The notes under the pieces: model-generated
Database searches by the model: none
Told to the model about the DNA's origin: nothing
The model's input: the letters and a program-made list of their open reading frames with translations, nothing else
In this document: piece by piece, positions 1 through 64,000 of the stretch
How positions within the stretch are numbered: the first letter of the stretch is position 1
Layout of the letters: every line of letters begins with the position of its first letter
NCBI RefSeq assembly: GCF_023168405.1
Contig: NZ_AP025285.1
Coordinates: 1,858,001-1,922,000, forward strand
Direction of reading: 5' to 3'
From: Leptogranulimonas caecicola
GTDB lineage: Bacteria > Actinomycetota > Coriobacteriia > Coriobacteriales > Atopobiaceae
Length of the DNA stretch: 64,000 nt
Translations under genes and position numbers: made by a program

Positions 1-1
1 T

Positions 2-244
2 CGTGCCTCCATCTCCGATGCCTTGAAGCGCATTGGCGAGAGCGACCAGATCCCCTCGGTGGAGGTGGTCATCGAGCGCGGCCGCATCCGCGAGACCCTC
101 AAGGACAAGATGCTCGACGCCATCGAGCCCGACATGGTGGTCTGCGGCGCAAGAGGCCTCTCTTCCATCAAGTACGCCCTTTTGGGCTCCATCTCCACCT
201 TCCTGCTGCGCAATTGCGACTGCGACATCCTGGTGGTCAAGTAA
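2..244 (+). CDS. Universal stress protein, UspA family (C-terminal part; 5' end outside window)
   Basis: The frame is open from the first bases of the window, so the gene begins upstream; about 80 residues remain. The C-terminus carries the UspA nucleotide-binding signature: a Gly-Ala-Arg-Gly turn, then 'KYALLGSIS', and a closing beta strand 'CDILVVK'. This matches the G-x2-G-x9-G-[ST] pattern of ATP-binding UspA proteins. These are soluble cytoplasmic proteins linked to stress survival; the exact role cannot be read from the fragment. A rho-independent terminator follows about 55 nt after the stop. Confidence 0.85.
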   Translation, partial: RASISDALKRIGESDQIPSVEVVIERGRIRETLKDKMLDAIEPDMVVCGARGLSSIKYALLGSISTFLLRNCDCDILVVK

Positions 245-298
245 GGCCGCGAGCGCTCCCTTGCAGATGACCTTTCATTGGTATACAAGTGACTCTCA

Positions 299-338
299 GC
301 CCGGCTTCCGATTCCTGTAAACGGAGGCCGGGCTTTTT
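299..338 (+). terminator. Rho-independent terminator after the UspA gene
   Basis: The 12-nt arms GCCCGGCTTCCG (299-310) and CGGAGGCCGGGC (322-333) pair with a single mismatch and are followed by TTTTT. Confidence 0.85.
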
Positions 339-658
339 GGCAACGTGGGCCTTTATCGGTATTCTACGCTGCGTTTTTATGGACAATGGTTGCATTTAAA
401 TATGTCTATGCGCTCGTTCAAGCTCTGTGGGCTGTTCATGGACAGCCCGAATCGCGTTTATCGTGACTAACACGATGCTTGTTGGGGAATGCTGTTGGGT
501 TTCTGACGCAACGGCAGGCTGCCCGCGATGGCGCCCTTCTTTAGCGCGACGTCAGGCGATAGGTTCGCTGGCGTGCCTTTCATTGGCACTCTTGGTGGTT
601 TGCCAGGGGTCTTGCGCTCTGCCCTTCAAGCATGAAGACAGACAGAACGGGAGTTTGG
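339..658. other. Intergenic region upstream of the secreted hydrolase
   Basis: No convincing gene. An AT-richer patch around 385-410 (ATTTAAATATGTC) is the likeliest place for a promoter of the downstream gene, but no clean -35/-10 pair can be defended. Confidence 0.4.
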
Positions 659-1715
659 ATGAACGCACTGACCCTTCGTATGCGCGCCGCCATTGTGGTG
701 CTGTGCGCCGCGCTTGCCCTGATGGCAATGCCGGTGCCCGCCTTGGCAGACGGTGGCGAGCAGGAAGGCGACTTGTCGGAGCTCCAGATCAAGATCGAAG
801 AGTCTGGGAAAGCTTACGACGAGGCTTGTGCCAAGGTAGAGAGCCTTAATGAAGAGGCTGCTCAAAATCAAGCCCGCATTGACGAGGTTTCTACACAGCT
901 TCCGGCCCAGCGCCAAAAGGCCTCGGCCGCCATCGCCGCCAGTTACAAAATGAGCCAAAACCAGCCAGGCCTTATGGGCCTCATCCTCTCATCGGAGAAC
1001 TTCGATGACTTTTTGGCCACCATCACCTATCTCAACGCCGTTCAGGGCCATAACCTTGACCAGGTGGACCGCCTGAACGACCTCCAGGACGAGCTGGAAT
1101 CCAACCAGGCAGAGCTGGCCCAGCGCCAGGCGGAGGCCGAGGCCCAGAAACAGGCAGCCCAAACCGCTCTGGACGAGGCCAAGGCCGCCCGCGAAGAGGC
1201 CCAGCGCCAGGCGGAGGAGCAGGCTGCCCGCGAAGCCGCCGAGGCTGCCGCCGCCCTCCAAGCCGAAGCTGACGCCCAAGCCGCTGCACAGGCCGCGCCC
1301 GTCTCCCAAGCTGCCGTACCCTCTGCTCCTTCCTCGGTGGATTGGAGCAGCGACAAGAGCTCCTTTGTGGCCCAGTGGGCCCCCCGCATCGACGCCTATC
1401 TGGCTGGCTCCCCCCCTGGCGGGCCAAGGCACCACCTTTGCCTCCGCCGCCTGGGACTACGGCGTGGATCCCCGCTGGTCCCCCGCCATCTCCAACACCG
1501 AGAGTTCCAAGGGCGCCGTGTGCTTCCGCCCCTACAATGCCTGGGGCTGGGGCAACGCCAGCTGGTCCAGCTGGGAGGAGGCCATTCCCGCCCACGTGGC
1601 CGGCTTGGCCCGCGGCTACGGCTACACCATCTCCTGGGAGGCCGCCAAGAAGTATTGCCCGCCCAACGCCGCCCACTGGTACAGCGCCACCCTGGCCGAG
1701 ATGAACTCCATCTAG
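659..1715 (+). pseudogene. Secreted PcsB/CwlO-like coiled-coil protein with lysozyme-like C-terminal domain, frameshifted
   Basis: The start at 659 is preferred because GGGAG lies 7 nt upstream; an in-frame ATG at 632 has no good ribosome binding site. Residues 1-30 are a signal peptide ending near 'PALA'. A long charged coiled coil follows (residues ~35-200), with the PcsB/RipA-like segment 'ASYKMSQNQPGLMGLILSS', and then an Ala/Gln-rich linker. The frame breaks at a run of seven C (1410-1416). Removing one C joins 'AYLAGSP' to 'LAGQGTTFASAAWDYGVD', which runs to the stop at 1715. The C-terminal ~100 residues look like a transglycosylase/goose-lysozyme fold, with a candidate catalytic Glu in 'AISNTESSKG'. 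The intact product would be an exported peptidoglycan hydrolase of about 350 residues. The break may be a real mutation, a phase-variable tract or a sequencing error. Confidence 0.75.
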
Positions 1716-1823
1716 CCCGCGCGCCCTTTGGGCTGCACCTGCAGCCCACACCCGGCGCAGCCTGCGTCTCGCAGCCACCTGCGACTCATGCCTCCCGTAC
1801 ATCCCAAGCTACCTGCAGCTTTC

Positions 1824-1860
1824 AAGCAGCCCCTCCCCGTGCGGAGGGGCTGCTTTCTTT
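1824..1860 (+). terminator. Rho-independent terminator after the hydrolase gene
   Basis: A perfect 13-nt stem (AAGCAGCCCCTCC with GGAGGGGCTGCTT) and a 6-nt loop are followed by a T-rich tail. It ends the transcript of the frameshifted hydrolase. Confidence 0.9.
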
Positions 1861-1914
1861 TGGCGCTGAAGCTACGGGGCTAGATGGGCTTGCTGGTTGG
1901 GCTGCCAGGCTAGT

Positions 1915-2135
1915 TATAGTTCGAAGTTTGTCGATACACATTGGTAGGGACGGCGGGGTTTCTCGGCAGCTGACAGGAAAGCTCTCTAGGAAGTGGCAAT
2001 CTTGGCATAAGAAGCTTTTAGGGTAGGGATTCTGATGAAATCCCTACCCTATCGCGATTCTATGCCAACTTTTCCATGTCCTAGTTGCGTCTTGTGCCAA
2101 CAGGCCCGTGCTCCCGTCTCGTGCCAATAGGGGCT
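1915..2135. repeat. Composite intergenic repeat, locus A: TTTCTCGGCA element plus TTGGCAYRA boxes
   Basis: Positions 1915-1970 share a ~55-bp block with 44625-44680: a TTCGA-TTTGTCGATAC segment, then a G-rich stretch ending in GGGTTTCTCGGCA. Four TTGGCA boxes follow: TTGGCATAAGAAG (2002-2014, plus strand), TTGGCATAGAATC (2068-2056, minus), TTGGCACAAGACG (2100-2088, minus) and TTGGCACGAGACG (2127-2115, minus). Between the first two lies a perfect 13-bp inverted repeat (2019-2031 with 2039-2051, arms TAGGGTAGGGATT). No coding potential is apparent. The function is unknown. Confidence 0.7.
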
Positions 2136-2219
2136 ACTGCCCGCCGCCTGTCGCCCACTGCAAACTGCCCGCCGCCTGTCGCGCGCTGCAAACTGCCCGC
2201 CGCCTGTCGCCCGCTGAGA
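2136..2219. repeat. 28-bp tandem repeat, three copies
   Basis: The core CTGCCCGCCGCCTGTCGC recurs with the repeat unit beginning at 2136, 2164 and 2192, an exact 28-bp period with only a few substitutions. It lies between the hydrolase and the EamA gene and is not convincingly coding. Confidence 0.85.
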
Positions 2220-2485
2220 GCCGCGCCGCACGCTGCAAGCCAAAGGGCGCCGCATGCTGCCGAGAAACCCTCCCGCCAGGGGCGGGCCCTCCATTCAAAT
2301 CCCAACGCCTACAAGGCTCCGACATATCCTCCAGAATGTCCCACAAATAGAGGGACTCCCTGCTAGAATCGGTAAGGCGCGCCAGTGGGCCGGTCAGAAG
2401 CCCCTACGGCGTATACAGGCGCAGGCGTTTGGTATACACCCAAGGCGCAAGATCTTTGCAGTTGCAGAGCAGGAAGGGACATAGA

Positions 2486-3469
2486 GTGTCACAGGAGCCA
2501 CAGAGCGAAGAGGTCCAAGAGGAAGACGGGGTCGCCGCCAAGGTGGTTCCCGGACAGCAACTTCAAGAATCCGGCCCCGGCGCCGCTCCTGCCAAAAAGC
2601 TCACCATCTTAGGCGTTGCATGCACACTCATAGGCGGCATACTCTGGGGTTTCTCAGGCACCTGCTCAAAAATCCTTATGGACACCTGGGGCATCGGCTC
2701 CCTGTGGCTGGTGGCAGTCCGCCAGCTGTTCGCCGGATCGGCGCTGCTCGTCATGGGCGTCTGGGCCCACAGAGACGTCCTCGCACGCCTCGCCTCTTCC
2801 CGCCGAGACATGCTGCAACTGGTGCTTGCCGCCTTTGCAGGCATGATGCTCAATTCGGCGGCTTACCTCAACTGCGTGCAGATTACCGACTCCGGCACCG
2901 CTACCGTGCTCCAAAGCCTCTCCATCGCCATGGTGCTCGTCTACCTGTGCCTGCGCACTCGCACCGCCCCCAGCAAACGCGAGGTTGTCGGCCTGCTGTT
3001 GGCCCTCCTAGGCGTGTACCTCATCTGCACCCACGGAGATCTGGGCGCTCTGCGCATCTCGCCCTCCGGCCTGTTTTGGGGCTTCTTCTGCGCCTTGGGC
3101 GCAGCTCTGATGAGCGTTGTTTCTCGGCGCCTCTTGGTGACCTATGGCTCCACCGCCATCACCGGGCTCATGATGCTCGTAGTGGGAACAGTGCTGCTCT
3201 TTGTGGTGCAGCCCTTCTCCCACATGCCCGCGCTGGATGCCGCCGGTTGGGGGCTTTTGGCCTTTACCGTGGTCTTTGGCACCGTGGCGGCCTATGGCCT
3301 TTACTTTCAAGGCGTCAAGATCCTGGGCGCCTACAAAGCGGGATTGCTGGGCACCATCGAGCCGGTGACGGCGACGGTGGCCTCGGTGTTGCTCACGGGC
3401 ACCTCCTTTGTGGCCCCTGAGCTCGCAGGCTTTGCCGCCATCATCCTCATGGTCTTCCTCACCAGCTAA
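2486..3469 (+). CDS. EamA/DMT-family transporter
   Basis: An integral membrane protein of about 327 residues. The GTG at 2486 is chosen because AGGAAGGG lies 7 nt upstream; the in-frame ATG at 2429 has no such site. The first ~40 residues are a polar tail. About ten hydrophobic segments follow, arranged as two EamA repeats; the first repeat opens with 'GGILWGFSGTCSKILM' and the second with 'GLFWGFFCALGAALMSVVSRRLL'. The second repeat ends with the family-typical 'TIEPVTATVASVLLTG'. DMT transporters export or import small metabolites, and the substrate cannot be predicted here. A near-perfect copy of the dispersed motif (TGCCGAGAGACCC) starts 1 nt after the stop codon. Confidence 0.9.
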   Translation: MSQEPQSEEVQEEDGVAAKVVPGQQLQESGPGAAPAKKLTILGVACTLIGGILWGFSGTCSKILMDTWGIGSLWLVAVRQLFAGSALLVMGVWAHRDVLARLASSRRDMLQLVLAAFAGMMLNSAAYLNCVQITDSGTATVLQSLSIAMVLVYLCLRTRTAPSKREVVGLLLALLGVYLICTHGDLGALRISPSGLFWGFFCALGAALMSVVSRRLLVTYGSTAITGLMMLVVGTVLLFVVQPFSHMPALDAAGWGLLAFTVVFGTVAAYGLYFQGVKILGAYKAGLLGTIEPVTATVASVLLTGTSFVAPELAGFAAIILMVFLTS

Positions 3470-3608
3470 CTGCCGAGAGACCCTTGAGCATCCCTGCCTG
3501 AAATCTCACCATCCTCGTATCTTCCCCACGCAAAATTGGGGAAGCCTATCATCTATGGAAGACAAACCCAACCGGCAGCCCTTGTCCAAAGGCTCCCAAG
3601 GAGGCTCT

Positions 3609-6542
3609 ATGACTCAGTCCGCACCCGTGTGCCCTAACCTCAAGCCCGGAGATGTCATCGGCGACTTCACGCTGGTCTCGCGCGAGCCCGTGTCAGAGAT
3701 CGACGGCGAGGCCCTGGTCTTTAGCCATTCCCCCTCGGGAGCTGGTCTTTTGTGGCTCGCCAACAGCGACAACAACCGCGCCTTCTCCATCGCCTTCAAG
3801 ACGCCGCCCACCAACGACACCGGCGTCTTCCATATCTTGGAGCACTCGGTGCTGGACGGCTCCGACAAGTACCCGGTCAAAGAGCCCTTCGTGAACCTGC
3901 TCAAGAGCTCTATGCAAACCTTCTTGAACGCCATGACCTTCCCAGACAAGACCATGTATCCGGTGGCCTCCACCAACGTGGCAGACCTTGAGAACCTCAT
4001 GGACGTCTACCTGGACGCCGTGTTTCATCCAGCGCTCTATCGCAAGCCTCATATCTTTGAGCAGGAGGGTTGGCACTACGAGCTGGAGAGCCCCGACGCG
4101 CCGCTCACCTACAACGGCGTGGTGTTCAACGAGATGAAGGGCGCCCTCTCAGACCCCGACGACGTGCTCTTCATGCACCTCAAGCGCCAGCTGTTCCCCG
4201 ACACCTGCTACGCCTTCGAGTCTGGCGGCAACCCCGTCGCAATCCCCGAGCTCACCTACGAGGAGTTCTGCGACACCCACGCCCGCCACTACCAGCTGGC
4301 CAACTCCCATACCGTGCTCTACGGCGACCTGGACATCGAGCGGGAGCTGGCGTTTTTGGGGGAGCGTTTCTCGGCAGTGAGCCATGAGAGCGTGGGAGCC
4401 CCCAACGCGCTGGAGTTCCAGGAGGCAGTGAGCCCGGATCCTGTGGAAGTGCCGCTGTCTACCTCGGCAGAAAATCGCTGCGTAGGCGTGGGCTACGTGC
4501 TGGGGACCTCCAAAGACCGCGAGCGCGTCCTGGCGGCAGACGTGCTTATCGACGCCCTCATGGGCTCCAACGAGGCGCCGCTCAAGCGCGCCATCCTGGA
4601 TGCTGGGCTGGGCGACGACGTCTTCGCCTACCTCATCGACGGCGTGGCGCAACCCATGGTGATCTTCGAGCTCAAGGGCGCAAAGCCAAAAGTAGCCGGC
4701 CAGTTCAAGGAGCTTTTGGAGTCCACCTGCAAAGGCATCGCGGAGGCCGGCGTGCCCGCCGACCGCCTGGAGGCCTCCTTGGCCCAAGCCGAGTTCAACC
4801 TGCGCGAGGCCGACTTTGGCTATCCCGACGGCGTGGGCCTGGCCATCTGTTCCATGAACAGCTGGCTCTACGACGAGGGCGACCCGCTGTCCTTCGTGCG
4901 CTACGAGGCCGCCTGCGAGGACCTGGAAAACTCGCTGGGCCTGGGGGTCTTTGACAAGCTGCTGCGCGAGCTGGTGGTAGACAACCCCCATCAGGCCCTG
5001 GTGACTGTAGAGCCTCAAGAAGAGACCGCCGCAGCTCAAGAGGCGCAGCGGCTCGCCCAGCTCAAGGAGACCCTGAGCCATGAGGAGCTGGAGAAGATCT
5101 CCTGCGACATGGCCGAGCTCAAGGCCGAGCAGGCCCGTCCTGACAACCCCGAAGACGTCGCCCGCCTGCCCCACCTCTCCATCGCAGACATCGCCGCGGC
5201 CCCTGCTCTCCCCCTTGCCGAGAAGGTCGAAGCCCCCTACCCCTGCTATTCCTACGACCTCGAGACCCACCACATCGACTATAGCTACCTCTACTTTGAT
5301 CTGGAGCGGGTAGGCTGGGGCGAGCTGCCCTACGTCACCGTGCTCTGCTCGTTGCTGGGCAAGCTGGACACCCGCCAGCACACCGCTGCCGAGCTGGACA
5401 CCCTCCTAGAAAGCCAGTTGGGCTCCTTCTCCACCTTCGTGGAGGTCTACGGCGACGCCCGCACGCCCCTTAAAGTAGCCAAGCCCAAGCTGGTGGTAGG
5501 GGCCGCCTCCCTCTCAGAAAAGGTATCCTATCTGGCTACCCTGCCCTGCGAGGTGTGCTGCGAGACCATCTTTGGCGATACCGAGAAGATCCGCGCCATC
5601 CTGGTACAACAGCGCATTGCCATGGAACAGTCTTATGTCAATGCGGGCCACGCCGCCGCCCTGGCCCGTTGCGGCAGCTACTTCTCTTGCGCCTCCAAGG
5701 CCACCGAGGCCCTGCGCGGCATCGACTACTACAAGTTCTTGGTGTCGCTCCTGGACAACTTCGACCGGCGCGCCAGCTCGCTCTGCGAGATCCTGCGCAA
5801 CCTCCAGGGCCGCATCTTCAAGGGAGACGGCCTGGAGTGCTCCTTTGCCGGCGCCCCCGGCGACCTGGAGCGCTACTGGGAGGCCGCAGGCGATCTGGGC
5901 CTGGCAAACGACGGCCACCCCACCGCGCCTCAGCTCCAGGTGCCCGAGCCCACCGTCGCCCGCGAGGGCTTCACCGTGCCTGCCAACGTGTGCTTCGTGG
6001 CGCAGATGGCTGCAGGCAGCCTTATGCCTAACAACCAACATACGAGCTACAACGGAGCTTGGATCGTCGCGTCCAAGGCCCTCAATTATGGGTACCTCTG
6101 GAATGAGGTGCGCGTGCTTGGCGGCGCCTACGGCTCCGGCTTCAACTGCGCTCCCTCATCGCTTTTGGGGTTCTACTCCTATCGCGACCCTGCGGTAGAC
6201 CCCACTCTGGCCGCCTATGCCAAGGCAGGCCAATGGCTCGCTTCTTGGGATCCCACCCAAGAAGACCTCGAGGGTTTCATCGTGTCCTCGGTGGCAGGCC
6301 TCGACGCACCCCAAAAGCCCCGTACCGCCATGCGCCAGTGCGACAGCCTGCGCTTCTCCCACCGCCCCGCCAACTGGCGCCATCAGGTGCGAGACGAAGT
6401 GCTCGCCGCTTCCATCGACACCGTACGCAGCCTTGCCAGCTCCCTGTCTGGCGTCCCTGAGTGCGGCGGCGTCTGCGTTATTGGCGGTCGCGACCAACTC
6501 GACGCATCCCAGGCCGGAATCGAGGTGCAGCCCCTCGTCTAG
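3609..6542 (+). CDS. M16C (presequence protease/PreP-like) zinc metallopeptidase
   Basis: A protein of about 977 residues, the usual size for the PreP/Cym1 group. The ATG at 3609 is preferred over upstream in-frame starts because AAGGAGG lies just before it. The inverted zinc motif HxxEH is 'HILEH' at residues 75-79, and the third ligand is the Glu of 'NEMKG' near residue 175. Two M16 halves are linked by a charged helical region (~residues 460-540). The C-terminal half keeps the substrate-clamping 'GGAYGSGF' segment typical of M16C. The likely role is degradation of peptides inside the cell, since there is no signal peptide. It is followed after 20 nt by the 2-hydroxyacyl-CoA dehydratase gene and so is probably co-transcribed with it. 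Confidence 0.92.
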   Translation: MTQSAPVCPNLKPGDVIGDFTLVSREPVSEIDGEALVFSHSPSGAGLLWLANSDNNRAFSIAFKTPPTNDTGVFHILEHSVLDGSDKYPVKEPFVNLLKSSMQTFLNAMTFPDKTMYPVASTNVADLENLMDVYLDAVFHPALYRKPHIFEQEGWHYELESPDAPLTYNGVVFNEMKGALSDPDDVLFMHLKRQLFPDTCYAFESGGNPVAIPELTYEEFCDTHARHYQLANSHTVLYGDLDIERELAFLGERFSAVSHESVGAPNALEFQEAVSPDPVEVPLSTSAENRCVGVGYVLGTSKDRERVLAADVLIDALMGSNEAPLKRAILDAGLGDDVFAYLIDGVAQPMVIFELKGAKPKVAGQFKELLESTCKGIAEAGVPADRLEASLAQAEFNLREADFGYPDGVGLAICSMNSWLYDEGDPLSFVRYEAACEDLENSLGLGVFDKLLRELVVDNPHQALVTVEPQEETAAAQEAQRLAQLKETLSHEELEKISCDMAELKAEQARPDNPEDVARLPHLSIADIAAAPALPLAEKVEAPYPCYSYDLETHHIDYSYLYFDLERVGWGELPYVTVLCSLLGKLDTRQHTAAELDTLLESQLGSFSTFVEVYGDARTPLKVAKPKLVVGAASLSEKVSYLATLPCEVCCETIFGDTEKIRAILVQQRIAMEQSYVNAGHAAALARCGSYFSCASKATEALRGIDYYKFLVSLLDNFDRRASSLCEILRNLQGRIFKGDGLECSFAGAPGDLERYWEAAGDLGLANDGHPTAPQLQVPEPTVAREGFTVPANVCFVAQMAAGSLMPNNQHTSYNGAWIVASKALNYGYLWNEVRVLGGAYGSGFNCAPSSLLGFYSYRDPAVDPTLAAYAKAGQWLASWDPTQEDLEGFIVSSVAGLDAPQKPRTAMRQCDSLRFSHRPANWRHQVRDEVLAASIDTVRSLASSLSGVPECGGVCVIGGRDQLDASQAGIEVQPLV

Positions 6543-6562
6543 CCTCAGCTAGGAGGGGCTTC

Positions 6563-7954
6563 ATGACCCAGATGACCAAATCGGACGACCAAAAGCTTGG
6601 CATCAAGATCTTGGATGCCTGGGCTTCCGCCATCGACGGCGTCATGGACGACCGCCCCGACATCACCGGCTTTTGGCTGCTCAAGGCCTTCCAAGTCAAA
6701 CGTGCCCAATGCCGCTTTCTGCCTGACCGCTGGGCCCACCCCAGCGGTCAGCAGGCGGCCCTTTTGGCGCTGGAGTCTGTGACGGGCGCCCTCGAGCACC
6801 CCCAAGACATCGTGCTCACCTCCATCTTCATGCCCAATGAGATCTTTCAGTCGCTGGGGCTCTATCCCCTTATCGCCGAGGCCGCAGCCAACTTTGTGAC
6901 CGGAGCCCACGCCGAGCCTTCCTTTATTGAGAGTGCCGAGAAACACGGCGTCCCTGAGACCTACTGCTCCTTTCACAAGGTGCTTCTGGGAGGAGCATTC
7001 GCAGAGGTGTTCCCCTCTATCCCCTTTATCGCCAACTGCTCGGTGGCCTGCGACGCCAACAACCTCTCCTTCAAGCTGCTGGCTGCCCACTACGGTGCCC
7101 CTCAACGCTATATCGATGTGCCGGATTCTTATACAGAGGAGAACTGCCGCTACGTGGCAGAGCAGCTGGAAAGCCTGGCTCACGCCTTGGAAGAGGCTTA
7201 TGGGCGCACGTTGGACCTGGAAGATCTTAAAGAGCGCGTAGCCCGCTCCCAGCGCACGTTAGACAAACTGGCAGCCACCCTCCCCTTGCGCCGCAACCGC
7301 TTTGTGAAGAACAACATGGGCCTAGAGATGCAGCATGCCCTGGTGTTCCATACGCTGTTGGGCGACCCCAAAGCCGAGCAGCTGGCAACCCAGATGCTCG
7401 AGGACTACGCGGACGCCCCAGAGTTCCATGGAGTCAACCTGGTATGGAGCGCCACGGCCCCGTTCTTCTCGGTACCTTTGCAAAAGCTTGTGGATGTCAA
7501 TCCAGAGCAGCAGATCATCGCATCAGACATGTGCTTTGACCAGGTCACCTTTGACGGCTGGCATCACGACGGCGCGCATGAGCCCTTCTTGGCCATGGCC
7601 GAGCGCCTCATTCGCAACTCCTACAACGGCGGAGGCCAGCATCGGGCAGACAGAATGGCAGAGCTCTGCGAGATGACCAAGGCCGACGGCGCCGTGGTCT
7701 TTTGCCACTGGGGCTGCAAGGAGACCATGGGCTGCGCCCAGCTGGTCAAGTCCACGCTAGAGCGGGCAGACTTCCCCTGTATCACGCTAGACGGCGACGG
7801 CTGCAACCGCGCCAACTTCCCCGGCGGCCAAGCCGCCACACGGCTGGGCGCCTTTTTGGAGATGCTCCACGCTCGCAAAGACCAGCGGTCAGCGGCGCAC
7901 CCGCAACCTGCAGCCTCCCCGCGCGACGAGAGCGACGAGCAGACCGTGGCATAA
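6563..7954 (+). CDS. 2-hydroxyacyl-CoA dehydratase subunit (HgdB/FldB-like)
   Basis: A protein of about 463 residues, started at 6563 by AGGAGGGG. It belongs to the HgdA/HgdB dehydratase family, whose subunits bind a [4Fe-4S] cluster and dehydrate (R)-2-hydroxyacyl-CoA by a ketyl-radical mechanism. Diagnostic features are an internal 'IANCSVACDANNLSFKLLA' segment, 'FCHWGCKETMGCAQLVK' near residue 380, and the C-terminal 'DGDGCNRANFPGGQAATRLGAFLEML', which matches the family end D-G-D-x-x-R...GQ-x-x-T-R-x-x-A-F. It lies between the M16C peptidase and the activase fusion. Its substrate is unknown; reductive fermentation of amino-acid-derived 2-hydroxyacids is the obvious candidate. The enzyme is expected to be oxygen-sensitive. 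Confidence 0.85.
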   Translation: MTQMTKSDDQKLGIKILDAWASAIDGVMDDRPDITGFWLLKAFQVKRAQCRFLPDRWAHPSGQQAALLALESVTGALEHPQDIVLTSIFMPNEIFQSLGLYPLIAEAAANFVTGAHAEPSFIESAEKHGVPETYCSFHKVLLGGAFAEVFPSIPFIANCSVACDANNLSFKLLAAHYGAPQRYIDVPDSYTEENCRYVAEQLESLAHALEEAYGRTLDLEDLKERVARSQRTLDKLAATLPLRRNRFVKNNMGLEMQHALVFHTLLGDPKAEQLATQMLEDYADAPEFHGVNLVWSATAPFFSVPLQKLVDVNPEQQIIASDMCFDQVTFDGWHHDGAHEPFLAMAERLIRNSYNGGGQHRADRMAELCEMTKADGAVVFCHWGCKETMGCAQLVKSTLERADFPCITLDGDGCNRANFPGGQAATRLGAFLEMLHARKDQRSAAHPQPAASPRDESDEQTVA

Positions 7955-8098
7955 CAGATCCCGTGGCCCCAGGCCTCTTGGGCACCCTGGGTTTACAATG
8001 CCTAGAGCTCGCTCTATTCAGAGACGCGCCATCCCCATGCGCCTGAACCTTTTGGCAGCCGCTTCACTCTAGAAACCCCCAATCCATAGGAGCGTCGG

Positions 8099-9817
8099 GT
8101 GACTCCCACCGTTTACTATCCCTGCAAATACGCGCCCATCGAGCTTTTGGCCGGCTACGGCGCTGCCTGCAAACCGGTTACCTACGAGGCCACTTCCTTT
8201 GAAGATGCCGATAGGCTCGCCCATCCCAACCTCTGCGGCTTTGGCAAGTCCCTCATCGCCTTTGCCCTGAAGCCCGAGGTCAAAGCCCTGGTGCTCACCA
8301 GCTGCTGCGACGTGATGCGCCGCGTCTACGACGTGTTGGATGCCGAGCAGTGCTTGGACTTCCTGTTCATGGTAGACCTCCCTCATCTCACCGGCCCTGC
8401 GGAGCGCGCGCGTTTGGCCTCCGAGCTTGAGCGTTTGACAGAGGCCTGGGAGCGCTATTCTGGCGAAGCCTTTGATGTAGGGGCTGCCCTCTCCTCCTTC
8501 GAGCCCCCGGTGGCCAGACAAGACGCCCGCGTCACCCTGTTGGGCGCCCATGGCCCTGAGTCGCTGCTTAAGGCTGCCGAGTCTGCCTTCGACCTGCCGG
8601 TGGAAAACCTCACCTGCACCGGTGGCCGCAGGGTGGCCTCTCCTCCAGCCTCGCTGGGTCGCGCCATCCGCGAAGAGGCGTGCCGCGAGAATTGCGACGC
8701 GAGCACACCGGCCCCAGACCCCAAGGAGGCGTTTATCGGCTGGTATGCAGGGGCATTGCTCGACCAAACCCCCTGCCTGCGCATGGCCGACATCTCTGGC
8801 CGCCAAAACCTCATTGGCACCCCAGGACAACGCGGCGTGATCTACCACACCATGAAATTCTGCGACTACTACGGCTTTGAGTACCTTATGGCCTCCCAGG
8901 ACGCCGTGGTTCCCATGATCAAGGTAGAAACCGACGGCACTCGCCAAAGCGCGGGCCAGCTCTCCACTCGACTAAAGGCTTTCGACGAAACGTTGGTAGG
9001 TATGACTGACACGCTCAAGTTTGATAAAGGCACCGGCCCCATTTACGTGTTGGGGGTGGATTCGGGCTCTACCTCGACCGATGCCGTCATCGTAGACAAA
9101 GACGGCACTCCTGTGGCCACGGTAATCCTGCCCACCGGCGCCAAAGCCACCGAGAGCGCTCAACGTGCTATCGACTCCGTGCTTGAGAAAGCCGGTCTCA
9201 CCCGCGACCAGATCACGCTGGCGGTGGCCACGGGCTACGGCCGCGACTCCATCCCCACCATGGACACCTCCATCACCGAGATCACCTGCCATGCCCGCGG
9301 AGCCCATGCCCTGTGTCCCGAGGCCATGACCATCGTGGACATCGGCGGCCAGGACTCCAAAGTCATCAAGCTGGACGAGGACGGCAATGTGGTGAACTTT
9401 GTGATGAACGACAAATGCGCCGCCGGCACCGGACGCTTCTTGGAGATGATGGCCCGCACCATGGAGCTGCCTTTGGACGAGTTTTGCACCCAAGGCCTAT
9501 CCTGGAAGCACGACGTGAAGATCTCTTCGATGTGCACGGTCTTTGCCGAGAGCGAGGTTGTAAGCCTGGTAGCCGATGACACTCCTGTGCCCGACATCAT
9601 CCATGGCCTGGATCGCTCGGTAGCCTCCAAGATCACCAGCCTTGCCAAGCGCGTGAAGGCCGAGCCTCCCTACCTCATGACCGGCGGCGTCGCCAACAAC
9701 GAGGGTGTGGTCACCGCCATTGGCGAAGCCCTGGGTGCGCCGGTAGCCACCAGCGAAGACTCCCAACTCTGTGGTGCCCTGGGCGCCGCTTTGCTAGGCT
9801 TGGAGGCCTTGGTCTAA
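8099..9817 (+). CDS. 2-hydroxyacyl-CoA dehydratase subunit fused to its ATP-dependent activase (HgdC/BadF-type)
   Basis: A 572-residue two-part protein with a GTG start preceded by AGGAG. Residues ~1-300 resemble a shortened dehydratase subunit ('YYPCKYAPIELLAGYGAACKPV', then 'GVIYHTMKFCDYYGFEY' and the closing 'ETDGTRQSAGQLSTRLKAF'). Residues ~313-572 are a BadF/BadG/HgdC ATPase: the phosphate loop 'GVDSGSTSTDAVI', 'VDIGGQDSKVIKL', and the two Cys that hold the bridging [4Fe-4S] cluster, in 'KCAAGTGRF' (Cys ~440) and 'MCTVFAESEV' (Cys ~479). They are 39 residues apart, as in HgdC. The activase injects one electron into the dehydratase at the cost of ATP. With the upstream gene this could supply a two-subunit dehydratase plus its activator. 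The fusion of subunit and activator is the unusual point. Confidence 0.85.
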   Translation: MTPTVYYPCKYAPIELLAGYGAACKPVTYEATSFEDADRLAHPNLCGFGKSLIAFALKPEVKALVLTSCCDVMRRVYDVLDAEQCLDFLFMVDLPHLTGPAERARLASELERLTEAWERYSGEAFDVGAALSSFEPPVARQDARVTLLGAHGPESLLKAAESAFDLPVENLTCTGGRRVASPPASLGRAIREEACRENCDASTPAPDPKEAFIGWYAGALLDQTPCLRMADISGRQNLIGTPGQRGVIYHTMKFCDYYGFEYLMASQDAVVPMIKVETDGTRQSAGQLSTRLKAFDETLVGMTDTLKFDKGTGPIYVLGVDSGSTSTDAVIVDKDGTPVATVILPTGAKATESAQRAIDSVLEKAGLTRDQITLAVATGYGRDSIPTMDTSITEITCHARGAHALCPEAMTIVDIGGQDSKVIKLDEDGNVVNFVMNDKCAAGTGRFLEMMARTMELPLDEFCTQGLSWKHDVKISSMCTVFAESEVVSLVADDTPVPDIIHGLDRSVASKITSLAKRVKAEPPYLMTGGVANNEGVVTAIGEALGAPVATSEDSQLCGALGAALLGLEALV

Positions 9818-9870
9818 AGCTTGGCTGCCGCCACTGCCCGCATGCATTGCTGCACGCTTGCGCGTCCTGT

Positions 9871-9902
9871 CCCTTACCAAAGCCTGCTTAACTTTGGTAA
9901 GG
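9871..9902. terminator. Convergent hairpin between the activase fusion and the ABC permease
   Basis: CCTTACCAAAG and CTTTGGTAAGG form a perfect 11-bp stem around an 8-9-nt loop at the meeting point of two convergent genes. It overlaps the last codons of the minus-strand permease. It could act in both directions, but neither side has a long T tract. Confidence 0.55.
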
Positions 9903-11540
9903 AATGGGGCGCTTTTCTAGCCTTTTGAAGAGCACCCAAGCGGCAAGGGCCAGTGCTACAGCCGCGGCCCACCCTATCGCGTCACATACCCACGCATCCC
10001 AACCGCTCAAGCCATACCCCAGCCCGCAGACAAGACCCATCGCCAGGCAGACGCCCATGGACAAAAAGACGCACACCCCAATGGGCAGCGACTGCTTTGC
10101 CAGCGCCGTAGCGCTCACCCACTCAAAATTGGGGCGCCTCGCATCCAGTGTCATGCCTACCAAGCCGCAAAAGCCATAGAGCACCACGGTGAGCACGAAG
10201 CATAGCAGCACGCTCGATGCGGGGACGCCGCCCACCAGAAGCAGCACCGCGGAGATCAATGCGCAAAGCGCAGCCGCTGCCAGCCAAGGCGCCAGCTTTG
10301 CCCCATAAAACCACTTCTTTTCTATGGGCAGCGTCTCCATAAGCCAGATCCCCTGGCCTTCTAGCGAGATGGCGATAGCCGAAGGAGGCGCCATAGCGCC
10401 GATAAACGCCATGATCCAGGGCAGGATCACCAGCATCACAGGAATGGCTTCCAAGGGGTCTTCCAGAGAGTCTTTGGTGAAGAAGCTTGCTATGCCGTCA
10501 AGTCCCACAATGGCTACGAGAGCCGCGAAGATAACGAGCAACAGCAACGAGATGAGGTCGTTGGCCACGACCGTGCCGTTGTCAAAGACCAATCCCACCT
10601 CCTTGCGGCAAAGCGCCTGGAGCGGAGAGCGAAGCCCTGCCGCTTTAGAAGCCTTGCCGCGCCTCTGTTGCGCACGGGCATTGATAGCAGAAACCACCTG
10701 GGTGTAGGTGCGTGCAAGCCCCTCCGCCAAAGCTGTTCCCACTGCCAGGTTCACCAGCACAAAGAGCGCCCAGTAGAGCCACCCTGAAAGGTCCTGGCTC
10801 ACCCAAGCATCCATCGCCCAGCCACAGAGGGGCCAGACCGCCAACGCATCGCCGAAGCCCGCCAACATCTGAGTAAGCGTATCCAGCGTGACATTCTCAT
10901 AGCCTGCGCCAGAGATCACACCGTTGAGGGCAAAGCCTGCCACCACAGCCACCAATGCCACAAGCACGGAAGCCAGCGTAGTGAGCGCTTTGCCATGACG
11001 TAGGCGCCCAAGAGCCGCCGTGATAAGAGCCGAGAGAAAGACTGCCGCCACAAGACCTGGCATGGGCCCTACCGCCACGATGGAGAGCAGCGTTATCCAC
11101 TGAAGAGGGGTAGATGCCATACCCTGGATGCCCATAAAGATGAGAGCTGCCACTCCTAGGGGAATCACCATAAGAGCTGTGAGTTCCACCGCCGTTAGGT
11201 AGAGGGATGCCAAACGCGCAATGACTTGGTCACGCTTTGAGACAGGCATGCTCATAAGCAAATCGAAGTCTCCTGCCTCATAGAGCATTCCCGGCGCCTT
11301 GATAAACGAGAATATGGCGCCGCAGAACGTCGCAATAAGTACTGCAATAGCTACCAGAAGCCTATCGGCGCCCAGGGCTGCAAGGCCAACCCCCACTCCA
11401 GCCGAATAGCCAACCATCAAAAGCCCCAGAAAGGCCTGGGCGATCCTCAATCCAACGATTCCGCCTCGAGAAGCGTTCTTAGAAGAAGAGCTGCCCAACG
11501 TGCGCAGTTGCACCTTGATCAAGAGCCACAGACGATGCAT
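9888..11540 (-). CDS. ABC exporter permease (multi-pass membrane protein)
   Basis: A 550-residue, very hydrophobic protein with roughly 12 membrane segments, consistent with large ABC-2-like exporter permeases. The N-terminus is a short cytoplasmic stretch, 'MHRLWLLIKVQLRTLGSS'. A soluble loop around residues 290-320 (basic, 'NARAQQRRGKASKAAG') separates two membrane halves. It lies 65 nt downstream of an ABC ATPase gene on the same strand, so the two form an operon and presumably one transporter. The substrate is unknown. If the ATPase frameshift is real, this permease has lost its partner. Confidence 0.8.
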   Translation of the reverse strand: MHRLWLLIKVQLRTLGSSSSKNASRGGIVGLRIAQAFLGLLMVGYSAGVGVGLAALGADRLLVAIAVLIATFCGAIFSFIKAPGMLYEAGDFDLLMSMPVSKRDQVIARLASLYLTAVELTALMVIPLGVAALIFMGIQGMASTPLQWITLLSIVAVGPMPGLVAAVFLSALITAALGRLRHGKALTTLASVLVALVAVVAGFALNGVISGAGYENVTLDTLTQMLAGFGDALAVWPLCGWAMDAWVSQDLSGWLYWALFVLVNLAVGTALAEGLARTYTQVVSAINARAQQRRGKASKAAGLRSPLQALCRKEVGLVFDNGTVVANDLISLLLLVIFAALVAIVGLDGIASFFTKDSLEDPLEAIPVMLVILPWIMAFIGAMAPPSAIAISLEGQGIWLMETLPIEKKWFYGAKLAPWLAAAALCALISAVLLLVGGVPASSVLLCFVLTVVLYGFCGLVGMTLDARRPNFEWVSATALAKQSLPIGVCVFLSMGVCLAMGLVCGLGYGLSGWDAWVCDAIGWAAAVALALAAWVLFKRLEKRPIPYQS

Positions 11541-11605
11541 GATGAGTACCTTTTCGCCTAATGCGTGATATCAAATACTGAAGATATTGCCTTAGCCTTA
11601 CATCC

Positions 11606-12390
11606 TTAGGAGAAGGGGGTTTGAGGAGCGTCGGAAGGCCGCACTGGCGCCGCAGGAGCTGCCGTGGCCTCATGAGTCTCTACCACGTCCATAAAGACGT
11701 CTTCCAAAGACTCGTCGCCCAACACCTGATCGATGGGGCCAAAGGCGCGAAGCTGGCCTGCCTGAATGATGGCCACCGAGTCGCAGAGGCGCTCCACCAC
11801 CTCAAGCACATGGGACGAGAAGAGCACTGCCTTGCCTTGGGCGGCCCGCTCTTGAAGCATAGTGCGAAGAGTGCGGGTGGCTACAGGGTCGAGCCCACGA
11901 AGGGCTCGTCGAGCACCAGAAAGTCTGGGTCATGCACCAACGCCCCCATGACCACCAGCTTTTGCAACATGCCATGGCTATAGGAATCCGCGCGATCCGC
12001 AAGGGCATCTACCATCTCCAGGCGCTCTGCCAACTCTTGGATGACGCTTCTGCGCCGAGTGCTGTCCACCCCAAAGATGTCGCAGACAAACTCTAGGTAG
12101 GCCATGCCCGTCATGAACCCATAGACCCAGGGGGTGTCTGGCACGTACGCGAGATGCGTCTTGGCGGCGATAGGATCTTTCACCACGTCGTGGCCGCAAA
12201 TGGCAATAGACCCCTCGTCAAAATCCTGTACGCCCACCATAGCTTTGATGAGGGTGGTCTTGCCTGCGCCATTGGGGCCCACCAGGCCCAGGATCGACCC
12301 GGGTTCCACGGCAAGAGAATAGCCGTGAGCCGCCACTTTGGTGCCATAGCGCTTCACAAAACCGCGTACGTCAAGAATAGGGCTGGCCAT
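11606..12390 (-). pseudogene. ABC transporter ATP-binding protein, 1-nt frameshift after Walker B
   Basis: The start is at 12390 ('MASPILDVRGFVKRYG'), with AAAGGA upstream. Walker A is 'GPNGAGKTT' (residues ~38-46), the signature region is a degenerate 'YSHGMLQKL', and Walker B is 'FLVLDEP'. Immediately after 'DEPFVG' the frame ends in a TAG. Adding one base in the GAGCCC stretch (11891-11896) gives 'FVGLDPVATRTLRTMLQERAAQGKAVLFSSHVLEVVERL', a normal D-loop and H-loop His ending at 11606. The restored protein would be about 261 residues and pairs with the permease at 9888-11540. The deletion could be a true null mutation or an error in the assembly. Confidence 0.85.
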
Positions 12391-12880
12391 GACATGCGTC
12401 CTTTCGCACAACTGGGATAACTGCGCCACACGCCTTTTCGAGGCATCACTACGACTAACGAGGGCCAACAAAAAATGCTTGACCTAGTCTAGCCATTTTT
12501 ACGCCCAGCGGATATTGGTTTTAATGCCCCAAGGCCAACTGTAAGAAATGGGTCACCACTGAGACCCATGACGCAGGCCAGGCACAGAACAGGGCGTGAG
12601 ACGCCTGCGCAGCCCGCGATGCCACCGCCGGGCGATCAGGCGAGAGCGCAGTGAGGTAAGCCACCCTATAAAGGGATGGCGCTGTCGCTTCACCCAACTA
12701 GAAAGCCTGCGGTTGCCCATCGTAATTCCAATCGTCGGAGGTGGGCCGTCCCTTGGCATACTAATCGATAAATACTGATCTGTCGACAATCTGAAGGACT
12801 ACTGGGGTGACAAATTCTAAGAACGGCACACCATCTGGCCCTCAATGCACGAGAGCATACTTGTTCTTGTGTGCTGCAGA
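12391..12880. other. Intergenic region between RmuC and the ABC operon
   Basis: About 490 nt without a convincing gene. A small open frame on the minus strand (12553-12789, 78 codons) has a basic, low-information translation and no ribosome binding site. A short hairpin ATGGGTC/GACCCAT lies near 12548-12570. The promoter of the ABC operon probably lies in the T-rich stretch around 12465-12520. Confidence 0.4.
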
Positions 12881-14134
12881 CTAGAGCTCCTCACCTTCCA
12901 GCTCAAAGGGGTCAGACCCCGCAGTAGAGCCCGCGCCCCCTTCTTGGGTAGGCAGCGCGATAGAGCGCAGCTTGCGTTCCATCACATTGGTGCGAGTAGT
13001 GATAATGGACTCCACCGTGTTGCTGGCCGTATCTATCTGGCGCTTGGCTTTGATAAGAGCCTCTTGATAGCGAGGGAGCTCGGCCTTAACCGCTTGCAGA
13101 ATGCGAAGCACTTCGTCTGTGCGCTGTTGAAGCTCGAAGGTTTGGTAGCTCAAGGCCAAGCTGTTGATAAGTGCGGCCATGGTAGACGGACCAGTTACTA
13201 CCACGTTATAGGTGCGTTGGAGCGTCTCCAGCAGACCCGGCAGCGACACCACCTCTGCATAAAGGCCCTCGAAGGGCACGAAGAGCACGCCAAAGGCGGT
13301 GGTATGAGGAGGAGCTACATATTTGGAAGCAATATCTGAGGCCTCGCTCAGGATGCGGTCCTGCAAGTGCTTTTTGGCTGCCGCAATCTGAGCCTTATCG
13401 CCTGTGTCATAAGCATCCAACAAAGCCACGTAGGTGTCCCCGGGAAACTTCGCGTCTATAGGAAGCAAGACGGGGTCGCCTTGAGCTACCGGCAGTTTGA
13501 CGGCGTACTCCACACGATCGCGGCTCCCAGGCTTGGTGGCCGCGTTTTCCAGGTACTGGGAGGGAGCCAGGATGTCTTCCAAAATCGCCCCCAGCTGCAC
13601 CTCCCCCAGAATGCCGCGAGTCTTCACGCCTGAGAGCACGCGCTTGAGGTCGCCCACAGAGCCTGCCAGGTTTTGCATGTCGCCCAGGCCCCTGTAGACA
13701 GCCTCCAACTGCCGGGAAATCTGTGCAAAGGAGACTGAGAGCTGCTCGTTGATGGCCGCCGTGAGCTTTTGGTCCACCGTCTGGCGCAGCTCGTCGAGTT
13801 GGCGGGTATTGTCCTGGCGCAACTGAGTGAGGGCGCCGGCCAGGGTTTGATCCATATGGGCCAATCGAGCGTCTGTGCGATCGCGATCTGTGCCCAGCTG
13901 AGCTGTGACATCGCGACGCAGCTCATCAACGCGCCCTGCCATGGCCGCAGAGGTTTGGGCAAGGCCATCCAGGCGGCCCAGCACCTGCGATTGCTGGTCA
14001 AGGAGCCTGGTTTGTACCCCTGTATCTGCATTCTGCTGCGATTGGGTGTCTTGACGCAGCTTTGCAAGACTCCAAAGGGCGATGGCCGCCGCTCCCACCG
14101 CCACCGCAATGGCACAGATCTCTCCTACCGACAT
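12881..14134 (-). CDS. rmuC: DNA recombination protein RmuC family
   Basis: A 417-residue protein. The start at 14134 ('MSVGEICAIAVAVGAAAIALWSL') is preferred because GGGAG lies 5 nt upstream. An N-terminal membrane anchor is followed by a long coiled coil (residues ~30-170) and the RmuC core: 'RGILGEVQLGAILEDIL', 'LPIDAKFPGDTYVALL', 'FVPFEGLYAEVV' and 'VVTGPSTMAALINSLALSYQTF'. The core has a PD-(D/E)xK nuclease-like fold. RmuC limits recombination at inverted repeats and may act on damaged DNA ends. It is monocistronic here. Confidence 0.92.
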   Translation of the reverse strand: MSVGEICAIAVAVGAAAIALWSLAKLRQDTQSQQNADTGVQTRLLDQQSQVLGRLDGLAQTSAAMAGRVDELRRDVTAQLGTDRDRTDARLAHMDQTLAGALTQLRQDNTRQLDELRQTVDQKLTAAINEQLSVSFAQISRQLEAVYRGLGDMQNLAGSVGDLKRVLSGVKTRGILGEVQLGAILEDILAPSQYLENAATKPGSRDRVEYAVKLPVAQGDPVLLPIDAKFPGDTYVALLDAYDTGDKAQIAAAKKHLQDRILSEASDIASKYVAPPHTTAFGVLFVPFEGLYAEVVSLPGLLETLQRTYNVVVTGPSTMAALINSLALSYQTFELQQRTDEVLRILQAVKAELPRYQEALIKAKRQIDTASNTVESIITTRTNVMERKLRSIALPTQEGGAGSTAGSDPFELEGEEL

Positions 14135-14282
14135 AGCACTCCCTGCTCCCCGGACACTACAGCTACACGCTCTAAGCGTATCGAACATCTGTACGCCTTA
14201 GTATAAGCGAGCCAGCGCCCCTGTCATCCCAGATTCTGAGGAAGTTTTTCTCGGCAGGAAATGCACTATGAGGACTGTCTGG

Positions 14283-15719
14283 CTAACGCACCAGCAAGCG
14301 GATGACGGCGTTGGATAAAGAGTTGTAGGGCTGGTAGCGCATGGGCAAGTCGATAAGGCACGACTTTTTGAGCATGGCCTTGTAGTTGGTGAAGGTATCA
14401 AAGGAGAACTTTCCGTGATACCGCCCTAAGCCGGATGCCCTGTTGCCGCCAAAGCCAATGTTTGAGACCGACACCTGCATGATAGTGTCGTTGATGCAGC
14501 CGGACCCAAAGGATAGTTGCTTGAGATAATAGTCGATGATGCTCTGATTGTGCGTGAAGAGGTAGGCAGCCAGCGGCGTGGGCAGCGAGCGGATTTGCGA
14601 CCATGCTTCATCGATGGAATCGAAGACCATAATGGGCAGGATGGGACCAAAGATCTCTTGGCTCATCACCTTGTCGGCAGGCTGCACGTTATCCATCACG
14701 ATGGGGGCGATGCGGCAGGCAGCGTCATCGTGCTGGCCGCCAAACACCACCTTGGCAGGGTCTACCAGGCCCAAGATGCGCTGGTAGTCGCGCGGCTTGC
14801 AGATCTTTCCCCAATCGGGATTGTCCAGGGCGTTCTCGCCGAATTGGCGCACGATCTCGTCTTTGACCGCCGCCACGAAGGCGTCGTGGGCCGAGCGGGC
14901 CACCATCACGTAGTCGGGGCACACGCAAGTCTGTCCACAGTTGAGGAACTTTCCAAATACAATACGGCGCGCCGCCACCTTGATGTGCGCATCGTCACAC
15001 ACGATGCAGGGGCTCTGGCCTCCCAGCTCCAGGGTGACCGAGGCATGGATCTTTGCCGCCTGCTCCATGACGTAGGCTCCCACCCCTTTGGAGCCGGTAA
15101 AGAAGACGTGGTCGACGGGCTGGGCCAAAAGGGCATCAGCGATGTCGTGGGACCCCAGCACGCAGGCAACATGCCGGAAGTCAAAGGCCTCAGCGATAAG
15201 AGATGCAAGTGCTTGACCCACGTGCGGCGCCGAGTCGCTAGGACGCACGATAACGCAGTTGCCTGCAGCCACTGCTCCCACCAGAGGCTCCAGCGCCAGC
15301 ATCACCGGGTAGTTCCAGGGGCTCATCACATAGACGACCCCTTTGGGGTTAGGCACATCAAAACTGAGCGCAGGGAAGTTGATAATACTAGGCGTCTTTA
15401 GTTGCGGCTTTGACCAGCTTCTCAGGTGGGCGATTTGATATTTGGTCTCCGAGAGCACCAATCCCACTTCGCTCATATAGGTCTCCTGGGCGCTCTTGCC
15501 CAGATCCTCTTTCATAGCCTTGGCCAGTTGCGGCTCATGGTCTTTCACCGCATCGTAAAAACGCTGAAGCGCCAGGATGCGGCGGTTCACGTCCAGCGTC
15601 GCCCCGGATTCAAAATAGGCACGCTGGCTGCTCACCAGCTGCGCCGGATCGATTTCTGGCTGGGACGGTACGGGTTTCTCGGCAGGAGAAGCCGATTTCG
15701 ACACGGTTTGATGATCCAT
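14283..15719 (-). CDS. Aldehyde dehydrogenase (class-3-like NAD(P)-dependent)
   Basis: A 478-residue protein started by AAAGGAAGC upstream of 15719. The N-terminus has a ~30-residue Pro/Glu-rich extension before the ALDH fold. The catalytic Cys is in 'FLNCGQTCVCPDYV', the general base Glu in 'TLELGGQSP', and the cofactor-binding turn in 'FFTGSKGVG'. The sequence 'MSPWNYPVMLALEPLVGAVAAGNCVIVRPSD' is typical of the YwdH/fatty-aldehyde ALDH3 group. It oxidises aldehydes to acids; the substrate is not evident. The N-terminal extension encodes 'PAEKPVP' from an exact copy of the dispersed motif (15675-15684). Another motif copy lies 26 nt past the stop. Confidence 0.9.
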   Translation of the reverse strand: MDHQTVSKSASPAEKPVPSQPEIDPAQLVSSQRAYFESGATLDVNRRILALQRFYDAVKDHEPQLAKAMKEDLGKSAQETYMSEVGLVLSETKYQIAHLRSWSKPQLKTPSIINFPALSFDVPNPKGVVYVMSPWNYPVMLALEPLVGAVAAGNCVIVRPSDSAPHVGQALASLIAEAFDFRHVACVLGSHDIADALLAQPVDHVFFTGSKGVGAYVMEQAAKIHASVTLELGGQSPCIVCDDAHIKVAARRIVFGKFLNCGQTCVCPDYVMVARSAHDAFVAAVKDEIVRQFGENALDNPDWGKICKPRDYQRILGLVDPAKVVFGGQHDDAACRIAPIVMDNVQPADKVMSQEIFGPILPIMVFDSIDEAWSQIRSLPTPLAAYLFTHNQSIIDYYLKQLSFGSGCINDTIMQVSVSNIGFGGNRASGLGRYHGKFSFDTFTNYKAMLKKSCLIDLPMRYQPYNSLSNAVIRLLVR

Positions 15720-15831
15720 GATGCTTCCTTTGGGCGACGATGTGCATGAGATGCATGTACCCGTTGAAAGGCTCGCCCAAGGCGATGCCGAGAAACCCTG
15801 CCGCCGTTAATGGGCGGGTGCCTGAACCCGT

Positions 15832-15868
15832 AAAAAAGGCGCTCCAAGACAAGGCTTGGAGCGCCTGG
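15832..15868 (-). terminator. Rho-independent terminator of the truncated surface-protein gene
   Basis: A perfect 11-bp stem, GGCGCTCCAAG (15838-15848) with CTTGGAGCGCC (15855-15865), is followed on the minus strand by TTTTTT. Confidence 0.92.
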
Positions 15869-15890
15869 AAGGTGGCGCCTGGGGTATAGC

Positions 15891-18107
15891 TCAGCGGTCG
15901 GCAGCCCTACGGCGGCGAAGCACTGCCATGGTGGCGCAGGCCGCAGCGCCAAAGGCAAGGCTTACAGTAAGGGCGCCGTCGACCACCCGGTCGCCAGTGG
16001 CAGGGATGACGGCCACAGAACGCAGGGCTTTCTTAACGGGGGCCACAAGGTCAGACCCGTTGGCCTCGTTTTCTGCATAGGGGTCCTGGACGGTCTTGAT
16101 CTCGGCGATCCCAGCAGCGTCTACCGCCACAATGCCTCCGGACTGGATGCCTGAGGAACCATCGCCGGAGGGGTCGGTGAGACCAAAGCCGGTGCCAGAG
16201 GCGCTGGCGCGGTTGACCACGGCTGTGCCATTGGCGGGTTTAGACAGGTCGCAGGCGAAGGTGACGCGCCAGACCTCGCCGCCTTGGATAGTGCCAATAG
16301 GTACGGTAAGCTCGCGAGTCTCAGGATCGTAGAGGTCGCGGGCGAGGCGCTCTTGGGTGCCGTCGGGATGGATCAGCGTGAGCGACGTGGCCACCATAGC
16401 GAGGCCGTCTGGCAAGGTGTCATGCACCACCACGTCTTCCCAGGCGGTACCCGGCTGACTGTTGCCCGCCTCGATGGAATAGGTCACTTGGTCACCCTCG
16501 TAGTAGCCATTGGGATGGTCGTCATCAATCACAGTCTTTGCCACGGTGGGCTGGGGGATGGCGAACTTGATCCAGCCTGAGGGGAAGATCTTCTGAGACT
16601 GCTGCTGCTCGCCCTTCTTGTCTTCGGGCGTGTTGCCATCGACGGTGGCGACGTTGCCAATGTCGTGGGCTTCAGGAGTCGCCTCATCCACAGCAGAGCG
16701 GTTGACCTTCGCCTCGAAGGTCACAACCACCTTCTCGCCCCCAAAGATGTTGCCCACAGGAACCGTGAGGGTATGGGTCTCGTCGTGGTAGACGTCGGCA
16801 GGATCCATAGCTTCCTGGGCGCCATCCGGGTAGGTGACCTTCACGGTATCAGGGACCAAGTCAAGGCCCAGGGGCAGCAGGTCTGAGGCCACCGCATCCT
16901 TGAGCTCGGAATAAGGATGGTCGTTGGCCACCGTGACCGTATAACGCAGAAGGTCGCCCACCTGGGCATCGGTGACATCGCCGCGGGTCACATTGGTGAC
17001 CTCCTTGGTGACGGTGGGATCCGGGTTCGCGGGGAGCACCTGTTCGCTGCCAGGAGTCGGCGCCTCGCGCTGGAGCTCCTCCACCGGCGAGCCGTCTGGA
17101 TTCTCGCCTGTGACCTTCACAGAGATGTCTACCTGCGGGTCAAAGGGATCGGTGGGGTTGGGATCGTCGGGATCAGAAGGATCCGTGGGCTCATTGGACT
17201 TAGGCGGCAGCGCCTTGCCGTTGACCTTGGTAGGGATATGCACCTTTACCTGGGAATCTCCAGGCACGTCACCAATGCGCAGGGACACTGTGCGGGTTTC
17301 AGGGTCATAAACGTCTTTGGGATCCAGTGTTTGGGGGGTGCCGTCGGGGCGCTCCACGGTGATGGGCTCGTCCATGAGGTCGACGCCGGCGGGCAGCGGC
17401 ACAGAGACGTTCACGCCCTGCCAGTAGCTGGTGGGATCGCCGGTGTTAGAAGCGGTCACTGTGGTGACCAGCTTGTCGTCCACCTGGGGATGCTCGGCCT
17501 TTGGATCGGTGATATTCTCGGTCTTTACAGTTACCTCAGTCTTGGGGTTGGGAACCCATACGGCATAGTAGGTGCGGGTGTCGTCAGGCTCTTCCCAAAG
17601 CTGCTCGTCGCCGTCGAAGTTGGGGATGAGAGAGCCTTGCTCGGTGCTCCAACCCATGAAGGAGTAGCCCTCGCGCACCGGCGTGCCCTCGGGCGCAGTG
17701 ACCGTCTTCAGGGCTTCGGAGTGCTGCACGATGGGGTCGGAAGAAGCGGGGTCGCCTTCGTTCTCGCCGGGCATCTCGCCGCCATCCAGATCAAACACCA
17801 CGTCAATGGGTTTGGGCGACCACTGGCCATAGAGCACCATGTTCTTAGTAATGGGAGTGGCTGGGCCAAAGGAATCGCCAGAGCCGTCAGCCTTGGTATT
17901 CCAGCCATCAAAGCGCCAGCCGTCGGTGGCAGGCGTGACAGGCACGCCCTCGGCAGCGCTGGCCGAGCCGGGATAATAGGCGGCTGCCACGGTGTCGCCA
18001 GGCAGATAGGCACCAATGTCGTAGTAGTAGGGGCTTGCATTCTTTTTGGTATTGAGCGCTTGGCGCAGCCCCGTGCCACCGGCACGCCAGAAGGCAATGG
18101 GCTCCAC
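15891..18107 (-). pseudogene. Wall-anchored surface protein with InlB-type and DUF11-like repeats, lacking its N-terminus
   Basis: 738 residues can be read from a GTG at 18107, but there is no signal peptide. The open frame reaches only 13 codons further up before a TAA, and no export signal is found in the other two frames. From the N-terminus there are two InlB B-repeat-like units ('DGWNTKADGSG', 'GYSFMGWSTEQGS'). Three DUF11-type beta domains follow, each with a recurring 'DPETRxxxxxIG' turn, the last starting at about residue 505. A sortase signal, 'VIPATGD', a hydrophobic helix and 'RRRRAADR' end the protein. Such proteins are adhesins covalently bound to peptidoglycan by sortase A-like enzymes. 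Without a signal peptide this copy should not reach the wall, so a 5' deletion is likely. Confidence 0.7.
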
Positions 18108-18396
18108 CTGGGGGCGCTCCCCCTGAGAGGCAGGCTTTCTTATTATTTACTGCCCTGATCGACACCGCGCATTTTCTTATAATATTAAGAAGATATATAT
18201 TATGAACATATAAGAGACCAAGACATTGTTGGGCACCCTGAGTGCAGGTTTTTCTCGGTAGGATTTGAGGGCTGCACAAAACGCGAGATCCCCACGCAAC
18301 AGCGTCATCGCGCAGGGATCCTTTAGATGTATTTTTATATTGTGCAAGTGATATCGACGACGGCATTAGGGCGCGTGCCGGCGACGAGCCTGAAGG
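18108..18396. other. AT-rich intergenic remnant upstream of the truncated surface gene
   Basis: A strongly AT-rich patch (18170-18215, with TATAATATTAAG) interrupts the GC-rich surroundings. It could hold a promoter or mark the deletion junction. A variant of the dispersed motif, TTTCTCGGTA, lies at 18251-18260. An imperfect stem GATCCCTGCGC/GCGTGGGGATC (18288-18322, minus strand) may terminate the upstream aminopeptidase gene. Confidence 0.45.
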
Positions 18397-19296
18397 CTAT
18401 GCCGGGTCATGCTCAGAGAGGAAGTCCTCCACCAGGGCGTTGTAGGTCTCGGGGATCTCCAGATGCACGCAGTGGGTGCCGCGCAGAAGCTCCCAGCGGG
18501 CGTTTGGAATGCCGTCGACGATCTGTTTGGAGATGAGCGGGGTGGACTCGTCGGCGTTTCCGGAAGTCACAAGGGTGGGAATGGTGATGGAGGGCAGTTC
18601 ATCCACCACGCTCCAGTGGGAGAGCTTGCCGGTGACCACGAACTCACTCATCCCCTGCATGATGTGGTACACCTCGTCGCCATGGGGGTTGGGGATGGGG
18701 CGCCGCAGGTTGTTGGGACGCTGGTCCTCAGGGACGAGGCTTACATGGCGGCGGTAATACAGGTCGCTGGCGGCTTTGACCTCAGGGCGCTCATAGTCTC
18801 CGTCGCGGTCGGCCTGGGCCAGGGCCGCCTCCATCTCTTTAGGCAGGTAACTGCGCAAGCGCAGCGCCTCTTCAAGCCACAGGTCAAGGGAGGCAGGCGA
18901 GCTGGCGATGACCATGGAAGCGACGCCTTTGGGATGATGGGTGGCGTACTGCAGCGCCAACATGCCGCCCCAGCTCTGACCCAGCAGATGGCACTGGTCC
19001 AAGCCCAAGTGCTCGCGCAGGCATACCAGCTCCTCTTCGAAGAGCTGGGCAGAGGCCTCCTCTTGGGGGTTGGCCAAAGGGGTCGAGTTGCCGCAGCCCA
19101 CCTGGTCGTAGTAGATCACCTGGCGGCCATAGCGCTGCGCAAGCTCGTCCAAGGAGCGCAGGTAGTAGTGGGTGTTGCCAGGACCTCCATGGATGGCGAG
19201 CAGCGGGAGCTTATGGGCCGACGGCTCCCCCACCACGCGATACCAGGTCTTATAGCCATGAAAGTCCATGGCGCCCACTTTTTCTTGAAGCGTCAT
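18397..19296 (-). CDS. pip: Prolyl aminopeptidase (proline iminopeptidase), alpha/beta hydrolase
   Basis: About 299 residues from the ATG at 19296, preceded by AAGGGGG; an ATG at 19317 with GGAAAGAG is an alternative. It is an S33-family alpha/beta hydrolase: oxyanion motif 'HGGPG', 'YYDQVGCGNS', nucleophile elbow 'GQSWGG', and a likely acid/base pair in 'SGNADESTP' and 'GTHCVHLE'. The cap domain holds 'LYYRRHV', typical of proline iminopeptidases that release N-terminal proline from small peptides in the cytoplasm. No signal peptide is seen from the chosen start. It is divergent from the OppA gene, which suggests but does not prove a joint role in peptide use. Confidence 0.88.
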   Translation of the reverse strand: MTLQEKVGAMDFHGYKTWYRVVGEPSAHKLPLLAIHGGPGNTHYYLRSLDELAQRYGRQVIYYDQVGCGNSTPLANPQEEASAQLFEEELVCLREHLGLDQCHLLGQSWGGMLALQYATHHPKGVASMVIASSPASLDLWLEEALRLRSYLPKEMEAALAQADRDGDYERPEVKAASDLYYRRHVSLVPEDQRPNNLRRPIPNPHGDEVYHIMQGMSEFVVTGKLSHWSVVDELPSITIPTLVTSGNADESTPLISKQIVDGIPNARWELLRGTHCVHLEIPETYNALVEDFLSEHDPA

Positions 19297-19476
19297 AGCA
19301 GCCCCCTTCGAGGTCATGAAGCACTCTTTCCGTCGCGATGGGCCAAAAGGCCCCACATCAGGCCCCCAGTGTAGGGTCCCTTGATTGCGTCCCTATTAAT
19401 AGTGGACTCTCGTTTCTTGAAGGCAGGGGTTTCTCGGTCACTATAAGGCCACTTTAGTTTGACAGAGGAGGGTCCC

Positions 19477-21123
19477 ATGAACATCCAGCTCAGCCGCGCC
19501 CAGTTTTTGAAGGCAAGCGCAGCAACCTTGGCAGCCTGGGGCGTGGCGTCACCTTTAGCCGGTTGCAAGACCGGCAGCGGCGCTGAGGCCGTCTTTGTCT
19601 ACGGCATCCAAAACCCCACCGGCATCGAGCCCTACACCCTTGAGGACGAGAACGCCATGGCCGTGTGCTACCAGCTGTTCGACCCTCTCACCCGCTACAA
19701 CCCCCAAACCCAGGAGCTGGATCCCCTCGTAGCCAAAAGCTGGGAATCCAACGAGACGGCAGACGAGTGGACCTTCCATCTGCGCGACGACGTGACCTTC
19801 CACGACGGCAGCAAGGTCACCGCCGCATCCTTCATCTACGGATGGACGCGCCTGGTGAATCCAAAGTCCTACGACACCCCCTCGGCTGTGGGCTACCACC
19901 TGTCCATGGTGGACGGCTACGACCAGCTGGTGAGCGGCGAGAACGTGGAGTTCACGGGGCTTTCTGCTCCCGATGACACCACCTTAGTGGTCAAGCTCTC
20001 GGCCCCCTACGCAGACTTCCCCTACGTATGCTCCACTTGCACGCTGGCTCCCATCCCAGAAGGCATGGGCACCGGCGATAACTACCAGTCTTATGCGGCC
20101 GCCCCTGTGGGCAACGGCGCCTTCAAGATGAAAGGAGAGTTCAAAGACGGTCAATATGTTGAGCTAGAGCGCTATGAGGATTATTGGGGCGACGTTCCCA
20201 AGATCTCGGGTGTGCGTTTTACCGTATACCGCGACGTGCTCACGTCCTATAAGGAGGTGGAGGCCGGCAGTTGCGACTGCTCCAATGTGCCCCTCAACCA
20301 GTGCATGCAGTCCAAAGAGACCTACGGCGAGGCCGAGGACGGCGGTTATGTGGCTAACCCCGGCCACCAGTACTTCTCTGGCGAGATGCTCTACACCCAA
20401 TACCTGGTGTTCAACATGGGCGCCCAAGAGATCGCAGACATTCGCATTCGCCAGGCGCTCTCCCTGGCCATCAACCGCGACGCCATCTGCACGAACGTGT
20501 ACCAGGGCTCTGCCGAGCCAGCCACAGACATCATTCCTCCCGCCATCGCAGGCTCCACCCCCGATACCTGGCCCGTGGAGTTCGACCGCGACCGCGCGGG
20601 CGCCCTGCTGGACGAGGCGGGCTACCCGGCAGACAGCAATGGGCGCCGCGGACTTGCCATCCAACTGATGACCAATGCGGCCAACGACAAGACAGAGTAT
20701 GAGGCCATCATCTCCGACTGGGACGCCATCGGAATCGACGCCTCCATCAACCAGCTGGAATATGCCGCCATGCTGGACAACTACTACTCGGGCAACTTTG
20801 TAGTGGCAGCCCGTGGATGGTACGCAGACTACCCCATCGCCGACAACTACCTCTATCCGCTCTTCTCGGCATCCTCCAGCGACAATATGAGCCACTTCGA
20901 TGACCCGGAGTTCGACCGAATGATCCTTGCAGCCCGCGCCGTGCGAGATGACCAGGAGCGCGTGGACGCCATGCACGCCTGCGACGTCTATGCTGCCGAG
21001 AAGCTCCCCATCGCCCCGCTCAACTGGCGCGGGCTTGCCAAATGTGCCACAGCGCGCTGCCATGACTTCCGCATCACTCCGCAGATCCTACCGGTAGCCG
21101 CGCAGATGACCATCGAAGGCTAG
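19477..21123 (+). CDS. Oligopeptide ABC transporter substrate-binding lipoprotein (OppA family)
   Basis: A 548-residue protein started at 19477 behind GAGGAGGG. The N-terminus is a lipoprotein signal with lipobox 'LAGC' near residue 29. A family-5 solute-binding fold follows: 'YQLFDPLTRYNPQTQELDPLVAKSWE', 'FHLRDDVTFHDGSKVTAASFIYGWTRLVNP' and 'IRIRQALSLAINRDAI'. It would capture peptides at the outer face of the membrane. No permease or ATPase gene is adjacent, so it must share a transporter encoded elsewhere. A possible promoter, TTGAAG with TATAAG 19 nt later (19417-19450), spans a variant copy of the dispersed motif (TTTCTCGGTC). Confidence 0.92.
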   Translation: MNIQLSRAQFLKASAATLAAWGVASPLAGCKTGSGAEAVFVYGIQNPTGIEPYTLEDENAMAVCYQLFDPLTRYNPQTQELDPLVAKSWESNETADEWTFHLRDDVTFHDGSKVTAASFIYGWTRLVNPKSYDTPSAVGYHLSMVDGYDQLVSGENVEFTGLSAPDDTTLVVKLSAPYADFPYVCSTCTLAPIPEGMGTGDNYQSYAAAPVGNGAFKMKGEFKDGQYVELERYEDYWGDVPKISGVRFTVYRDVLTSYKEVEAGSCDCSNVPLNQCMQSKETYGEAEDGGYVANPGHQYFSGEMLYTQYLVFNMGAQEIADIRIRQALSLAINRDAICTNVYQGSAEPATDIIPPAIAGSTPDTWPVEFDRDRAGALLDEAGYPADSNGRRGLAIQLMTNAANDKTEYEAIISDWDAIGIDASINQLEYAAMLDNYYSGNFVVAARGWYADYPIADNYLYPLFSASSSDNMSHFDDPEFDRMILAARAVRDDQERVDAMHACDVYAAEKLPIAPLNWRGLAKCATARCHDFRITPQILPVAAQMTIEG

Positions 21124-21150
21124 TGCGTCTCGCTCACATCCCACCCCCTT

Positions 21151-21420
21151 TGTTCTCCTAGGCGCTCTAAGAGAACTACCAGAGAGAGCAGCTGTTCTCC
21201 TAGGCGCTCTAAGAGAACAGTCATTTGGGCTCTCCGTACTCCTAGGCAGCTAAATAGAACCCATTCTGTTCTATTTAGCTGCCTAGGAGTCCATTACCGC
21301 TTGAAAAGCGTTCTATTTGGAGCCTAATAGCCATCGCCGCTTTGCAAGTTGTTCTCCTAGATACTCATCTAGCACATCGAGATGAGCGGGCTCAGATGGC
21401 CTCCACAGGAGGGGTCCCAA
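21151..21420. repeat. Multi-hairpin intergenic element, copy 1
   Basis: About 270 bp, matching 49216-49490 over nearly its whole length. It is built from variants of a ~25-nt module of the form GTTCTCCTAGG...CTAAGAGAAC. The central hairpin has perfect 23-nt arms (21238-21260 and 21268-21290) around the loop CCATTCT. Other stems are two GTTCTC/GAGAAC hairpins before it and a CTCATCT/AGATGAG stem near 21365-21383. It lies between convergent genes. No coding potential is seen. Confidence 0.9.
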
Positions 21421-21440
21421 GATTGCCCCTTCGAAACGAC

Positions 21441-21474
21441 GATGGGCCCTGGGATCTTGATCCCAGGGCCCATC
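21441..21474 (-). terminator. Perfect hairpin at the 3' end of the CorC-type gene
   Basis: GATGGGCCCTGGGATC (21441-21456) and its exact complement (21459-21474) form a 16-bp stem with almost no loop, 35 nt beyond the minus-strand stop codon. The T tract is weak (GTCGTTTCG), so the terminator role is likely but not certain. Confidence 0.65.
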
Positions 21475-21508
21475 ACATCTCGCAGCATCTTTGGCACACG
21501 AGGACGCC

Positions 21509-22951
21509 TTAGCGTTTTTCCTGCTCGTCGACGGTGGCGTCTTCCACGTCCACATCTACCGGGGCATCTTTGTCGTCGTGGCCCTCGCGGATGCGGGAGA
21601 GCCAGCCGCCGTCGCGCTCATGGGAGCGCTCGGAGTCCTCATCGGCTTCCTCCTGCTCGGGATCGTGAGGCACCGGTGCGATCACGCGCAAGAGGGCGAT
21701 GCGATTGCCGCGCATGGACTGCACGCGAAAGCGCCAGCCCTCTACCTCGAAGACCTCACCGGGACTGGGCAGACCGTCGGCCAGATCCAGGATGAAGCCG
21801 GCGATGGTCTCGTAGGCGTCGGAGTCCTCGATGGGCCAGCCCAGCTCAGCGGCGTCATCGATAGAGAAGCGGCCGTCCACCAGCCACTCGCGGTCGGCCA
21901 GCTTGGTGAGGTACTTGTTGTCGGGGTCAAACTCATCCTCGATCTCCCCCACCACCTCTTCGACGATGTCCTCGATGGTGATGACGCCGGCAGTGCCGCC
22001 GTACTCGTCTACCACGATGACCATCTGGTCGTGGCTGGTCTGCATCTCGGAGAGCAGCGGGATGATATCCTTGGTGTCAGGCACAAAGTCCGCCTCGCGC
22101 ACATAACCTGCGATGGCGTCCTGGCCCTTGCCCTCGTCGATGATGGGGGCGATAAGGTCTTTGATATGCGCGATGCCCACGATGCGGTCCACGTCCTCGT
22201 GGAAGATGGGAATGCGCGAATAGCCCGTCTGGCGCATGCAGGCCAGCACCTCGTTCAAAGTGAGGGTGTCTTCCAGCGCCGTCATGTCCACGCGAGGCAC
22301 CATCACCTGGCGAGCGGCCGCGTCGCCCAGGTCAAAGATCTCGTGGATCATGCTCTTCTCTTCATCGGTGAGCTCTTCTGCATCGCTCACCATGTAGCGG
22401 ATCTCTTCCTCAGAGACGTTCTGGCGCTCATCGGCGCTCTTCACACCCAGCAGGCGCGAGAGGCCGTCGGCACTCTTGGCGGTGATCCAGATGAGCGGGC
22501 GCACCGCCTTGGTGAAGCCCTTCAAAAAACCCGCCACACCCTTGGACACGCCTTCGCAGTCTGCCAGAGCGATGCGCTTGGGCACCAACTCGCCCACCAC
22601 AATGGAGAAGTAGGACACGATAAGAGTAATGATCACCGGGGCCAAGCCCGAGGCCACAGAGGCTGGCAAGCCCAAAGAGATCATCCATTGGCCAAAGGGG
22701 TCGGACAGGTTGGTGGCCGCCACAGCAGAGCTAAAGAAGCCCACCAGGGTGATGGCCACCTGGATGGCTGCCAACAGGTCGCCAGAATCACCGGAGAGCT
22801 CGAAAGCGGTGGCCGCCTTCTTGTCGCCCTCCTCCATGTCGCGCTCAAGCAGCGGACGCTTGACGTTTACCAGGGCCATCTCGCTCATGGAGAAAAAGCC
22901 GTTTACCAGCGTGAGCAAAAAAGTGACGATGATACTAAGAGCTACGTCCAT
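21509..22951 (-). CDS. CNNM/CorC-HlyC family membrane protein with CBS pair
   Basis: A 480-residue protein. The N-terminal CNNM (DUF21) domain has about four membrane segments (residues 1-160), including 'GFFSMSEMALVN' and 'VVGELVPKRIAL'. A CBS pair follows at residues ~205-330 ('VMVPRVDMTALE', 'GYSRIPIFHEDVDRIVGIAHIKDL'). The CorC_HlyC domain lies at ~345-425 ('VVDEYGGTAGVITIEDIVEEVVGEIEDE'). The last ~50 residues are acidic and disordered. Members of this family are implicated in Mg2+/Co2+ handling; the old 'hemolysin' name is not supported by mechanism. It appears monocistronic. Confidence 0.92.
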   Translation of the reverse strand: MDVALSIIVTFLLTLVNGFFSMSEMALVNVKRPLLERDMEEGDKKAATAFELSGDSGDLLAAIQVAITLVGFFSSAVAATNLSDPFGQWMISLGLPASVASGLAPVIITLIVSYFSIVVGELVPKRIALADCEGVSKGVAGFLKGFTKAVRPLIWITAKSADGLSRLLGVKSADERQNVSEEEIRYMVSDAEELTDEEKSMIHEIFDLGDAAARQVMVPRVDMTALEDTLTLNEVLACMRQTGYSRIPIFHEDVDRIVGIAHIKDLIAPIIDEGKGQDAIAGYVREADFVPDTKDIIPLLSEMQTSHDQMVIVVDEYGGTAGVITIEDIVEEVVGEIEDEFDPDNKYLTKLADREWLVDGRFSIDDAAELGWPIEDSDAYETIAGFILDLADGLPSPGEVFEVEGWRFRVQSMRGNRIALLRVIAPVPHDPEQEEADEDSERSHERDGGWLSRIREGHDDKDAPVDVDVEDATVDEQEKR

Positions 22952-23157
22952 CTAAGTGTTCGACCTCTAACGGTTGAAGGATTGTCTAACGATACTCGAG
23001 TGTTCATATTACCTAAAGGCCCCGAGCCGCCCAAATGCACGCTGTGCGACAAGCCCTATAGACAGGCTCCGCAGAGCTCAGGGCGGCCCGGACGCCTTTC
23101 TCTTGCCGAGAAACACTTGCACCCAAGGGCAGCAAAATCCCGGCTGCAGGGCTGGTT

Positions 23158-23346
23158 TTAGGCCAGCTTGAAGCCTGCGGCCTCGATGGCCTCGGAGACT
23201 TGCTGGGGAGTGAGATCTCCCTCGTAGGTGACGGTGCCGGTGGAGGCGTCTGCCTTCACGTCCTTGGCGCCGCGATCCTCAAGCTCCATGGCGACCAGCA
23301 TCTCGCAGTGCTTGCAATGCATGCCTTCTACCTGAATGGTATTCAT
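23158..23346 (-). CDS. Small heavy-metal-associated (HMA) domain protein, CopZ-like
   Basis: A 62-residue protein starting at 23346 behind GGAGG. The metal site is 'GMHCKHC' (CxxC) near the N-terminus, and the rest fits the beta-alpha-beta-beta-alpha-beta HMA fold ('GTVTYEGDLTPQQVSEAIEAAGF'). Such proteins carry Cu(I) to P-type ATPases or regulators. No copper ATPase or CsoR is adjacent, so the partner is elsewhere. It lies downstream of fprA on the same strand, with a hairpin between them. Confidence 0.88.
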   Translation of the reverse strand: MNTIQVEGMHCKHCEMLVAMELEDRGAKDVKADASTGTVTYEGDLTPQQVSEAIEAAGFKLA

Positions 23347-23427
23347 GGCAAACCTCCTTAGTGCCAGTGGGGACCATGCTGTCAGGAGCCACTCCGCTAA
23401 AGGCGCCCCAAAAGATCCCCGATGTGC

Positions 23428-23466
23428 CAAGAGGAGGAGTCCGCCTTGCAGGACCCCTCCTCTTGG
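23428..23466. terminator. Hairpin between fprA and the HMA-domain gene
   Basis: CCAAGAGGAGG and CCTCCTCTTGG pair perfectly around 23428-23466, just past the end of fprA. On the minus strand the downstream sequence reaches a TTTT only after ~15 nt, so termination may be partial. Confidence 0.6.
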
Positions 23467-23535
23467 ATGACGGTCTTTTAGCTTAGGCCATCGCCGTGCA
23501 GGACCTGTGGCTCGCACCGGTGGCCAAAGCAAGAG

Positions 23536-24723
23536 TTACTCGGTCTCCTTGATCATGGCGCGGACCTTGGCCTGCAGATCGTCCAGATAAGCCTGGTCGG
23601 GGCGCCAGTTGAGGCTCACCGGGTCGAGCGGCAGCTGGAAGCCGGTGTCTGCCAGCACTTGCTGCACCTGCTTTTGGGCCACCGGAGCCCAGCCATAGGA
23701 GCCAAAGGCCAGACCTACGCGGGTGTTGTTGCGCGGGGACAGTCCGCGGAAATAGGTGAGGAACTTGGCCACGTTGGGCAGCATCTGCATGTTGAGGGTG
23801 GAAGAGCCTACGCACACATACTTGCAGTCCATGATGTAGGACAAGATGTCGCTCTCATGGGTGTACTTGAGGTCGAAGTAGCGGCAGTCGACCTCCTCTT
23901 GGACAAAGGCTTCGCAGATGGCCTTGGCCATCTTCTCAGTGGAATCCCACATGGTGTCATAGATGACTGCGCACTTGTCCACGCGCTCGTTTTGGGTCCA
24001 GTGGCTGTAGCGTTCCAGGATGTCAGGTATATGCTCGGTCCAAATGACGCCGTGGGCCGGAGCGATCATCTCGAGGTCAAGACCCTTGACCGCCTCGAGC
24101 GCCTTGGCGGCCTGCATGCCGTAAGGCTGCACGATGTTGGCGTAGTACTTGCGAGCCTGCTTCATGACCTCGCAGAGGTTGGAGTCCACGTCAAAGCGGG
24201 TAGTGGAGGCGAAGTGCTGGCCAAAGGCGTCGTTGGAGAAGAGCACCTTGTCGTACTCGTCGTAGGTGACCATGTTGTCAGGCCAGTGAACCATGGGTGT
24301 CTCAACAAAGGTGAGGGTGCGCTTGCCAATGTTCAAGGTGTCGCCGGTCTTTACGGCATTGAACTCGATGCCCGCCTCCTGGTAGTGCTTGGCAAACTCG
24401 CCCACGGCTTTGGTGGAGCAGTAGAAGGCGGCGTTGGGGCACGCTTGGGCGATCATAGGCAGGCTGCCGGAATGGTCCATCTCCACGTGGTTGGCAATGA
24501 CCACGTCGATCTTGGCAGGGTCGATCACCGAGGAGATGCGCTGCAGCAGGTCCTCATGGAACTTGGCCTTCACGGTGTCGATAAGGGTGACCTTCTCATC
24601 GATGATGAGGTAGGCGTTGTAGGTGAGGCCCTTCTCGGTGGTGTAGCCGTGAAAATGGCGCTCGTTCCAATCCAGCGCGCCCACCCAATAGATGTCTGGC
24701 TTGATTTGCTGTGCGACCTGCAT
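23536..24723 (-). CDS. fprA: FprA family A-type flavoprotein (flavo-diiron NO/O2 reductase)
   Basis: A 395-residue protein started at 24723 with AAAGGAG upstream. The N-terminal ~250 residues are a metallo-beta-lactamase-like diiron domain: 'NHVEMDHSGSLP' supplies the HxExDH ligands, and further ligand candidates are in 'TPMVHWPDNM' and 'APAHGVIW'. The C-terminal flavodoxin domain begins at 'AVIYDTMWDSTEKMA' (FMN phosphate loop) and includes 'VGSSTLNMQMLP' and 'AFGSYGW'. These soluble enzymes reduce O2 to water or NO to N2O and protect anaerobes from oxidative or nitrosative stress. There is no fused rubredoxin, so an external electron donor is needed. Confidence 0.95.
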   Translation of the reverse strand: MQVAQQIKPDIYWVGALDWNERHFHGYTTEKGLTYNAYLIIDEKVTLIDTVKAKFHEDLLQRISSVIDPAKIDVVIANHVEMDHSGSLPMIAQACPNAAFYCSTKAVGEFAKHYQEAGIEFNAVKTGDTLNIGKRTLTFVETPMVHWPDNMVTYDEYDKVLFSNDAFGQHFASTTRFDVDSNLCEVMKQARKYYANIVQPYGMQAAKALEAVKGLDLEMIAPAHGVIWTEHIPDILERYSHWTQNERVDKCAVIYDTMWDSTEKMAKAICEAFVQEEVDCRYFDLKYTHESDILSYIMDCKYVCVGSSTLNMQMLPNVAKFLTYFRGLSPRNNTRVGLAFGSYGWAPVAQKQVQQVLADTGFQLPLDPVSLNWRPDQAYLDDLQAKVRAMIKETE

Positions 24724-25091
24724 GAATACTCCTTTCCCCAGCAAGCGGCCGGGAAGGATCGTGAGACCGGCCCTCTACGCCGGCCTTCGAAGACAAAAAT
24801 ATACCGCTAAGTTATCCCCACAAACCCGTTGCCCCATCCCCTCGCTGCCGAGAAGATCGAACCCCCTCACAAGGGCATTGCCCCTCGTAGAACAGGCTGC
24901 CCATCCAGGCAATGCTGAGGGCCGCGGACGCACCCGGAGCGCGCTTGGGGGTATCCGCTCCACCAAAAAACGCGACCCAGCTTCCCTAGAAGGGAGGCTG
25001 GGTCGCCTGCTAAAGGGTGGGCGACGCTAAGAAACGGGCGTCAACCTGAGGCAACGGGGGTTTCTCGGCAGGGAAAAGGGCGCGGGGCGGC
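24724..25091. other. Intergenic region between fprA and the EF-G-like gene
   Basis: Contains the EF-G-like gene terminator (24965-25006), an exact dispersed motif (25061-25070) 21 nt past that gene's stop, and a near match TGCCGAGAAG at 24847. The fprA promoter is probably in the AT-richer stretch 24785-24830. No gene is seen. Confidence 0.5.
24965..25006 (-). terminator. Rho-independent terminator of the EF-G-like gene
   Basis: On the minus strand GCGACCCAGCCTCCCT pairs with AGGGAAGCTGGGTCGC (one mismatch) and is followed by GTTTTTTGG, a classic strong terminator. Confidence 0.92.
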
Positions 25092-27146
25092 CTAACGGCC
25101 CTGGGAACGGCGCTCGCGATACTCGGCGGCCAGACGCTCCTGGACGTCGTGGGGCACCTGCTCGTAGCCCTCCACCTCGATGGAGTACTCGCCGGTGCCG
25201 CGCGACAGGGAGCGCAGGCGGGTGGCGTAGTCCACTACCTCGGCGTAGGGAGCGGTGGCTTGGATGCGCACGTCGCCCTTGTCGGTGGTGTCCATGCCTT
25301 CCACGCGGCCGCGGCACGCCGAGATGTCGCCCATGACGGAGCCGGCGTAGCTCTCGGGCACCGTGACCTCCATGTGGGCCATGGGCTCGAGGAGCACGGG
25401 CTCGGCCTGCTCGACGGCGTCCTGGAAGCCCAGGCGCGCGGCGGTGCGGAAGGCCATCTCGTTGGAGTCTACCGGGTGGAACTGGCCGTCGTAGAGGGCC
25501 ACCTTGACGTCGATCATGGGATAGCCCGCCAGCACGCCCTCGCGCATGGTCTCCTGGGCGCCCTTGTCCACCGCGGGGATGAAGCCGCGGGGCACCGCGC
25601 CGCCTACGACCTCGTCCAAAAACTCGTAGCCGCCGTCGGGGTTGGGCTCGATGCGCATGCGCACGTCGGCGAACTGGCCGGCGCCGCCAGTCTGCTTCTT
25701 GTGGCGGCCATGGCCCGTGGCGGTGCGGCGGATGGTCTCGCGGTAAGGAATGCGCAGCGGCACCGTGTGGGCCTGCACGTTGGCGCGGCTCTCCAGGCGA
25801 TCCAGCAGCACCGACACCTGGGCCTCGCCAATGGCAGAGATGACGGTCTGGCCGGTGTCCTCGTCGCGGTCCACCTTGAGGGTGGGGTCGGCGTCGGCCA
25901 TCTTCTCAAGGAAGGTGTAGAGCTTGTCCTCGCTGCCGCGCTGGTCGGCCTCGATGGCGATGCGGTAGAGGGAGTTGGGGAAGCGGAAGGCTGCGGCCTC
26001 CACCTTGCCGGTGGCCGAGAGGGTGTCGCCGGTCTGGGCCTCCAGCTTGGGAACCACCACGATGTCGCCAGCCTCGGCGCTCTTTATCTCTGTCATCTCG
26101 CGGCCCATCATGCGGTAGATGTGAGCCAGGCGCTCGGACTTGCGGGTGCGTGCATTGGTGAGCTCGACGCCCGTGGCGATGGTGCCCGTAAGGACCTTGA
26201 TGAACGCCAGGCGCCCCTGCTGCTGGTCGTTCATGATCTTGAAGACGAAGACCACCGGGCGGTTGTCGTCCGGGTCCACATCCAGCAGCTCGCCGTTGAC
26301 CAGCGGTACCTTGCCGTAAGTGGCGGGGCTGGGGAAGTAGGCCACGATGTCGTCCAGAAGCGACACCACGCCCTCCTCCTTCACACAGACGCCGGCGAAG
26401 ACGGGCACGAAGAGGCGCTCGGCGATGGCGGTGGAAAGCAGCCCCTCGATCTCCTGGTTGGTGAGGGTCTCTCCCTCGATGTATTTCATCATGAGCTCGT
26501 CGTCTGCCTCGACCACCAGGTCGCAGATGGCGTCGCGGGCAGCCTCTGCGGCGGCCACGTACTGCTCGGGGATATCGAAGACCTCCACCTTGCCGTTGGC
26601 GTCCAAGCGCCTGGACTGCATGCGTATGACGTCGATGATGCCCTCGAACTCATCCCCCACTCCCATGGGCAGCGTCACGGGAGCCAGGCGATTGCCAAAC
26701 CTGTCGGTAAGCATGGCCAGGGTATCGTCGTAGTTGGTTTCAGAGCGGTCGATGCGGTTCACAAAGACGGCTCGGGCCAGCGAGAGGTCCTCGGCGGCAT
26801 ACCACAGGCGAGTGGTGGTGGATTGAGGGCCCGAAGCTGCATCTACCACAAACACTGCGGTCTCGCAGGCGGCCATAGCGCAATAGGCGTCGCCGATAAA
26901 ATCTGGATAGCAAGGCGCATCGATCACGTTAAGACGGCAGTTCTGCCACTGGATGGGGGCTACCGAGAGCTTGATGGAGAACGAGCGCTTCTCTTCTTCT
27001 GGATCGTAGTCGAGAGTGGGCTTGGTGCCGGAGTGACCGCCCAGACGAGTGGTAGCACCGCTCAGATGCAGCATCGCCTCGGCCAGCATGGTCTTTCCCA
27101 CACCGCCCTGACCTACAAGTACGACATTTTTCACGCTTTCAGCCAT
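25092..27146 (-). CDS. EF-G-like translation factor GTPase (FusA2-type paralogue)
   Basis: A 684-residue protein with the EF-G domain order. G1 is 'GQGGVGKT' (residues ~12-19) and G4 is 'NRIDR' (normally NKxD). The G3 region reads 'DAPCYPDF' where canonical EF-G has D-T-P-G-H, so the GTPase His is replaced by Tyr and the Gly by Cys. Domains II-V follow, including domain IV 'RHKKQTGGAGQFADVRMRIEP', with the QxGGxGQFA motif conserved, and domain V with 'SACRGRVEGMDT'. It belongs to the divergent EF-G group of actinobacteria whose function is not settled. It should not be annotated as the essential fusA. It is monocistronic, with its own terminator. Confidence 0.88.
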   Translation of the reverse strand: MAESVKNVVLVGQGGVGKTMLAEAMLHLSGATTRLGGHSGTKPTLDYDPEEEKRSFSIKLSVAPIQWQNCRLNVIDAPCYPDFIGDAYCAMAACETAVFVVDAASGPQSTTTRLWYAAEDLSLARAVFVNRIDRSETNYDDTLAMLTDRFGNRLAPVTLPMGVGDEFEGIIDVIRMQSRRLDANGKVEVFDIPEQYVAAAEAARDAICDLVVEADDELMMKYIEGETLTNQEIEGLLSTAIAERLFVPVFAGVCVKEEGVVSLLDDIVAYFPSPATYGKVPLVNGELLDVDPDDNRPVVFVFKIMNDQQQGRLAFIKVLTGTIATGVELTNARTRKSERLAHIYRMMGREMTEIKSAEAGDIVVVPKLEAQTGDTLSATGKVEAAAFRFPNSLYRIAIEADQRGSEDKLYTFLEKMADADPTLKVDRDEDTGQTVISAIGEAQVSVLLDRLESRANVQAHTVPLRIPYRETIRRTATGHGRHKKQTGGAGQFADVRMRIEPNPDGGYEFLDEVVGGAVPRGFIPAVDKGAQETMREGVLAGYPMIDVKVALYDGQFHPVDSNEMAFRTAARLGFQDAVEQAEPVLLEPMAHMEVTVPESYAGSVMGDISACRGRVEGMDTTDKGDVRIQATAPYAEVVDYATRLRSLSRGTGEYSIEVEGYEQVPHDVQERLAAEYRERRSQGR

Positions 27147-27395
27147 AGCTGCCTCCTTGCAGACGGTGCGTTAGGTGCGACTAGCATACCAGTGCATCGA
27201 CGGTGAGGCACCCTGGATGCCCATGGCTTGGGTGAGCGGAAGGTACCTGAAACTGCAAGACGCCCGCAATGCGCCTTGCCGCAACCCCGCCGCGACGGAG
27301 CATCCTTAAAAGGCTTAAACTCATACCACAAAAGCGCACAGGTCAACAGAACCGGAGCCGCGCCTAAAGCCCAAGGTCCAAGGAGAGGAAATCCC

Positions 27396-28472
27396 ATGCT
27401 CAGAGTTGGAATGCTTACCAGCGGCGGCGATTGCCAGGCACTCAACGCCACCATGCGCGCCATTGTGAAGACGCTCTGCCACAACACCGAGGGCAAGGTG
27501 GAAGTCTACGGGTTCCTCGACGGCTATCAGGGACTTATCTACAATCGCTACACGCGACTCTCCCCCGAGGATTTCGCCGGCTCCCTCACCCACGGCGGCA
27601 CCATCCTGGGCACCAGCCGCACCCCCTTCAAGGAGCTGGACAAACCCACCGCGGACGGCATCCAAAAAGTCCCTGCCATGATCTCCAACTACCGCAAGCT
27701 GGGCCTGGAGTGCCTTTTCATGCTTGGCGGCAACGGCTCGACCAAGACCGCCAACCGCCTCTCCGAGGAGGGCCTCAACGTCATCGCGCTGCCCAAGACC
27801 ATCGACAACGACACCTGGGGCACCGACATGACCTTTGGCTTCACCTCGGCCGTCGAGGTGGCCACCCGCTGCATCGACGACATCCGCACCACCGCCACCA
27901 GCCACGGCCGCGTCTTTGTCATCGAGATCATGGGCCACAAGGTGGGATGGATCCCCCTCTACGCCGGCGTCGCCGGCGGCGCCGACGTCATCCTGCTTCC
28001 CGAGATCCCCTATGACATCGACAAAGTCATCGAGGCCATCGACACCGACCGCCGCGACGGCGAGCGCTACGCCATCGTGGTCGCGGCCGAGGGCGCCATC
28101 TCCAAGGAGGACGCCGCCCTTTCCAAGAAGGAATACAAGGCCAAGCTGGCCAAACGCGTGATGCCCTCTGTGGCCTATGAGATCGCCGAGCAAATCTCTG
28201 CCCGCACCGACCGAGAAGTGCGCGTCGCCGTCCCCGGCCACACCCAGCGCGGCGGCCAACCCGACGCCCAGGACCGCATCTTTGCCATGCAGTGCGGCGT
28301 CGAGGCGGCCATGGGATGCCTGGAGGGCCGCTACGGCTTCATGGTGAGCCAAAAGAAGGGCAAGATGTGCCGCATCCCCCTCAAAGACGTGGCAGGAAAG
28401 CTTAAATACATCGACCCCAACGGCGAGATGGTGCGCGAGGCCCGCGACCTGGGCATCTCCTTTGGCGACTAA
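27396..28472 (+). CDS. pfkA: 6-phosphofructokinase, group III (predicted ATP-dependent)
   Basis: A 358-residue protein started at 27396 behind AAGGAGAGG. It has the PFK-A fold: 'LTSGGDCQALNATMR', 'GGTILGTSR', 'PKTIDNDTWGTD', 'EIMGHKVGWIP' and 'GHTQRGGQPDAQDR'. The phosphoryl-donor position after the first Gly pair reads 'GGNGS': Gly at the position equivalent to E. coli Gly104 (Asp in PPi-dependent enzymes), together with Lys in 'PKTIDND'. This Gly/Lys pair is known from ATP-dependent group III enzymes of actinomycetes. The residue before that Gly is Asn rather than the usual Asp, which may affect Mg-nucleotide binding. It catalyses the committed step of glycolysis. Confidence 0.9.
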   Translation: MLRVGMLTSGGDCQALNATMRAIVKTLCHNTEGKVEVYGFLDGYQGLIYNRYTRLSPEDFAGSLTHGGTILGTSRTPFKELDKPTADGIQKVPAMISNYRKLGLECLFMLGGNGSTKTANRLSEEGLNVIALPKTIDNDTWGTDMTFGFTSAVEVATRCIDDIRTTATSHGRVFVIEIMGHKVGWIPLYAGVAGGADVILLPEIPYDIDKVIEAIDTDRRDGERYAIVVAAEGAISKEDAALSKKEYKAKLAKRVMPSVAYEIAEQISARTDREVRVAVPGHTQRGGQPDAQDRIFAMQCGVEAAMGCLEGRYGFMVSQKKGKMCRIPLKDVAGKLKYIDPNGEMVREARDLGISFGD

Positions 28473-29084
28473 CCGCTGCTCGTCTGCTGCGTGCCGCGTG
28501 GCCCCTGGGAGGGGGCTAGTTGGATGCCGCTTGGCCTCCGCGAGGGATCGACCTATCACATGATCTCGTAGAGGGCTTGCCCTATCACATGGTCCCAAAG
28601 AGGGTTTGTGCCCCTCAGAAAATATGCTTCATTGGCTACACCGAATTGTAACCAATGAAGCATATTTATTACTACTATAACTGTATAGCAGTAATAATGT
28701 GTAGCTAAAGTAGTATTATTTCAGAGGGCCTTACACCCTTTTAGGGCCCTCGCCCCTTTCAAAGCGGCTCTGGCTCTTATTCCTAGGAACCTCATTCACC
28801 TCTTCAGAACCTTTTCATTGCGAACCACTCCATAGCTTTGAAGAACCCGGTTCAATGGGCAATTTGCAGTCCATCCTCACCACAAATCTTGCAGTTTCAC
28901 CACCATCGCTATTGCCCAAGATGGCTCCTTTCTTGCGCCAAAACACAAGATGTAAGACCTATTCCAGCAATGTCATAAACCCGTGAATATTTACACCGTA
29001 AATCATTCTTAAAATTTACATACACCTATCACATGTACATGTGTCTATGTTTATGCACCTGCATATGTGAGAGGAATTGCCTCC
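28473..29084. promoter_or_regulatory. AT-rich intergenic region with stacked palindromes and CCTATCACATG boxes
   Basis: CCTATCACATG occurs at 28552, 28581 and 29025. The third copy merges into a perfect 14-bp palindrome CACATGTACATGTG (29030-29043), 41 nt before the surface-protein start. Two AT-rich inverted repeats are stacked at ~28619-28670 (16-bp arms AAATATGCTTCATTGG / CCAATGAAGCATATTT) and ~28667-28695 (ATTACT...AGTAAT). A third GC-rich pair, AGGGCC/GGCCCT, follows near 28725-28750. The first hairpin may terminate pfkA; the boxes near the downstream start look like regulator binding sites. No gene is seen. Confidence 0.6.
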
Positions 29085-31184
29085 ATGGGACTACTCAACC
29101 ATTGCGATCACCGCACTGTCGCCGACCTTGCTTCCAACAAAAAGGTAACCGCAGGACTTCTTGGTGCCACACTGGGAGTCTCCGTTGTACTTCTTGGTGC
29201 CACACCTGCGCTCGCCGTTGACAGCGCCTTTACATCCACCACGCCATCTGTTTCTGCATCTCCCGTCTTGGAGCACTCTGAATCCGCATCTTCGGCGGTA
29301 TCTCAAGGCACCGACACAAGTCAGCTCGGGCAAGCCTCGCAAGAGGCGAGCGCTCCACAATCTGAGCCTGCCGCGCAGCAAAAGCCGCAAAGCACAGCCT
29401 CCGCACAGGCTGCCTCCCCCACCCAAGCTGTCGCCTCATCAGATACCTCCACTCAGGAGGTAGGCTCGGTCGTCTACAACGCCTGTGAAGGTTCCCTCGC
29501 AGGCGACGGCGCCCTCGCCCATGGCACCGAGATCTCGGCCACCGATACCGCAACGGGTGCCTCCATGGACAGCGGCTGGAACAACAACACCGCCATTCTG
29601 GACCTCACCAAGTCTGGTCCAGCCATTGACGGCCATGTCAAGATCGCCAACGACTCCAACGAGCGCCTTAAGGTGGAGGAGATCGTCCTTCTCCATAGGT
29701 TTGGGAAGACCGATGAGCAGCTTGCAGACCAGTGCCGTCCGGACGTAGTGGTGGATGAAGGCCGCGTCCAAAACGACAGCCTGTCCCTGGGGCTGGACAA
29801 CGAGGAGATCAGGTACAGCATCAAGGCTGGCGAATACAAGACGCTGGCCGAGCTGCGAGCTGCCCATCCTGACTTCTCCTGGAGCCAGGTCATCGCCATC
29901 ATGTCTGTTGGCTATTTGAATCCCAGCAGCTCGGTAGATGCCGTGATCCCCTTGACCATTGCCAACTACGATTCCATAAAATCGCAAGTGGAGTCCCTTG
30001 CACAGGGGAACGGCTCCGACGAGCTGACCTCCTCTGGGTCCCGCCTGTTCGACTTGGGCGCCTATGCCTATTATTGGCGAGGCGCAGACTTTCGCACTAT
30101 TCCTGCGGCCGGCTCTTCTATTGCCGTAGGCGCCCCCTACACAAGCCTCATGGACTCTATCCGGCAGATGACCCGCGGCGAAGCGCATTGGGATGCCACC
30201 GTCATGACCGTCGACAAGAACGGCACGCGCGTCTACGACCCCGCCCCCAAAGAGGTCCAGGATGCCCTAAAGCCTCTCGCCTACTCGGATTTCGAGTTCA
30301 CCAACCGCGGGGTTGTGAGCGACGTGCTCTATACCGACGGCCAGTTCGACATCAAGCTCGAAAATGCTTTCAATTCCATCAAGGACCTTGGCTATACCGT
30401 CAACATCCTTCCTGACGGCAGCGACATCTGGCCCTATTACTCCTACACCACCCGAGGGAACGACGGCTCTGTCATACACACCAACGAGGTGATCTATCTC
30501 CAAGTGAGCCAGGTCTTCGATACCAAGGACCTGACCCTCGACCAGCCAGGACCCTGGCGCCCTACAGACAACCTCGTCTCCGCCCAAATCGAGCGCTACC
30601 ACCAAGGCTCCATGCGCCTCACGGGCACCAGCAACCTCAAAGACTCCGGCGACTACGACTTCGAGCTCTTCGACACCCACCATCAGCTCGTGGCCTCCGG
30701 CCATGGCGACCAGCCTGTGGAGCGCCTTGCCCCCGGCGAGTACCAGGTGTGCTATTCCTATGCCATCAACCCCACCCATAAGGTCTCCAAGACCGCCTAC
30801 GTCACCGTTACAGACCCCAGCACCCGCCCCGAGGGCCCTCACGACAATCCTCGTGAGCCAGACTCGCCTGCCAGCCCTGCCGATCCCACGGCCCCCAAGA
30901 CACCCTCCGCAGACCCCGCTGCCGAGAAACTCCTGCACTCTCAGGCTGAACAGGCACCGGAGGCCCCTGCCAAATCCGAGGTTGGCCCAGGAGATGCTGT
31001 GCAGGTTGGCGTCGCTGCATCGGCTTCTCGCGCCCAAAGCCATGTCATTCCACGGCTCGGCGACCAGGGCAGCAGCACCGCCAATACCGCTTCTGTCCAA
31101 GGGACTGGCGTAGCTGCTCTTCTGGGTATCGTAGTTACCGCTGTCGCAGCCACCCGAACTCGCCTGCGCAGCCACCGCGACTAA
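29085..31184 (+). CDS. Large secreted or surface-anchored protein of unknown function
   Basis: A 699-residue protein. The ATG at 29085 is chosen behind GAGAGGA. A signal peptide (residues ~1-45, 'GLLGATLGVSVVLLGATPALA') is followed by a Ser/Gln/Ala-rich spacer (~46-130). A globular region (~130-590) of unrecognised family comes next; it contains 'GWNNNTAILDL', 'YYWRGADF' and a late beta domain with 'YQVCYSYAINP'. The C-terminus has a Pro-rich stretch, 'VIPRLGDQG', a hydrophobic helix and 'RTRLRSHRD'. The layout matches sortase substrates, but the sorting signal is IPRLG rather than the [LIV]PATG seen in the other wall proteins here, so anchoring may differ. The long upstream region with palindromes suggests tight control. 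Confidence 0.75.
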   Translation: MGLLNHCDHRTVADLASNKKVTAGLLGATLGVSVVLLGATPALAVDSAFTSTTPSVSASPVLEHSESASSAVSQGTDTSQLGQASQEASAPQSEPAAQQKPQSTASAQAASPTQAVASSDTSTQEVGSVVYNACEGSLAGDGALAHGTEISATDTATGASMDSGWNNNTAILDLTKSGPAIDGHVKIANDSNERLKVEEIVLLHRFGKTDEQLADQCRPDVVVDEGRVQNDSLSLGLDNEEIRYSIKAGEYKTLAELRAAHPDFSWSQVIAIMSVGYLNPSSSVDAVIPLTIANYDSIKSQVESLAQGNGSDELTSSGSRLFDLGAYAYYWRGADFRTIPAAGSSIAVGAPYTSLMDSIRQMTRGEAHWDATVMTVDKNGTRVYDPAPKEVQDALKPLAYSDFEFTNRGVVSDVLYTDGQFDIKLENAFNSIKDLGYTVNILPDGSDIWPYYSYTTRGNDGSVIHTNEVIYLQVSQVFDTKDLTLDQPGPWRPTDNLVSAQIERYHQGSMRLTGTSNLKDSGDYDFELFDTHHQLVASGHGDQPVERLAPGEYQVCYSYAINPTHKVSKTAYVTVTDPSTRPEGPHDNPREPDSPASPADPTAPKTPSADPAAEKLLHSQAEQAPEAPAKSEVGPGDAVQVGVAASASRAQSHVIPRLGDQGSSTANTASVQGTGVAALLGIVVTAVAATRTRLRSHRD

Positions 31185-31233
31185 GCGCACCGGGGCAGGA
31201 ACGAGCCCCTAGACGCCTTGCCAACCCACAACA

Positions 31234-31268
31234 AAGCACCAGCTGGCTTCTGCCGGCTGGTGCTTTTC
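31234..31268 (+). terminator. Rho-independent terminator of the large surface-protein gene
   Basis: AAGCACCAGC pairs with GCTGGTGCTT around a short GC-rich inner stem, followed by TTTTC. It lies 50 nt past the stop. Confidence 0.9.
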
Positions 31269-31327
31269 TATGACGATCTTGCTCGAGGGGCCGAGGGTTT
31301 TCCAAGTTGTGTGGCGCATCTTCCGTG

Positions 31328-34300
31328 CTATTGGCTGGGAAGCTGGTAAGTGTTCTTGGGACCGCGCTCCATTTGACCGCGTCGGCTGCCCAGAGTGAAG
31401 GCTTTGCGGATATAGTCTTCCGCCCCGGCCGTCAGGCGCTTGAACCCAAAGAGCTTAGAGACCGCACGAACCAAGGCATCCTGCCCCATCGGTCCACCGG
31501 AATCCTCCAAGACATCTAATGTCGCAGCGATGATCTCCTCAAGAGGCAGCTGCTCGGGCTTGCGACGGTCTGCAGGATCTTCCGTGACGCGATAGACGGC
31601 CCAGTTCTTTGGATCATCGGTTTTTCGCCATACCATGGAACGGCCTGCTGACGACACCTTCTTCGCCTTGAGCCTTTTGAACCCCGCTTCCAGTTTTGCC
31701 TGCACATTGCTTCCCATACGCGCCACGCAAGTCAACTCCAGGACGCGCCTAAAGAGCATCTCCTTCTCTATAGGAGCCTCGATGTCCACGATGGTGCCCA
31801 TGAGATTTGCAATTTCTACATCAGAGGCATCCACCAGGGCCTGACCGCCCTGGATGGGGACGACAACGCTAGCTTTTTGATAGGCGACCGCTCGGGAATC
31901 CTGTGGGCGCGTCTCTTGCTCCTGAGACTCTTGAACTGGGACATCCTGATCTCTGTCTTGGGAAGGTGTCTGTGTTGGCTCAGTGGGTGACGCGAACGCC
32001 GCCAGGATAGAGGAAGCCACCCTGGATTCCTCTTGCGCAGAAGCCGACGAGTTCTTGGAATGGACGCCAGTGATTTCACTGTCTCCAAGCTCGCCGGCCC
32101 ATGAGCTGTGCGCGGCAATGGAAGCCTCGGCTGGCTCGAGAAAGGCGGGCAGCGACGTGGGATCTGCAGCTATGGCGGCAGCGGGGTCGGAAGGAACGGG
32201 CGGCTTCTCCTGGATAATGTGCGGGGCGGCTGGGGCAACCTCGAACTCTGTGGTCGACTCAACGGCAGGCGCCTCGTGGGGCTCGACAGGCTGGGTCATC
32301 ATGGGCTGCATCGCCTCGGAAGATGGGTGCGATCCATCCAAAAGCGCGACATCATCTCCCAGTTCCCCTTCAAGATGGTTTACAAGCCTGTCGAGGAGAG
32401 CATCTTTGTCCTCCCACCATTCGGCGGACCAGATGCGATAGAGGTTCCATCCCAAACGACGCAGCAACTGCGGCTGCGCGAGCTCGCGATCCCTGGTAGA
32501 GGGGCTGGCAACGTAGTTGGGGCCATCCAGCAGGATGCCGATCAGGTATTTACATTTGTCCCGCGGATCGACCACTGCCAGATCCACCTTGAAGGAAGAG
32601 CGGCCCACATTCCTGTGCACCTCGAAGCCGCGGTCTTCTAGACGTTTGACCACCGCATCGGCAATGGCGTCGGTATGCTTCTTCTGGGCGATCTCATCAA
32701 GAGTGACCGCTCCAAACGCACCTCGCTGCGCGAATTCTAAGAAAGCCTTGAGCGCCGAGGGACCCATGGAAGAAGTTCTGTTGACATCGATATCTGTGGG
32801 ATCCATCGAGGAAAACACCATCATGGCAATCCTTGCACGGGTCACCGCCACATTGAGCCTGCGCCAGCCGCCTTCGCGGTTCACAGGGCCAAAGTTCATA
32901 CTCATCTTGCCTGTGGCATCCGGCGCATAGGTGATCGAGAACAGAATGACATCGCGCTCGTCTCCCTGGACGTTCTCCAGGTTCTTGATGAATACCGGCT
33001 CGTCTCCTTCGTTGGCCCAACACTCGACCACGGGATCTTTAGAACAGGCCTCTGCAAAGAGATCCTGTATCAACATCTGCTGGGGCACGTTGAAGGTGAT
33101 GACGCCCACCGTCTGGTGGGAATCCTCTGCATCATGGGCCCTGCGCACGAGCTCGGCGACGATGGCCTCCGCCTCTCCTGCATTGGTGCGGCTCTTGCCA
33201 CGATCAAAGAACCCATCAACCTTTTTATAGGAGACACGGCTTTTGCGATCGTCTACCGACGGGAAGGTGAGCATCTTCGATTCGTAGAAGCGCTTGTTGG
33301 AGAAAGCGATGAGGCTCTCGTGATTGCTCCTATAGTGCCATCTCAGATAAGCCTGGGGCAGATTCAAGGCCAGGCAATCCTCAAGCACCGATTCGAGGTC
33401 GGCCACCTCATCAAAGTCCTCCTCGCTCTCTTTTCCTTGGAAGAAACTAGTGGGAGGCATCTGGCGAGGGTCGCCCACCACCACTGCCGCCTTTGCGCGA
33501 GAGAGCGCACCCACGGCCTTGGCGGTCTGAAGCTGTGAAGCCTCGTCGAATATCAGGAGATCGAACTGATCGCCACCTACCTCCAGGTACTGGGAGACAG
33601 AAAGCGGGCTCATCAGGAAACAGGGGCAAAGTGAGCGCACCAGCGATCCGCACTCTTTCATGAGGGATCGAATGGAAGCACCGCGGCCTCGGCTGCGCAA
33701 AAGTCGCTGAAGGCGAGCTGCGCTTTTGTCGGTAATCGAAAGCTGAGTAAGATTGGGAAGCCTTTGGGCCACCCGATAATACACTTCATCGACAGCGAGG
33801 GCGCGCAGCTCTTGGTCGGCACGAGTGTATTGATGGACCAACTCCTCGAAACGGGTGCGCGAGAAGTCGTTGACCCCTTCGATGGTATCCATAGTCACCG
33901 TGACCATACGGCGGTAGACGCCCGCTTTGTAGCGCTCAGCCAGATCAGGGGTCACAGGATTGTCCGTCACGTAAGCCAAAAGGTCGTAAAGCCCCAGAGT
34001 CTCGGCTTTGTTCACCACCTGGCGCCAGTTCATCCAGTCGCGCAGATCACCCAGATGACCGGTGATCCGGCTCACATAGGATTCCTCGCCCTCAAGCCAT
34101 GTGGACACTTGGAATGTAGGGATGCGACCCAGGCGCGACTCCACTGGCAAGCGTGCCATCGTCACTTGACTGAGCCTTGCACGATAGCCCTCTACCAACT
34201 GCCTACCCTCAGCAGTGGCAACGAGGTTGTTGACCTTTACGCCAAGAGGCGTGTGCAACCCTTGGCCGACAAAGGCGCGGAGCGCATCGATGGCCTGGCC

Positions 34301-35128
34301 GATAGCCGCCCAATCGCGGGAAAGCCCCGTTCCGGGCCAGCTGGTCAGATAGGTTTCGAGCCCTGTGACCACGCGCAGGGTGTGGCGGGCCTGGGATTGA
34401 TACTCTTCCAGCTCGCGAAGGGCTGCCTCCACATCCTCTGGCTCCAAGGGACGCAGTGCCTCCAATGAAAGCCTGTGGGTTTCACGCTGCACCGCTTTCT
34501 TGCGGCCGAAAATCCCCTTCGCATTAGCCTCGACCCAGGCATCCTTGAACTCCACCACATTGAGCTTGAGCGCCGAGGGCTGCCAACGGCCAAGAAGCTC
34601 TTCTCGGCGAACTCTCAAAGTTTCCACCGAGCTCCTCATGGCTTCAAGCCTGCCCAAAAGCCCCTGGAGATCCTCGTCTGCCACCCACTGGGCAGGCACG
34701 CTCGTGTTTTTCACCACAGCATCCAACGACTGCCCTAAAGACAAAAGTCCCTCGATGGTGGTGGGGGTTTTCTCGGCAAGAGCCGAACATAGGGCCTCCG
34801 CCACAGGCTGTAGGAGACGAGCCTCCGAAATGTAGCGATCGAGCTCTTTGGGCAGCTCCTCCCTGAGCTCTTGGGAATAGGAAGAGGCGGTCACTGCCGA
34901 TAAGGGCGCCCCAGCCAAAGGGGCCCAAGGTTCAGCTTGGGCAATGAGGCGCTCGGCGGAGTTCATCTTGAACACAAAATCGTCAGGGGAAACGATGTGA
35001 TCGATGAATGAACGGCTCACCTCTAAGGGCTCAATCCCTTGGGCATAGGTCTCATAGCGCAGGATCTGCTCGCGCAACATGAGACCTGCAGCGTTCTCTA
35101 CCTTGAGGGCGCGGGCATAGGTGTCCAA
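31328..35128 (-). CDS. DUF4011-type superfamily 1 helicase, C-terminal part (helicase, nuclease-like domain, DUF3320)
   Basis: 1266 residues in the same frame as the upstream piece (35144-37435), separated only by a TAA. It contains the SF1 helicase Walker B region 'LLIFDEASQLQ', motif III-like 'VVVGDPRQMPPTSFF', later motifs 'VGVITFNVPQQMLIQDLF' and 'ENVQGDERDVILFS', and motif VI 'LNVAVTRAR'. A Vsr/PD-(D/E)xK-like domain follows ('GFEVHRNVGRSSFKVDLAVVDP', 'YLIGILLDGPNY', 'WNLYRIWSAEWW'; residues ~840-940). After a long disordered acidic linker comes a DUF3320-like domain ending 'KNTYQLPSQ'. On its own this piece lacks Walker A. Proteins of DUF4011-helicase-Vsr architecture have been reported in screens of antiphage systems; a defence role here is inference. 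Confidence 0.85.
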   Translation of the reverse strand: MDTYARALKVENAAGLMLREQILRYETYAQGIEPLEVSRSFIDHIVSPDDFVFKMNSAERLIAQAEPWAPLAGAPLSAVTASSYSQELREELPKELDRYISEARLLQPVAEALCSALAEKTPTTIEGLLSLGQSLDAVVKNTSVPAQWVADEDLQGLLGRLEAMRSSVETLRVRREELLGRWQPSALKLNVVEFKDAWVEANAKGIFGRKKAVQRETHRLSLEALRPLEPEDVEAALRELEEYQSQARHTLRVVTGLETYLTSWPGTGLSRDWAAIGQAIDALRAFVGQGLHTPLGVKVNNLVATAEGRQLVEGYRARLSQVTMARLPVESRLGRIPTFQVSTWLEGEESYVSRITGHLGDLRDWMNWRQVVNKAETLGLYDLLAYVTDNPVTPDLAERYKAGVYRRMVTVTMDTIEGVNDFSRTRFEELVHQYTRADQELRALAVDEVYYRVAQRLPNLTQLSITDKSAARLQRLLRSRGRGASIRSLMKECGSLVRSLCPCFLMSPLSVSQYLEVGGDQFDLLIFDEASQLQTAKAVGALSRAKAAVVVGDPRQMPPTSFFQGKESEEDFDEVADLESVLEDCLALNLPQAYLRWHYRSNHESLIAFSNKRFYESKMLTFPSVDDRKSRVSYKKVDGFFDRGKSRTNAGEAEAIVAELVRRAHDAEDSHQTVGVITFNVPQQMLIQDLFAEACSKDPVVECWANEGDEPVFIKNLENVQGDERDVILFSITYAPDATGKMSMNFGPVNREGGWRRLNVAVTRARIAMMVFSSMDPTDIDVNRTSSMGPSALKAFLEFAQRGAFGAVTLDEIAQKKHTDAIADAVVKRLEDRGFEVHRNVGRSSFKVDLAVVDPRDKCKYLIGILLDGPNYVASPSTRDRELAQPQLLRRLGWNLYRIWSAEWWEDKDALLDRLVNHLEGELGDDVALLDGSHPSSEAMQPMMTQPVEPHEAPAVESTTEFEVAPAAPHIIQEKPPVPSDPAAAIAADPTSLPAFLEPAEASIAAHSSWAGELGDSEITGVHSKNSSASAQEESRVASSILAAFASPTEPTQTPSQDRDQDVPVQESQEQETRPQDSRAVAYQKASVVVPIQGGQALVDASDVEIANLMGTIVDIEAPIEKEMLFRRVLELTCVARMGSNVQAKLEAGFKRLKAKKVSSAGRSMVWRKTDDPKNWAVYRVTEDPADRRKPEQLPLEEIIAATLDVLEDSGGPMGQDALVRAVSKLFGFKRLTAGAEDYIRKAFTLGSRRGQMERGPKNTYQLPSQ

Positions 35129-35143
35129 GAAACGCTTAAGGCG

Positions 35144-37435
35144 TTAGACTTCTTCGAGCTTGTGGGCGTATTCGTCGTTGGCTTCAACGGAGCCCAGCTC
35201 GGTGGCCGCTTGGATCTGCTCAAGCACATGATTGCGGGTGGCCTTGGTAGAGTGGAGCTCCAAGCAAAACGGAGCGAGCTTCAGGCGTGCCAGACGAGTC
35301 TGGACCACCTCCAAAGCGGCCATCTTCTCGGCCACAAAGAGCACCTTCTTGCCACGAGCCAGTGCATTCGCGATGATGGCGGTGATGGTCTGCGACTTTC
35401 CTGTTCCCGGGGGTCCATGGAGCACAAAACTTTGGCCACCCACAGCAGCCTGGATGGCAAAACGCTGGGAAGCATCGGCCTCAATAGGCAGCAGCAGCTC
35501 CTCTTGGCCCTCGCTGCCATCAAGATCCTCCGGCTGCCACGTGAGGTGACCCTCCATTAAGGAGTTTACGATGGGGCTTCTCCTCATGGCCTCCTCGCTG
35601 TTGCGCACGTCGCTCCACATGAGGAACTGACTGAAGGAGAAAAGGCCCAGCGCCGCATTCTCGATAACCTGCCAATCCTTCATGCCCAAGATGCGGTCCT
35701 TGAAAGTGTTGAGGACCAGCCGCGTGTCGATACCGTGCTCATCGTGGGGCAGGGGATCCAGGCCTGAGACGTTGATGCCAAACTCCCGCTTGAGCAACTC
35801 GACCAAGGTGATGTTGAGCAGGGGCTCATCGTCGCGCAAACGAATGACATACCCACCCGCACCGGGCCGTTTGACGATGTCGACAGGCAAAAGCATAAGG
35901 GGCGCAAGGCGCCGTGCGTTCCCTCGCTTGGGATCGACCCACAAAAGCGTTCCCAGCGTCATGAAGAGCGTGTTCGATCCTGTCTCCTCCAACGAGGAGC
36001 GTGCAGCCCGGAAAAGGTTGGTGAGATTCTTTTGAAGCGCACTTTCTGAGAACGCCGTGCGCAGGCGCCCCTCTTTAAAGTCACTGGACAAAAAGTCATT
36101 GTAGATTTCAGCGACGCCCAAGATACCGTAAGCCTCTTTGTCTGAAAGACCCTTCCACTCCGCCGGCTTCGGTGCAAGCACCAGATCTTCCGACTTGGCG
36201 AGAGCATCTTCGATCTCGTCCACTGATCCCGTAAGGATGGGCATAAGCCGGGGTCCCGGGCGCATGTTGAGCAGAGCGTTTCTTGAACTCAGGTCCAAAA
36301 GACTGCGCTCCCACACCTGCCGTTTCGTACGTGCGCCTTCCTCAACCTCCTCGAGAACGGCGGTGGAGACCACTCTGCGATCGGGACGACGGGCAGCAGA
36401 GAGATGGTCGTCTTTGGGCGCCTCGATATCCCATCCCTCAGCTCCCATAGCGCGGGCCGGGAGCGGTAAGAGCTGGCTCATCCGCGCACGATAGACATCC
36501 ACGGCACACAAGAATCTCTCGGGATCCAAAAGGTGCTCTTTGCCTGCAAACTCCGCAGCCTCAAAAGGTGCCCCGGAACCCTGCGCCAAAAGGGTGCATT
36601 CCACGAAGGTCATTTGGTCGATACCCTTTGCACTGCGCTTTACCAGCTCCGAGCAGTCATCGGTCACGATTTCGGGGAAGGATCGGTCCTCGAGCCAGAA
36701 GCCCGCAAAAGCGTGGCCCTCGACGATCACCACCAGGGGTCTGAGACCGCAGGCCTCAAGTGCAGAACTGTAAAGTGCCGCCAAATCAAGGCAGGTGCCC
36801 ATGTGCTGGGATAGCACGCTATCCGCAAGACGGATACGCTGTCCCGCATCAAACGAGGGCGGCGCCCCCACATAGACGATGTTCTGTTCCTGGATGGCGC
36901 GGAAGAGAGCAGCGCCCTGATAGCGCACACGCTCCACATCACCCGATTGATAGCCATCCAACGCCGAGGAACCGGTCCATTCCTTGAGGTACTCGGCAGC
37001 CTTGATGAGGATAGGGGCCAATGCTGGATGATTGGGGGTGACAAAGCAAGCGAGGAATTCTGGGACACCGTTCCACTGGTCAAAGGCCCAAAACACCATC
37101 TCAATGTTTTCAGACGCCAGGACCTCATTTTCCTTCCTCAGTTCAAATTTAATACCATCCAGCACGCGCTCGGTGATCTGCAAAAGCCTGTGAGTATCCA
37201 CCACCATGGAACGGCAGTCTACCTCTACCGTTTCTTGTGCAGGAATCACCGGCACAGGGGAAGTGCTGTCTACCATGAGGTCCGTGGCACTGTCGGCCAC
37301 AAGCTCAAGGTTTTCCAACGTCTTGTCGCTATGATTCTCGATGATCACCGACTCGATGGGCGAGGAGAGCGACTGCACCACCGAAAAGTTCACTATGGGA
37401 TTGCAAACGACATGCAGAGTGATGGATGAATCCAT
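35144..37435 (-). CDS. DUF4011-type helicase, N-terminal part (interrupted by in-frame TAA)
   Basis: 763 residues from the ATG at 37435 (GAGGGG upstream). After an N-terminal beta domain there is a transglutaminase-like segment, with Cys in 'HMGTCLDLAALY' and His in 'EGHAFAGFWLED' (residues ~210-260). A DUF4011 helical region follows ('RSLLDLSSRNALLNMRPGP', ~380). The start of the helicase core comes next, with 'RFAIQAAVGGQSFVLHGPPGTGKSQT', where Walker A is GPPGTGKS (~685). The frame ends after 'HKLEEV'. The codon is TAA, and the same frame continues 'RLKRFLDTYARALKV' without a shift, so a CAA-to-TAA change is the simplest cause. Whole proteins of this kind are about 2000 residues. If the stop is real, the helicase is inactivated. 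Confidence 0.85.
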   Translation of the reverse strand: MDSSITLHVVCNPIVNFSVVQSLSSPIESVIIENHSDKTLENLELVADSATDLMVDSTSPVPVIPAQETVEVDCRSMVVDTHRLLQITERVLDGIKFELRKENEVLASENIEMVFWAFDQWNGVPEFLACFVTPNHPALAPILIKAAEYLKEWTGSSALDGYQSGDVERVRYQGAALFRAIQEQNIVYVGAPPSFDAGQRIRLADSVLSQHMGTCLDLAALYSSALEACGLRPLVVIVEGHAFAGFWLEDRSFPEIVTDDCSELVKRSAKGIDQMTFVECTLLAQGSGAPFEAAEFAGKEHLLDPERFLCAVDVYRARMSQLLPLPARAMGAEGWDIEAPKDDHLSAARRPDRRVVSTAVLEEVEEGARTKRQVWERSLLDLSSRNALLNMRPGPRLMPILTGSVDEIEDALAKSEDLVLAPKPAEWKGLSDKEAYGILGVAEIYNDFLSSDFKEGRLRTAFSESALQKNLTNLFRAARSSLEETGSNTLFMTLGTLLWVDPKRGNARRLAPLMLLPVDIVKRPGAGGYVIRLRDDEPLLNITLVELLKREFGINVSGLDPLPHDEHGIDTRLVLNTFKDRILGMKDWQVIENAALGLFSFSQFLMWSDVRNSEEAMRRSPIVNSLMEGHLTWQPEDLDGSEGQEELLLPIEADASQRFAIQAAVGGQSFVLHGPPGTGKSQTITAIIANALARGKKVLFVAEKMAALEVVQTRLARLKLAPFCLELHSTKATRNHVLEQIQAATELGSVEANDEYAHKLEEV

Positions 37436-37573
37436 GGGGCACCCCTCGCAATGGAATCACTACCGATAAGAACCCTTATAGGATCTTGATATATCCGTTA
37501 ATTATGGCGATTCCAAAGTGGTACCGCAACGCCATGCGCCCGCACAAAAGCCCGCTATCCCTCGAAAGGGCCC

Positions 37574-38281
37574 TTAGATCTCCTCGCAAAAGCTCACGAA
37601 TCTAAGGCGCTGGATGGCGTCGATGAACACCTGTTTGCGGTCCATGGTGGGCAGCGTAATGGTGAGGGTGGCAGCCACAAACGAGCTCCCGCTTTCTCCG
37701 CCGGTAAGCAAGAAGTTGTCGTAGCTGCAGTCCCAGCTATGAAGCTGCTTTAAAAACTCCTTCACCGCCAGCCGGTTCTCAAACTCCACGTAGAGATCGA
37801 ACTTCTTGGTATGGCGGTGCACCATCACGTCGAACCACGAAAGCACCGTGAAGGTGAAGATGACAAAGAGCAGCGCGATGATGGTGGCGTCCACCTCGCC
37901 TATGCCTGCGGCCAGGCCAATGCAGGCGCATACCCACAGTCCGGCGGCCGTGGTGAGGCCGCGCACCTCGTTCTTGCCTGTGACGATGATGGTGCCCACG
38001 CCAATGAAGCCCACGCCGGAGATAACCGCGGCGCCATTGCGCACCATATCGAGCTGGGCGCCCGGCAGCTCTTCAAGAATGTATTGGCTCACGATCATCG
38101 ACATCGCCGCGCCCAAGCACACCAGCACGTGAGTCTTGACGCCCGCGCCTTTGTTCTTGAACTCGCGCGTCATGCCAATGACGGTACCCACGAGCATGGC
38201 AAGGAGCAGCCGCAAGAACACTGCCTCCGTGCTCCAGCCAGCTGCTACCTCACTGAGATGTACAAAGTACCTACCAAGCAT
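37574..38281 (-). CDS. MgtC/SapB family membrane protein
   Basis: 235 residues. The first ~150 hold four to five membrane helices with the family signature 'LLAMLVGTVIGMTREFKNKGAGVKTHVLVCLGAAMSM' and 'RNGAAVISGVGFIGVGTIIV'. The C-terminal ~80 residues are a soluble ACT-like tail. MgtC proteins affect growth at low Mg2+ and modulate F-type ATP synthase in some pathogens. The role in commensal actinobacteria is not clear. The start is uncertain because no good ribosome binding site precedes 38281. Confidence 0.9.
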   Translation of the reverse strand: MLGRYFVHLSEVAAGWSTEAVFLRLLLAMLVGTVIGMTREFKNKGAGVKTHVLVCLGAAMSMIVSQYILEELPGAQLDMVRNGAAVISGVGFIGVGTIIVTGKNEVRGLTTAAGLWVCACIGLAAGIGEVDATIIALLFVIFTFTVLSWFDVMVHRHTKKFDLYVEFENRLAVKEFLKQLHSWDCSYDNFLLTGGESGSSFVAATLTITLPTMDRKQVFIDAIQRLRFVSFCEEI

Positions 38282-38401
38282 CCTGCCGCCGTTCCAGCCA
38301 CTAACGCAACCCGTTTCCCAAGCCTATACCTCTCGCGCTTCCAAAGGCGCCCAGATATAGGGAGTATCCCCCCATAAAGCCCAAAGCATAGCGTCGGCGC
38401 A

Positions 38402-38452
38402 ACAAAAGATTGCCCCTGGGCGACCGCGGTCTTTCCCAAGGGCAATCTCTTA
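38402..38452 (-). terminator. Hairpin terminator downstream of the surface-protein gene
   Basis: On the minus strand AGATTGCCCTTGGG pairs with CCCAGGGGCAATCT across a ~23-nt loop and is followed by TTTTG. A second, smaller stem GGGTCTT/AAGACC is at 38493-38521, nearer the stop. Confidence 0.7.
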
Positions 38453-38524
38453 CAGATTCCTAGGGGCTGCCGATAAGAACCCCCCTCGTCCTAGGTCTTC
38501 CGGGAAAACCCCAAGACCCATGAG

Positions 38525-41150
38525 CTACAGGTTCTCCTTCTTGCGAGCGCCATAGGCCACACGCACGATGAGTGCGCCAAGGATCCCTGCAGCGGCCAAT
38601 GCGGCTGCGAGGGCGCCCTGAGACGACTCTGTGTCGCCCGTGGCGGGCACGGCATCGTTGGAAGCGGCGGGCTTGACGACCTTGGAACCGACTGCAGGCT
38701 GCCCCGCCTCGGTCTTTTCTGCCACAGGCCCTGTCGAGCCTCCCCCGTTATCTGCGGCAGGCTTCTCGTCGTCGGGAACGGGGCCTTCTTCGGCCACTGG
38801 CTCGAGCACTACCTCGATGGTGTGGTTGGAAGCCACGTCCTCGAAGGTGTAGGAGGCAGCCTCTGCCAGCTCAGGATGCTCCTTGCCGTCGATGAGCACC
38901 TTGGCCACCCGGTAGCGCACGCCGTCGCGCTCTCCGGCTGCCCAGGTCACAGTATGGCTCGCGCCCTCCATGACATCGGTGGTAGCAGTGACGGTGCCGG
39001 GACCTCCGGAAATGCTCGAAGCAACCTCATAGAAGGTCTTGTCGGCCAAAGACTCGCGCTGCTTCGGCGCCACGTCGTCGCCTTCGCTCTCCTTCTGCAC
39101 CTTGAGCTTGACCACGTACTCGCCGTCGCTCTCGAGGATGCTGGAGGGGATGTCCACGGCGGTTTGGCCAGGCGCCACAGGAACAACCACAGGATCGCCC
39201 GAGCCGCCCTTGGGATAGATCTCTACCTCGACGGGAGTGTAGCCCTCGGGCACCTCCCACTGGATCTTGGGCGGGTTGTCGGGATCGACGTCGTCGGGAT
39301 CAAAGATGCCTCCGCCAGTGATCTCGCCGGGGCCGCCATCCACCTGAGTCTCGATGTCCACGGTGGATCCCAGCGTCTCGGGAGTCACAGCCGGCTCGCC
39401 GTCCTTGGCGAAGTAGACCTTGATTTGATGGTCCTTGTCGATGTCGCGGATGCCCATATCCATGCGGGTTGTGCCTGTGAGCAGCGGCTCGATGATCTCC
39501 TCGGGGTTGAACACCGCTGCAGGAATCTCTGCGGCATAGGCCTTGGTCATCGTTGCCGAGAAGAGCTCCTCCAGCAGGGTGGGCTCCTCCTCGGGTTCGT
39601 CAGTCTGAGAGGCAGTGTTGCTGGCAGGCGCTTCTTGCTCGAGCTTGTTGGTCTGAGCCACCTCGATCTGAGCAGCCTCTTCGCCCGCGTTATCCTCTTC
39701 GCTGGCAGGCTGATCTTGAGGAATGGCCAGCGTTTGGAGTTCAGGGGCTTCGGAGCTGGCGTCTTCGCCCCTAAGGGCATCGGCGATCGCAGCTGACAGC
39801 GCTTGAGGGGACGGGGCGTCCTTCTCGGCAGCGGTCGAAGGATCCTCTGGAGCCGTCTTGGGGGCCGCATCGAGCTCTTGGCGCAAAGACGGGCTCTTCT
39901 TGATGCCTTCGCGGTAGACCTCTTTGCCGTCGATCTCCAGATAGGTGATGCGGGAGCCCGCATTGGCCTGAGCGCTGATGTCTACGTAATGATTGCCCTT
40001 GTACACGGTCTTGGAGGGCTTGGCGGTGCCGTCGCCGTACTTGAGAATGGCCACATTGAAGGTCACCGGGCGCAGCTTTACCACCACCTCTTGGTTCTCC
40101 TTGATGTTGGTGAGGCTCACATCGCTGGCATCGCCATCCACCGCAGTGCCATTCACAGAGACGCTTTCGACCTCGTACACCGCGTAGGCGGGATCGTCGC
40201 GGTCGGCGGTGGTTTGGATCACAGGATTCCAGGCCACAGTGTAGCTCTCACCTTTGGCCACAGTGGAGCCGCCGGTAATGGTGCCAGGGCCGCCCTCGAT
40301 CTTGGTGGAGACCACCACGTTGTCGGGAGCGAGGCCGGTAGTGCCGTCTTGGGCTTCGACCACGATATCCACCACATGGTTGGCAGCGATGGCGGAGAAG
40401 TTGTAAGAGCCTGCCGCCACTTGATCCAGGCTCAGCCTGGCTCCGTCCACCGAGACGCTCTTGATGACATGGCCTTCTTTGACAGACCATGTCACCGCCT
40501 CAGAGGAGCCGGCGGCCACCGCCATGGAGTCGGAGGCCTCCACGCCTTTGGAAACGCCATAGGTGTTCACAGTGATGGTGTAGTAGCCCTTGGTGGTGTG
40601 GGCGGGGATGAGAGGGATCTCTGCCAGGGTGACCACCACAGAATGGTCTCCAGAAAGGTGCGAGAACTCATAGCGGCCGCCTTTGGCATCCACGCGGCGG
40701 CCGTCCACCTCGACGCGGGAGACGTAGGTATTCTCGCCAGGAGCCCACACCACGGCGGCAGAGGCACCCTTCACCACATTGGCGCTCGGGCTGATGGAGG
40801 CGCCAGTGGTAATGCCGCGCAGCTGCGTGGTGATGGTGTAGGTAATCACCGGCTCGTCCACCACGTTGGTGTCGGGGATGCCGTCATCGTCTGCGTCGAT
40901 GTTTATCTGCGGTTTTGGCGGGTTGGCAGGATCGATCTTAGTGGGATCCACAGGCTTGGGCTTGCCATCCCGCCGCATAGCCGGAGCCCAGGTTGGCGCC
41001 CGGGAAGTTGACCCACTCGCCGAAGACCTCTTTGAGGTCGATGTAGGTGTCAGCGGCGTAGGCATTGATTGGCGCAGCAAACGCAGCTGCCACCGACAGA
41101 GCAACGGCAAGCAGCATGCTTGCGATGATCTGCCGAGGTTTCTTTCCCAT
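38525..41150 (-). pseudogene. Sortase-anchored surface protein with Ig-like repeats, 1-nt frameshift near the N-terminus
   Basis: The real start is at 41150 (AAAGGGG upstream): signal peptide 'MGKKPRQIIASMLLAVALSV...NAYA', then 'DTYIDLKEVFGEWVNFPG'. After 'GSGYAA' the frame breaks at CCC (40969-40971). Dropping one base joins it to 'DGKPKPVDPTKIDP' and a frame that runs to the end, about 874 residues in total. A calcium-loop-like 'DADDDGIPDTN' (thrombospondin type-3 style) follows. At least four repeated Ig-like domains come next, each with 'xxGPGTxTxxxxVxxGxxxxVxW' and 'VSVDG/VEVDG' turns. An acidic Ala/Glu-rich linker lies at ~480-580. The sorting signal 'VPATGD', a helix and 'RKKENL' end the protein. 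Confidence 0.8.
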
Positions 41151-41447
41151 GACAACCCCTTTCGCGTGGTAAACATCGCGTCCAACGAGGCTTCAAATTG
41201 ACGGACCTTGTTCCCCATCAGATGCATCTAGTGAGAAGCTCCCACATATAGATACTTATAAATTGAATACCAGGCAAAGGTTTTCTGTCAATATTCTGAA
41301 AGTTAGGTGACTCCCATAATATATTGATTATGCAGCTAGATGCCTATATCCTTATAAAAAAGCTCCCGGTTGCCTTACACATCCGGGAGCTTTATGTTTG
41401 CATGCTAATTAGCTTATCTCATCGATGGGAATTGCATTATTTATAAC
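41151..41447. other. Intergenic region with the radical SAM terminator and surface-protein promoter region
   Basis: Contains the terminator at 41354-41394 and an AT-rich stretch (41230-41340) likely to hold the promoter of the frameshifted surface protein. No gene is seen. Confidence 0.5.
41354..41394 (-). terminator. Rho-independent terminator of the radical SAM gene
   Basis: AAAGCTCCCGG and CCGGGAGCTTT form a perfect 11-bp stem. On the minus strand the tail is TTTTTTATA, which fits the gene ending at 41448. Confidence 0.9.
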
Positions 41448-42914
41448 TTACCCTACGACGGCCTGATTCTCCTCGTCAGACTTGGCGATGATCTTGGCCT
41501 TCTCGTCCACAGGCATGTTGGAGAGCTCATCTGCGTAGATCTTCTTGCCGGTGGGATGCTCCTCGAGCCAGAGCTTCTCAGCGGTGGCCTTCCAGCTCTC
41601 AGCGTAAGGAGTGGTGCGGGCGCAAAGGTCATCCACAGACTCGGGTGCCGCATAGTCGGTGCAGGGAGCGTCTGCCTCGTGGACGATCTGGGGCAGGATC
41701 TCCGGGTTTTCCAGCATGGGGCAAGGCTGGAGCATGTTGTCGTTGAAGGGGTAGTGAGAGCGATAGGCCTGGAAGATAGGCTGCTTGAGGCACTCCAGCC
41801 AGCTCTTGTCATGGATGTTGGCGTTGGAGTAGTGGATGAAGACGCAGGGCTCCACGTCGCCGGCTGCGTTGACATGGCAGAACACGCGGCCGCCGGCGAT
41901 GCAGCCGCCCACATACTCGCCGTCATTTTGGAAGTCCATGGCAAAGATGGGCTTGCCGCCGGTGATGCCGCGGATCTCGCGGATGCGGTGGAACATGTAC
42001 TCGCGCTCCTCAGGGGTGCACATGAGGTCGGTGCCGGCGCCGGCGCCCACGGGCATGAGGTGGAAGTACCAGGCGTAGCGGCAGCCCTTCTCGATAAGCA
42101 TATCGAGGTACTCGTCAGAGGTGACGGTCTTGTAGTTCTTGGTGGTGTAGGCCGTGGAAGTGCCAAAGAGCAGGCCGTTGGCCTTCATGAGGTCCATGGC
42201 AGCCATGACTTCCTGGAAGGAGCCGTCGCCGCGGCGGCCGTCGTTGGACTCCTCGAAGCCCTCGACCGAGATGGAGAAGGCAATGTTGCCCACGCGCTTG
42301 ACGTCGTCGCAGAAGGCCTGGTCCACCAGCGAGGCGTTGGTGAAGATGTTGAACATGCAGTCATTGTGCTTCTCTGCCAGCTTGATGATGTCGTGCTTGC
42401 GCACCAGAGGCTCGCCGCCGGTGAGCATGAACATGTGGGTGCCCAGCGCCTTGGCCTCAGAGACCAGCTTGTCCATATCGTCGAAGGACAGGTTGTAGCG
42501 GTTGCCGTACTCTGCGCTCCAGCAGCCGATGCAGTGCTTGTTGCAGGCCGTGGTGGGATCGAACAGGATGATCCAAGGCACGTTGCACTGGTACTTCTCT
42601 GCGTTCTCAGTGCAGGTGCGCAGGCCGCGGAAGGCCGCCTCATAGCCGCCGTTGAGCACGGTGGTCTTGATGATGTTGTGATCTACCTCGTCCATGAGGG
42701 AGAAGAGGAACTGCTCCCACTTGGACCCGGGATACAAACCGGCACGAAGGCCGCGGGCGGCGCCGGGAGCGGTGTCTTTGAGCAACTTGGAGCCCATGTC
42801 TACAAGCTTGTCGAGATTCTTCTCGCGATCCTTGCCCGAAGCGGCATTGATGATCCCGTCCAGAGCCAGGCCAAAGGCCGTGCGCTCGGCTGCGTGCGCG
42901 ATCTTAGACTGCAT
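41448..42914 (-). CDS. Radical SAM protein (substrate unknown)
   Basis: A 488-residue protein started at 42914 behind AAGGGG. An N-terminal ~100-residue helical region precedes the radical SAM domain, whose cluster motif CxxxCxxC is 'TACNKHCIGCW' (residues ~124-134). The SAM-binding segment is 'FMLTGGEPLVRK', and other conserved parts are 'NIFTNASLVDQAF' and 'SISVEGFEESND'. The C-terminal region has additional Cys ('GGCIAGGRVFCHVNAAGDVEPCVF', 'QPCPMLENP', 'APCTDY') that could bind an auxiliary SPASM-like cluster. Such enzymes modify peptides or cofactors, or act in anaerobic lipid or haem chemistry. No precursor peptide or partner gene is adjacent. An anaerobic role is likely. Confidence 0.88.
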   Translation of the reverse strand: MQSKIAHAAERTAFGLALDGIINAASGKDREKNLDKLVDMGSKLLKDTAPGAARGLRAGLYPGSKWEQFLFSLMDEVDHNIIKTTVLNGGYEAAFRGLRTCTENAEKYQCNVPWIILFDPTTACNKHCIGCWSAEYGNRYNLSFDDMDKLVSEAKALGTHMFMLTGGEPLVRKHDIIKLAEKHNDCMFNIFTNASLVDQAFCDDVKRVGNIAFSISVEGFEESNDGRRGDGSFQEVMAAMDLMKANGLLFGTSTAYTTKNYKTVTSDEYLDMLIEKGCRYAWYFHLMPVGAGAGTDLMCTPEEREYMFHRIREIRGITGGKPIFAMDFQNDGEYVGGCIAGGRVFCHVNAAGDVEPCVFIHYSNANIHDKSWLECLKQPIFQAYRSHYPFNDNMLQPCPMLENPEILPQIVHEADAPCTDYAAPESVDDLCARTTPYAESWKATAEKLWLEEHPTGKKIYADELSNMPVDEKAKIIAKSDEENQAVVG

Positions 42915-43386
42915 CTTAACCCCTTGCTGTTTTGCCGCGACCTGATGCCGCAGCTCCGTTGACTGGGAAGGTTGTACCCCCTTTTCTCTCTTTACTCCAC
43001 AGGTTTTGGTTTTGCCTCACAGATTTTTAGAACCTGCAACTTATATGCCGCAAGCCTCGCTGCCGAGAAAAACCGCCGCCTTAAGGTGGGTGTCAAGAGT
43101 GCGAAGAGAAGGTGCCCATCAGCTGAAGCCTTTCTGATTTTTAGGCCTTACTCTGCTGTTTTATGCCTCCCAGCTCCCTGTGGTTTTGGAGCCTATAGTG
43201 TAGACCCCTCCACCTTTTCTCGCTGAGGTGGCGCCAGGTGATATTCAAAACGGTTCGAATACCGTAATAGTTGCGAAACTGCAGAGGCACAGCAAGCCGC
43301 CCCGCTGGCGAGAGGCCAGCGGGGCGGCGCGGGGCATCAGGGATAGAAGGCGGCCTATGGGGGCGCGGGTTTCTCGGCAAGGAACG
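42915..43386. other. Intergenic region upstream of the radical SAM gene
   Basis: Holds an exact dispersed motif (43061-43070, plus orientation), a second one (43370-43379) 7 nt past the HicDH stop, and a GC-rich hairpin (43297-43330). A small inverted repeat ACGGTTCGAATACCGT (43249-43264) resembles a tRNA T-arm, but no acceptor stem surrounds it; it may be an operator. No gene is seen. Confidence 0.5.
43297..43330 (-). terminator. GC-rich hairpin at the 3' end of the HicDH-like gene
   Basis: GCCGCCCCGCTGG pairs perfectly with CCAGCGGGGCGGC around a 6-7-nt loop. The minus-strand tail (CTTGCTGTG) is poor in T, so it may be a weak terminator or a 3'-end stabiliser. Confidence 0.6.
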
Positions 43387-44355
43387 CTAGAGCAGCCCCA
43401 CACGCTGCGCGTTCTCGCGGATGTGGGCGCAGCTGGCGTGGAACTTTTCCACCTCGTCGGCGGTGAGGTCGAGCTCGATGACCTCCTCGACGCCGGAAGC
43501 GCCTACCACGCAGGGCAGCGAGGCGTAGACGCCACTCTCGCCGTACTGGCCGTCCATGAGGGTGGAGCAGGCGGTAATGACGTGCTCGTTGGACTCGATG
43601 GCACGCACCAGGCGGGCGGCGGCGTTGGCGACGGCGTACTCGGTGCAGTGCTTGCCGGCCATGGTGACATAGCCGTTTTGGCGGCCCTGCTGCTCGAGCT
43701 CGTCATGGTCGAAGCCAAAGCGGCCGGGCTGCTCGACGGCAAGTTGGGAGAGCGGCTTGCCGCCAAAGTTCACCGCGCTCCAGGCGGCGAACTGGCTGGC
43801 GCCGTGCTCGCCCAGCATGTAGGCGCAGATGGAGTGCTGGTCGATGCCGGTGACGTTGGAGAGGGCGAATTTGAAGCGGCTGGAATCCAGCGCGGTGCCG
43901 GTGCCGATGACCTTGGCGGGATCTGCGCCGGAGAGCTTCCAGATCTCGGTGGCTACCACGTCGCAGGGGTTGGCGATGGTCACCCACACCCCGTCGAAGC
44001 CGGCTTTGGCGACAGGCTCGATGAATCGCTTGGCAGTGTCCGTGGTGTAGAACAGCTCGCCGTCGCGGTTTTGCGCCGCCAGCGCCACCTTGCCCGCTGC
44101 ATTGACGATGACGTCGCAGCTCGCCAGCGCAGCGTAGTCCTCGCCGCAGGAGACGATCTCGACGTTGTGCGGGCAGAATGCCAGCGAGTCGTGCAGATCT
44201 TGCACCTCGCTTCTGAGCTTGGCGGAGTTGTCCTCGTCGCCGGAGCAAATCTCGGTGAGGTAGAGCTCGTCTGCGATGCCCTGAAGCATGAGGCTGTTGG
44301 CCACATGGGCCCCCACGTGCCCCAATCCAATAATGCCGATGCGATTGACTCCCAT
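43387..44355 (-). CDS. L-2-hydroxyisocaproate-type / L-lactate dehydrogenase family
   Basis: A 322-residue protein; the start at 44355 ('MGVNRIGIIGLGHVGAHVAN') is supported by AGGAAGGA upstream, although the frame stays open further up. The Rossmann glycine motif is 'GLGHVG', the catalytic His is in 'GEHGASQFAAWS', and the family Asn-Pro is in 'IANPCDVV'. 'VIGTGTALDSSRF' and 'GEHGxSQF' resemble lactobacillar L-2-hydroxyisocaproate dehydrogenase more than classic L-LDH. It reduces 2-oxoacids (for example from leucine or phenylalanine) to 2-hydroxyacids with NADH. It fits chemically upstream of the 2-hydroxyacyl-CoA dehydratase at 6.5-9.8 kb. Substrate preference cannot be proven from sequence. 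Confidence 0.85.
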   Translation of the reverse strand: MGVNRIGIIGLGHVGAHVANSLMLQGIADELYLTEICSGDEDNSAKLRSEVQDLHDSLAFCPHNVEIVSCGEDYAALASCDVIVNAAGKVALAAQNRDGELFYTTDTAKRFIEPVAKAGFDGVWVTIANPCDVVATEIWKLSGADPAKVIGTGTALDSSRFKFALSNVTGIDQHSICAYMLGEHGASQFAAWSAVNFGGKPLSQLAVEQPGRFGFDHDELEQQGRQNGYVTMAGKHCTEYAVANAAARLVRAIESNEHVITACSTLMDGQYGESGVYASLPCVVGASGVEEVIELDLTADEVEKFHASCAHIRENAQRVGLL

Positions 44356-44403
44356 GCCCCTGTCCTTCCTGCGAGCTGATGCGGGCTGCTGCGACGATGT
44401 GCG

Positions 44404-44519
44404 GCCGCCGGTACGTGTTGCGGTGCGTGGCCACCGGTGCGCGCCTGAGCGTGTGCCAACCGGCGCGTGCCCTGAGCCGCAGCCACCGGTGCGGGCTGCG
44501 GCGTGTCGCCACTGGTGCG
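44404..44519. repeat. Five-copy 26-bp-period array of ACCGGT palindromes upstream of the HicDH-like gene
   Basis: The core GCCACCGGTGCG, or a close variant, begins at 44404, 44430, 44455, 44482 and 44508 (spacings 26, 25, 27, 26). The core is itself palindromic (CACCGGTG). The array lies 50-165 nt upstream of the start codon. It could be a regulator array; extension of the coding frame through it is possible but the translation is low-information. Confidence 0.7.
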
Positions 44520-44529
44520 TGCTCCGCAT

Positions 44530-45125
44530 TTTTTGTGCCTTGGTTATACCGCAGGACGGGATGGACCGGACGGAAAGCCTTCCAAATCCGCTGATGAGGC
44601 GCTCAAGATGTAACCTGGATCGGCTATGGTTCGATATTTGTCGATACGTGCTGGTGAGGATGGCGGGTTTCTCGGCAAGGAGGGAGCCTGCAGCGGTGGA
44701 TGGCTGGGGCGCCTGGCCGACGTGGCAGCGAGCAAACTGCCCTGCGTGGCAGCTGGACTTGACCTACGCCAAGTTGTTTTTCTCATTGACACGGAAGGAG
44801 TTCATTGGCACAAAACCCAGCTAAACGATGGATCTTCCAGCTTTTTGGCATGAAGTCCAGCTAAATGCAAGTCATTCGGCACAGCATGTCGTACGACGCT
44901 GCAGGCCGCCAGCAAGCAAGCTGCCGAGAAGCCCGCCCGCCGCAGGCTGCATGTTCATGGTGGATGTGGGCGGCACGGGCGCTCGGGAGCGGGTACATTG
45001 GAAGGCGTACCGCACTGGCAGTGGCACTGGTTGCAGCACGCCGTCGCCGCCAGCGCACAACCCGCGCGCCACTGCGCGTTGTCGCAACTCGCATGCATCG
45101 CAAGGTCGATCAGGAGGCCCGCCCT
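44530..45125. other. Intergenic region upstream of the RNA methyltransferase, with composite repeat locus B
   Basis: About 600 nt without a convincing gene. 44625-44680 is homologous to 1915-1970 and includes the exact motif TTTCTCGGCA (44668-44677). A 40-bp direct repeat follows at 44805 and 44845, with boxes TTGGCACAAAACC and TTGGCATGAAGTC, each leading into CCAGCTAAA. A related inverted box is at ~44748-44772, and TTCGGCACAG at 44875. A motif variant, TGCCGAGAAG, is at 44924. Confidence 0.6.
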
Positions 45126-46319
45126 ATGGGATTTCGCACGCTCACCTGCCCCATCGCCAAAGAGTGCGGCGGCTGCGAATGGCTGGCGGTGCCCTACCCC
45201 ATTCAGCTACGTCGGAAGCGCGAGGCGGTGGAAGAGCTGTTCCGCGACTACCTGGAAGACGTGCGCCATGGCGCCACGGTCGACGGCCTGCGCATTTACG
45301 GCATGGACGATCCGGTGGCCTTCAGGCATAAGGCGGCCACGCCCTTCGCGCCGGGCAAGCGCGGGTTTGTGCGCAGCGGGTTTTATGCGCGGGGGACGCA
45401 CAGGATAGTGCCCTGCTCGGCCTGCCTCACCGAGGATCCGCGGTGCCGGCCCATCCTCAACGCAGTGGCGCGTATAAGCTCTGACCTTGGCATCCGTGCC
45501 TACGACGAGGACAAGGGCACCGGCCTCTTGCGCCACGGAGTGGTCCGCACCGGTTGGAAGTCCAATGAGGGCCTGCTCACACTGGTAACCAACGGCGACT
45601 CGCTGCCCCATGCCAAGGAGCTGGCGAAGGCAGTGGCCCAAAAGGCCAAGGTGCATTTGTCGGTAGTTCAAAACGTGAATCAACGGCGCACCAACGCCAT
45701 CCTGGGATTCAAGAACAAGCCGCTGCTGGGCCCCGGCGTGATGCACGACAGCCTGCTGGACGTGGAATTCACCGTTGGCCCTACGAGCTTTTATCAAACC
45801 AACCCAGAGCAAACCGAGGTCCTCTACAGTTTGGCCATCGCGCAATCGCGCCTGGACGCCGGCATGCGGGTGCTGGACGCCTACTGCGGCATAGGCACCA
45901 TCGGGCTGTGCGCGGCCCATCAGGTGGAGGGGCTCGAGGTCGTGGGCGTGGAGCGGGTGGAAGGCGCGGTGGCCGACGCTCGGCGGAACGCCAAGGCCAA
46001 CGGGCTGGAGAAACAGGCTCGGTTCGTCTGTGCCGACGCCACCAGTTACATGATCGACGCTGCCCGAGCCGGCCGAAAGTTCGACGGCGTGATCCTCGAC
46101 CCGCCGCGCGCCGGCTCGACCCCGGAGTTTTTGAGCGCCGTCTGCGCCCTGGCGCCTGAGCGCGTGGTCTACGTGAGCTGCAACCCCCAGACCCAGCGCC
46201 GCGACGTGGATCTGTTGGTACGCCAGGGCTATGAGCTGGACACATTGGCGGTGGTGGACCTGTTCCCCCAGACCAAGCACGCCGAGACCGTCGCCACCCT
46301 GGTGCGCACCCGCGCCTAG
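45126..46319 (+). CDS. 23S rRNA (uracil-5-)-methyltransferase, RlmD/RlmCD family
   Basis: A 397-residue protein from the ATG at 45126, with AGGAGG upstream. The N-terminal Cys cluster for a [4Fe-4S] centre is 'CPIAKECGGCEW', with a fourth candidate Cys in 'VPCSACL'. There is no TRAM domain, since the Cys motif begins at residue 8. The SAM-binding Rossmann part has 'VLDAYCGIGTIGLCAA' and 'VVGVERVEGAV'. 'ILDPPRAGS' and the catalytic-Cys motif 'VVYVSCNPQT' complete the TrmA/RlmD signature. It methylates C5 of a uridine in RNA, most likely 23S rRNA. Four nt after the stop is an exact TGCCGAGAAACCC motif. Confidence 0.9.
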   Translation: MGFRTLTCPIAKECGGCEWLAVPYPIQLRRKREAVEELFRDYLEDVRHGATVDGLRIYGMDDPVAFRHKAATPFAPGKRGFVRSGFYARGTHRIVPCSACLTEDPRCRPILNAVARISSDLGIRAYDEDKGTGLLRHGVVRTGWKSNEGLLTLVTNGDSLPHAKELAKAVAQKAKVHLSVVQNVNQRRTNAILGFKNKPLLGPGVMHDSLLDVEFTVGPTSFYQTNPEQTEVLYSLAIAQSRLDAGMRVLDAYCGIGTIGLCAAHQVEGLEVVGVERVEGAVADARRNAKANGLEKQARFVCADATSYMIDAARAGRKFDGVILDPPRAGSTPEFLSAVCALAPERVVYVSCNPQTQRRDVDLLVRQGYELDTLAVVDLFPQTKHAETVATLVRTRA

Positions 46320-46448
46320 CAGCTGCCGAGAAACCCGCCTTCCAAAGGCTGGCACTCATTACTATATTGATACACAATGCGGCACCCGCAACACTCCGCC
46401 ATGCGACCTCCCATGCAGCGCTCGCCGACGCATGGCGCCCCGGCTGCT

Positions 46449-47510
46449 CTACTGGGCCGCCTGGTCGTTGGAGGCGTTGGCCACCATGGGGAAGGTGATC
46501 GAGATGGTGGTGGCGGTGGCGCCGTCGGACCAGGCGTCCACCGAGAGGCCCATCTTGCGGGCCAGGTCCTGCACCAAAAAGAGGCCGATGCCGGTGGACG
46601 TGCGGCCAGAGCGATCTCGGCCGTTCTCGCCCACAAAGCCCTTGTCCCAAATACGGGGTAGGTCTTGGAGGGGGATCCCCTGCCCGTTGTCGCGCACTTC
46701 CAGCACCACGGTCTCATGGGCGGAGGATTGGTTTTCTCGGTGAGCGATGAACGCCAGGGTGAGCTCGCGCTCGGGAGAGGCATACTTGATGGCGTTGTCC
46801 ACCAGCTGGCCCAAAATGAAGGTCACCCATTTGGGATCGCAGTAAATCTGCTGGTCAAGGCCCTCGAAGGCCAGATGCACGTGGCTGAGCTGGAGGGCGG
46901 TCATTCGGCTGCGGGCCACCTCGCGCACCAGCTGGCCCAAGTTTTGGGGGCGCACCAGGTAGTCGCGGTCAACGGAGTAGGACCGGGCCAGGTAGAGGGC
47001 CTGGTCGACGCAGGACTCGATGCGCTGGAGCTCGGGCTCGATGCGGCGGGCCAGAGGACTCGCGTCGCCCTGGACCATGAGGGAGATGGCAGCCACCGGC
47101 GTCTTGACCTCGTGGCTCCAACGCTCGATGTAGCTGCGGTATTCGGCGGCGTCGGCGCGCTCTTTGCCGGTGGAGAGGCGGTATTGGTCCAGCAGGGCGT
47201 CCACCGCGTCGTCGGCGCAGTTGGCCGGATAGCGGCGCTGGGAAGGCAGCGTGCTCGCCACATCGATGGGCGTGGGGTCGCCGCCCACCTGGGCCTGGGC
47301 GATGCGATCCACCTGATGCCAGAAGGAAGCCGAAGGCAGATAGCCCGCAAAGAGTCGCAGGACTTCGGCCACCAGCAGGATGGCGCCCACGAGCGCCACG
47401 AAGTCTTCCGAGGCGCCGGTGAGCCACAGCATCAGCATAAGCAGGGCGAAAGTGAGCCCAAATATGAGCAGATCGAGCAGGCGGGATCTCAGATAGCGCA
47501 ATGCATTCAT
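46449..47510 (-). CDS. Sensor histidine kinase, BceS-like intramembrane-sensing type
   Basis: 353 residues. Two closely spaced membrane helices at the N-terminus (residues ~13-55) with no real extracellular loop are typical of intramembrane-sensing kinases of cell-envelope antibiotic responses. The phospho-acceptor His is in 'WSHEVKTPVAA' (~residue 132). The ATPase has the N box 'QLVDNAIKYASP', G1 'VRDNGQGIP' and G2 'GRTSTGIGLFLVQDLA'. It is 12 nt downstream of the response regulator and so co-transcribed. BceS kinases usually neighbour a BceAB transporter, which is absent here. Confidence 0.9.
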   Translation of the reverse strand: MNALRYLRSRLLDLLIFGLTFALLMLMLWLTGASEDFVALVGAILLVAEVLRLFAGYLPSASFWHQVDRIAQAQVGGDPTPIDVASTLPSQRRYPANCADDAVDALLDQYRLSTGKERADAAEYRSYIERWSHEVKTPVAAISLMVQGDASPLARRIEPELQRIESCVDQALYLARSYSVDRDYLVRPQNLGQLVREVARSRMTALQLSHVHLAFEGLDQQIYCDPKWVTFILGQLVDNAIKYASPERELTLAFIAHRENQSSAHETVVLEVRDNGQGIPLQDLPRIWDKGFVGENGRDRSGRTSTGIGLFLVQDLARKMGLSVDAWSDGATATTISITFPMVANASNDQAAQ

Positions 47511-47522
47511 AGCTGCGCCCCG

Positions 47523-48188
47523 CTACACCGAGTATCCCTGGCCACGATGGGTCACCAGGTAATTCTCGATGCCCAGCTTGGCCAGCGTCTGGCGCAGGCG
47601 GTTGACGTTCACCGTGAGGGTGTTGTCATCCACGTAGGCCTCGGAGTCCCAGAGCTCGCACATGAGGGCCGTACGCGAAACCACCGCCCCTGCGTTGTGC
47701 ATAAGATACGCAAGAATCCGCAGCTCGTTGCGCGTAAGATCCACCGTCTTGCCGTTGGCCTTGGCGCAGGAAGCCTCCACGTCCAACGTAAGCCCTTTGT
47801 GCGTGAGCGTGGGCCGAGCCTGCGCCTGCGAGCTGCGCCGCAGCAGCGCCTCGATGTGGGCCACCAGCACGTAGACCGAGTAGGGCTTGGTAATAAAATC
47901 GTCCGCCCCCATGGTCATGGCCAGCACCTCGTCCATCTCCGAGGCGCGACTGGTTACCACAATGATTGGAATGCCCGACTTGTCCCGCAGCTCTCGACAG
48001 ATGGCCGTGCCGTCCACACCCGGAAGCCCCAGGTCCAAAAGGACCAGGTCCGGCGCCGCGTCCAGCACCGCCTGACTGGCATGGGCCCAATCGCAGATCT
48101 CCACGGGCTCATAGCCGCGCTGCACCAGCAGGTCGCTCAGCGCCTCCCTGATGGCCACGTCATCCTCTACCAGCGCGATGCGCGTCAT
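47523..48188 (-). CDS. OmpR/PhoB-family response regulator
   Basis: A 221-residue protein. The receiver domain (1-115) has the acidic pair 'VEDD' at ~8-10, the phospho-acceptor Asp in 'LVLLDLGLPG' (~52), the switch residue in 'VVTSRAS' and Lys in 'FITKPYSV' (~101). The C-terminal winged helix (~130-220) contains 'LTRNELRILAYLM' and 'VDDNTLTVNVNRLRQTLAKLG', a BceR-like recognition helix. With the adjacent kinase it forms a two-component system; the target genes are not evident. Confidence 0.93.
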   Translation of the reverse strand: MTRIALVEDDVAIREALSDLLVQRGYEPVEICDWAHASQAVLDAAPDLVLLDLGLPGVDGTAICRELRDKSGIPIIVVTSRASEMDEVLAMTMGADDFITKPYSVYVLVAHIEALLRRSSQAQARPTLTHKGLTLDVEASCAKANGKTVDLTRNELRILAYLMHNAGAVVSRTALMCELWDSEAYVDDNTLTVNVNRLRQTLAKLGIENYLVTHRGQGYSV

Positions 48189-48360
48189 GGCACTCCCCTC
48201 TCTTCACGCTTCCTTGCCGACAAAACCCCTGCTCGCATCCAGTGCGAATTATGCTCTCGCTACCGCGCGGCGACTCGGCGCGCCACCGCGTCGCACACAG
48301 CGGCGCTGACCCGCCGCGCAGCCGCCGTACCTCCAGCCCGGCAGCACGCACGACAGCTCC

Positions 48361-49113
48361 CTAGAACGGGCGATGAGGCTTGGCGCGGACGGCGTCCAGC
48401 AGCTTGCGGTAGCCCTGCTCCAACCGAGAAGCGATGTCATTGGCAGCTGCAGCCTCGCCAGAGGCCGCTAAGCCGTCAGCAGCCCGAAGGACGCCGTGCT
48501 CGTCCGAAGCCAGCAGGATGCTTGCCCAGGCAGCAGGATCAGTCTCAACCCTAGCAGCCAACCGGGGGTCGAAGGCCACAGGGACGCCTAACGTTTTTGC
48601 AACATCCACAGCCAGGGAAGCCACTGCTGCCAGCGGCTCTTCCAAGCCTGCCCCCACTTCCAGCGTGCCCTCTGGGGTCACTGCCAGCAGAATCTCGGGG
48701 GCAACGCCGGTCTCTTGCGCTTCCAAGCGGGCGGCCTGGGCGCGCGCGGTGAGCCCCGCTGCGCTCAGATCCTCAAGCTCCTCATAGGGCCCTAGCGCCA
48801 TGGCGGCGCGCCCCTGGCCGTCGAGGGCGATCATGAGGACGCCGTCGGGGTTCTCGGCAGCCCCAGAATCCAAGGTTTGCTCGATGTGCTGTTGGACCCA
48901 GGCACAAAACTCCGGAGTCAGCGGATCACCCTGAGCGCTACGGGCACGCAACGCGCGCAGGTGGCGGCTCTCCAGCGGAAGCTGTCGGCCTGCGATGCGC
49001 CAGCGGCACACCAGCACCGGGTCGCCAAGCTCGAAGGACGCGAGGCGAGCAAGCTCCTCTGCCTCGAGGGCGGCCAGATCGGCCTCTGTGTAGTCGCGGG
49101 ATGGGTCCAGCAT
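48361..49113 (-). CDS. Conserved-looking hypothetical protein, 250 residues
   Basis: Not recognised. The sequence is acidic and Ala/Glu/Leu-rich, without signal peptide or membrane segment. It starts 'MLDPSRDYTEADLAALEAEELARL' and has a central segment 'PDGVLMIALDGQGRAAMALGPYEEL' and a second strand-rich part 'APEILLAVTPEGTLEVGAGLEEP'. Codon use and GC match the neighbouring genes, which supports a real gene. It has no operon partner: the response regulator begins 172 nt downstream. A copy of the multi-hairpin repeat lies upstream. Confidence 0.7.
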   Translation of the reverse strand: MLDPSRDYTEADLAALEAEELARLASFELGDPVLVCRWRIAGRQLPLESRHLRALRARSAQGDPLTPEFCAWVQQHIEQTLDSGAAENPDGVLMIALDGQGRAAMALGPYEELEDLSAAGLTARAQAARLEAQETGVAPEILLAVTPEGTLEVGAGLEEPLAAVASLAVDVAKTLGVPVAFDPRLAARVETDPAAWASILLASDEHGVLRAADGLAASGEAAAANDIASRLEQGYRKLLDAVRAKPHRPF

Positions 49114-49215
49114 GACGGCTCCTTGGGTTAACGCATCTATCGACGTAGCTTCTACCCTACTTCAACAGGCGGGATAGGTGCCGGGAAGGCAAAAGAAGGC
49201 CCATATAGGGCGCTG

Positions 49216-49490
49216 CGTTCTCCTTAGGGGCTCAAAAGAACATCCAGAGGGTGTAGCTGTTCTCCTAGGCGCTCTAAGAGAACAGTCATTTGGGCTCTCC
49301 GTACTCCTAAGCAGCCAGATAGAACCCATTCTGTTCTATTTGGCTGCTTAGGAGTCCATTACCGCTGAAGATCGCTTGAGAAGCGTTCTATTTGGAGTCT
49401 AATAGCCATCCCAGCTTTGCAAGTTGTTCTCCTAGATACTCATCTAGCACATCGAGATGAGCGGGCCCAGATGGCCCCCACAGGAGGTCC
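49216..49490. repeat. Multi-hairpin intergenic element, copy 2
   Basis: Homologous to 21151-21420. The central hairpin arms are at 49303-49325 and 49333-49355 with the same CCATTCT loop. Relative to copy 1, arm position 8 changes G to A with C to T opposite, and position 14 changes T to C with A to G opposite; position 16 changes A to G, leaving a G-T wobble. Pairing is therefore preserved. A 12-nt insertion follows the hairpin (ACCGCTGAAGATCGCTTGAG). Confidence 0.9.
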
Positions 49491-49647
49491 CCGCCCAACA
49501 GTAAACCCAGATCGTCGCAGGTCGCCTATGGCCTCCCCGCAGGGGGAGTCCCAAGGTGAGCTCCCCTAAGAGCAAAAGGGCTGCTACCAGATAGTCTGCA
49601 GGTGCTCCCCCATCCCCGCCGCGCCTTTTCCATCGTCGAATCATCGC

Positions 49648-49681
49648 AAAAAAGGGCGGACACTCCCCCGAGTGTCCGCCC
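49648..49681 (-). terminator. Rho-independent terminator of purH
   Basis: A perfect 12-bp stem, GGGCGGACACTC with GAGTGTCCGCCC, and a 4-nt loop are followed on the minus strand by TTTTTT. Confidence 0.95.
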
Positions 49682-49798
49682 GTCTCATGCATATCGTCGC
49701 TCGTCGCCCCCGTCTGCAGAACGCCGCTGCATGTGGGGGCGACAGCTTCATTCCCACGGCGAACCCGCAAGCCCTAGCCCACAGGCTCACGCACGATA

Positions 49799-51400
49799 CT
49801 AGTGCCTGAAGTGCCGGCGACCGGTGAAGACCATGGCGATGTTGTGCTCGTCGCAGGCAGCGATGACCTCCTCGTCGCGCACCGAGCCGCCGGGCTGAAT
49901 GATGGCGGTGACGCCGCGGGCGGCCAGCTCGTCAACGTCGTCGCGGAAGGGGAAGAACGCGTCGCTGGCCGCAGCCAGGTTCTCCGGCGCCACGCCCATG
50001 CGCTCGCAGGCCTTGTGGGCGCGGTCGCAGGCGATGATGGCGGAGTCCACGCGGTTGGGCTGGCCGGGCCCCATGCCAATGCCGGCGTCGTCCTTCGCGA
50101 TGAGGATGGCGTTGGACTTCACGGTCTTAACCACCTTCCAGCCAAACTCCAGGTCGTGGAGCTCCTGGGCCGTGGGAGCACGGCGAGTGACCACCTGGTA
50201 GTCGGCGGGTTTCTCGGTCACGTGGTCGACGTCTTGCACCAAAAGACCGCCGTCCACCGTGCGCATCTCCTGGGCGGCGGGAGCATCCACGCCGCCGGTG
50301 GCAAGGACGCGCAGGTTCTTGCGACGGCTCAGGCGCTCCAGGGCCTCGGGAGTGAAGGAGGGCGCGATGAGGACCTCCACAAACTGCTTGTTGACGTCGG
50401 CAAAGTGCTCCACCAGCTCCAGGGGCACCTCGCGGTTACAGGCGATGATGCCGCCAAAGGCGCTCACCGGGTCGCAGGCGTAGGCCTTGTCGTAGGCCTC
50501 GGTGACGTTGGCGGCCACGGCAGAGCCGCAGGGATTCTGGTGCTTCAAGATGATGCAGGCGGGCTCGTCAAACTCGCAGACGGCGGACCAGGCGGCGTCG
50601 GTATCCAGCAGGTTGTTGTAGGACAGCGGCTTGCCGTTGAGCTGCGTGGCGCAGGCCAGCGAGTGGGGAGCGGCGTTGGCATCGCGGTAGAAGGCGGCCG
50701 CCTGGTGGGGGTTCTCGCCGTAGCGCAGGTCTTGCTGCTTGGTATAGGCCAAGGTCAGGCGCTCAGGGAACTGTGTGGGCACAGCGCCCTCGGCATCGAT
50801 GAGCTGGCCGGCCAGCCAATTGGAGATGGCCGTGTCATAGGCCGCGGTGGTGGTATAGGCCTTCACCTGCAGCTGACGGCGCAGCTCCAGCGAGGTGGCG
50901 CCGTCGTGGGCCGCCATGTCGTCCAGGATGCGCCCGTAGTCTGCCGGATCGCACACCACGGTGACGCTCTGGGCGTTCTTGGCCGCAGACCTCAGCATGG
51001 AGGGGCCGCCAATATCGATGTGCTCCACGGCGTCGGCAAAGGTGACGTCGGGCTTGGCCACGGTCTTCTCAAACTCGTACAGGTTCACGCACACCAGGTC
51101 GATCATGGGGATGTCGTGGGCCGCGGCCTCCTCCATGTGCTCGGCGCTGTCGCGACGCGCCAGAAGGCCGCCGTGGACCTTGGGATGCAGCGTCTTCACA
51201 CGGCCGCCCATCATCTCGGGAAAGCCGGTGTACTCCGAGATCTCCGTCACCGGCACGCCCGCTTCTTCCAGCACTTTCGCGGTGCCCCCGGTGGAGATGA
51301 TCTGCGTACCGTAGGTGTCGTGGAGCGCGCGGCAAAACTGTGCCACCCCGCTCTTGTCCGTCACCGAGACCAACGCCTTTTGAATCTTCCTCTCTGCCAT
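49799..51400 (-). CDS. purH: Bifunctional AICAR transformylase / IMP cyclohydrolase
   Basis: A 533-residue protein starting at 51400 ('[18 protein letters not shown]', GAGAGGA upstream). The N-terminal MGS-like cyclohydrolase domain has '[15 protein letters not shown]' and '[16 protein letters not shown]'. The C-terminal transformylase domain has '[14 protein letters not shown]', '[13 protein letters not shown]' and '[37 protein letters not shown]'. It carries out the last two steps of IMP synthesis using 10-formyl-THF. No other purine gene is adjacent. A motif variant (TTTCTCGGTC) lies within the coding sequence near 50209. Confidence 0.97.
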
Positions 51401-51528
51401 GAATCCTCTCTCTCTTATGTTCTGGCTCCCCTCTACTGCATGTTCCATCGTGCCACAAAAGAGGAGCCCGGCAAGCGACTCCGCCCGCCGAGCTCCTCCC
51501 GCAATATCATCCCAGTGCTTCCCGCACG

Positions 51529-53388
51529 CTAGTGCTGCGCGCGCCTCATCGCCACTGTTGCCACTGCAGCCGCCACGCCCAAGACGGCCAGTGCGCCTAG
51601 ACCATAGGCTGCCGAGAAACCCTCGTCACCGGTGGCTGGCAGCCCACGCTCTGCCCTACCTTTAGGAGACACCTTGGCCCCGGCAGCCTTGGAAGCCCCT
51701 GATGCCTGACCAGGTTGCCGAGAAACGCCCTCGCTGCCCGCAGCGCCATTCTGTGAAGGCTGTGGCGCGCCAGGGGTTTGGGAGCCTTCTGGACCTTGGG
51801 TCTCGCCAGGAGCCTGCGGCTCATCGGGGTGTTGATCGGGAGCCTGCGGCTCATCGGGCTGAGAGGACTCCTCGACGGCTTTCCAGTGGGCGTAATAGAC
51901 CAGGTTGCCTGTGGCGGTCTCGGGGATCTCCTCCACCGCGTCGCCGCCGCCAGACGAGGTATACCAGCCTTCAAAGGTGTAGCCTGGGCGCACCACCATC
52001 TGCGGCAGGATCAAGCCCGTGCCATAGGTGTAATGGGTGAGGCGCCGATCGAGGATCTTGCCGCCCTCAGGGTCGAGATACACCAGATAGGTGTTAGGGC
52101 TCCATTTGGCCCAGAAGGCCTGGTCACCTGTGGCCGTTGCCGGGATCTCAGACATCGGCTGCCCTGTGAGCTGCGCATTGTCATACCATCCGCCAAAAGT
52201 GCAGCCCACATGGGTCGCGCCAGGCAACGGCTGTGCCGTGCCAGGCACATAGGACGTCACATCGTCGCCTTCCAGCGTGCCGCCATTGAGGTTGAGCTGC
52301 ACTTTGCAGGGAAGCACGGACCATCGGGCCACCAGCTCCACCGGCGCGCTCACCGGAGAGGCAAAGTCATAGGGCGCAGAGGATCCTTTTGCATACCAGC
52401 CGTCAAACCTATAGCCGGCGCGCACGGGATCTGCGGGGCGAGAGGCCAAGCCGCCGGCTTCCACCAGCTCCATGGCAGGGGCGCCGGACCCGCCGGCAAC
52501 ATCAAAGATGACTGTATGGAGCGATACAGAGCGGGTGTCTGCGGAGTTCGCCACCCCTCGTCCGCCCAACGCCTTGACGGCGGCAGTATAGCTTCCGGGC
52601 TGGCGCAAGGCCGGGCACGCTGTAGACCGGGCGTCTGCCGCCATGCGGTCATCCAACAGCGTCTCGCCGGAGGCAGAGGTCACCGTCACCTGATAACCGT
52701 TGGCACCTTCAACGCCATCCCAAGCTATCCGGGCATGATCGGCGCTCCAACCCACCGAGGCAGGAGCGGCCAGCTGCCATTGGGCGGTAAGGGTGATGGG
52801 CGCCATCACCTGGGCTCCCCAGCCAGAGAAATCATAGGTTGGGGCCAACGCGCCGTCGACCGGGGAGGTGGTCCACCCCTTGAAGCTGTGGGAGCCCCAA
52901 CTAGGAGTTGCAGGGGCGTGCTTCAGCTTTTGGCCGGCCTCCACAAGCATGCCTACGGGAGTTGGCGCCTGGCCATTGTTGGGATCCAGAGAAACCGTCA
53001 CCACCGTGTCGCGCGCGTTGATAAGCGAGGAGCTCGAGCCGCCTGCCGTCTGGGCGACGCCCACCGCAAACCCATAGGTGCCGGGCTCTGCGATGGTAAG
53101 GGAGTAGCTGTTGGTTTGCGGCGAATAGGTTTGCGTATGCACGCCGTCCTTCATGACCCAGAGTACGTAGTAACGAGCTCCCGTCACGGCGTCCCAAGAC
53201 ACGGTGGCGGTGTTCGAACCCGTCACCGCCCACCTTAGATTGCTAATGGTGCGGGAATCTTGGGCGGCTTCTACCGGGTCCGAGGGATCCTCTGCCAGCG
53301 CCACCGTCGCCGTCCCCCACAGGCTCACCGCCATGAGGCAGGAGGCCAAAAGGGCCGCAGCTTTCCAATAATGACTCGTTTTATTCAT
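51529..53388 (-). CDS. Sortase-anchored surface protein with four InlB-type B-repeats
   Basis: A 619-residue protein started at 53388 (AAGGAG upstream). The signal peptide ends near 'TVALAEDP'. A fibronectin-III-like domain follows (~45-125), then a B-repeat ('VSLDPNNGQAPTP...FKGWTTSP'), a second Fn3-like domain and three more B-repeats, each ending 'xxxFxGWY...LVARW / FWAKW / YYAHW'. A Pro/Glu/Gln-rich wall-spanning stretch with repeated 'DEPQAP' precedes the sorting signal 'LPATGDEG', a hydrophobic helix and 'MRRAQH'. It is probably an adhesin. Two exact copies of the dispersed motif lie in its C-terminal low-complexity coding region (51610, 51716). Confidence 0.9.
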   Translation of the reverse strand: MNKTSHYWKAAALLASCLMAVSLWGTATVALAEDPSDPVEAAQDSRTISNLRWAVTGSNTATVSWDAVTGARYYVLWVMKDGVHTQTYSPQTNSYSLTIAEPGTYGFAVGVAQTAGGSSSSLINARDTVVTVSLDPNNGQAPTPVGMLVEAGQKLKHAPATPSWGSHSFKGWTTSPVDGALAPTYDFSGWGAQVMAPITLTAQWQLAAPASVGWSADHARIAWDGVEGANGYQVTVTSASGETLLDDRMAADARSTACPALRQPGSYTAAVKALGGRGVANSADTRSVSLHTVIFDVAGGSGAPAMELVEAGGLASRPADPVRAGYRFDGWYAKGSSAPYDFASPVSAPVELVARWSVLPCKVQLNLNGGTLEGDDVTSYVPGTAQPLPGATHVGCTFGGWYDNAQLTGQPMSEIPATATGDQAFWAKWSPNTYLVYLDPEGGKILDRRLTHYTYGTGLILPQMVVRPGYTFEGWYTSSGGGDAVEEIPETATGNLVYYAHWKAVEESSQPDEPQAPDQHPDEPQAPGETQGPEGSQTPGAPQPSQNGAAGSEGVSRQPGQASGASKAAGAKVSPKGRAERGLPATGDEGFSAAYGLGALAVLGVAAAVATVAMRRAQH

Positions 53389-53695
53389 TCATAACTCCTT
53401 TGAGCCAGTGCACAAATAGATGCGACGCCCAGAAAGATCGAGCGCCACAGCGGTGTTCTCAAAGGAATATGTCCTCGCCGCCCCAGACCAATCTATGCAC
53501 CCCTCAAATACGCCGGAGCGCAAGATAACGGCAACAAGCTGGAGGCATTCTAAAGAGGCACAAAGCGTGCCCCCAGCGCCCGGCAGCCACCCAGAACAAA
53601 GCTGCCTACGGCATAAGAAAGCCTCCGCCAAGCTATGCCCAGCGGAGGCTTCAAGTCACATTGAAAGATCAGGCTCCCAGCGCCTGCTCGCTCTC
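53389..53695. other. Intergenic region between arcC and the surface-protein gene
   Basis: Contains the arcC terminator and then the presumed promoter and leader of the surface protein. An 80-codon minus-strand open frame here has no family features and was not called. Confidence 0.5.
53618..53653 (-). terminator. Rho-independent terminator of arcC
   Basis: AAGCCTCCGC pairs with GCGGAGGCTT around a ~13-nt loop; the minus-strand tail is TTTCTT. Confidence 0.85.
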
Positions 53696-54658
53696 TTAGA
53701 GGTGAATGCGGGTGCCAGAGGTGCCCTTCATGGCCTCAGGAGCCTTCTCCAGAGAGCCGATGATGGCTACACGGCCAGGACGGCTCTTGGCAAACTTGAC
53801 GGCAGCCTTGACCTTAGGCTCCATGGAGCCCTTGCCAAACTGACCCTCGGCCAGGTACTTCTCGGCCTCCTCGACGGTGATGTCCTCGAGGTCCTTCTGG
53901 TCAGGCTTGCCAAAGTTGATGGCCACGTGATCCACGGCGGTCAGAAGAATGAGCTTCTCGGCGTCGCAGTCCTCGGCCAAAAGCTCGCCGGCCAGGTCCT
54001 TGTCGATGACGGCGCCCACGCCAACCAGGGCATTGTCTTCCTCGACCACGGGGATTCCGCCGCCGCCACAGGCGATGACGATGTACTCCTCGTCCAACAG
54101 GTGGCGAATGGAGCCAATCTCCACGATGGCCTTAGGAGCAGGAGAAGCCACTACGCGACGATAGCCGCGGCCGGAGTCCTCTACTAACGTCCAGCTGGGG
54201 TTCTCCTTCTTGACCTCCTCAGCCTGCTCGGCGGTGAGGAACTGGCCGATAGGCTTGGTGGGGTTCTCAAAGGCAGGGTCGTTCTTGTCTACCTCAACCT
54301 CGGTCACGATGGTGGCCACATGCCAAGGCTTGCCCTGGCGACGGATCTCGTTGCCCAGGCCCTTCTGCAGGTGGTAGCCAATGTAGCCCTGGCTCATAGC
54401 GCCGCACTCAGGCAGATCCATCGCGGGAATATCAGAGTTGACCTCATTGGCGGTGGCAAAAGACTTCTGGATCATGCCAACCTGAGGGCCGTTGCCATGG
54501 GTGATCACAATCTCATTGCCCAGCTCGATCAAGCCAAGCAGAGCAGGAGCTGCAACGTTGATACGTTCCATTTGCTCCTTGGGGTTGTCGCCAAGAGCAT
54601 TGCCGCCAAGGGCGACTACGATGCGGTCCGGTTTACCCGGAGCTTTGGTGTAAGTCAT
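53696..54658 (-). CDS. arcC: Carbamate kinase
   Basis: A 320-residue protein starting at 54658 behind GGGAGG. Family motifs are 'RIVVALGGNALG', 'EIVITHGNGPQVG', 'EYIVIACGGGGIPVV', 'GVGAVIDKDLAGELLA' and 'LILLTAVDHVAINFG'. It converts carbamoyl phosphate and ADP to ATP, CO2 and ammonia, the energy-yielding last step of the arginine deiminase or agmatine/allantoin pathways. No arcA or arcB is adjacent, so the source of carbamoyl phosphate is elsewhere. Confidence 0.96.
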   Translation of the reverse strand: MTYTKAPGKPDRIVVALGGNALGDNPKEQMERINVAAPALLGLIELGNEIVITHGNGPQVGMIQKSFATANEVNSDIPAMDLPECGAMSQGYIGYHLQKGLGNEIRRQGKPWHVATIVTEVEVDKNDPAFENPTKPIGQFLTAEQAEEVKKENPSWTLVEDSGRGYRRVVASPAPKAIVEIGSIRHLLDEEYIVIACGGGGIPVVEEDNALVGVGAVIDKDLAGELLAEDCDAEKLILLTAVDHVAINFGKPDQKDLEDITVEEAEKYLAEGQFGKGSMEPKVKAAVKFAKSRPGRVAIIGSLEKAPEAMKGTSGTRIHL

Positions 54659-55251
54659 GGAAACCTCCCATTGCGTTTTTAATAAGAAGATCGCGCGGCC
54701 CGGTACCACGCAAACTCCGTAGGCTATTTGTATACCCCCGGCAACTCCCAAAAGTTATGGAGAGCTTATGCAGCGCGGCAAGAGGTAGCTATGGCGTTTT
54801 TAGTGGTAAATGGGGGTATTGAGCGGCAGGTGTATGTTACTATCCCTGCATTTCATACATAGCTTTTAGCATACTTTTATCATGCAGGAGTTATGCATCT
54901 TTCAGGTTGTTTTACCACTTGCACATCTGATGCCCTATGACCCCACGCGTTATAGCTCTCCTATGCCGAGAAACCCATCGACGCCCCCAAGTGCCGTTCC
55001 TAGGGGTCCCCTCTCTTAACAGTTTGAACACATGAGGCTGTCCCAAACGGCCACGGCCCGCACCATTCGCGCCTCGACGCAAAAGCGCGTCCAGAATCCC
55101 TTGGGACCCTGGACGCGCATCTTTACGTCCGCATCGCTCGCAACACGGCAGTGGGCACCCAGCGGCTCAGCAGCACAAAATGCCCGGCGCCCTGTCGCCA
55201 CGGCGCCCACAGCAACTCGCGGCTCACAGGGCGCCCCCAAGCGCCCTGCAG
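54659..55251. other. Intergenic region upstream of arcC
   Basis: 593 nt. An AT-rich part (54780-54930) carries imperfect palindromes, including TGCATTTCATACA (54848-54860) and ATGCAGGAGTTATGCAT (54883-54899), loosely like arginine-repressor boxes. A GTGGTAAA...TTTTACCAC inverted pair flanks them. An exact dispersed motif is at 54964-54973, and the DUF2207 gene terminator is at 55085-55118. No gene is seen. Confidence 0.45.
55080..55118 (-). terminator. Terminator of the DUF2207 gene
   Basis: GCGCGTCCAG pairs with CTGGACGCGC (10-bp perfect stem, 14-nt loop); the minus-strand tail is TTTTGCG. Confidence 0.8.
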
Positions 55252-57201
55252 CTAGAAGGCGCCGCCGCCTCCGCCGCCGCCAAAGCCGCCTCCGCCGCCG
55301 CCAGAGAACCCGCCGCCTCCGCCGCCGCCAGAACTGCTGGAAGAGGCCGCCAGCGCGGCCACAGAAGCCTGGTAGCTCGACCGAGAGGCCTCTTCGAAGA
55401 CCGAGGCCGGCGAGTCCATGCGCCCATAGGTGCCCCACCACATATAAGTGGGCATGAAGTCCGGGTCTTCCAGCATTTGCGGAAGCACCATGCGCAGCTG
55501 CTTGATGACCTCGTCGGCAACGCCCAGCACCACAGCCATCACCAGCAGGCGGTTCCACAGCACCACATCGGTGGGCACCGCCTCGTCCAGGCGGGTGAAC
55601 TCCTTGAGCCAGCGACGCAGAGCTTCCAGCTTCGCGGTAAGCTCCACAGCCTCAGACGACAATGCCTTCAGATGCACCACCACAATAGCCGACACCACAA
55701 TGCCCGCCACAGGCGACAGCAGGCTCAAAAACATGGGAAGCGGCGCCTCGAAGATCAAGAAGGCGAAGAATCCCAAGAAGGCCGCCAGGCCGCACAGGAT
55801 GATCATCAGCACGCACCAGCCCCGGCCGTTGCTGGAATCGGTAAAGAACCCTCGCAGATGCGCCTGACCCTCGGCCGTGTCCTTCCACTCCTTATAGGCA
55901 TCCATAAAGCGCTCGGGCTTCTTCTTGGCCACCTTTTTGATGTCGTCAAAGTCCAGCTCGATGCGGCCGTCGGAAGGCTTCTCATAGCCCTTCACCCGAG
56001 GCGCCACCGTCTTGAAGAGCAAGTCCAGCAGGGCATTATCGATAGGATCTTCGATCTTTTGCGCACGTTTGGGGTTATAGGTAAGCCTGTAGGTCTCCTT
56101 CCCCCTGGAGAACGCGCCTTTCTTGGGCGTCTGCACGTAGGAAAGGTCCACTGCCCCCTCATCCGAGATCCTCATGAGCGTTGCCGTAAGCTCCGGGCTT
56201 CCCACCTCGTCGTCATGGATCAGCGCGCCCAGCACCGCCGGATGGTCATCGCTCGGCACATCCCTAAAATAACGGTCCTCAAACACCGGCCTGTGCTTTT
56301 GCTTATAACGTCTATAGAGCAGCAGCGACACCACGCAGGCCACCGCGCCCACGGCCACCACCAGGGTCAGCGCGCCATAGTAAATGGAGCGCGCTATCTC
56401 GCGCCTGCGATTAGCCTCGTCGGCCCAGCGCTGCTCCTGCTCCAAGATGGTGCTCATACGCGACTCGCCGGAAGGCGCCACGCTCAACCACTCCACCGGG
56501 AAGGTGATGCGCGCCTCCGCATAGTCGTCGCTGCCCACTGCGGGCACCATGTACATCACATCGTTGCCCGAAAAACGCACCTCTCCATCCAGGGTGCCGT
56601 GGCCCCAGGCCCGCACGTTCTGCTCTGGAGTCACCTGTTGCCCCGCCGGCACCGGCAGATGAATGGTGCAGGTCACATTGTGCGAGGTCTCATCCCACCC
56701 ATCCGAGACAAACTTCCAATAGAGCTCCCCGGTATCCTTCCAGGCCGTGGCCAACTGCGGAATGGAATAGGTGATGCGATAGGTTACCTGCTGGTCCTCT
56801 GCCGGGTTATAGAGCTTTGCCTCCACATAGCTGCTGTATTGGGTGAGCTCGTAGCTATGGGGATCGCCGGAGTAGTCCTGCACGAACGGCTCAAAACTCC
56901 CGTTGTCGCTCACCACTCCCACCGATTCCACCTCAGGCTCCAGCTGCCGCCCCTCGTAGTTTCCCTGAGGCAGCCGCCAGTAAACGCCGTTGAAGTCGCC
57001 GTCAAAATCAAAGGTGCGATCTTCTGTCACGTGCAGCGTGCCATCGGCATCCAACGTGGCATCGATAGCCACCCGAGATATCTCGTAGGATTTCGCCGAT
57101 GCCTGCGTGGGGGCTGCCACGCACACAGCCATGCATACTGCGATCAATGCCAAAACTGCCGAGAAGGCGCCACCACTGCGGCGCCACACACTTGAAACCA
57201 T
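55252..57201 (-). CDS. DUF2207 domain-containing membrane protein with Gly-rich tail
   Basis: A 649-residue protein started at 57201 (GGAGG upstream). The signal peptide ends around 'AAPTQASA'. An extracellular DUF2207 beta domain follows (~40-240; 'ATLDADGTLHVTEDRTFDFDG', 'GVYWRLP'). A membrane helix lies at ~275-297, followed by a basic cytoplasmic stretch and a soluble region. Two more helices lie near 425-470, and a C-terminal cytoplasmic part ends in Ser then almost pure Gly with a few Phe. Proteins of this architecture are widespread in Gram-positives and have no established biochemical function. It is monocistronic. Confidence 0.9.
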   Translation of the reverse strand: MVSSVWRRSGGAFSAVLALIAVCMAVCVAAPTQASAKSYEISRVAIDATLDADGTLHVTEDRTFDFDGDFNGVYWRLPQGNYEGRQLEPEVESVGVVSDNGSFEPFVQDYSGDPHSYELTQYSSYVEAKLYNPAEDQQVTYRITYSIPQLATAWKDTGELYWKFVSDGWDETSHNVTCTIHLPVPAGQQVTPEQNVRAWGHGTLDGEVRFSGNDVMYMVPAVGSDDYAEARITFPVEWLSVAPSGESRMSTILEQEQRWADEANRRREIARSIYYGALTLVVAVGAVACVVSLLLYRRYKQKHRPVFEDRYFRDVPSDDHPAVLGALIHDDEVGSPELTATLMRISDEGAVDLSYVQTPKKGAFSRGKETYRLTYNPKRAQKIEDPIDNALLDLLFKTVAPRVKGYEKPSDGRIELDFDDIKKVAKKKPERFMDAYKEWKDTAEGQAHLRGFFTDSSNGRGWCVLMIILCGLAAFLGFFAFLIFEAPLPMFLSLLSPVAGIVVSAIVVVHLKALSSEAVELTAKLEALRRWLKEFTRLDEAVPTDVVLWNRLLVMAVVLGVADEVIKQLRMVLPQMLEDPDFMPTYMWWGTYGRMDSPASVFEEASRSSYQASVAALAASSSSSGGGGGGGFSGGGGGGFGGGGGGGAF

Positions 57202-57268
57202 GGACTACCTCCAAAAGGAGTGGACGGTCCCCACAGTCTAAGAAAGAACTGAAAAGACTACAAGCAGA

Positions 57269-57721
57269 CTAAAGCGTCTCAGTGACGTACCAAATCCCCC
57301 GCTCCTCCTGCAGGCGTTCCAGATATTCCCGAGGCGTCATCACCGGCACAGAAGACTTTTCAAATCCTGAAGCATCCCGTGTGAGCAGCACGTCAGCCCT
57401 GCACTCCTTGGCTGTCAGCGCCACCAAGCAGTCTTCGAAATCCTCCCAACCCCAGACGCATGCTTCTCTAATGCACCCCGCATCCACCGATGCCACATGC
57501 AAAAAATCCAAGCTTTCGTAAAATGCCCGCTGGAGATCCTCGCTGCCCACCTCGCGAGCCACGATATAGAACACATCCGTAAAAGACTTAGCACTGCACC
57601 AGAGCTGCACGTCGCCCAACATCTGAGCCACCCGCAGCTTCACCGTAGCATCAAAAAACGGCTCTCTTTTGGCAAAGTAGTCCACCAGCACACAGGTATC
57701 AAGAAAGAGCCTCGTAGTCAC
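57269..57721 (-). CDS. PIN-domain toxin (VapC-like ribonuclease)
   Basis: A 150-residue protein. The GTG at 57721 is chosen because GGGGAGG lies 6 nt upstream. The PIN acidic residues are Asp in 'LFLDTCVLVDYF' (~8), a Glu/Asp in 'WGWEDFEDCLVALTA' (~95-100) and Asp in 'VLLTRDASGF' (~115). The gene overlaps the antitoxin by 23 nt in another frame, a standard toxin-antitoxin coupling. The product probably cleaves RNA when freed from the antitoxin. Confidence 0.88.
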   Translation of the reverse strand: MTTRLFLDTCVLVDYFAKREPFFDATVKLRVAQMLGDVQLWCSAKSFTDVFYIVAREVGSEDLQRAFYESLDFLHVASVDAGCIREACVWGWEDFEDCLVALTAKECRADVLLTRDASGFEKSSVPVMTPREYLERLQEERGIWYVTETL

Positions 57722-58019
57722 GGCGCCTCCCCTCTGCCAGCGCGCGCCTAACATCCAACCCTTCCAGATGCACTCCCTCAAAAGTGGTCGCCGCTAGAGA
57801 CCGGCGCAGCTCCTGCATCTGCACCCCATCCAACCCACGAGGCCCTCGCGGCAAGACCGCCACCGCCTCAGAAGCCCCCTCCCCTGGGAGCTCCCCTGTT
57901 TGAATCAGATGGTTAAAGGCTGCATTGACCAAATCGCTTACCGTGGCCCCTTTGGCCCGCAGCACATCCACTCCTTGCCGCTTTATCTCATCAGGGACCC
58001 GCGCACTGATAGTCGCCAT
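57699..58019 (-). CDS. RelB/DinJ-like ribbon-helix-helix antitoxin
   Basis: A 106-residue protein started at 58019 behind GGGAGGAG. The N-terminus, 'MATISARVPDEIKRQGVDVLRAKGATVSDLVNAAFNHL', is a ribbon-helix-helix DNA-binding fold of the RelB/DinJ type. The C-terminal part, ending 'RRALAEGRRRDYEALS', is expected to wrap the PIN toxin. Pairing of a RelB-type antitoxin with a PIN toxin, rather than a RelE/YafQ toxin, is a mixed combination known from other loci. Autoregulation is likely but no operator was identified. Confidence 0.85.
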   Translation of the reverse strand: MATISARVPDEIKRQGVDVLRAKGATVSDLVNAAFNHLIQTGELPGEGASEAVAVLPRGPRGLDGVQMQELRRSLAATTFEGVHLEGLDVRRALAEGRRRDYEALS

Positions 58020-58089
58020 AGACTCCTCCCATTCCTAAATTGGAAGAAGTGTAGCACGTATTACATACCCGCCTCCACCTCGTGAGCCA

Positions 58090-58127
58090 CAAAAAAGCGC
58101 CCCGACTTCCAAGGAAACCTGGGCGCG
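58090..58127 (-). terminator. Terminator of the DUF4012 gene
   Basis: On the minus strand a stem built on GCGCCC/GGGGCGC with internal CAGGTTTCCTTGG pairing is followed by TTTTTTG. Confidence 0.75.
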
Positions 58128-58154
58128 TCTGACTATCTCAATCCCATCCTACCG

Positions 58155-60128
58155 CTAAGAGAAGCTCCTGGCAGCCGGAGTGCGGCTCACCGTGAGAGGC
58201 TGCGTAGCCTCTGGAGACGTGGTTACCGTGTAGGTGATGGTAGTGGTCTCCTGGGGATTCTCCTGCAGCGAGCAGGTCCACTCGTCGTATCCGTACACCG
58301 AGTGCTGCGCTACCGAGAAGACCCCTCCCTGACCTTGGATATCTGAGATATAGCCCCCCGCCGGTGCCAGCAGGTACAGATGCGTAAGCATGTCACCCTG
58401 ACTACGCTTGTCTGGATTGCCGCCATAGACATAGTAAGGGGCAGCCGCCGCCTCCTCAGGCGTCATAGCGTTGGTAACGGTGGTAGTAACCGGATAGCTC
58501 GTCGAGCCGTCAGCGTTCTTCACGCCCTCGCCCACCTGGGTGTTCATGTTCAGATACCAGTCCATCTTGGACCAGGTGTAGTCGTTGGTATAGGTGCCTA
58601 GCACAGGTTTTGCAGGATCGGCTTCCAATTTGCCCGAGAAGCCCAGAGCGTCAATGGCCACCTCTTGATCAGGATCAGCCATCCATACCTGGAAGTTACG
58701 AGCCAGGGCGCCGTCCAAGATAGTCTTGGCCAAGTCACCGCTGTCTGCGTGTCCAAGGCCTGCAAAGATAGCCTGGAACGACGCTCCAGCGACGCCCGAG
58801 AAGAACGCATCCTGAGCATCCACTGGGATGTTCCAGTAGGTGTCGTGCATAAGCACGGTAGCCGCATTAGAACCATCCACATGGATGCCATTCACATCCA
58901 CCGATTGTCCCGTGACCGCTAACAGCGACTGCAAAAACACGGGGTCAACAGCCACCACGCCATTGACCGCCTGATTCTTAAACGCCAGCCAGCTTTGAGC
59001 GGCAGCCTCTGCCGCACGCGGGAACTGCGGTGTCATCATGGATGAACCAGGGTTAAATGCCGCACTGCCCATATCAAAGGCGGCAGACTCCTCGTCTGTG
59101 GGAGTAAACCCAGTGCCACTCTCCTGACGCTCCCCCTGCAGCGAGGCAAAGTCGCCATTGAGCGTGATTGTGCCATCCGTCACCGTCATGGTGCCCCAGG
59201 CTCCAGGGAAGCCGCCAGAAGAACGGGTCTCCACGTTGTTAAGAGCCACTACCAAGTAGGTCTTAGTTTGGCCATCGGCGCCCAGCATCACCGGCAGCTG
59301 GGGCAACACGTCGTCCGCCTCATCCAACAAGTCACTCGCCTGGGACAAAGTAGACTGAGCGCCCTCAAGCACGTCATTGATCCTCTGGATATGGAATGTC
59401 TCCAGCGACTGGATCTTATGGATGGTATCTGTGAGAGGAACCTTGATCGCAAGTACTGCATTGACGACCTTTTGCAAGATAGGGATATCCACCTGACCGC
59501 CATCTTTCACCAGCGACTTGATGGACACGCCATTCAAGTCGTTAGAAAACGGCAGCAAACCGTTGTGCATAAAGTCATTGGCAACGCTTACCAGCTCGCG
59601 CCCTTGTCGCACGTCCTGACCATAAACCGGCACGATCTCAGCCGCGGTCCAAAGCGGGCTCGACAGACGATCTGCCATGGTCTGAGTGCTTTGAGCCAGC
59701 GAAGCTGCCGAGCTAGAAAGCTCATCCGACTTACCATTCATCAACGCATCTTTATACACAGCAAGCTCCTGCTTGGCATTCTGCGCTTCAGACTTGATAG
59801 CCTTCAAATCCTCGTACATAAAGAAGCCGCAGGCACCTCCCACAACTACCAGTACCGCCAGCACAATGAGCAGGATCTGCCACCAGTGAGGTCCCCTGCG
59901 AACAGGCTTGCCGGGCGCCCCAGCGCCCTTGCGCGACTTCACATAGGAGACTGCGTCGCCAGAGTACCGAGAAGCCGTAGGCTGATAAGGTTGCGTATAG
60001 GGCGACGCCCCTTGCGAAGCATTGCCTGCTGTTCCCGCGGAGCGGCTATGAGATGCGCGATAGGAAGAATTCCCCTTGGGGCGATAGCTGGGACGAGAAG
60101 GGCCAGAGGCCATATGCTTGGCAGACAA
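58155..60128 (-). CDS. DUF4012 domain-containing membrane-anchored protein
   Basis: About 657 residues. The best start is a TTG at 60128, 5 nt after AGGAG; an ATG five codons in is the alternative. A basic, Ser-rich cytoplasmic tail (1-80) precedes one membrane helix (~82-106, 'WWQILLIVLAVLVVVGGACGFFMY'). A coiled stretch follows, then the DUF4012 domain: 'YLVVALNNVETRSSGGFPGAWGTMTV', 'FPRAAEAAAQSWLAFKNQAVNGVVAVDPVFLQSLLAVTGQ'. DUF4012 proteins are often found in or next to polysaccharide loci of actinobacteria, sharing weak similarity with LytR-CpsA-Psr neighbours. Its place beside the low-GC locus agrees with this. Confidence 0.85.
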   Translation of the reverse strand: MSAKHMASGPSRPSYRPKGNSSYRASHSRSAGTAGNASQGASPYTQPYQPTASRYSGDAVSYVKSRKGAGAPGKPVRRGPHWWQILLIVLAVLVVVGGACGFFMYEDLKAIKSEAQNAKQELAVYKDALMNGKSDELSSSAASLAQSTQTMADRLSSPLWTAAEIVPVYGQDVRQGRELVSVANDFMHNGLLPFSNDLNGVSIKSLVKDGGQVDIPILQKVVNAVLAIKVPLTDTIHKIQSLETFHIQRINDVLEGAQSTLSQASDLLDEADDVLPQLPVMLGADGQTKTYLVVALNNVETRSSGGFPGAWGTMTVTDGTITLNGDFASLQGERQESGTGFTPTDEESAAFDMGSAAFNPGSSMMTPQFPRAAEAAAQSWLAFKNQAVNGVVAVDPVFLQSLLAVTGQSVDVNGIHVDGSNAATVLMHDTYWNIPVDAQDAFFSGVAGASFQAIFAGLGHADSGDLAKTILDGALARNFQVWMADPDQEVAIDALGFSGKLEADPAKPVLGTYTNDYTWSKMDWYLNMNTQVGEGVKNADGSTSYPVTTTVTNAMTPEEAAAAPYYVYGGNPDKRSQGDMLTHLYLLAPAGGYISDIQGQGGVFSVAQHSVYGYDEWTCSLQENPQETTTITYTVTTSPEATQPLTVSRTPAARSFS

Positions 60129-60757
60129 AAGAACTCCTAAAGGTAGGCTGCAGCCGGAGATGGCAGTCAGAAATCAGACACGCTCGGGCCGTAAGAAAAA
60201 GCCCGACAGCCAATCTACCACTATATGGATAGATTAATGAACGGTTTCTACCCCTTACGGAGCGACTTCAACAAAACCCAAACACCCACGCTCGGCCTTT
60301 AAACCCAGTGGGACCTCATTCCACACAGTACCGCCGAGAAGTCCATCCTCAATAATATGTAATTCAAGCTTCCTTTTGAGATTATTTTTTTTACAGCATT
60401 CCTACCTGCGGTAATCTCATTTTCCAACAGGATATAGGCGAGTTCACTCGCACTTTCCAACATACTTAACAGAGCTAATCATACTGATGCCTCATCACCC
60501 AAATTATGCCTCACCACCCAAAATCTTTAAACCTCAGAGAAATTCTTGTAGGCACTCTATAGATTTCGTATAGCCCTCATCGTCTTCATGACTTCACGGT
60601 GATTGTCGTCTCTCACGCCCATCATCATCCCGATAGCGCATGGTTCATCCCTATCCTATTTTGATATAGATGCCCCACAGATAGGAAGTAAGCGTGGATC
60701 TATATAGGCTCATGCCCCTACGCAACCTGAAAGGTTCACCAATTAAGTATCACTTCA
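60129..60757. other. Intergenic region at the start of the low-GC polysaccharide locus
   Basis: About 630 nt in which GC falls sharply. An inverted pair GAGATTA/TAATCTC lies at 60382-60418 and a direct repeat ATGCCTCAYCACCCAAA at 60487 and 60505. A minus-strand open stretch ending at the TAG at 60557-60559 (about 32 codons, no start signal) may be a gene remnant. A motif variant, GCCGAGAAG, is at ~60332. Confidence 0.45.
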
Positions 60758-62179
60758 TTATTTTAATATATCCCTAAGCACTGCTTTAATTCTTAGAACA
60801 ACATCTACTTGTTTTCCAAAGTTGACCAAATAGATCGAATAAATGGCTGTATAAATACAAAAGGCCAATAAGCTGGGAAGAACTAAGGCTAGAACAATAA
60901 AAAGAGCAGTCAGTAACAATTCCCCATAATTTAGGGACCTGATCATTGGCTTCTTAAGCACTGAAGAAAGTTGTTTTTCTGACCACAAACTTCTTCCAAT
61001 TATCGAAAGCGCTGCACCACCAATCACCACAACTGTTGATTTAAATATAAACACCCCAAGTATCGTAAAGAATGCACTTATAAAGCACGTCCAAAGATTG
61101 ATTTCGAGAAGCCGCGACTCCTGCCGCAAGACTTTAAAAAAGGTTGTACAGCATATATTCATCTTGCTGTCAAACACGCAAACAGGCAGAAGCAAGAGAA
61201 AATAAATATAACTGCTTGCATAATCTGGGAGCCAGATCGAAAGTATCCAAACCAGCGGAAAGTATCCTAAATAAAACATCGGAGCTATTAACGAGAGGAA
61301 ATCTCGAGACCTCGCAAAAAACTGTCTCAGTTCACCATCATCTGATTGTCTTAAAGCTGGGAATAGAACCATACTTGCTTGACTAACAAATGCTAAAAAG
61401 AAATTAACCATCGATAGAGCCAGCGAAAGTCGTCCAAATGCATCAATTCCCCATGCCAAATCAATAGAAAACCTTGCAATCCCTAGAATTAATTGGCTTG
61501 CGATATTAGCAATCATCAATTTAAAACCAACACGAATGGAACTGATCGCATCCCTCACTGCTGTGGGTATGGGTTCCAGTTTTGTTTGCAGAAAATCCCT
61601 ACAGCACCATAAGCAATAACCTAGCTGCACCACGCTTGAAAACAAATATGCCACAACGAATGGCCGAAAGGAGTTACATCTTATTATTAAAAAGATCAGA
61701 AGCGGCACGAGAAAGGTCAGACGCTCTACGATAGTCGCATAAGAAGACTTCTGTGTCTCATTCATCGACTGCAAAAGATACATCAAAAAAAGCGACGCAT
61801 TGTGTATCACCAAGTAAGCGCATGTAAATATTATTACATAATTTCTTTCTTGAATTGCGAATCCCTGTAGGACTACCGTTGTAATCGCAATAGATATGAT
61901 TAATTGGAAAACAACTCCGAACCAAAATTGTGACATTACAGAAGCTTTATTAATTTCAGCCCGCGATTCTCCTCCTTTAATTAAATAGACACCATCATTT
62001 AGCCCTAAATGAGCAAATCCCACATAGGAACAGTAGAAGATGAAAAGTTGCCAATAACCATACTCGGTAACACCGAGTAATTTCGGAACGAGCAATGTTT
62101 GAATAAAACTTAACACCATCGCAACGCCCTGAGCCAAGAACGCCGTTCCAGCATTTTTCGCTAAAGTACGATAGTCCAC
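60758..62179 (-). CDS. Polysaccharide flippase (Wzx-like, MOP/MATE superfamily)
   Basis: 473 residues from a GTG at 62179 (AAGGTGAG upstream), with about 12-14 membrane helices and few charged residues. The N-terminus 'NAGTAFLAQGVAMVLSFIQTLLVPKLLGVTEYGYWQLFIFY' is typical of Wzx/RfbX O-unit flippases. It would move lipid-linked repeat units across the membrane. GC content is much lower than in genes before 60 kb, pointing to horizontal acquisition, as is common for such loci. Confidence 0.88.
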   Translation of the reverse strand: MDYRTLAKNAGTAFLAQGVAMVLSFIQTLLVPKLLGVTEYGYWQLFIFYCSYVGFAHLGLNDGVYLIKGGESRAEINKASVMSQFWFGVVFQLIISIAITTVVLQGFAIQERNYVIIFTCAYLVIHNASLFLMYLLQSMNETQKSSYATIVERLTFLVPLLIFLIIRCNSFRPFVVAYLFSSVVQLGYCLWCCRDFLQTKLEPIPTAVRDAISSIRVGFKLMIANIASQLILGIARFSIDLAWGIDAFGRLSLALSMVNFFLAFVSQASMVLFPALRQSDDGELRQFFARSRDFLSLIAPMFYLGYFPLVWILSIWLPDYASSYIYFLLLLPVCVFDSKMNICCTTFFKVLRQESRLLEINLWTCFISAFFTILGVFIFKSTVVVIGGAALSIIGRSLWSEKQLSSVLKKPMIRSLNYGELLLTALFIVLALVLPSLLAFCIYTAIYSIYLVNFGKQVDVVLRIKAVLRDILK

Positions 62180-62310
62180 AATCTCACCTTACTAAAGAGC
62201 AGCAGTCGTTAAACTATCTTTCTCGCCTTATCTAATGTGCGCACCTTGCTATCAAGCTACTCTAGTCATCTTCATACACATTGTTAGTCATGATGGAAGA
62301 TGACATACTT

Positions 62311-63399
62311 CTACTGTGCTTCGTCGGACTGCTGCAATTGCCAAATAAAATCTGCAGAGAATGGTGTTATATAGATCTCTTTTGGTTTTCCGGAAAGTAA
62401 AATAAAAATGCCTTTTCCGACGCCTTCGAGAATATTAGAAGCAAGCATTAGATTCTGAAGATAAGCTCTTACTTCAGCAAAGCTCAACCCATAAACCCTA
62501 AATAACTCTCGCGAAAAGTATATACAAGACGCGTATCTCCAAAAGTGCCAACGCGTTTTCGAATAATAATGTTTCATGTCAACAAATCGATTTAATCGGT
62601 GAAGGAAGCTTCTCGACAAATCGGCCTCTTTATTTCCCCGACCTACACTTGCTCCCACTTTATGCAAAATGTGAGTGTTCATAAGGACCCTTCCAGTCAT
62701 CCCTTTACTCTTTGCACGGAGAGCAAATTCATAATCCTCCTCACCAAAGAAAAAGGTTTCTGACAGAAGCCCCATCTTTAATATGGTTTCTCGAGGAAGT
62801 AGTAAGAAACAACCAGTTATATAGTCCACTTTCGGGAAAGTATCTTTCCGGGCTAAAAATAGTTCAACATCACGGTTGACGTAATAGTGTCTTGTACCAA
62901 AAAATATTGATCCTCCTGCATTCCAAGATCTACTCGGCTCAGCATAGTAATGAATGTCCGTTGATGCATAATCACATTGACTTTTGCAAGTTTCAACCGC
63001 ATTGAGTAATTTTGTTATACTTTGTTCAATTAGTTCAGTGTCATTATTTAAAAGTATAAAATAGTCTACATTTCCACGAAGGCCATATTCCAAAAGCCAG
63101 TTGTTGCCCCTTGCAAAACCCAAATTAGTATCACCGAAAAACACTGTCACTTCTGCCGACAGTGAATGATCAACCTCATACGGCTTCTGATCTCCAACAT
63201 ATATAGCTCTGTAGTTAAAAGGGCCTTTTTCCAATCCATTCAGTAATATCTGCTTCTGATCCTCACGAGAATTATTATCGTAAATCAGAATTCGATAATC
63301 GAGATTCTGCTCATATAAAAAGATAGATTCTAGACATTTTAATGTATCATTTGAACCATTATAGTTTAATATGCATATATCCATCTTACGGGTGCTCAT
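62311..63399 (-). CDS. Glycosyltransferase family 2 (rhamnosyltransferase-like)
   Basis: 362 residues. The GT-A fold has 'MDICILNYNGSNDTLKCLESI', 'NLGFARGNNWLLEYG', the acidic metal/nucleotide motif in 'FILLNNDTE', and 'FFFGEEDYEFALRAKSKG' as the catalytic-loop region. It resembles WbbL-like transferases that add a sugar to a lipid-linked glycan; the donor is unknown. The gene overlaps the upstream polymerase-like gene by 14 nt. The start could also be the Met six codons in (63384). Confidence 0.88.
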   Translation of the reverse strand: MSTRKMDICILNYNGSNDTLKCLESIFLYEQNLDYRILIYDNNSREDQKQILLNGLEKGPFNYRAIYVGDQKPYEVDHSLSAEVTVFFGDTNLGFARGNNWLLEYGLRGNVDYFILLNNDTELIEQSITKLLNAVETCKSQCDYASTDIHYYAEPSRSWNAGGSIFFGTRHYYVNRDVELFLARKDTFPKVDYITGCFLLLPRETILKMGLLSETFFFGEEDYEFALRAKSKGMTGRVLMNTHILHKVGASVGRGNKEADLSRSFLHRLNRFVDMKHYYSKTRWHFWRYASCIYFSRELFRVYGLSFAEVRAYLQNLMLASNILEGVGKGIFILLSGKPKEIYITPFSADFIWQLQQSDEAQ

Positions 63400-64000
63400 C
63401 GGCTTTTATCCATTTCTCAATATACTTTATTAATATGGGTATGATTAATGTATATATAAATGTTTCCCATATTGGTGATAAGGCAAAATAATCCCCAAAG
63501 AAAGAAAGTATGAGACATGCTCCCACATAACATGCCAACAGAGAGTTTTTCGGATTAACGGTTAGAAAGGTGAAGATCATTCCCAGAATCAATAGCGCAA
63601 CAAACCCAGCAACCCATTCCTTATTCAAGAAGAACATCGAGACTAGGTTGCAAACATTCCCTCGCTCACCGTTGGTACCCAAGGAGACAAATGGCATGAT
63701 AGGCATCTCAAAAAAGTTAGCACCCGTAAAAGCTCTTGAAACCATATTAGGAATCGGCATGAATTGGGACAATAACAGGTAAAAGGGGGATAAGCACTGA
63801 CCAAACGAAATATTTGTAACAAGAGAACTGTATAGCACTCCACTAGACAGATAATTAACTAGATGACGCTCCAGATATCCAGTTCGTGCCATATCCCCGC
63901 GAGACGCAAAGATTATTGCATAACTCAAATAAAACAGCATTACTGGAATTACAACCAAAAGAGGAAGTGCTTTTTTTACTTTTACAGCTCCTGTTAAACA
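63386..64000 (-). CDS. Polysaccharide polymerase-like membrane protein (Wzy/O-antigen ligase type), 5' end outside window
   Basis: About 205 residues are visible and the frame is open to the right edge, so the gene starts beyond 64000. The visible part has several membrane helices with a long extracytoplasmic loop ('FGQCLSPFYLLLSQFMPIPNMVSRAFTGANFFEMPIMPFVSLGTNGERGN'). It ends in a basic cytoplasmic tail 'KYIEKWIKADEHP'. The layout and neighbours (flippase, glycosyltransferase) suggest the repeat-unit polymerase, but no residue-level signature proves it. Low GC like its neighbours. Confidence 0.65.
   Translation of the reverse strand, partial: CLTGAVKVKKALPLLVVIPVMLFYLSYAIIFASRGDMARTGYLERHLVNYLSSGVLYSSLVTNISFGQCLSPFYLLLSQFMPIPNMVSRAFTGANFFEMPIMPFVSLGTNGERGNVCNLVSMFFLNKEWVAGFVALLILGMIFTFLTVNPKNSLLACYVGACLILSFFGDYFALSPIWETFIYTLIIPILIKYIEKWIKADEHP

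Follow-up and report, generated by a model that had tools for sequence, protein, structure and literature searches.

The window, a stretch of 64,000 nucleotides from Leptogranulimonas caecicola, contains two adjacent genes of the BCR/HAD superfamily (Table 1). The downstream gene is an open reading frame with a GTG start, the motif ATAGGAG just 5′ of it and a stop codon at 9815-9817. Pfam recognizes two domains in its product: HGD-D (PF06050, 96.5 bits over two stretches, the best at residues 9-127 and the second extending to residue 299) and BcrAD_BadFG (residues 318-567, 219 bits). The upstream gene lies directly 5′, with 144 nt between the two, and encodes a free HGD-D subunit; both proteins score well above the HGD-D cut-off of 28.4 bits. 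The TIGR00241 score of the fusion protein is twofold the cut-off of 125.4, which places it among the acyl-CoA dehydratase activases. An AlphaFold2 model of the fusion, built from the family alignment, has a mean pLDDT of 91.0 and a pTM of 0.83. The domain and family matches and the open frame confirm the original prediction of one polypeptide that joins a complete activase to an HGD-D-type domain and is encoded after a single free subunit. A scan for promoters and terminators found signals no commoner than in shuffled sequences.

Table 1. Features of the two-gene locus, with positions in the window.
Feature	Position	Strand	Length or basis
Free HGD-D subunit, catalytic alpha (HadB/BzdO) type (predicted)	6563..7954	+	463 aa; HGD-D 177 bits
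Glu106 codon, aligned to HadB Glu55 / BzdO Glu65	6878..6880	+	invariant in 67 rows
Cys135 codon, aligned to BzdO Cys95	6965..6967	+	invariant in 67 rows
Cys163 codon, aligned to BzdO Cys128/129	7049..7051	+	invariant in 67 rows; one-residue offset from published ligand Cys128
Cys385 codon, aligned to BzdO Cys380	7715..7717	+	invariant in 67 rows
Fusion gene: double-cubane-type HGD-D domain, linker and HgdC-type activase	8099..9817	+	572 aa
N-terminal double-cubane-type domain, residues 1-300	8099..8998	+	PDB profile matches and fold
Cys9 codon, putative second-cubane ligand	8123..8125	+	Cys in 68/68 fusions, 14/14 DCCPs, 0/8 HadC-type (Pro)
Cys46 codon, ligand common to all HGD-D controls	8234..8236	+	68/68, 14/14, 8/8
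Cys69-Cys70 codons	8303..8308	+	Cys70 is the shared ligand position: 68/68, 14/14, 8/8
Cys173 codon, putative second-cubane ligand	8615..8617	+	68/68, 14/14, 0/8 HadC-type
Cys226 codon, putative second-cubane ligand	8774..8776	+	68/68, 14/14, 0/8 HadC-type
Cys255 codon, shared ligand position	8861..8863	+	68/68, 14/14, 8/8
Inter-domain linker, about residues 301-315	8999..9043	+	AlphaFold2 model and family rows
ASKHA-type activase domain, about residues 316-568	9044..9814	+	TIGR00241 249.8 bits and fold
Cys440 codon, activase cluster ligand	9416..9418	+	invariant in 68 rows
Cys479 codon, activase cluster ligand, 39 residues after Cys440	9533..9535	+	invariant in 68 rows

The activase half has the fold of HgdC, HadI and MbdQ (Z 34.6-37.4), with Z 37.4 at 42% identity to MbdQ (9gai_D) and 36.6 at 45% identity to HgdC (1hux). 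By sequence it is closer to HadI and HgdC (4.5e-65 and 1.5e-60) than to DCCP-R (1.3e-43). The spacing of its two cluster cysteines is as originally predicted. Against the BzdQ equivalog model it scores 190 bits, below the cut-off of 380.2. The linker that joins it to the N-terminal domain is 13-63 residues long across 68 sequences, with a median of 19.

Those 68 fusion sequences (alignment A4) come from 60 of the 63 usable loci of a genome scan, the window and seven earlier loci, and count at least three genomes twice (L009/L038, L020/L080 and L021/L093). Seven cysteines of the N-domain are invariant among them (C9, C46, C69, C70, C173, C226 and C255), and six of the seven are the positions kept in all 14 double-cubane (NF040772) proteins (DCCPs). 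Only the positions of C46, C70 and C255 are Cys in the eight HadC-type controls; at the positions of C9, C173 and C226 these have Pro, Ala/Ser and Ser/Thr, respectively. We took the HadC-type set because a first set of 21 HGD-D controls consisted mostly of double-cubane proteins: 20 of the 21 have all six Cys, and two members score 467 and 473 bits with NF040772. The extra Cys69 (8303-8305) is specific to the fusion family, present in every fusion sequence and in none of the DCCPs (0/14, Thr) or HadC-type proteins (0/8). A canonical HadC-type N-domain is ruled out by these controls, which have three Cys in 8/8 against six in the fusions. A non-catalytic relic is also ruled out, as few residues of the domain are as conserved as the ligand Cys; an absence of cluster ligands, which the original prediction had named as a sign against a catalytic role, is not what the alignment contains.

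A PDB profile search with the N-domain returns DCCP first (7yyl_C, 5e-20; 6eno, 8e-20), then HadC (7e-12) and BzdN (3e-8). In the structure comparison, Z scores of 25.2 for the DCCP 7yzm_A, 24.7 for BzdN and 24.2 for HadC do not separate double-cubane proteins from single-cubane beta subunits. The double-cubane equivalog NF040772 is weak on both proteins of the pair (51.2 bits for the fusion and 55.6 for the free subunit, with a cut-off of 350). The domain is also short, about 300 aa against 370-420 aa for a full HGD-D subunit. A median of 4 residues precedes C9 in the fusions, compared with 89.5 in DCCPs and 39.5 in HadC-type proteins, and C70 and C173 are 102 residues apart rather than the 162-164 of the controls, about 60 fewer. 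The fused domain has no N-terminal helix and little of the middle helical domain. In BzdN and BzdO, as far as the available part of the source describes them, the N-terminal helix and middle domain build a four-helix bundle, and in BzdO they also help to form the CoA channel (PMC11971306). The same part of that source assigns an [8Fe-9S] cluster on six Cys to BzdN, a [4Fe-4S] cluster on three to BzdO and a retained [4Fe-5S] remnant to the HAD beta subunit (PMC11971306). From the conserved residues we infer that the fused N-domain is an electron relay of the double-cubane type, with a putative cluster. The original description of a dehydratase-like domain of about 300 residues holds for its size and HGD-D type, but not for a catalytic dehydratase subunit: the six Cys are of the relay type, and it is the free subunit that appears catalytic.

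By its sequence pattern and modeled fold, the free product is a catalytic-type subunit. Its AlphaFold2 model, again from the family alignment, has a mean pLDDT of 93.2 and a pTM of 0.92, and it is nearer to the alpha subunits HadB (Z 38.4), BzdO (36.8) and MbdO (33.8) than to the beta subunit HadC (31.5) or to DCCP (28.8). Profile matches are to BzdO (9e-17) and HadB (1.6e-16). Only three Cys (C135, C163 and C385) are invariant in the 67 free-subunit sequences (alignment A5, 66 of 68 plus the window). The position equivalent to Cys9 is Ser in 60 of the 67 and in seven of eight HadB-type controls. The protein fits the alpha pattern of 2-hydroxyacyl-CoA dehydratases, with three Cys and equivalents of Ser37 (Ser in those 60 rows) and Glu55. 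A clear counterpart of BzdO His131 is absent, so a benzoyl-CoA-like ring reduction is unsupported; the window protein has C-D-A-N after C163, where the alignment is uncertain by one residue. Two other invariant features of the 67 sequences are His138 (6974), which lies three residues after Cys135 as BzdO His131 does after Cys128, in the other ligand loop, and His382-Trp383 (7706-7711), beside a ligand Cys.

The BzdO equivalog model gives the free subunit 29.2 bits (cut-off 448.6), the HadB model 39.9 of the 750 bits needed, and the HadC model gives the fusion 22.6 of 700. As the double-cubane, bzd and Had models all fall far below cut-off, we file the pair under none of them and regard it as a distinct branch, which is nevertheless like class I benzoyl-CoA reductases (BCRs) in its cluster logic. 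The dehydratase label of the original prediction is not established. A BCR-like reduction or another reaction fits equally well, and CoA-pathway genes are absent beside the pair.

The domain search proposed with the original prediction finds the fusion to be common in genomes. It is present whole and in frame in 20 of 60 related genomes. A scan of named-species genomes with the N-domain gives 66 loci, in Atopobiaceae (Olsenella and relatives), Eggerthellaceae, Lachnospiraceae, Oscillospiraceae, Absicoccus porci, Anaerotignum sp., Clostridium carboxidivorans P7, C. drakei and others. The frame continues from N-domain to activase in 65 of the 66, one of which (L037) ends inside the activase at the end of its contig. 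Such in-frame fusions in independent assemblies rule out an assembly artefact, a frame error or chance. Among the Coriobacteriia the N-domain occurs in 30 of 246 genomes, each time within a frame of 539 aa or longer. In the Absicoccus porci locus (L087, about 6831-9175) the fusion is broken: the N-domain is in one frame and the activase in another, and the latter is cut short where an ORF that we take to be recombinase-like sits on the opposite strand.

A free subunit lies directly upstream of the fusion at 65 of the 66 loci, within 60 nt of the N-domain at 54 of these, and five loci have two free subunits in tandem. The sole locus without a linked free subunit, L080, belongs to a genome (G033) that has one elsewhere, with one stop within the matched stretch. 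In Coriobacteriia the fusion and the free subunit are found in the same 30 genomes, and the other 216 have neither. The partnership of the two is obligate. In ten of the 30 genomes one fusion is accompanied by two free subunits, which stand in tandem in three of the ten; in the other seven the second lies far away, and a stop interrupts the matched stretch in two of these seven. The genome of the window has such a second gene outside the window (L001, G000:C1:1777828-1778889), which encodes a catalytic-type free subunit with three Cys and the Glu and has no activase of its own. A presumably nitroreductase-like ORF adjoins it on the same strand. In 12 of 20 fusion genomes examined there is no stand-alone activase above cut-off (G006 has one partial match below it), and some genomes of this kind, such as G003, carry a stand-alone double-cubane protein. 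Each fusion has one or two free subunits, a ratio that points to a shared electron injector more than to strict 1:1 pairing. Together with the 12 genomes that have no stand-alone activase, it suggests that the fusion is able to serve more than one partner.

In E. coli, yjiM stops 9 nt before yjiL, in frame, and a relay/activase pair of Sulfurovum matches it in order and frame. If a split pair like yjiM/yjiL loses one stop, the domain order of the fusion results. The fusion activases form one group in the activase tree (support 91), where deeper branches are weak, several are long, and the nearest split relative of the group is not settled. In the HGD-D tree, which has long branches, the fusion N-domains (support 98), free subunits, DCCPs, HadC-type and HadB-type proteins each form one group. 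The single groups of activases and N-domains are consistent with one origin of the fusion.

We think it likely that the pair is a two-protein, ATP-dependent radical enzyme of the BCR/HAD superfamily with the cluster logic of class I BCRs, in which activator and relay are fused. The mechanism is probably that of class I BCRs, from which we draw it by analogy with the available part of the published description (PMC11971306); the cluster types, electron path, dimer, docking of the two proteins and CoA-ester chemistry are what we infer from this. Two fusion chains would dimerize by their activase domains and share one [4Fe-4S] cluster, to which each contributes Cys440 and Cys479. The cluster would take an electron from a ferredoxin-type donor, and ATP hydrolysis would drive this electron, at very low potential, to a double-cubane [8Fe-9S] cluster on the six Cys of the N-domain. 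The free subunit would then receive the electron at a [4Fe-4S] cluster with three Cys, an open fourth site and Glu106, and there reduce or dehydrate its substrate, most probably a CoA ester. Fusion to the relay may make the activator locally more concentrated and favor repeated injection. It is plausible that the fusion also fixes stoichiometry, as the original prediction proposed.

Several other readings draw on parts of the same evidence. The pair could be a canonical 2-hydroxyacyl-CoA dehydratase, with a three-Cys beta subunit ([4Fe-4S] or [4Fe-5S]) joined to its activator and catalyzing radical dehydration of a 2-hydroxyacyl-CoA. The free subunit is indeed nearest to HadB in fold and without a clear His131 counterpart, the activase is closest to HadI and HgdC by sequence, and the N-domain matches HadC in fold almost as well as DCCP. 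The dehydratase beta subunit, however, would have three Cys only, and the three further Cys, invariant in the fusions and absent from the HadC-type controls, do not fit, nor do the low HadC and HadB scores; genes for a CoA-transferase or hydroxyacid dehydrogenase are not seen beside the pair. We consider this reading unlikely. The class I BCR set, for comparison, is matched on ligand pattern only, by one six-Cys subunit, one three-Cys subunit and an activase.

It is more doubtful still that the fusion is a DCCP/DCCP-R (YjiM/YjiL) pair joined by loss of a stop and acting alone as a homodimeric small-molecule reductase, with the free subunit a mere neighbor. The split pairs of E. coli and Sulfurovum have the right gene order and reading frame, and the N-domain profile is best to DCCP, but fusion and free subunit are present in the same Coriobacteriia genomes and adjacent at nearly every scan locus, the N-domain lacks the helices of the four-helix bundle and CoA channel of BzdN/O, and the activase is nearer to HadI/HgdC than to DCCP-R. 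A protein that injects electrons into other targets or repairs them (for instance several alpha-type partners, or a substrate other than a CoA ester, as in TudS sulfur chemistry), and for which the free subunit is just one of the clients, would account for the second free subunits, mostly distant, and for the genomes that have no stand-alone activase, some of which have a stand-alone double-cubane protein. We judge it highly improbable: the free subunits are of full alpha type and keep the CoA-channel domains, the linked partner is near-universal, and two of the seven distant copies contain a stop. A bolder form of the reading that we prefer, a two-protein radical enzyme, is possible rather than probable. 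It takes the pair as a separate BCR/HAD class of gut anaerobes, in which an activator and a trimmed double-cubane relay on one chain feed at least one exchangeable alpha subunit. If so, each turnover could be supplied with two electrons whose potential goes beyond that of ferredoxin, and a benzoyl-CoA-reductase-like machine would exist outside aromatic degradation.

The nearest described systems share different parts of this arrangement. Class I BCRs of the BZD/MBD type (BzdNOPQ, MbdONPQ) have the predicted cluster series of the pair, activase [4Fe-4S], six-Cys relay and three-Cys subunit with Glu, in the available part of PMC11971306, and their folds match our models. The pair differs from them in having relay and activator on one chain, one activase type and thus probably a homodimer rather than P+Q, a relay without the N-terminal and middle helices, no clear His131 counterpart, scores below the equivalog cut-offs, and gut anaerobes as hosts, with no aromatic genes beside it. 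DCCP/DCCP-R and E. coli YjiM/YjiL share the six-Cys pattern and have a relay gene that immediately precedes the activase gene, in frame, but are separate proteins with a full-length domain; DCCP is described in the same available part as a homodimer without a separate catalytic subunit, unlike the pair here (PMC11971306). HadBC with HadI and HgdAB with HgdC resemble it in activase (42-45% identity) and in the fold of HadB, whereas HadC-type beta subunits have three Cys, and the dehydratases described in the available part of PMC11574389 have an activator of their own that is not joined to another subunit. We found no characterized enzyme with the same fusion in the literature searched, which missed the main double-cubane papers, where it may be mentioned.

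The protein would combine in one gut-anaerobe polypeptide an ATP-driven electron pump and an iron-sulfur relay that are separate in the radical enzymes studied. The constant presence of a separate catalytic partner points to an uncharacterized enzyme type. Open questions of the superfamily concern the docking of the activator, which may be a single event or recur with each turnover, and a possible role of the double cubane in electron storage. With activator and relay on one covalent chain, these can be tested in a single construct. The two-gene unit is conserved in many host-associated Coriobacteriia and Bacillota, where family models annotate it only generically, and probably marks an uncharacterized reaction of the gut, an ATP-dependent reduction or dehydration.

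We analyzed 118 of the 127 proteins encoded near the pair. None of these neighbors is conserved across taxa at the 66 scan loci, and CoA-pathway genes were not found among them; 10 of the 118 belong to the integrase family. The large peptidase-like ORF just 5′ of the pair (3408-6542), presumably of M16 type, has a homolog upstream at 28 of the 66 loci, including L080. Five Bacillota loci (L076, L081, L082, L086 and L089) have, within about 6 kb downstream, a gene that we take to be cysteine-desulfurase-like, and four of the five also have a presumed Rrf2/IscR-like gene.

The genome encodes another fusion containing activase-like domains, outside the window (G000:C1:616208-617920). This 1564-aa frame, which we assume carries the DUF2229 label, is near-universal in the related genomes searched; it has two activase-like domains and, unlike the fusion gene, no PF06050 match and no linked free HGD-D subunit. 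Near the start of the window (632-1715), a gene for a secreted coiled-coil protein is split over two frames, with the N-terminal coiled-coil part in ORF 632-2026 and the C-terminal part in ORF 1365-1715. It is either a pseudogene or a sequencing error, and in the sister genome G001 (L186) both parts are in one open frame.

Follow-up and report, generated by a model that had tools for sequence, protein, structure and literature searches.

The closest described system is the anti-phage ProA family of NCBIfam (NF058533). Our literature search gave no paper describing ProA, and the putative anti-phage role of the gene studied here therefore rests, by analogy, on the name of that model. PDC-S37, a candidate family of PADLOC, and Hhe (NCBIfam NF042953, PADLOC Hhe), a sister family with the DUF4011-helicase-nuclease layout in common, are the other defence models nearest to it. 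The helicase core is similar to that of the Upf1-like SF1 helicases (IGHMBP2, Sen1 and DNA2), to which the ProA-like family adds a helical insertion of ~515 residues, DUF4011 and nuclease modules. Here we describe a ProA-like gene with an in-frame stop codon in a 64,000-nucleotide stretch of the Leptogranulimonas caecicola genome (contig NZ_AP025285.1, positions 1,858,001 to 1,922,000), referred to as the window.

Results

An in-frame TAA divides the ProA-like reading frame

The stop codon is a TAA at 35144-35146 on the minus strand and occupies codon 764 of a 2,035-codon frame (Table 1). The minus strand around it reads ...CTC GAA GAA GTC TAA CGC CTT AAG CGT TTC TTG GAC..., and the earliest candidate start past the stop is the TTG at 35128. 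This reading confirms the original prediction that the two pieces share one frame, with 15 nt from the stop to the first possible start. The stop had also been placed between Walker A and Walker B of a single gene of ~2000 residues, which is borne out by the frame, the Pfam matches and the motif positions. The upstream product has Walker A without Walker B, the downstream frame has Walker B without Walker A, and the AAA_11 domain is split by the TAA, with its N-terminal stretch before and its C-terminal stretch after. Pfam found the DUF4011, the SF1 helicase halves, the Vsr-like nuclease and the DUF3320 that had been proposed, all in order. A transglutaminase-like segment belonged to the same proposal; Pfam recognises none, although a conserved Cys/His block is compatible with the idea.

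Table 1. Features of the ProA-like locus (window coordinates)
Feature	Position	Strand	Basis or remark
Accessory segment	31307..37524		Sister species G001 has unrelated DNA instead, with a gene for a 1,400-aa surface protein
ORF1, N-terminal part of the ProA-like protein	35144..37435	-	ATG 37435, 763 aa, closed by TAA
Same-frame continuation past TAA, 1,271 codons	31328..35143	-	Closing stop 31330-31328
DUF4011 (PF13195)	35792..36301	-	Pfam, E 9e-39; before TAA
Walker A, GPPGTGKS	35393..35416	-	Invariant among aligned relatives; before TAA
All-helical, poorly conserved insertion, ~515 residues, motif I/Ia to Walker B	33629..35176	-	Conservation profile and structure model
Walker B, DEAS	33536..33547	-	Motif alignment with relatives; after TAA
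AAA_12 (PF13087), C-terminal helicase part	32807..33391	-	Pfam, E 4e-19; after TAA
MTES_1575 (PF18741), Vsr-like restriction endonuclease domain	32372..32659	-	Pfam, E 1.5e-25; after TAA
DUF3320 (PF11784)	31700..31831	-	Pfam, E 2.5e-8; after TAA

Conservation among the aligned relatives falls sharply past residue 750 and recovers near residue 1250, and the TAA sits at the start of this all-helical insertion, the most variable stretch of the protein. A structure model spanning residues 630-1560 (mean pLDDT 83.8, pTM 0.54) places codon 764 within the first long helix of the insertion, a helix that is predicted with confidence.

The coding signal flanking the TAA exceeds chance. In a scan of a sampled 464 kb of this genome, judged by eye, no other stop has so strong an in-frame coding signal on its two flanks, and the remaining sites resemble gene ends, adjacent genes or antisense frames.

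The read-through product belongs to the ProA family

The read-through product scored 1811 bits against NF058533 (cut-off 1500) over nearly the whole model. The halves scored 803 bits (model positions 1-758) and 985 bits (764-1738); these matches are consecutive, and both fall below the cut-off. Two intact relatives scored 1836 bits (L006) and 1733 bits (L033). Both the score and the domain order of the read-through product are those of a ProA protein, in agreement with the link to anti-phage defence that had been predicted from the architecture. The one departure is from an uninterrupted chain: codon 764 is TAA and the relatives are single-chain, and the gene is therefore classed as a broken, not a working, member of the family.

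Relatives encode a single chain

Single-chain relatives 42-51% identical to the protein are present in five genomes of the same family or class, and a wider scan collected 80 loci across many phyla, nearly all of them single chains. Earlier searches with the window protein, a first scan of genome contigs and a scan of viral contigs, found no relative, and a near search in E. coli gave nothing. None of the aligned relatives has a stop at the position of codon 764. Relatives encoding two separate proteins, named in the original prediction as the finding that would speak against a broken gene, were looked for, and none with two genes at the junction was seen.

The nearest relatives have Arg (CGC or CGT) at the position of the stop, and 14 residue types occur there overall. 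Conversion of CGC or CGT to TAA needs two or more steps, and seven sense codons (AAA, CAA, GAA, TCA, TTA, TAC and TAT) are one step away. The site is variable across relatives, and the specific C-to-T change from CAA to TAA that had been suggested is a guess that the relatives do not support.

An apparent single lesion elsewhere in the gene was found in 4 of the ~81 relatives examined (~5%). These are a TAA in Paenibacillus lactis (L043), an independent TAG at 9350 in a Paenibacillaceae metagenome-assembled genome (L054), ~20 codons past the site that corresponds to codon 764, and frame breaks in two others (L081 and L105). Because these four relatives each carry a lesion of their own, one-hit loss appears from the sequences to recur in the ProA family, and the rate of defence-gene loss would be measurable if the lesions are true.

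The gene occupies an accessory segment

The genus is represented by one other genome, that of the sister species G001, and it lacks the ProA-like gene. The G001 flanks align at 88.6-96% nucleotide identity (about 95%), and the two genomes encode phosphofructokinase-like and MgtC-like proteins of 100% identity next to the segment. Between the flanks, 6.2 kb with the ProA-like gene here stands against ~4.5 kb with the surface-protein gene in G001. Because the flanks align while the 6.2-kb segment is replaced, sequence comparison indicates that the gene is accessory in the lineage. A defence island was considered and rejected on the immediate surroundings of the gene: those adjoining it in the window resemble metabolic, transport or surface-protein genes, and the replacement in G001 is a surface protein.

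Gene decay in the genome is at an ordinary level

Conserved positions are violated at 6.5% after the stop and 8.1% before it, and neither value lies outside the spread seen among other members. The helicase and catalytic motifs are intact. There is no extra decay at conserved sites and the motifs are intact; therefore the TAA is either recent or an error.

The genome stretches examined total ~624 kb before overlaps. The automatic listing of frame switches was too noisy for frameshift counts, and comparison with G001 over 224 kb was used in its place. Of the 146 sister genes in this region, 118 have intact counterparts in the present genome, and most of the others are absent, truncated or mis-started. 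The clear breaks relative to G001 comprise one nonsense change, two frame breaks located at C runs, and surface-protein genes that differ in length. The gene for an M20-type peptidase (L176, ~1828460 of the genome) has TGA where the sister has TGG, and G001 has at least one nonsense change of its own. Gene decay, as far as the compared sequences tell, is ordinary in this genome.

The stop had been contrasted with three frameshifts as less easily dismissed as a homopolymer error. Of the frame breaks found here in the window, two lie at C runs. At ~1412 (ORF 632-2026) the break is at a seven-C run in the gene of a coiled-coil secreted protein whose C-terminal part is different, and open, in the sister; at 11897 the frame of an ABC-transporter ATPase gene is broken, with CCC in place of the sister's CCCC, and the frame is open in the sister. 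A further break does not conform: the surface-protein gene at 40903-40963 is ~2.1 kb shorter than the sister's, its signal peptide and the remainder of the protein lie in different frames, and the break near 40,963 looks like a deletion junction, not a homopolymer slip. At 18136-18138 the sister has ~2.5 kb of additional DNA at the same point.

Start signals and tRNAs

The true start, ATG 37435, has a strong ribosome-binding site with a duplex energy of -9.9. No ribosome-binding site was found at TTG 35128 (duplex energy +0.4), and the value for ATG 35080 (-2.9) is average, the median of internal start-like codons being -3.05. On the strand of the gene, a promoter scan had no hit close to the junction. 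A UAA-reading anticodon was absent from the 51 tRNAs found, and ARAGORN assigned sense anticodons only to all 51 matched loci. A second, low-scoring tRNA-Trp (29 bits; L154 12323-12395) is present in the genome. The original prediction had advised a search for a suppressor tRNA or a second start at 35128, and the tRNA search and the start-site energies revealed neither.

Discussion

The stop, the single-chain relatives and the accessory position are direct observations, and so is the absence of a suppressor tRNA and of a start signal for the second piece. We infer loss of function, recency and an anti-phage role, and consider that the gene is probably an accessory anti-phage gene of the ProA family that a single, recent nonsense mutation has put out of action. 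The translated product would be a 763-residue fragment with the N-terminal region, DUF4011 and Walker A, and the remaining helicase and the nuclease would be unmade or made in traces only. The intact protein, by analogy with the family, may be an ATP-driven helicase-nuclease that acts on phage DNA. The proposal of defence decay by point mutation, refined to the recent decay of a defence gene that is accessory, agrees best with the frame, the ProA match and the single-chain relatives. The lack of further decay would also fit a consensus error or a functional arrangement.

The most serious competitor is a consensus error at the TAA, in which case the strain would carry an intact gene. We regard this as possible but clearly the less probable reading: the 6.1-kb gene has no further lesion or extra divergence, and the two frame breaks at C runs, which the comparison with the sister showed in this window, could mean an imperfect consensus, but the TAA is a substitution and not a change in run length, the 464-kb coding-signal scan has no other clear case, and most sister genes of the region compared have intact counterparts.

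A working split or recoded gene is unlikely, since a dedicated second start, a UAA-decoding tRNA and a break conserved in relatives are all lacking. Reassembly of two chains had been thought conceivable. Both pieces could be made and assemble as a split enzyme, given that the break falls at the start of the variable insertion and that ribosomes could physically reinitiate 15-66 nt downstream; we consider this very improbable, because TTG 35128 has no ribosome-binding site and ATG 35080 is about average, no relative with two genes at the junction was seen, and the break lies within a confidently predicted helix. A functional TAA, at which rare termination-reinitiation would yield a two-chain ProA with a helicase switched by chain assembly, is likewise very improbable. 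Read-through by a suppressor tRNA or recoding, which had also been entertained, would give some full-length protein, and any inserted amino acid would be harmless at a site that takes 14 residues in relatives. No UAA-reading anticodon occurs among the tRNAs found and the relatives share no conserved element around the site, which leaves read-through an equally slight prospect; TAA is also not generally known for read-through, which counts against it too.

Recent nonsense inactivation, the preferred explanation, would make this locus one more case in which a lineage still carries an accessory defence gene but has lost its function through a single change. Among the known systems, Hhe membership is rejected, as 702 bits is far below the 2000-bit cut-off. 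The resemblance of the helicase core to the Upf1-like helicases consists of sequence matches to SMUBP-2 at residues 654-746 and Sen1 at residues 1279-1541. The two halves align with successive stretches of the PDC-S37 model (324 and 760 bits), and this match is interrupted at the stop. ProA is the system most like this one, matched over nearly its whole model when the stop is read through and differing in that the gene here is split as encoded. Nonsense inactivation is an ordinary event in a known defence family and involves no new mechanism.
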